From Actinomycetota bacterium (GTDB taxonomy: Bacteria; Actinomycetota; Thermoleophilia; UBA2241): 10,341 nt of DNA. Made by a program: the position numbers and the translations under genes. Below the pieces are notes generated by a model. The model saw only the letters and a list, made by a program, of their open reading frames with translations, was not told the origin of the DNA and did not search any database. The stretch lies in the NCBI GenBank assembly GCA_003158705.1, contig PMKX01000159.1, positions 1 through 10,341 on the forward strand. Reading direction: 5' to 3'. Position 1 is the first letter of the stretch, and every line of letters starts with the position of its first letter. Shown here piece after piece: positions 1-10,341 of this stretch.

Positions 1-1316
1 CCGATCACGATCGGCGCCTTCACCTCTCCCCTGGCCACCAGATCGTTGAAGAGCAGCCCCGCCTTGGCGCGCTCGCCGTACTCCAGCCAGCAGATGCGGC
101 AGGGCAGACCCTGGAAGTGCACGCGCTGGGCCGCCATGCGCAGCCACCTCGTGACCATCTCGTTGTCCGGGAAGGCCTCCAACAGGGCGGCGTCGGTGAC
201 GGCGATGTCGGCCGGGTCGCCGCTGAGCGCCGCCCAGCGGAAGGGGCCGTTGCCGCGGCAGAACAGCGGCCTGATGTAGAGCGGCACGAAGCCCTCGAAA
301 CTGAAAGCGTCGGCATAGCCGGCCTCCAGCGCGACGCCACGGATGTTGTTGCCGTAGTCGAACACCTGCGCGCCGGCCCGCTGCAGAGCCACCATAGCCG
401 TCACATGCTCGACGATGCTGGCCACCACCCGGCGCGTGTAGTCTTCGGGGTCGCTGGTGCGCAGAGCAAGGGCCTGCTCATACGGCATGCCGTTGGGCAC
501 ATATCCGTTGAGCGTGTCGTGGGCCGAGGTCTGGTCGGTGACCATGTCCGGCACGAACCCTCGCCGCACCAGCTCGGGCACCACATCGGCCGCGTTTCCC
601 AGAAGACCGATGGAAAGCGCCTGACGACCGGCTTGGGCCTCTTCGGCCCAACCAAGAGCCTCGTCCAACGAGCTACTGGAGCGGTCCACATAGCCGGTCT
701 CGAGACGGCGGCGGATGCGCTCGGCGTCCACCTCGACGCAGAGCGCCACGCCGCCGTTCATGGTGATCGCCAGAGGCTGGGCACCACCCATGCCGCCCAG
801 ACCGGCAGTGAGCACGAGGCGCCCGGCCAGGGACCCGCCGTAGTGCTTCTCAGCCGCGGCGGCAAATGTCTGATAGGTGCCCTGCAGGATGCCCTGTGTG
901 CCGATGTAGATCCACGAGCCGGCCGTCATCTGCCCATACATGGTCAAGCCTAGAGCGTCCAAGCGCCGAAACTCCGGCCACGTGGCCCAATCCGGCACGA
1001 GATTGGCGTTGGCGATGAGCACCCGCGGCGCTCCGGGATGCGTATCGAACACGCCCACCGGCTTGCCCGACTGCACGAGCAGAGTCTCGTCGTCGCGCAG
1101 GCGCTTGAGTGTGGCCACAATGGCTGCATAGCACTCCCAGTCACGCGCCGCCTTGCCTGCGCCGCCGTAGACCACCAGATCCTGGGGACGCTCCGCCACC
1201 TCGGGGTCCAGGTTGTTCATGAGCATGCGCATGGCAGCCTCTTGCTGCCAGCCGAGACATGAGCGCTTGCTACCTCGCGGCGCACGCACCACGCGCGCCT
1301 GCGATCCGCCGTCCAT
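1..1316 (-). CDS. hutU: Urocanate hydratase (urocanase), C-terminus cut off by the window edge
   Basis: Converts urocanate plus water to 4-imidazolone-5-propionate, the second step of histidine degradation, in the cytoplasm with tightly bound NAD+. Translating the minus strand from the ATG at 1316 gives an unbroken frame of 438 complete codons to the window edge, against a family length of about 550, so roughly 110 residues lie outside. Family landmarks seen: [13 protein letters not shown] near residue 20, [19 protein letters not shown] near 34-52 and GKAARDW after it, the NAD-binding glycine stretch [18 protein letters not shown] in the middle, and the PROSITE-type urocanase signature [10 protein letters not shown] with the conserved cysteine at residue 409 (Cys410 in the Pseudomonas enzyme). 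The start is supported by GGGGAGG five bases upstream of the ATG. It lies downstream of hutH and the transporter on the same strand. Confidence 0.97.
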
Positions 1317-1394
1317 GTGTGCCTCCCCGTCGACCACGTCTGCCTACGCGACTAAGGATATACCTGCCCTGCGGTCACATCGGCTGCGAACGTG

Positions 1395-1438
1395 CGATGG
1401 GCGCCGGGACCTTCGCTTGAGCGTCCCGGCGCCCATCG
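1395..1438 (-). terminator. Strong hairpin between the transporter and hutU
   Basis: A perfect 16-bp inverted repeat (arms 1395-1410 and 1423-1438, 12-base loop) lies about 40 bases after the transporter stop codon and 80 bases before the hutU start. No run of T follows on the minus strand, so it may be a partial terminator, an RNA-processing or stability hairpin, or an attenuator. A second smaller GC-rich stem, 8 bp with arms 1450-1457 and 1464-1471, sits between it and the transporter stop. Confidence 0.55.
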
Positions 1439-1479
1439 ACGCCTATGACGCCGGCGCTGGCCCGCGCCGGCATTCGCGA

Positions 1480-2070
1480 CTACTTGGCGGGGCCGATGGG
1501 CAGCACCACACGCCCATACACCTCGTTGAGGATCTGGGCGATGCTGCCGTACATGGCCGAGAGACCCACGAAAATGCCCTCCCAGCCGGCGACCTTCTCC
1601 AGCGTCGTGTTGAGAGTCCACTTCTGTATCGCCAAAAGCACGAAGAGAACCGTGAGGCTGAAGAACACCGTCTGCAGCGAGCGGTTGATGCGCAGAGTGG
1701 CGATGAACATGAGGCCGGTGAACACGCCCCAGGCGAGGAGGTACCAGCCTACGGCCGTTTCACTAGGGCCGGGTACGCCGGTCCACTTGGGGAAGACGAT
1801 CATGGCCACGAACGAGAGCCAGAACAGACCGAACGAGCCGAACGCCGTCGCCCCGAAGGTGTTGTTCTTCTTGTACTCCTGCAGCGAGGCAATGACCTGG
1901 GCCACGCCGCCGTAGAAGACTGCCATGGCCAGGATCATCGTGTTCATGGCAAAGAACCCGGCGTTGTGCACGTTGAGCAGCACCGTGGTCACGCCGAAGG
2001 CCATCAGGCCTAGCGGCGCCGGGTTGGCCACGGTGTCCTTCAAGGTCACAAGCTTGGCGTCCTCGTCCAT
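1480..2070 (-). CDS. satP: Acetate uptake transporter, GPR1/FUN34/YaaH (SatP) family
   Basis: A 196-aa polytopic membrane protein of the AceTr family, which moves acetate or succinate with protons across the inner membrane. The signature NPAPLGL is at residues 16-22 followed by MAFG, and six hydrophobic segments follow, with conserved family stretches such as FYGGVAQ (52-58) near the second helix. Length matches the usual 190-210 residues. The ATG at 2070 has GGAGGG upstream. It sits between hutH and hutU in the same orientation, with gaps of 191 and 163 bases, so it may be co-transcribed with them. The physiological substrate is inferred from the family: in a histidine-fermenting or histidine-oxidising cell it could move acetate produced downstream of glutamate, or another small carboxylate. 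The gene symbol is by family resemblance only. Confidence 0.93.
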   Translation of the reverse strand: MDEDAKLVTLKDTVANPAPLGLMAFGVTTVLLNVHNAGFFAMNTMILAMAVFYGGVAQVIASLQEYKKNNTFGATAFGSFGLFWLSFVAMIVFPKWTGVPGPSETAVGWYLLAWGVFTGLMFIATLRINRSLQTVFFSLTVLFVLLAIQKWTLNTTLEKVAGWEGIFVGLSAMYGSIAQILNEVYGRVVLPIGPAK

Positions 2071-2261
2071 CGATCGGTCCCTCCTCTAGTGGTCATGTCG
2101 GCTCGCCGGCAGGGCAGCGCCGGTGGTCAGCTGTCGTCCGGGGCGATCCCGCGCCCAAGGATCAGGCAAGCGGGCAACGGGAACCCGCGAATGGATATCA
2201 CAGATGAACACTCACTTCCAGCGCCGGGCGGCCGCCGGCAGGCGAGAGAACAGCCTTGCGC

Positions 2262-3827
2262 CTACAGCGCCCGGGCAGCGGCCGCGAACTCGCCGGCGGC
2301 GACGGCCGCCGCTGCGGCGGCGATCTCCGGCGCGAGGTAACGGTCGCGCTCTAGAGGCGCGGCGAAGCTGCGCACGATCTCGCGTCCGCGCCCGGTGCCC
2401 GCCCCGGGCTGCAGCGGTGCGAGCAGGTCGATGGCCTGGGCGGCACAGAGGGCTTCGATCCCCAGGATCGTCCTCGTGTTGGCCAGCACATCCCCCAGCT
2501 TGAGCGCCGCCGTCATGCCCATGCTCACGTGATCTTCCTGATCGCCTGAGGTCGGGATCGAGTCGACGCTCGCCGGGTGGCACAGGATGCGGCTCTCGGC
2601 CACGAGAGCGGCCGCCGTGTACTGCGCCAGCATGTAGCCGTTGTTCAGGCCGCTGTGGCGTGTGAGGTACGGCGGCAGCTCGGAGAGGAACGGGCTCAGC
2701 AAGCGGAACGTGCGGCGCTCACTCATGCTGCCGATCTCCGCCAGGCTCATGGCCGCCAGGTCAAAAGCCAGGGCGAGCGGCTCACCGTGGAAGTTGCCGG
2801 CCGAGACGATCTCGTCCTCCTCAGGAAAGACGAGCGGGTTGTCGGTGACCGCATCCACCTCGACGGTGACCACCTCGCGCAGCCAGCGCAGGGCGTCGCG
2901 GCAGGCGCCGTGCACTTGGGGGATGCAGCGGACCGAGTAGGCGTCCTGGACTTTGTCACAGTTGAGGTGCGAGAGCATGATCTCGCTGCCGGCCGTGGCC
3001 GCACGCACATTGGCCGCACTCAGACGCTGCCCCGGAATGGGACGCAGCCGCTGGATGCGCTCCTGAAACGGGCCCACTGAGGCGCGCAAGCCTTCGATGC
3101 TCATGGCGCCTATGAGGTCGGCCGAATCGAGCGCGGCCTCAGCGTCGAGAGTGGCCAGCACGCCGATGGCCGCCATGAACTGCGTGCCGTTGATGAGCGA
3201 GACACCCTCCTTCGGCTCCAGGCGAAGCGGCTCGAGTCCGGCGGCGCGCAACGCCGGTAGAGCGGCTTCGCGCCGCCCGTCGGCGCTCAGGAGCTCGCCC
3301 TCGCCCATCATGGCGAGCACCATATGCGCCGACGGCGCCAGATCGCCGGAGGCACCCAGCGACCCGCGCGAGGGCACCCAGGGGACGAGATCGGCGTCGA
3401 GCACGGCACACAGCAGGTCGACGACCTCCTGGCGCACCCCGGAGTGGCCCTTGGTGAACGTGTTGATGCGGATCGCCATGGCCGCCCGCACCACATCCCG
3501 TGGCAGCGGTTCTCCCACGCCTACGGAGTGGCTGCGCACCAGGTTCTCTTGCAGCTCGCGGGCCTGCGTCACGGGCACGTGTGTGGTAGCCAGTTGGCCA
3601 AAGCCGGTGGTCACGCCGTAGGCGACCCGCTCTTCGCGCACGATGCGATCGACGACGGCATGCGCGTCGGCGATGCGCGCCTTGCCGGTACGGCCAACGC
3701 TCACACGCACTCCCTGGCGAGCGATCGCCGCGATCTCCTCGATCGTCGTGGGCCCTTCGCCGAGCACTATCTGGTCCACCGTGATCCCCTCCGCCGTGTC
3801 GCTGCGCGTCGCCTGTATCCGGGCCAT
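2262..3827 (-). CDS. hutH: Histidine ammonia-lyase
   Basis: Removes ammonia from L-histidine to give urocanate, the first step of the hut pathway; a cytoplasmic homotetramer in this family. With the chosen start the protein is 521 aa, close to the usual 500-520. The Ala-Ser-Gly triad that cyclises into the MIO electrophile is at residues 159-161 within GSLGASGDLAPSAH. Other lyase landmarks: the catalytic tyrosine in YGVTTGFG (Tyr70), SLINGTQ, RCIPQVHGA, VTDNPLVF, GGNFHG-like AGNFHGEPLA, and HPASVDSIPTSGDQEDHVSMG split around residue 400. The frame stays open upstream to an ATG at 3902, which would add 25 residues of non-family sequence; the ATG at 3827 is preferred because it has GGAG just upstream and aligns better with known N-termini. 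It is the first gene of the minus-strand histidine block and is divergent from the micropeptide/HD-GYP block. Confidence 0.98.
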   Translation of the reverse strand: MARIQATRSDTAEGITVDQIVLGEGPTTIEEIAAIARQGVRVSVGRTGKARIADAHAVVDRIVREERVAYGVTTGFGQLATTHVPVTQARELQENLVRSHSVGVGEPLPRDVVRAAMAIRINTFTKGHSGVRQEVVDLLCAVLDADLVPWVPSRGSLGASGDLAPSAHMVLAMMGEGELLSADGRREAALPALRAAGLEPLRLEPKEGVSLINGTQFMAAIGVLATLDAEAALDSADLIGAMSIEGLRASVGPFQERIQRLRPIPGQRLSAANVRAATAGSEIMLSHLNCDKVQDAYSVRCIPQVHGACRDALRWLREVVTVEVDAVTDNPLVFPEEDEIVSAGNFHGEPLALAFDLAAMSLAEIGSMSERRTFRLLSPFLSELPPYLTRHSGLNNGYMLAQYTAAALVAESRILCHPASVDSIPTSGDQEDHVSMGMTAALKLGDVLANTRTILGIEALCAAQAIDLLAPLQPGAGTGRGREIVRSFAAPLERDRYLAPEIAAAAAAVAAGEFAAAARAL

Positions 3828-3831
3828 TCTA

Positions 3832-3835
3832 CTCC
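3832..3835 (-). promoter_or_regulatory. Ribosome binding site deciding the hutH start
   Basis: GGAG on the minus strand, four bases before the ATG at 3827. The spacing is short but usable. The longer alternative start at 3902 was not preferred because its extra 25 residues have no counterpart in the family. Confidence 0.5.
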
Positions 3836-3942
3836 AAGGCGCAGCGAGCCCGCGGCAGCTTTGCCGGGTCGCCTCTGCGCCGCATGCATCCTGGACTGGC
3901 AACGGATTTCGCCGACGTGGGCCGTTTTCGCGGCCATTCCGC

Positions 3943-3970
3943 TCAAGACGCCCTCGCCTCGTGCCGATAA
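3943..3970 (+). promoter_or_regulatory. Sigma-28 (FliA/SigD)-like promoter for the micropeptide/HD-GYP block
   Basis: The octamer GCCGATAA at 3963-3970 is an exact match to the FliA -10 consensus. TCAAGACG at 3943-3950 resembles the -35 element (TAAAGTTT, with TCAAG a known variant). The gap is 12 bases against the usual 11. Transcription would start near 3977, leaving a leader of about 60 bases before the first micropeptide. Orientation and position are right for a gene set ending in a cyclic-di-GMP enzyme. One octamer match in a window this size can occur by chance, so this is a moderate call. Confidence 0.42.
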
Positions 3971-4035
3971 AGCACCCGAGTGGGCCAGCAATGTTGAGAC
4001 CGCCTAGCTCTCATGCGAAGGCAGAAAGGAAGCTA

Positions 4036-4134
4036 ATGAGCCGACTGCTGGGGAAGTTCCCGAGGGTTGCCTTCTACGCGCTCCTCCTCGTGTCGCTCGC
4101 ACTCGCGAGTGGCGCCGGAAGGAAGTGGAGTTAG
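4036..4134 (+). CDS. Micropeptide 1, 32-aa single-pass membrane peptide ending SGAGRKWS
   Basis: Not a family I can name. It has a basic N-terminus (MSRLLGKFPRV), one hydrophobic stretch (about residues 12-25), and the ending LALASGAGRKWS followed by TAG. The start ATG has AGAAAGGAAG a few bases upstream. It is supported as real mainly by its neighbour: the next small frame, 97 bases downstream, has the same length, the same layout and a nearly identical C-terminus. Likely a small inner-membrane peptide with its short RKWS tail at one face; a signal-like export peptide or a leader peptide are alternatives. It lies downstream of the possible sigma-28 promoter and upstream of the HD-GYP gene on the same strand. 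Confidence 0.68.
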   Translation: MSRLLGKFPRVAFYALLLVSLALASGAGRKWS

Positions 4135-4231
4135 CGCTAGCTGAGCAACCCGACCAGTGACCATGTCCTAGGGCTCTCGCAGCCAGAAGCAGGCAAGCGC
4201 AAGAGCCAGTCGAACATCAGGAGGTCCGAGG

Positions 4232-4327
4232 ATGAAGAAGGTCCTTTTCAGGAACCGTTATGTGTTTGGACTTTTCGTTCTGCTCGCCTTCGCCTTGGCA
4301 AGTGGCGCCGGCGTGAAGTGGAGCTAG
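4232..4327 (+). CDS. Micropeptide 2, 31-aa paralogue ending SGAGVKWS
   Basis: Starts MKKVLFRNRYVFG, then a hydrophobic core (about residues 11-23) and the ending FALASGAGVKWS, then TAG. An excellent AGGAGG site lies upstream of the ATG. The C-terminal ten residues match micropeptide 1 apart from one position, while the N-terminal halves and codons have diverged, which points to a selected protein motif rather than a recent DNA repeat. The spacers before the two peptides also share fragments (CCTAG followed by CTCTC), suggesting an old tandem duplication. It ends 62 bases before the HD-GYP start, so co-transcription is likely. Function unknown; a small regulator or subunit of the neighbouring membrane proteins is one possibility. 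Confidence 0.72.
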   Translation: MKKVLFRNRYVFGLFVLLAFALASGAGVKWS

Positions 4328-4389
4328 GGAGACAACCCTCCCTCAAAGATCTTCCCGTACCACGTAACGTAGAGTAGGTTGGTCTCACA

Positions 4390-5751
4390 TTGCTGGCCCG
4401 CAATCTCTCCCCAACCGAGACAGAACCGACGCGCGAGCACGAAGTGCTCCGCGATCGTGAGGCGACCCGCCCCGAACCCGTTCGACCCGCGGTCATCGCC
4501 TTCATCGTGCTCCTGTATGTCGCCGCCCTGACCCTGATCATCGCCGACCTCCCCCGGCTTCTCCAAGCCAAGTGGTTGGACATCCTCATCTTCGTCATCA
4601 TCACCACACTGGCGGAGCTATGGAACGTGGCCATCGGCCCGGACAGCGACATGTCGCTCTCCTTCACGACTCACTTTGCCGCCGCGGTCCTTTTCGGGCC
4701 GGCATTTGCAGCCGCCGTCGCCGGGTTGAGCGTGCTTGCCTCCGACGGCGTCATCCGTCGTCAGCCGCTGCGCCACATGGTGTTCAACGTCGCCAGCTTC
4801 GCCTTGGCTGCCGGCGTGACGGGTCTGGTCTTCGATGCGCTGCGCAGCACGCCGATCGGGCACTCGATAAGCCTGGGCGGCGACGCCGTGGCGCTCGTGG
4901 CGGCTGCGGCCGCCTACCTCATCGTCAACAACACGCAGGTCTCCCTTGTGATCAACTTCTCGGGAGGCCCGTTCTTTCACGAGTGGGCATCGTCGTTCCG
5001 CGACATCGGCGTCCCGTACGTGTCGATGGCGCCGCTGGGTGCGCTGCTGGCCTACGCCTATCAGGCCAGCCCTTGGACGCTGCTGTACTTCCCCATGCTC
5101 GTGATCGTCGTCTACAACGGGTTCAAGCTCTTCATGACCTTGCGTCACGAGACCGACCACGCCCTGGTGGCGCTGGCCGACTCCATCGACAAGCGCGATC
5201 AGTACACCTACCAGCACTCGATGCGTGTGGCGCGCTTCTCGAAGGAGATCGCCACGCACCTGGGCCTCCCGGCCCGCGAGGTCGACCTGTTGGTCTCCGC
5301 AGCTAGAGTCCACGACCTGGGCAAGATCGCCACGGACAACCGCGTGCTCTTCAAGCAGTCCTCGCTCACGGCCGAGGAACGGCGCATCATCAACATGCAT
5401 CCGGCCGAAGGCGGCGAGCTGGCCGGCAAGTTCAGCATGTTCCGCAAGGGGCGCCTGTACATCCGCCACCATCACGAGCGCTGGGACGGCAAGGGCTATC
5501 CCGACGGCTTGGCCGGTGTGGATATCCCGCTGGGGGCACGCATCATCGCCGTCGCCGACGCCTATGACGCGATGACGTCCGATAGGCCATACCGCAAGGC
5601 CTTGCCCCACGAGATCGCCCTGGCCGAGCTCGAGCGCGGCGCCGGCAAGCAGTTCGACCCTGCGGTCGTCGAGGCGTTCATCGCCCCGCAGCGTTTGCGG
5701 GCGCCTGTGCCGCTGACGACCCAGGTCCAGGAATCGTGCTCGTACTCCTAG
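4390..5751 (+). CDS. Membrane-anchored HD-GYP domain protein, probable cyclic-di-GMP phosphodiesterase
   Basis: A 453-aa protein: a short charged N-terminus (1-30), a membrane region of about six or seven hydrophobic segments (33-250), then a cytoplasmic HD-GYP domain (about 255-435). The metal-binding and signature residues are all visible: His276 in QHSMRVA, His308-Asp309 in VHDLGK, His337, the histidine cluster at 360-362, GYP at 369-371 and Asp390 in VADAYDAM. HD-GYP proteins hydrolyse cyclic-di-GMP to pGpG or GMP and influence motility, biofilm and development; the membrane region probably senses a signal. The start is uncertain: the TTG at 4390 gives the full frame but its ribosome site is weak, and a GTG about 18 codons later is possible. 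Its last 16 bases overlap the next gene, which suggests translational coupling. Confidence 0.94.
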   Translation: MLARNLSPTETEPTREHEVLRDREATRPEPVRPAVIAFIVLLYVAALTLIIADLPRLLQAKWLDILIFVIITTLAELWNVAIGPDSDMSLSFTTHFAAAVLFGPAFAAAVAGLSVLASDGVIRRQPLRHMVFNVASFALAAGVTGLVFDALRSTPIGHSISLGGDAVALVAAAAAYLIVNNTQVSLVINFSGGPFFHEWASSFRDIGVPYVSMAPLGALLAYAYQASPWTLLYFPMLVIVVYNGFKLFMTLRHETDHALVALADSIDKRDQYTYQHSMRVARFSKEIATHLGLPAREVDLLVSAARVHDLGKIATDNRVLFKQSSLTAEERRIINMHPAEGGELAGKFSMFRKGRLYIRHHHERWDGKGYPDGLAGVDIPLGARIIAVADAYDAMTSDRPYRKALPHEIALAELERGAGKQFDPAVVEAFIAPQRLRAPVPLTTQVQESCSYS

Positions 5752-6275
5752 TAGCAGTCGCCGTCGGCCTCTGGGCCGGCGCCGTGGCCGGAGGCCGCCT
5801 CGGCAACGTCCAGTACCTGCGCCTGACCCAGGCGTGGCTCGTGCTGGTGGCTCTGGCCATCCAGCTCGTCGTCTTCTCACCCTTGTCGGCGCCCCTGGGC
5901 GCTCACGTGGTGGTGAGCCTGCACCTGTTGTCCTACGCCCTCCTGCTGGCCTTCGCGCTGCTCAACCGGCACAACGTGGGTGTGCTCATCACCGCCGCAG
6001 GGGTGGCCTGCAACGCTCTCGCCATCGCCCTCAACGGCGGCTACATGCCCGCCACACGCGGCGCCCTGCGCACGGCGGGTCATCTCTACGCGGGAGATAC
6101 GTCCAACAACTCACGCCTCGCCGAACACGGCGCCCGCCTGCTCTTCCTCAGCGACGTGCTCGCCGTCCCCCACGCTCTCCCTCTGGCCAACGTCTTTAGC
6201 ATCGGCGATGTACTCGTCGCCGGCGGTGTGGCCATACTGCTCGCCGGCGCCATGATCGCTCAGCCGCAGGACTAG
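5736..6275 (+). CDS. DUF5317-like membrane protein
   Basis: A 179-aa hydrophobic protein with about five membrane segments. It matches my recollection of the DUF5317 family: an N-terminal hydrophobic helix ending in GGRLGN, a conserved NGGYMP at 100-105 and a late VFSIGDVL at 153-160. No biochemical role is established for that family. It begins with GTG inside the end of the HD-GYP gene (16-base overlap, different frame), so the two are almost certainly co-translated and may work together at the membrane. The frame ends just before a strong terminator. Family name is from memory, without a profile search. Confidence 0.83.
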   Translation: MLVLLVAVAVGLWAGAVAGGRLGNVQYLRLTQAWLVLVALAIQLVVFSPLSAPLGAHVVVSLHLLSYALLLAFALLNRHNVGVLITAAGVACNALAIALNGGYMPATRGALRTAGHLYAGDTSNNSRLAEHGARLLFLSDVLAVPHALPLANVFSIGDVLVAGGVAILLAGAMIAQPQD

Positions 6276-6290
6276 CACTCCAGACGAACG

Positions 6291-6325
6291 AAGAGGGGGC
6301 GGCCCATGTAGGGCCGCCCCCTCTT
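6291..6325. terminator. Bidirectional terminator between convergent genes
   Basis: A perfect 15-bp stem (arms 6291-6305 and 6311-6325) with a 5-base loop. On the plus strand it is followed by TTTAAG, and on the minus strand it is preceded by a short A/T-rich stretch and ends in CTCTT. It lies 15 bases after the DUF5317-like stop and 29 bases after the end of the convergent Ig-like gene, so it can serve both. Confidence 0.88.
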
Positions 6326-6354
6326 TAAGTTGTGCTACTTGTGCGTCTTCTAGG

Positions 6355-7053
6355 CTACAGCGTGAAGCACGAGGAGACGCAGGCGCCCTTGAAATCGGCT
6401 GTGGTCGGCACGCAAGCGCTGATCGTGTACTTGGTGCAGTGCTTGCCGGTCCAGTTGACAGCATAGGTGCTGCTGTCGCCAGAGCCCTGATGAAGCGTCG
6501 CGGTAAGAGTGGCGACCTTCATCGTGTGCCAGCAGTTGATGTACTGGCAGATGGTGATGGTGACCTGATGGTTGTTCCAGGCCGGAGTCAGAGTACCGCT
6601 GATGGTCGTGCCGCAGTACTGGCCGGGCTTGACGCAAAGCGTGAGCTTGGCGCAGACCTTGACGCAGACCCAGCTGCTCGTGACTGGCCACATACCGTTT
6701 GCCGTGACCGCGACCTGGTATTGCGTGTTGCGCATCGGCTTGACGCTGAAGACCGCGCTGCCACAAGTGCCCGCAGACGCCGTGGCGACCTTCGTGATAT
6801 GGCCCGCTGAATCCTTGGCGGACAGCGTGAACGTCGCATTCCTCGGCACGGGACACACCTTGGCGGTGAGCTTGGCTGTGCCGCCGCTGACGACGCTGCT
6901 CGGGCTTGCACAGAGCGTGACCTTGGCGGTGGCGCCAAAGCTCATGGCGGGCACCAGGACGAGGACTAGCGCCACGCAGATGAAAGCGAGGACGAACCAG
7001 CGACCGTACCGCGTAACCCCCCCACTGGTCCCTGAAAGACTTGAGAACCGCAT
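6355..7053 (-). CDS. Secreted or membrane-anchored cysteine-rich protein with two Ig-like repeats
   Basis: A 232-aa protein of no family I can name. Residues 18-40 form an N-terminal hydrophobic segment after basic residues, either a signal peptide with possible cleavage near SFGA/TAK or an uncleaved anchor. The rest looks like two tandem beta-sandwich (bacterial Ig-like) repeats: each starts with AKVTLC or AKLTLC, has a middle strand with KVAT, and ends with a tyrosine-containing strand (TQYQVAVTA, CTKYTISA). The mature part holds 13 cysteines, many in XVC or XIC pairs, which suggests several disulfides outside the cell, or metal binding. The ATG at 7053 has GGAGG seven bases upstream. It has its own promoter and sits downstream of the RiPP genes on the same strand; any link with them is unproven. 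A second overlapping minus-strand frame (6350-7099) lacks such features and is rejected. Confidence 0.78.
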   Translation of the reverse strand: MRFSSLSGTSGGVTRYGRWFVLAFICVALVLVLVPAMSFGATAKVTLCASPSSVVSGGTAKLTAKVCPVPRNATFTLSAKDSAGHITKVATASAGTCGSAVFSVKPMRNTQYQVAVTANGMWPVTSSWVCVKVCAKLTLCVKPGQYCGTTISGTLTPAWNNHQVTITICQYINCWHTMKVATLTATLHQGSGDSSTYAVNWTGKHCTKYTISACVPTTADFKGACVSSCFTL

Positions 7054-7100
7054 GCACCCTCCTTCTGTCTCGGGAAAGACCTTGCTGCAGATACATCATC

Positions 7101-7129
7101 TATATACAGGAAGCAGCTGAGCGTGACAA
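7101..7129 (-). promoter_or_regulatory. Sigma-70-type promoter for the Ig-like gene
   Basis: On the minus strand TTGTCA (7124-7129) is separated by exactly 17 bases from TATATA (7101-7106). Transcription would start near 7094, giving a leader of about 40 bases. The A/T-rich -10 stands out in a GC-rich window. It implies that the Ig-like gene can be expressed separately from the RiPP operon. Confidence 0.65.
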
Positions 7130-7172
7130 GAGCCGTAGTGCCAAATGCACGTGCGTGCGCGTGCCTGACGCA

Positions 7173-8138
7173 TCAACATGTGTTGTCTGACGTGGAAATG
7201 GTCGTGCCTGTGCGAGCGCAGATGATCGGGCCCCAGTCACTCGGCCTTGACTCCACTCTGCCGACTTCCATGCCGGCGCGCTTGAGCTCGGCCGCTAGCG
7301 CGGCACCCGAGAAGTAGTGCGTCACTCCCGGGGGTGCACCTACAACGGCGTGCAGCAGACCATCTCCAGGGGCGCCCACACGGACGCCCACGCGCGCCAG
7401 CGTCCCGCGTACACGGCCAAGGGCCCGCACCAGGCGCCCGGCGCGCTCAAGAGGCAACGCGCACACAAGGGCGCGCCGGCCGCGCAGGGATGCCAGTACT
7501 TGCCCACGGCGTGCCTCGTCGAGTGCTGAGAAGATCCCAGCGGGCACGACAAGCGGCGCTGCGCTCCCTGCGCCCTCGCTCGGCTCGCCAGCACCCTCGG
7601 CCGAGGAGAGGTCCGCCGGCCGCAGCACACGCCAGCCCTCCACGGCCGGCAGCTCAGGCGTACCGCCGGCGGTCACCTCCATGGTGGGCACGGGCCGGCC
7701 AAGCACTTGACGAACTAGGAGCCCCGACTCCTGAAGTAGCCGACGCACCCTCATGCGGGCTGCCCTCAGTGCGCGACGCGCATCCACGACCGCCAGCGCT
7801 CGCCGGCCGCCGGAGAGTGGTCCACGGCCGACGACCTCTACGGCACGGCCAATGACAGCCTCGGGCGCAACAGGAGGGTCGGCGACGTACCGATTGTCGC
7901 CGCGGCAGACGATCTCGGCGGCGGTCACCCTCATCACGCGATGTGTGACGACGGCGTCGTCCAGGACGAAGGTCAGCACGTCACCGCGCGCGACGCTGGT
8001 GACGGGGACGACGCGGATGAGCTCGCCGGAAAGGAAAGTGGGCCGCATGCTGGCCCCGCGCACTCGAAGATGGACCCAGCCCTGCTGGTGCAGAGCGCGG
8101 CGCACGTCGTCCCCGCGCGGGTCCTCAGGCGTGAACAT
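7173..8138 (-). CDS. S26-like peptidase domain fused to an unassigned C-terminal region, RiPP-locus protein
   Basis: A 321-aa protein from the ATG at 8138. Residues 22-115 form an S24/S26-type fold: GASMRPTF with the candidate nucleophile Ser30, RGDVLTF at 51-57, VVTHRVMRV with His66, and RGDN at 79-82. The Ser plus His arrangement matches the archaeal/ER-type signal peptidase branch rather than the Ser/Lys bacterial type. There is no obvious membrane helix, so it is probably cytoplasmic. Residues about 120-321 are Arg/Ala/Gly-rich; the stretch GVTHYFSGAALAAELKRAG then MEVGRVE and PIICAR resembles the C-terminal end of class I methyltransferases, but I see no glycine-rich SAM motif. The frame is open back to 8201, but that start would overlap the PqqD gene by 38 bases; 8138 leaves a 25-base gap. 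Likely role, inferred from context: leader removal or a regulatory function for the adjacent precursor. Confidence 0.83.
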   Translation of the reverse strand: MFTPEDPRGDDVRRALHQQGWVHLRVRGASMRPTFLSGELIRVVPVTSVARGDVLTFVLDDAVVTHRVMRVTAAEIVCRGDNRYVADPPVAPEAVIGRAVEVVGRGPLSGGRRALAVVDARRALRAARMRVRRLLQESGLLVRQVLGRPVPTMEVTAGGTPELPAVEGWRVLRPADLSSAEGAGEPSEGAGSAAPLVVPAGIFSALDEARRGQVLASLRGRRALVCALPLERAGRLVRALGRVRGTLARVGVRVGAPGDGLLHAVVGAPPGVTHYFSGAALAAELKRAGMEVGRVESRPSDWGPIICARTGTTISTSDNTC

Positions 8139-8163
8139 CGGAGATCGGCCCGCTCGCCGCCGC

Positions 8164-8433
8164 TCAGACTCTGATGAGATCCTTGTGCAACAGCTCGTCA
8201 AGGAACGCCAGGATGTCCGTCTCGGCTACGGCGAGCTCGACCTCGTACTCGCCGGAGATGACCGCGGCGATCTCGGCGACGGTACGCTCCCCATCGACAA
8301 GTTCCCATACTCGCGTGCCGACGTCGTTGAAGTTGTGCAACTCGCTCGTGTCCGGATGCATCACGTAGAAGGCATCGTCGATCTGGCGGACTGCCGTGTC
8401 GGTGTTTTGCAGAGGCTTGTCGCTGATGTTCAC
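8164..8433 (-). CDS. PqqD-family RiPP recognition protein
   Basis: An 89-aa PqqD-like protein, a RiPP recognition element that binds precursor leader peptides and presents them to a radical SAM enzyme. Family features: an early strand AVRQIDDAFYVMHP, then HNFNDVGTRVWELVDGERTV (about residues 33-52), the typical winged-helix core, and a C-terminal helix ending in LIRV. I chose the GTG at 8433 because GGGAG lies five bases upstream; the GTG at 8445 would add four residues but has no ribosome site. An upstream inverted repeat (arms 8459-8464 and 8477-8482) lies in the 61-base gap after the HPr-kinase-like gene. It is encoded between that gene and the peptidase gene, all in the same direction. 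Confidence 0.92.
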   Translation of the reverse strand: MNISDKPLQNTDTAVRQIDDAFYVMHPDTSELHNFNDVGTRVWELVDGERTVAEIAAVISGEYEVELAVAETDILAFLDELLHKDLIRV

Positions 8434-8506
8434 GTCGTCTCCCACGGTCTTTGTTGTGCCTGCCCCGCACCGGCACGGCAGGTCGCGGACTGCGACGAGT
8501 CTACCA

Positions 8507-9331
8507 TCACGGCATCACGGTGGCGCGCATGTCCTCTTTGACCATCTGCCAGAAGGCCGGCGTCTTGCGAAAACGAAGACGACGCACCGGCACGCGATCG
8601 GCCAACGCCTCACAGACCTCCAGCGCCGGCACGGTCAGAGCGCGGTCTCGCACACCGACGACTGCACTGACGAGCAGCCGCCTCATGCCTTCGCCGCGCG
8701 ACATGTGCTCTACCGCGTCGCACTCGTCTTGCTGCAAGGCATAGAAGGCCGACAGAGGGTACGCACCGGGGACCGGAGTAGTCAGCCTGTTCTTCTGGCG
8801 GAAAGGCAGCGAGTACAACCGCGCCCCGTGCGGCTCCAGCGCCAGATAGGTGAGCTCCTCACTGATCAGCTCGGCCCCCGCCATTCTCGCCAACACGCCG
8901 GCAGTAGTCTTACCGGCACCCGACCGACCAAGGAAGACCGCCGCAAGACCCTCGCCGACGACGGATGAGGAATGGAGTATCGCCCCTCGACGCAGCTCCA
9001 AGGACATCACTTGGGCCACCGGTGCCAGAATATTGTCGAGGCATACGGTCCAGGGGCCGCGCAGACTCACATCCACGTGGCGAGCATCCAGATCGACCAC
9101 GGCTCGATTCCCATTGGCATGAAAGGTCACCTGCCGGCCGTCGCGGCTCACCACACCGGGGCTGAACTCCCAACTGGGCTTCTCCGTCCCCGGAGCGCCG
9201 CCAACCACAGCGTCGACGACGAAATCGGCATGCCCGTCAGTAACGAAGCCGGCCAGGCTGGTCATCCCGTCGTCGAGTGAGAACTCGATGCCGTTCACCT
9301 GAGCCACCAACGAGCCAAGAAGCAGCTTCAT
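8507..9331 (-). CDS. HPr-kinase-like ATPase of a RiPP locus
   Basis: A 274-aa protein of the HPr kinase/PEP-carboxykinase-like P-loop superfamily. Visible: ILHSSSV at 118-124 (the histidine-containing strand before the P-loop), the Walker A loop GRSGAGKTT at 135-143, and an acidic pair in LISEELTYL (Glu158, Glu159) where HPr kinases usually have two aspartates. LPFRQKN then a C-terminal helical part with a basic KEDMR tail follow. It lacks the N-terminal domain of true HPr kinases. Homologues in some lasso-peptide clusters phosphorylate a serine of the peptide; others next to PqqD proteins are uncharacterised. Here the target may be a Ser or Thr in the precursor, which is inference. The ATG at 9331 has GAGGT closely upstream. 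It is the first gene after the intra-operon hairpin. Confidence 0.88.
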   Translation of the reverse strand: MKLLLGSLVAQVNGIEFSLDDGMTSLAGFVTDGHADFVVDAVVGGAPGTEKPSWEFSPGVVSRDGRQVTFHANGNRAVVDLDARHVDVSLRGPWTVCLDNILAPVAQVMSLELRRGAILHSSSVVGEGLAAVFLGRSGAGKTTAGVLARMAGAELISEELTYLALEPHGARLYSLPFRQKNRLTTPVPGAYPLSAFYALQQDECDAVEHMSRGEGMRRLLVSAVVGVRDRALTVPALEVCEALADRVPVRRLRFRKTPAFWQMVKEDMRATVMP

Positions 9332-9390
9332 GCGACCTCACCCATCTGTTGCAGACCACCCCATGCCCTGTTCCGAACCCGGACAGAGAA

Positions 9391-9421
9391 AGGTGCGCGG
9401 GCCACGAAAGCCCGCGCACCT
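9391..9421 (-). terminator. Hairpin between the precursor and the downstream modification genes
   Basis: A perfect 12-bp stem (arms 9391-9402 and 9410-9421) with a 7-base loop, 22 bases after the precursor stop codon. On the minus strand it is followed by a weak T-rich stretch (TTCTCT). It looks like a leaky terminator or a 3' stabiliser, a common way to make more precursor than enzyme in RiPP operons. Confidence 0.72.
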
Positions 9422-9443
9422 GAAGAACCACGTGTGGTCGAGA

Positions 9444-9590
9444 TTACTGCCCTGACGGATTGAGCTCCGTGCCGCTGAAGTCCGGGTCACAGCCGGGGTC
9501 ATCGTTGGCGCTGATGAACGTGCAAGCTGCCGCCAGCGTCTCGAACACTGATTCACTCTCGACTCTTGGCTTCGAGTAAGTCTTCTTCAT
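9444..9590 (-). CDS. RiPP precursor peptide, 48 aa, two cysteines
   Basis: A short frame between the radical SAM gene and the HPr-kinase-like gene. It begins MKKTYSKPRV, a Y-x-K-P-x-V pattern seen at the start of many small precursor peptides near PqqD/SPASM enzymes; residues 11-22 are an acidic-to-alanine leader helix (VFETLAAA), Cys23 follows, and the C-terminal part ends GCDPDFSGTELNPSGQ with Cys34. The ribosome site is AGGGGGTGA about nine bases before the ATG. The leader/core boundary is not known; a core starting around residue 23-31 would contain one or two cysteines, two prolines or more, and Ser/Thr residues (Ser39, Thr41, Ser46) that a kinase could modify. Placement, size, charge pattern and the following hairpin support the call. 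No homologue search was possible. Confidence 0.82.
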   Translation of the reverse strand: MKKTYSKPRVESESVFETLAAACTFISANDDPGCDPDFSGTELNPSGQ

Positions 9591-9644
9591 ATTGGTGTTC
9601 ACCCCCTTGTCGATTCCTCTTAGGAACTATTACCACACTTGCTT

Positions 9645-10341
9645 CTACTGATGCAATGCGCGACGCATGTCCTTGACCAGGCTGGCGAGCTCACAGGCTC
9701 GGCGGCTGGGGCCGGAAATGTCTCCATCTTCGACAACGGCCAGACGCGGACAACGCACTGTGCAGTAGTCGAGCAAGTCGCAGTGACTACATACGGGCAG
9801 CGGCTCGCGCATGGCACGACGATGAGCCGCCGCCGCGGGCCCCCGCCACACTTCGGCGAAAGGCGTGCACGCGACGTTGCCCACCGACGGCGGGAGGCCC
9901 ATGCAGGGGTACACGTCCCCGTTGGACTCGACGTAGGCCGCCGTGATGCCTGCACCACAGTTGCCCGCGGCGCGTGACGGCACCTCGCCCGGCTCGCTCG
10001 CCAGGCGCCCTTCGCGGGTCTTGTCCTGCAGGAAGTGATACATGTAGAAGTCACGCAACTGAGCGATGCTCACGCGGTGCTCGAGCACGCCGATGTCGCC
10101 GTTTGCCCTGGGCGCGACGTTGGGGTCGAACCTGTAGCGACAGCCTATGTCGTCGGCCATGGCGATGATATTGGGGAACTCGTCGAAGGTGCCCTGCATG
10201 AGCACGCTGTGGATGTCACAACGCACACCACGCTCCTGTAGATACCTGACCGTGGCCAGCGAGCGCGCGAAGGAGCCGGGCACCCCGGTGACCTTCTCGT
10301 GTCCCTCCGCCGTGGAGCCGTAGATGCTCACGCTGACAGCA
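9645..10341 (-). CDS. Radical SAM/SPASM peptide-modifying enzyme, N-terminus outside the window
   Basis: The visible 231 residues are the C-terminal part; the radical SAM CxxxCxxC motif must lie beyond base 10341. The segment starts with VSIYGSTAEGHEKVTG, a typical radical SAM barrel strand and helix in this enzyme group, then RYRFDPNVAPR. The SPASM domain carries all seven cysteines in canonical spacing: C-x12-G-x4-C (NCGAG to YPCMG), then CSHC, x5, C, x3, C (the HCDLLDYCTVRC part), and a last cysteine in RACELA. Such domains bind two auxiliary iron-sulfur clusters. Members make thioether (sactipeptide or ranthipeptide), carbon-carbon or other crosslinks in RiPPs. It ends 54 bases before the precursor start and is the most upstream gene of the locus seen here. 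Confidence 0.95.
   Translation of the reverse strand, partial: AVSVSIYGSTAEGHEKVTGVPGSFARSLATVRYLQERGVRCDIHSVLMQGTFDEFPNIIAMADDIGCRYRFDPNVAPRANGDIGVLEHRVSIAQLRDFYMYHFLQDKTREGRLASEPGEVPSRAAGNCGAGITAAYVESNGDVYPCMGLPPSVGNVACTPFAEVWRGPAAAAHRRAMREPLPVCSHCDLLDYCTVRCPRLAVVEDGDISGPSRRACELASLVKDMRRALHQ

What the first reader, a model, noticed from the sequence alone, without database searches (positions are those of the whole stretch)
7173..10341. Candidate undescribed RiPP system: SPASM enzyme, 48-aa precursor, HPr-kinase-like ATPase, PqqD, Ser/His peptidase fusion
Five same-strand genes form a compact set around a short peptide. PqqD plus SPASM is a known precursor-modifying pair; adding an HPr-kinase-like protein and an S26-type peptidase fusion gives a chemistry that could combine crosslinking, phosphorylation and leader removal. 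No lasso cyclase, lanthionine synthetase or dedicated transporter is seen in the window, so it does not fit those classes.
Basis: partly seen in the sequence, partly recalled or inferred. Interest (0 to 1): 0.82.

Follow-up and report, generated by a model that had tools for sequence, protein, structure and literature searches.

The report
Peptide-modifying cassette with a kinase
The contig carries five genes that look like a small assembly line for a modified peptide (radical enzyme, peptide, kinase-like protein, peptide-binding chaperone and protease), and the same parts recur around related peptides in distant bacteria, so it looks like a real peptide pathway whose product is still unknown.

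Summary
In detail: five minus-strand genes encode a contig-cut radical SAM/SPASM protein, a 48-aa peptide, an HPr-kinase/PEPCK-fold protein, PqqD and a soluble S24/S26-type peptidase with an extra C-terminal part. The peptide is a real gene: a profile from other lineages' precursors finds it at E=2.8e-10, a paralogue differs about twice as often per silent site as per coding site, and a relative keeps the five-gene order. Related precursors occur in 44 of 299 genomes of an Acidobacteria genome's class; 27 of 42 precursors at 40 such loci have all four partners within 3.5 kb. Small residues before a conserved Cys suit a signal-peptidase-type cut. All 42 end in Ser, which HPr-kinase homologues phosphorylate in lasso precursors; the window's own peptide ends in Gln, so its site is open. 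Best reading: PqqD-guided radical cross-linking at Cys, phosphorylation, leader removal; all chemistry is inferred. No NCBIfam equivalog cut-off was met in rows listed; no paper found joins SPASM with HPr kinase. New variant of a known kind.

The parts
9645..10340 (-). Radical SAM/SPASM peptide maturase, contig-cut (C-terminal 231 of 359 aa)
   Evidence: Pfam SPASM 6.8e-12; full-length twin P0021; nearest solved structures by sequence PqqE 4.9e-16 and SkfB 3.4e-15
9444..9590 (-). 48-aa precursor peptide MKKTYSKPRVESESVFETLAAA|CTFISANDDPGCDPDFSGTELNPSGQ (the bar is the proposed cleavage site, inferred), stop included
9391..9421 (-). 13-bp hairpin with a T-rich tail between precursor and HprK-like gene; possible attenuator that lets the peptide be made in excess of the enzymes (inferred)
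   Evidence: 3 terminator-like sites against 1.9 in shuffles; this is the longest stem of the three
8507..9331 (-). HPr-kinase/PEPCK-fold protein, 274 aa: H120, Walker A GRSGAGKT, acidic pair E158-E159
8164..8445 (-). PqqD-family leader-binding protein (RRE), 93 aa
   Evidence: Pfam PqqD 1.1e-17, 64.6 bits against 23.4; best NCBIfam match a lasso PqqD model, 1.5e-11, below its cut-off
7173..8201 (-). Soluble S24/S26-type Ser/His peptidase (S51, H87, box GDN 101-103 counted from TTG 8201; alternative ATG start 8138) plus ~200 aa C-terminal part of unknown family

Best explanation
It is a RiPP cassette. PqqD binds the leader motif YxKPxVxSExxFET and presents the peptide to the SPASM radical SAM enzyme, which installs one or more radical cross-links, most likely thioether, involving the conserved Cys residues of the core. 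The HPr-kinase-like protein phosphorylates a Ser/Thr of the linear peptide (the C-terminal Ser in most family members; an internal Ser/Thr in the window's peptide). The soluble signal-peptidase-type Ser/His enzyme then cuts the leader after A-x-A, leaving a product that begins with Cys. Shown: the genes, their linkage, the peptide's conservation, the kinase-like fold, the catalytic motifs, and the A-x-A and C-terminal Ser regularities. Inferred: every chemical step, their order, the type of cross-link and the export route. Rough odds: RiPP cassette 0.9; peptidase as leader peptidase 0.6; kinase acting on the peptide 0.55; thioether chemistry 0.45.
For: Linkage: of 49 precursors, 32 have rSAM, HprK, PqqD and S26 within 3.5 kb on the same strand and 5 more have all but S26; among the 42 at the 40 Acidobacteria-class loci these are 27 and 4. 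Precursor distribution: 2 of 15 family genomes, the same two with a close HprK homologue; 1 of 396 in a phylum sample, the own genome; 44 of 299 in the class of an Acidobacteria genome. Kinase: model pLDDT 93.7, matches PEPCK and HprK/P; H120, G138, A139, G140, K141 invariant over 29 sequences; HPr kinase homologues phosphorylate the C-terminal Ser of lasso precursors (PMC8498205, passages). C-terminal Ser in 42 of 42 of those precursors and 119 of 120 listed catalogue clusters. Peptidase: in 44 cassette ORFs picked by phmmer, each with SMxP, the window's H87 column is His in 44 and D102 is Asp in 42; none has a membrane-like stretch (max KD 1.6). Cleavage: 49 of 49 precursors have A, V or G at -3 and 47 of 49 A, G, S or T at -1 before the Cys. 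PqqD nearest to a lasso PqqD model. rSAM nearest to PqqE and SkfB; the window's clade groups beside the Acidobacteria cassette clade (85/83).
Against: No biochemical data. The window's precursor ends in Gln and its paralogue in Gly, so the C-terminal Ser rule fails in this very genome. The acidic pair is EE here, as in L009 and L027, and DE or DD in most others. The window HprK scores only E=0.02 against HprK_rel_A, 14 bits against 200; Foldseek ranks PEPCK ahead of HprK/P. Only one close relative (L009) carries the whole set. Precursors are related, so counts are not independent events. In 17 of 49 precursors at least one partner was not seen within 3.5 kb on the same strand; several are on short contigs and two (L122, L126) have HprK on the other strand. 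Of 11 diverged precursors picked by eye, 3 do not end in Ser and 2 (LGN, LFN) lack the small residues before Cys. Pfam's S26 model is below cut-off for the peptidase. No transporter was seen.
Confidence: 0.72

Rival explanations
1. The cassette makes a small peptide-derived cofactor or signal (as PQQ and mycofactocin are made from peptides) rather than a secreted antimicrobial RiPP.
For: In the best-scoring Acidobacteria-like group the core is almost frozen: 100 of 120 listed clusters end in RRS and 114 of 120 have exactly two Cys ten apart. The rSAM's closest solved structure is PqqE. No transporter is seen. Core pieces CT, SANDD, CDP and GTEL are kept between the two paralogues of the window genome.
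Against: The 120 listed clusters were the best-scoring of 619, so they are biased to one group; the 40 fetched loci vary more in the core. Cores of the window and L009 differ strongly. No downstream cofactor-processing or cofactor-using genes were identified; none were searched for.
Confidence: 0.2
2. A lasso-peptide relative: the leader motif and PqqD serve a lasso cyclase encoded elsewhere, for example next to the orphan second precursor on G000:C114, where an asparagine-synthase gene begins.
For: The best PqqD match is a lasso model, and the YxKPxV leader resembles the lasso YxxPxL motif (PMC10368454, passage). The orphan precursor ends about 155 nt before an AsnB start. The window core has Asp at positions 8 and 9 counted from Cys1.
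Against: The AsnB fragment matches ordinary amidotransferase/AsnB models far better (7.6e-25, 7.4e-22) than the lasso cyclase model (7.4e-5). The genome, 74% complete, has only a sub-threshold hit to lasso peptidase PF13471 (20.1 bits against 26, G000:C72). Acidobacteria cores such as CGKLPGQGG have no acidic residue at positions 7-9. The cassette carries a SPASM enzyme instead of a cyclase.
Confidence: 0.05
3. The HprK-like protein is not a peptide kinase but another nucleotide-dependent helper, such as an ATPase or phosphatase that drives peptide handling.
Against: Walker A and His are invariant over 29 aligned sequences. The C-terminal Ser is near-universal in the wider family.
Confidence: 0.25

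Closest known systems
SynChlorMet cassette (NCBIfam ScmC, ScmD, ScmE, ScmF; TIGR04248-TIGR04251)
   Same: A PqqD-like protein, SPASM proteins and ScmC, which matches HprK-like relatives of this cassette (L014 2.1e-10; L050 2.7e-12)
   Different: No tested protein reaches a cut-off (full-length rSAM 113.6 bits against 400 for ScmE; L014 HprK 40.4 against 125 for ScmC; the window HprK is not listed for ScmC). Here there is one rSAM, a peptidase and an identified precursor. No held paper mentions the cassette.
Phosphorylated lasso peptides (paeninodin type, with HPr kinase homologue)
   Same: PqqD-like B1, HPr kinase homologue, C-terminal Ser in precursors (PMC8498205, passages); YxxPxL leader motif (PMC10368454, passage)
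   Different: No lasso cyclase in the window and no B2 peptidase over cut-off in the genome; SPASM enzyme and S24/S26-type peptidase instead; the window's own peptide lacks the C-terminal Ser
Sactipeptide/ranthipeptide maturases (StsB, SkfB, AlbA, PapB)
   Same: SPASM radical SAM enzymes acting on Cys-containing peptides (recalled); StsB is the best NCBIfam model for the full-length enzyme (3e-36)
   Different: Below cut-off (125 bits against 625); here PqqD stands alone and an HprK-like partner is present
PQQ and mycofactocin maturation
   Same: PqqD-type protein plus SPASM enzyme acting on a short peptide (recalled); PqqE is the nearest solved structure
   Different: Different precursor; HprK-like protein and S24/S26-type peptidase added; mycofactocin and PqqE models below cut-off

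Membership tests
RiPP biosynthetic cassette (PqqD/SPASM type) | short conserved precursor beside its maturase | tested here: met
RiPP biosynthetic cassette (PqqD/SPASM type) | radical SAM CxxxCxxC plus SPASM domain | tested here: met
   SPASM over cut-off in the window protein; CxxxCxxC seen only in the full-length twin P0021
RiPP biosynthetic cassette (PqqD/SPASM type) | leader-binding PqqD/RRE protein | tested here: met
   PF05402 64.6 bits against 23.4
RiPP biosynthetic cassette (PqqD/SPASM type) | covalently modified peptide | not testable with these tools
   needs mass spectrometry
SynChlorMet cassette | ScmC, ScmD, ScmE or ScmF model over cut-off | tested here: not met
Lasso peptide | lasso cyclase and B2 peptidase | tested here: not met
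   no cyclase among the window's ORFs; PF13471 not over cut-off in the 74%-complete genome, one weaker hit; the whole genome was not searched for a cyclase
HPr kinase-like peptide kinase | PEPCK/HprK fold with H, Walker A and acidic pair | tested here: met
HPr kinase-like peptide kinase | C-terminal Ser substrate | tested here: not met
   window peptide ends GQ, paralogue SG; met in 42 of 42 precursors from the 40 Acidobacteria-class loci
S26 signal-peptidase-type enzyme | catalytic Ser (SMxP) and His, box GD | tested here: met
   S51, H87, GDN 101-103 shared with L009; His in 44 of 44 aligned cassette ORFs
S26 signal-peptidase-type enzyme | S26 or signal peptidase I model over cut-off | tested here: not met
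   PF10502 14.0 against 22.9 (Pfam S24 is over its own); TIGR02228 44.7 against 51.85
S26 signal-peptidase-type enzyme | membrane anchor of type I signal peptidases | tested here: not met
   max 19-residue hydropathy 1.33 in the window protein
Sactipeptide/ranthipeptide | thioether cross-link | not testable with these tools
   inferred only from Cys conservation and nearest models

The most novel reading that the evidence does not exclude
A widespread, so far unrecognised RiPP class in which a SPASM-cross-linked peptide with an N-terminal Cys is also phosphorylated by an HPr-kinase homologue (usually at its C-terminal Ser) and released by a soluble signal-peptidase-type enzyme, found in Acidobacteriota and Actinomycetota and, with diverged parts, in other phyla; in Acidobacteria its near-frozen core would make it a signal or cofactor rather than a weapon.
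Probability: 0.35. Interest if true: 0.8.

Novelty: new variant of a known kind. Interest (0 to 1): 0.62.

Why it matters
It would join two RiPP chemistries not found together in the papers searched (radical cross-linking and peptide phosphorylation), give signal-peptidase-type enzymes a cytoplasmic job as leader peptidases, and hand experimenters a compact five-gene set with sharp predictions: which bond is cut, which residue is phosphorylated. It also gives a family of 619 catalogue clusters, named 'hypothetical protein' in the listed rows that carry a name, a likely role.

Tried and rejected
Chance ORF: rejected by the leave-out profile, the shuffles and the lower rate of coding change. Lasso system: judged unlikely. 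Named NCBIfam systems: no equivalog over cut-off in the rows listed for the cassette enzymes scanned (best 25 rows per protein); the general SPASM domain model was met. The first genome-contig scan with the single HprK protein found no relative; the alignment-based scan found 20 loci. The family search with HprK also gave four weak matches, 3e-8 to 6.6e-4, besides the two strong ones. The structure of the peptidase ORF was predicted from two sequences only, came out poor (pLDDT 47.4) and was not searched, so the C-terminal part stays unexplained; its strand/helix order recalls the tail of class I methyltransferases, which is recalled, not tested. VIA-align lists no HprK chain among the 50 rows shown, which is no evidence of absence. 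The promoter scan found no sigma-70-type site. A strict His regex caught few peptidases; the alignment replaced it. The rough precursor regex scan gave mostly noise; and the profile replaced it. Paper searches gave nothing joining the parts; PMC12710340 and PMC9062424, searched by term only, hold no 'HPr' or 'kinase'.
Full report
WHAT IS THERE. The window is one complete contig of a 1.93-Mb, 74%-complete genome. Its right third carries five minus-strand genes in the order radical SAM/SPASM (cut by the contig end), 48-aa peptide, HprK-like protein, PqqD, S24/S26-type peptidase with a C-terminal part. A catalogue protein identical over the visible 231 aa is 359 aa long and has CNLRCYHC near its start (P0021). 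The peptide starts with ATG behind AAGGGGG; a 13-bp hairpin with a T-rich tail follows it, before the HprK gene.

IS THE PEPTIDE REAL. A profile made from five precursors of other lineages, leaving out the window and L009, picks the window ORF first among 760 ORFs of three sources (E=2.8e-10), then the paralogue (5.3e-9) and the L009 precursor (1.2e-6); the next hit is 0.29, and the best of 300 block shuffles of the window is 0.016. The genome holds a second precursor on another contig (G000:C114). Over 46 aligned codons 27 residues agree, with pS 0.63 and pN 0.29 (core alone 0.49 and 0.31). In absolute terms more differences are coding (31.5) than silent (19.5); it is the rate per site that is lower. 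The sequence is short and no test of significance was made.

RELATIVES. In the same family 2 of 15 genomes carry the precursor, the same two that hold a close HprK homologue (four others match weakly, 3e-8 to 6.6e-4). The second, G001, has coordinates that match record PKYM01000341.1 (Actinomycetota palsa_645, L009); it has the identical five-gene order and, read by eye, HD-GYP and DUF5317 homologues next door as in the window. In a phylum sample only the own genome matched, 1 of 396 (G001 is not among the rows shown). The precursor profile hit 619 catalogue clusters, 120 of them listed, and 44 of 299 genomes in the class of an Acidobacteria genome. I fetched 40 loci, one from each of 40 of those 44 genomes; the other four held seed precursors. 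Five further hits, in G1001 (two), G929, G813 and G820, were not fetched.

NEIGHBOURHOOD COUNT. The 40 loci gave 42 precursors; with 7 others (L009, L010, L014, L015, L018, L020, L059) that is 49. All four partners lie within 3.5 kb on the same strand for 32 of 49 (27 of 42), all but S26 for 5 of 49 (4 of 42), S26 only for 4, S26 and rSAM for 2, HprK and S26 for 1, none for 5 (the 42-subset is counted from its rows). So 17 of 49 lack at least one partner by this test. Several of these are on short contigs; L122 and L126 have HprK on the opposite strand. Two gene orders dominate: HprK-PqqD-rSAM-precursor-S26 and precursor-S26-HprK-PqqD-rSAM. More diverged HprK, PqqD and rSAM sets occur in records titled Nitrospirae, Lentisphaerae and Omnitrophota and in other families of the window's class.

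THE PRECURSORS. Consensus: K-x-Y-x-K-P-x-V ... E-x-x-[FY]-E-T-x-A-L-A-C-G-K ... C ... S. Of the 49, all have A, V or G at -3 before the first core Cys, 47 have A, G, S or T at -1 (two have Gln), the next Cys is 10 further on in 43, and 48 end in Ser; the one ending in Gly is the window genome's paralogue. The window's own precursor is not among these 49; it has A-A-A before Cys and ends in Gln. All 42 from the Acidobacteria-class loci end in Ser, as do 119 of 120 listed clusters. Of 11 diverged cassette precursors picked by eye end in Ser and 3 do not, and 9 have small residues at -3 and -1 while 2 (LGN, LFN) do not; two more, in L025 and L045, do not end in Ser. These sequences are related, so the numbers are not independent events.

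HOW IT LIKELY WORKS. From established knowledge: PqqD-type proteins bind leaders and SPASM enzymes make radical cross-links in peptides. From PMC8498205 (passages seen): HPr kinase homologues phosphorylate the C-terminal Ser of linear lasso precursors, with little specificity for the rest of the peptide. From PMC10368454 (passages seen): one such kinase phosphorylated Ser3, a ring residue, of a lasso precursor variant. Together with the A-x-A/Cys junction this suggests leader binding, radical modification at the Cys-bearing core, phosphorylation, and cleavage before Cys23 by a cytoplasmic signal-peptidase-type protease. In the window the kinase step needs an internal Ser or Thr, or the protein does something else.

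NOVELTY. Searches of the held library for SPASM, PqqD, RiPP or radical SAM with HPr kinase or HprK gave no paper that joins SPASM with HPr kinase; SynChlorMet gave none. [quoted passage not shown] Most subscription papers are not held, so absence from print is not proven. I rate it a new variant of PqqD/SPASM RiPP cassettes.

Noticed in passing
G000:C114, L059:381-539 (-): A second, orphan precursor in the same genome (ends SG), with an ordinary asparagine synthase start downstream and an 80-aa unknown protein upstream; no cassette seen beside it.
   Followed up: partly
L054:6091-8265 (-); L055:5346-7634 (-); L056:5350-7509 (+): Same-family genomes G010, G014 and G009 carry open frames of 720-763 aa whose radical SAM part is followed by an HprK-like part (phmmer 6.7e-7, 0.0089 and 4.5e-7; Pfam sees only the radical SAM part in L054), with further radical SAM genes, PqqD and, in G010, a peptidase: an apparent natural fusion of cross-linker and kinase.
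   Followed up: partly
L054:4153-4380 (-); L050:3411-3713 (-): Candidate precursors of those other cassettes share PQLVVL-x-R-x-x-PEESVL-x-x-CK, seen by eye only.
   Followed up: no
window 4036-4134 (+) and 4232-4327 (+); L009:12210-12302 (-); L136: Tandem ~31-aa single-span peptides ending ALASGAGxKWS upstream of the HD-GYP gene; a tandem pair of matches lies in G010 (4.0e-4, 0.009), weak ones in G001 and G002 (about 0.08-0.09). The similar peptide in L009 was seen by eye and was not listed.
   Followed up: partly
window 6355-7053 (-): Cys-rich 232-aa protein with a hydrophobic N-terminal stretch downstream of the cassette and no convincing family match; L009 has a different large protein upstream of its rSAM gene.
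   Followed up: no
L049:4143-4310 and 4506-4685 (-); L052:5183-5353 (+): Cys-rich precursors (YxxPxL..LAYAC..) in HprK-PqqD-rSAM cassettes that end in Cys or Asp rather than Ser, breaking the C-terminal Ser rule.
   Followed up: no
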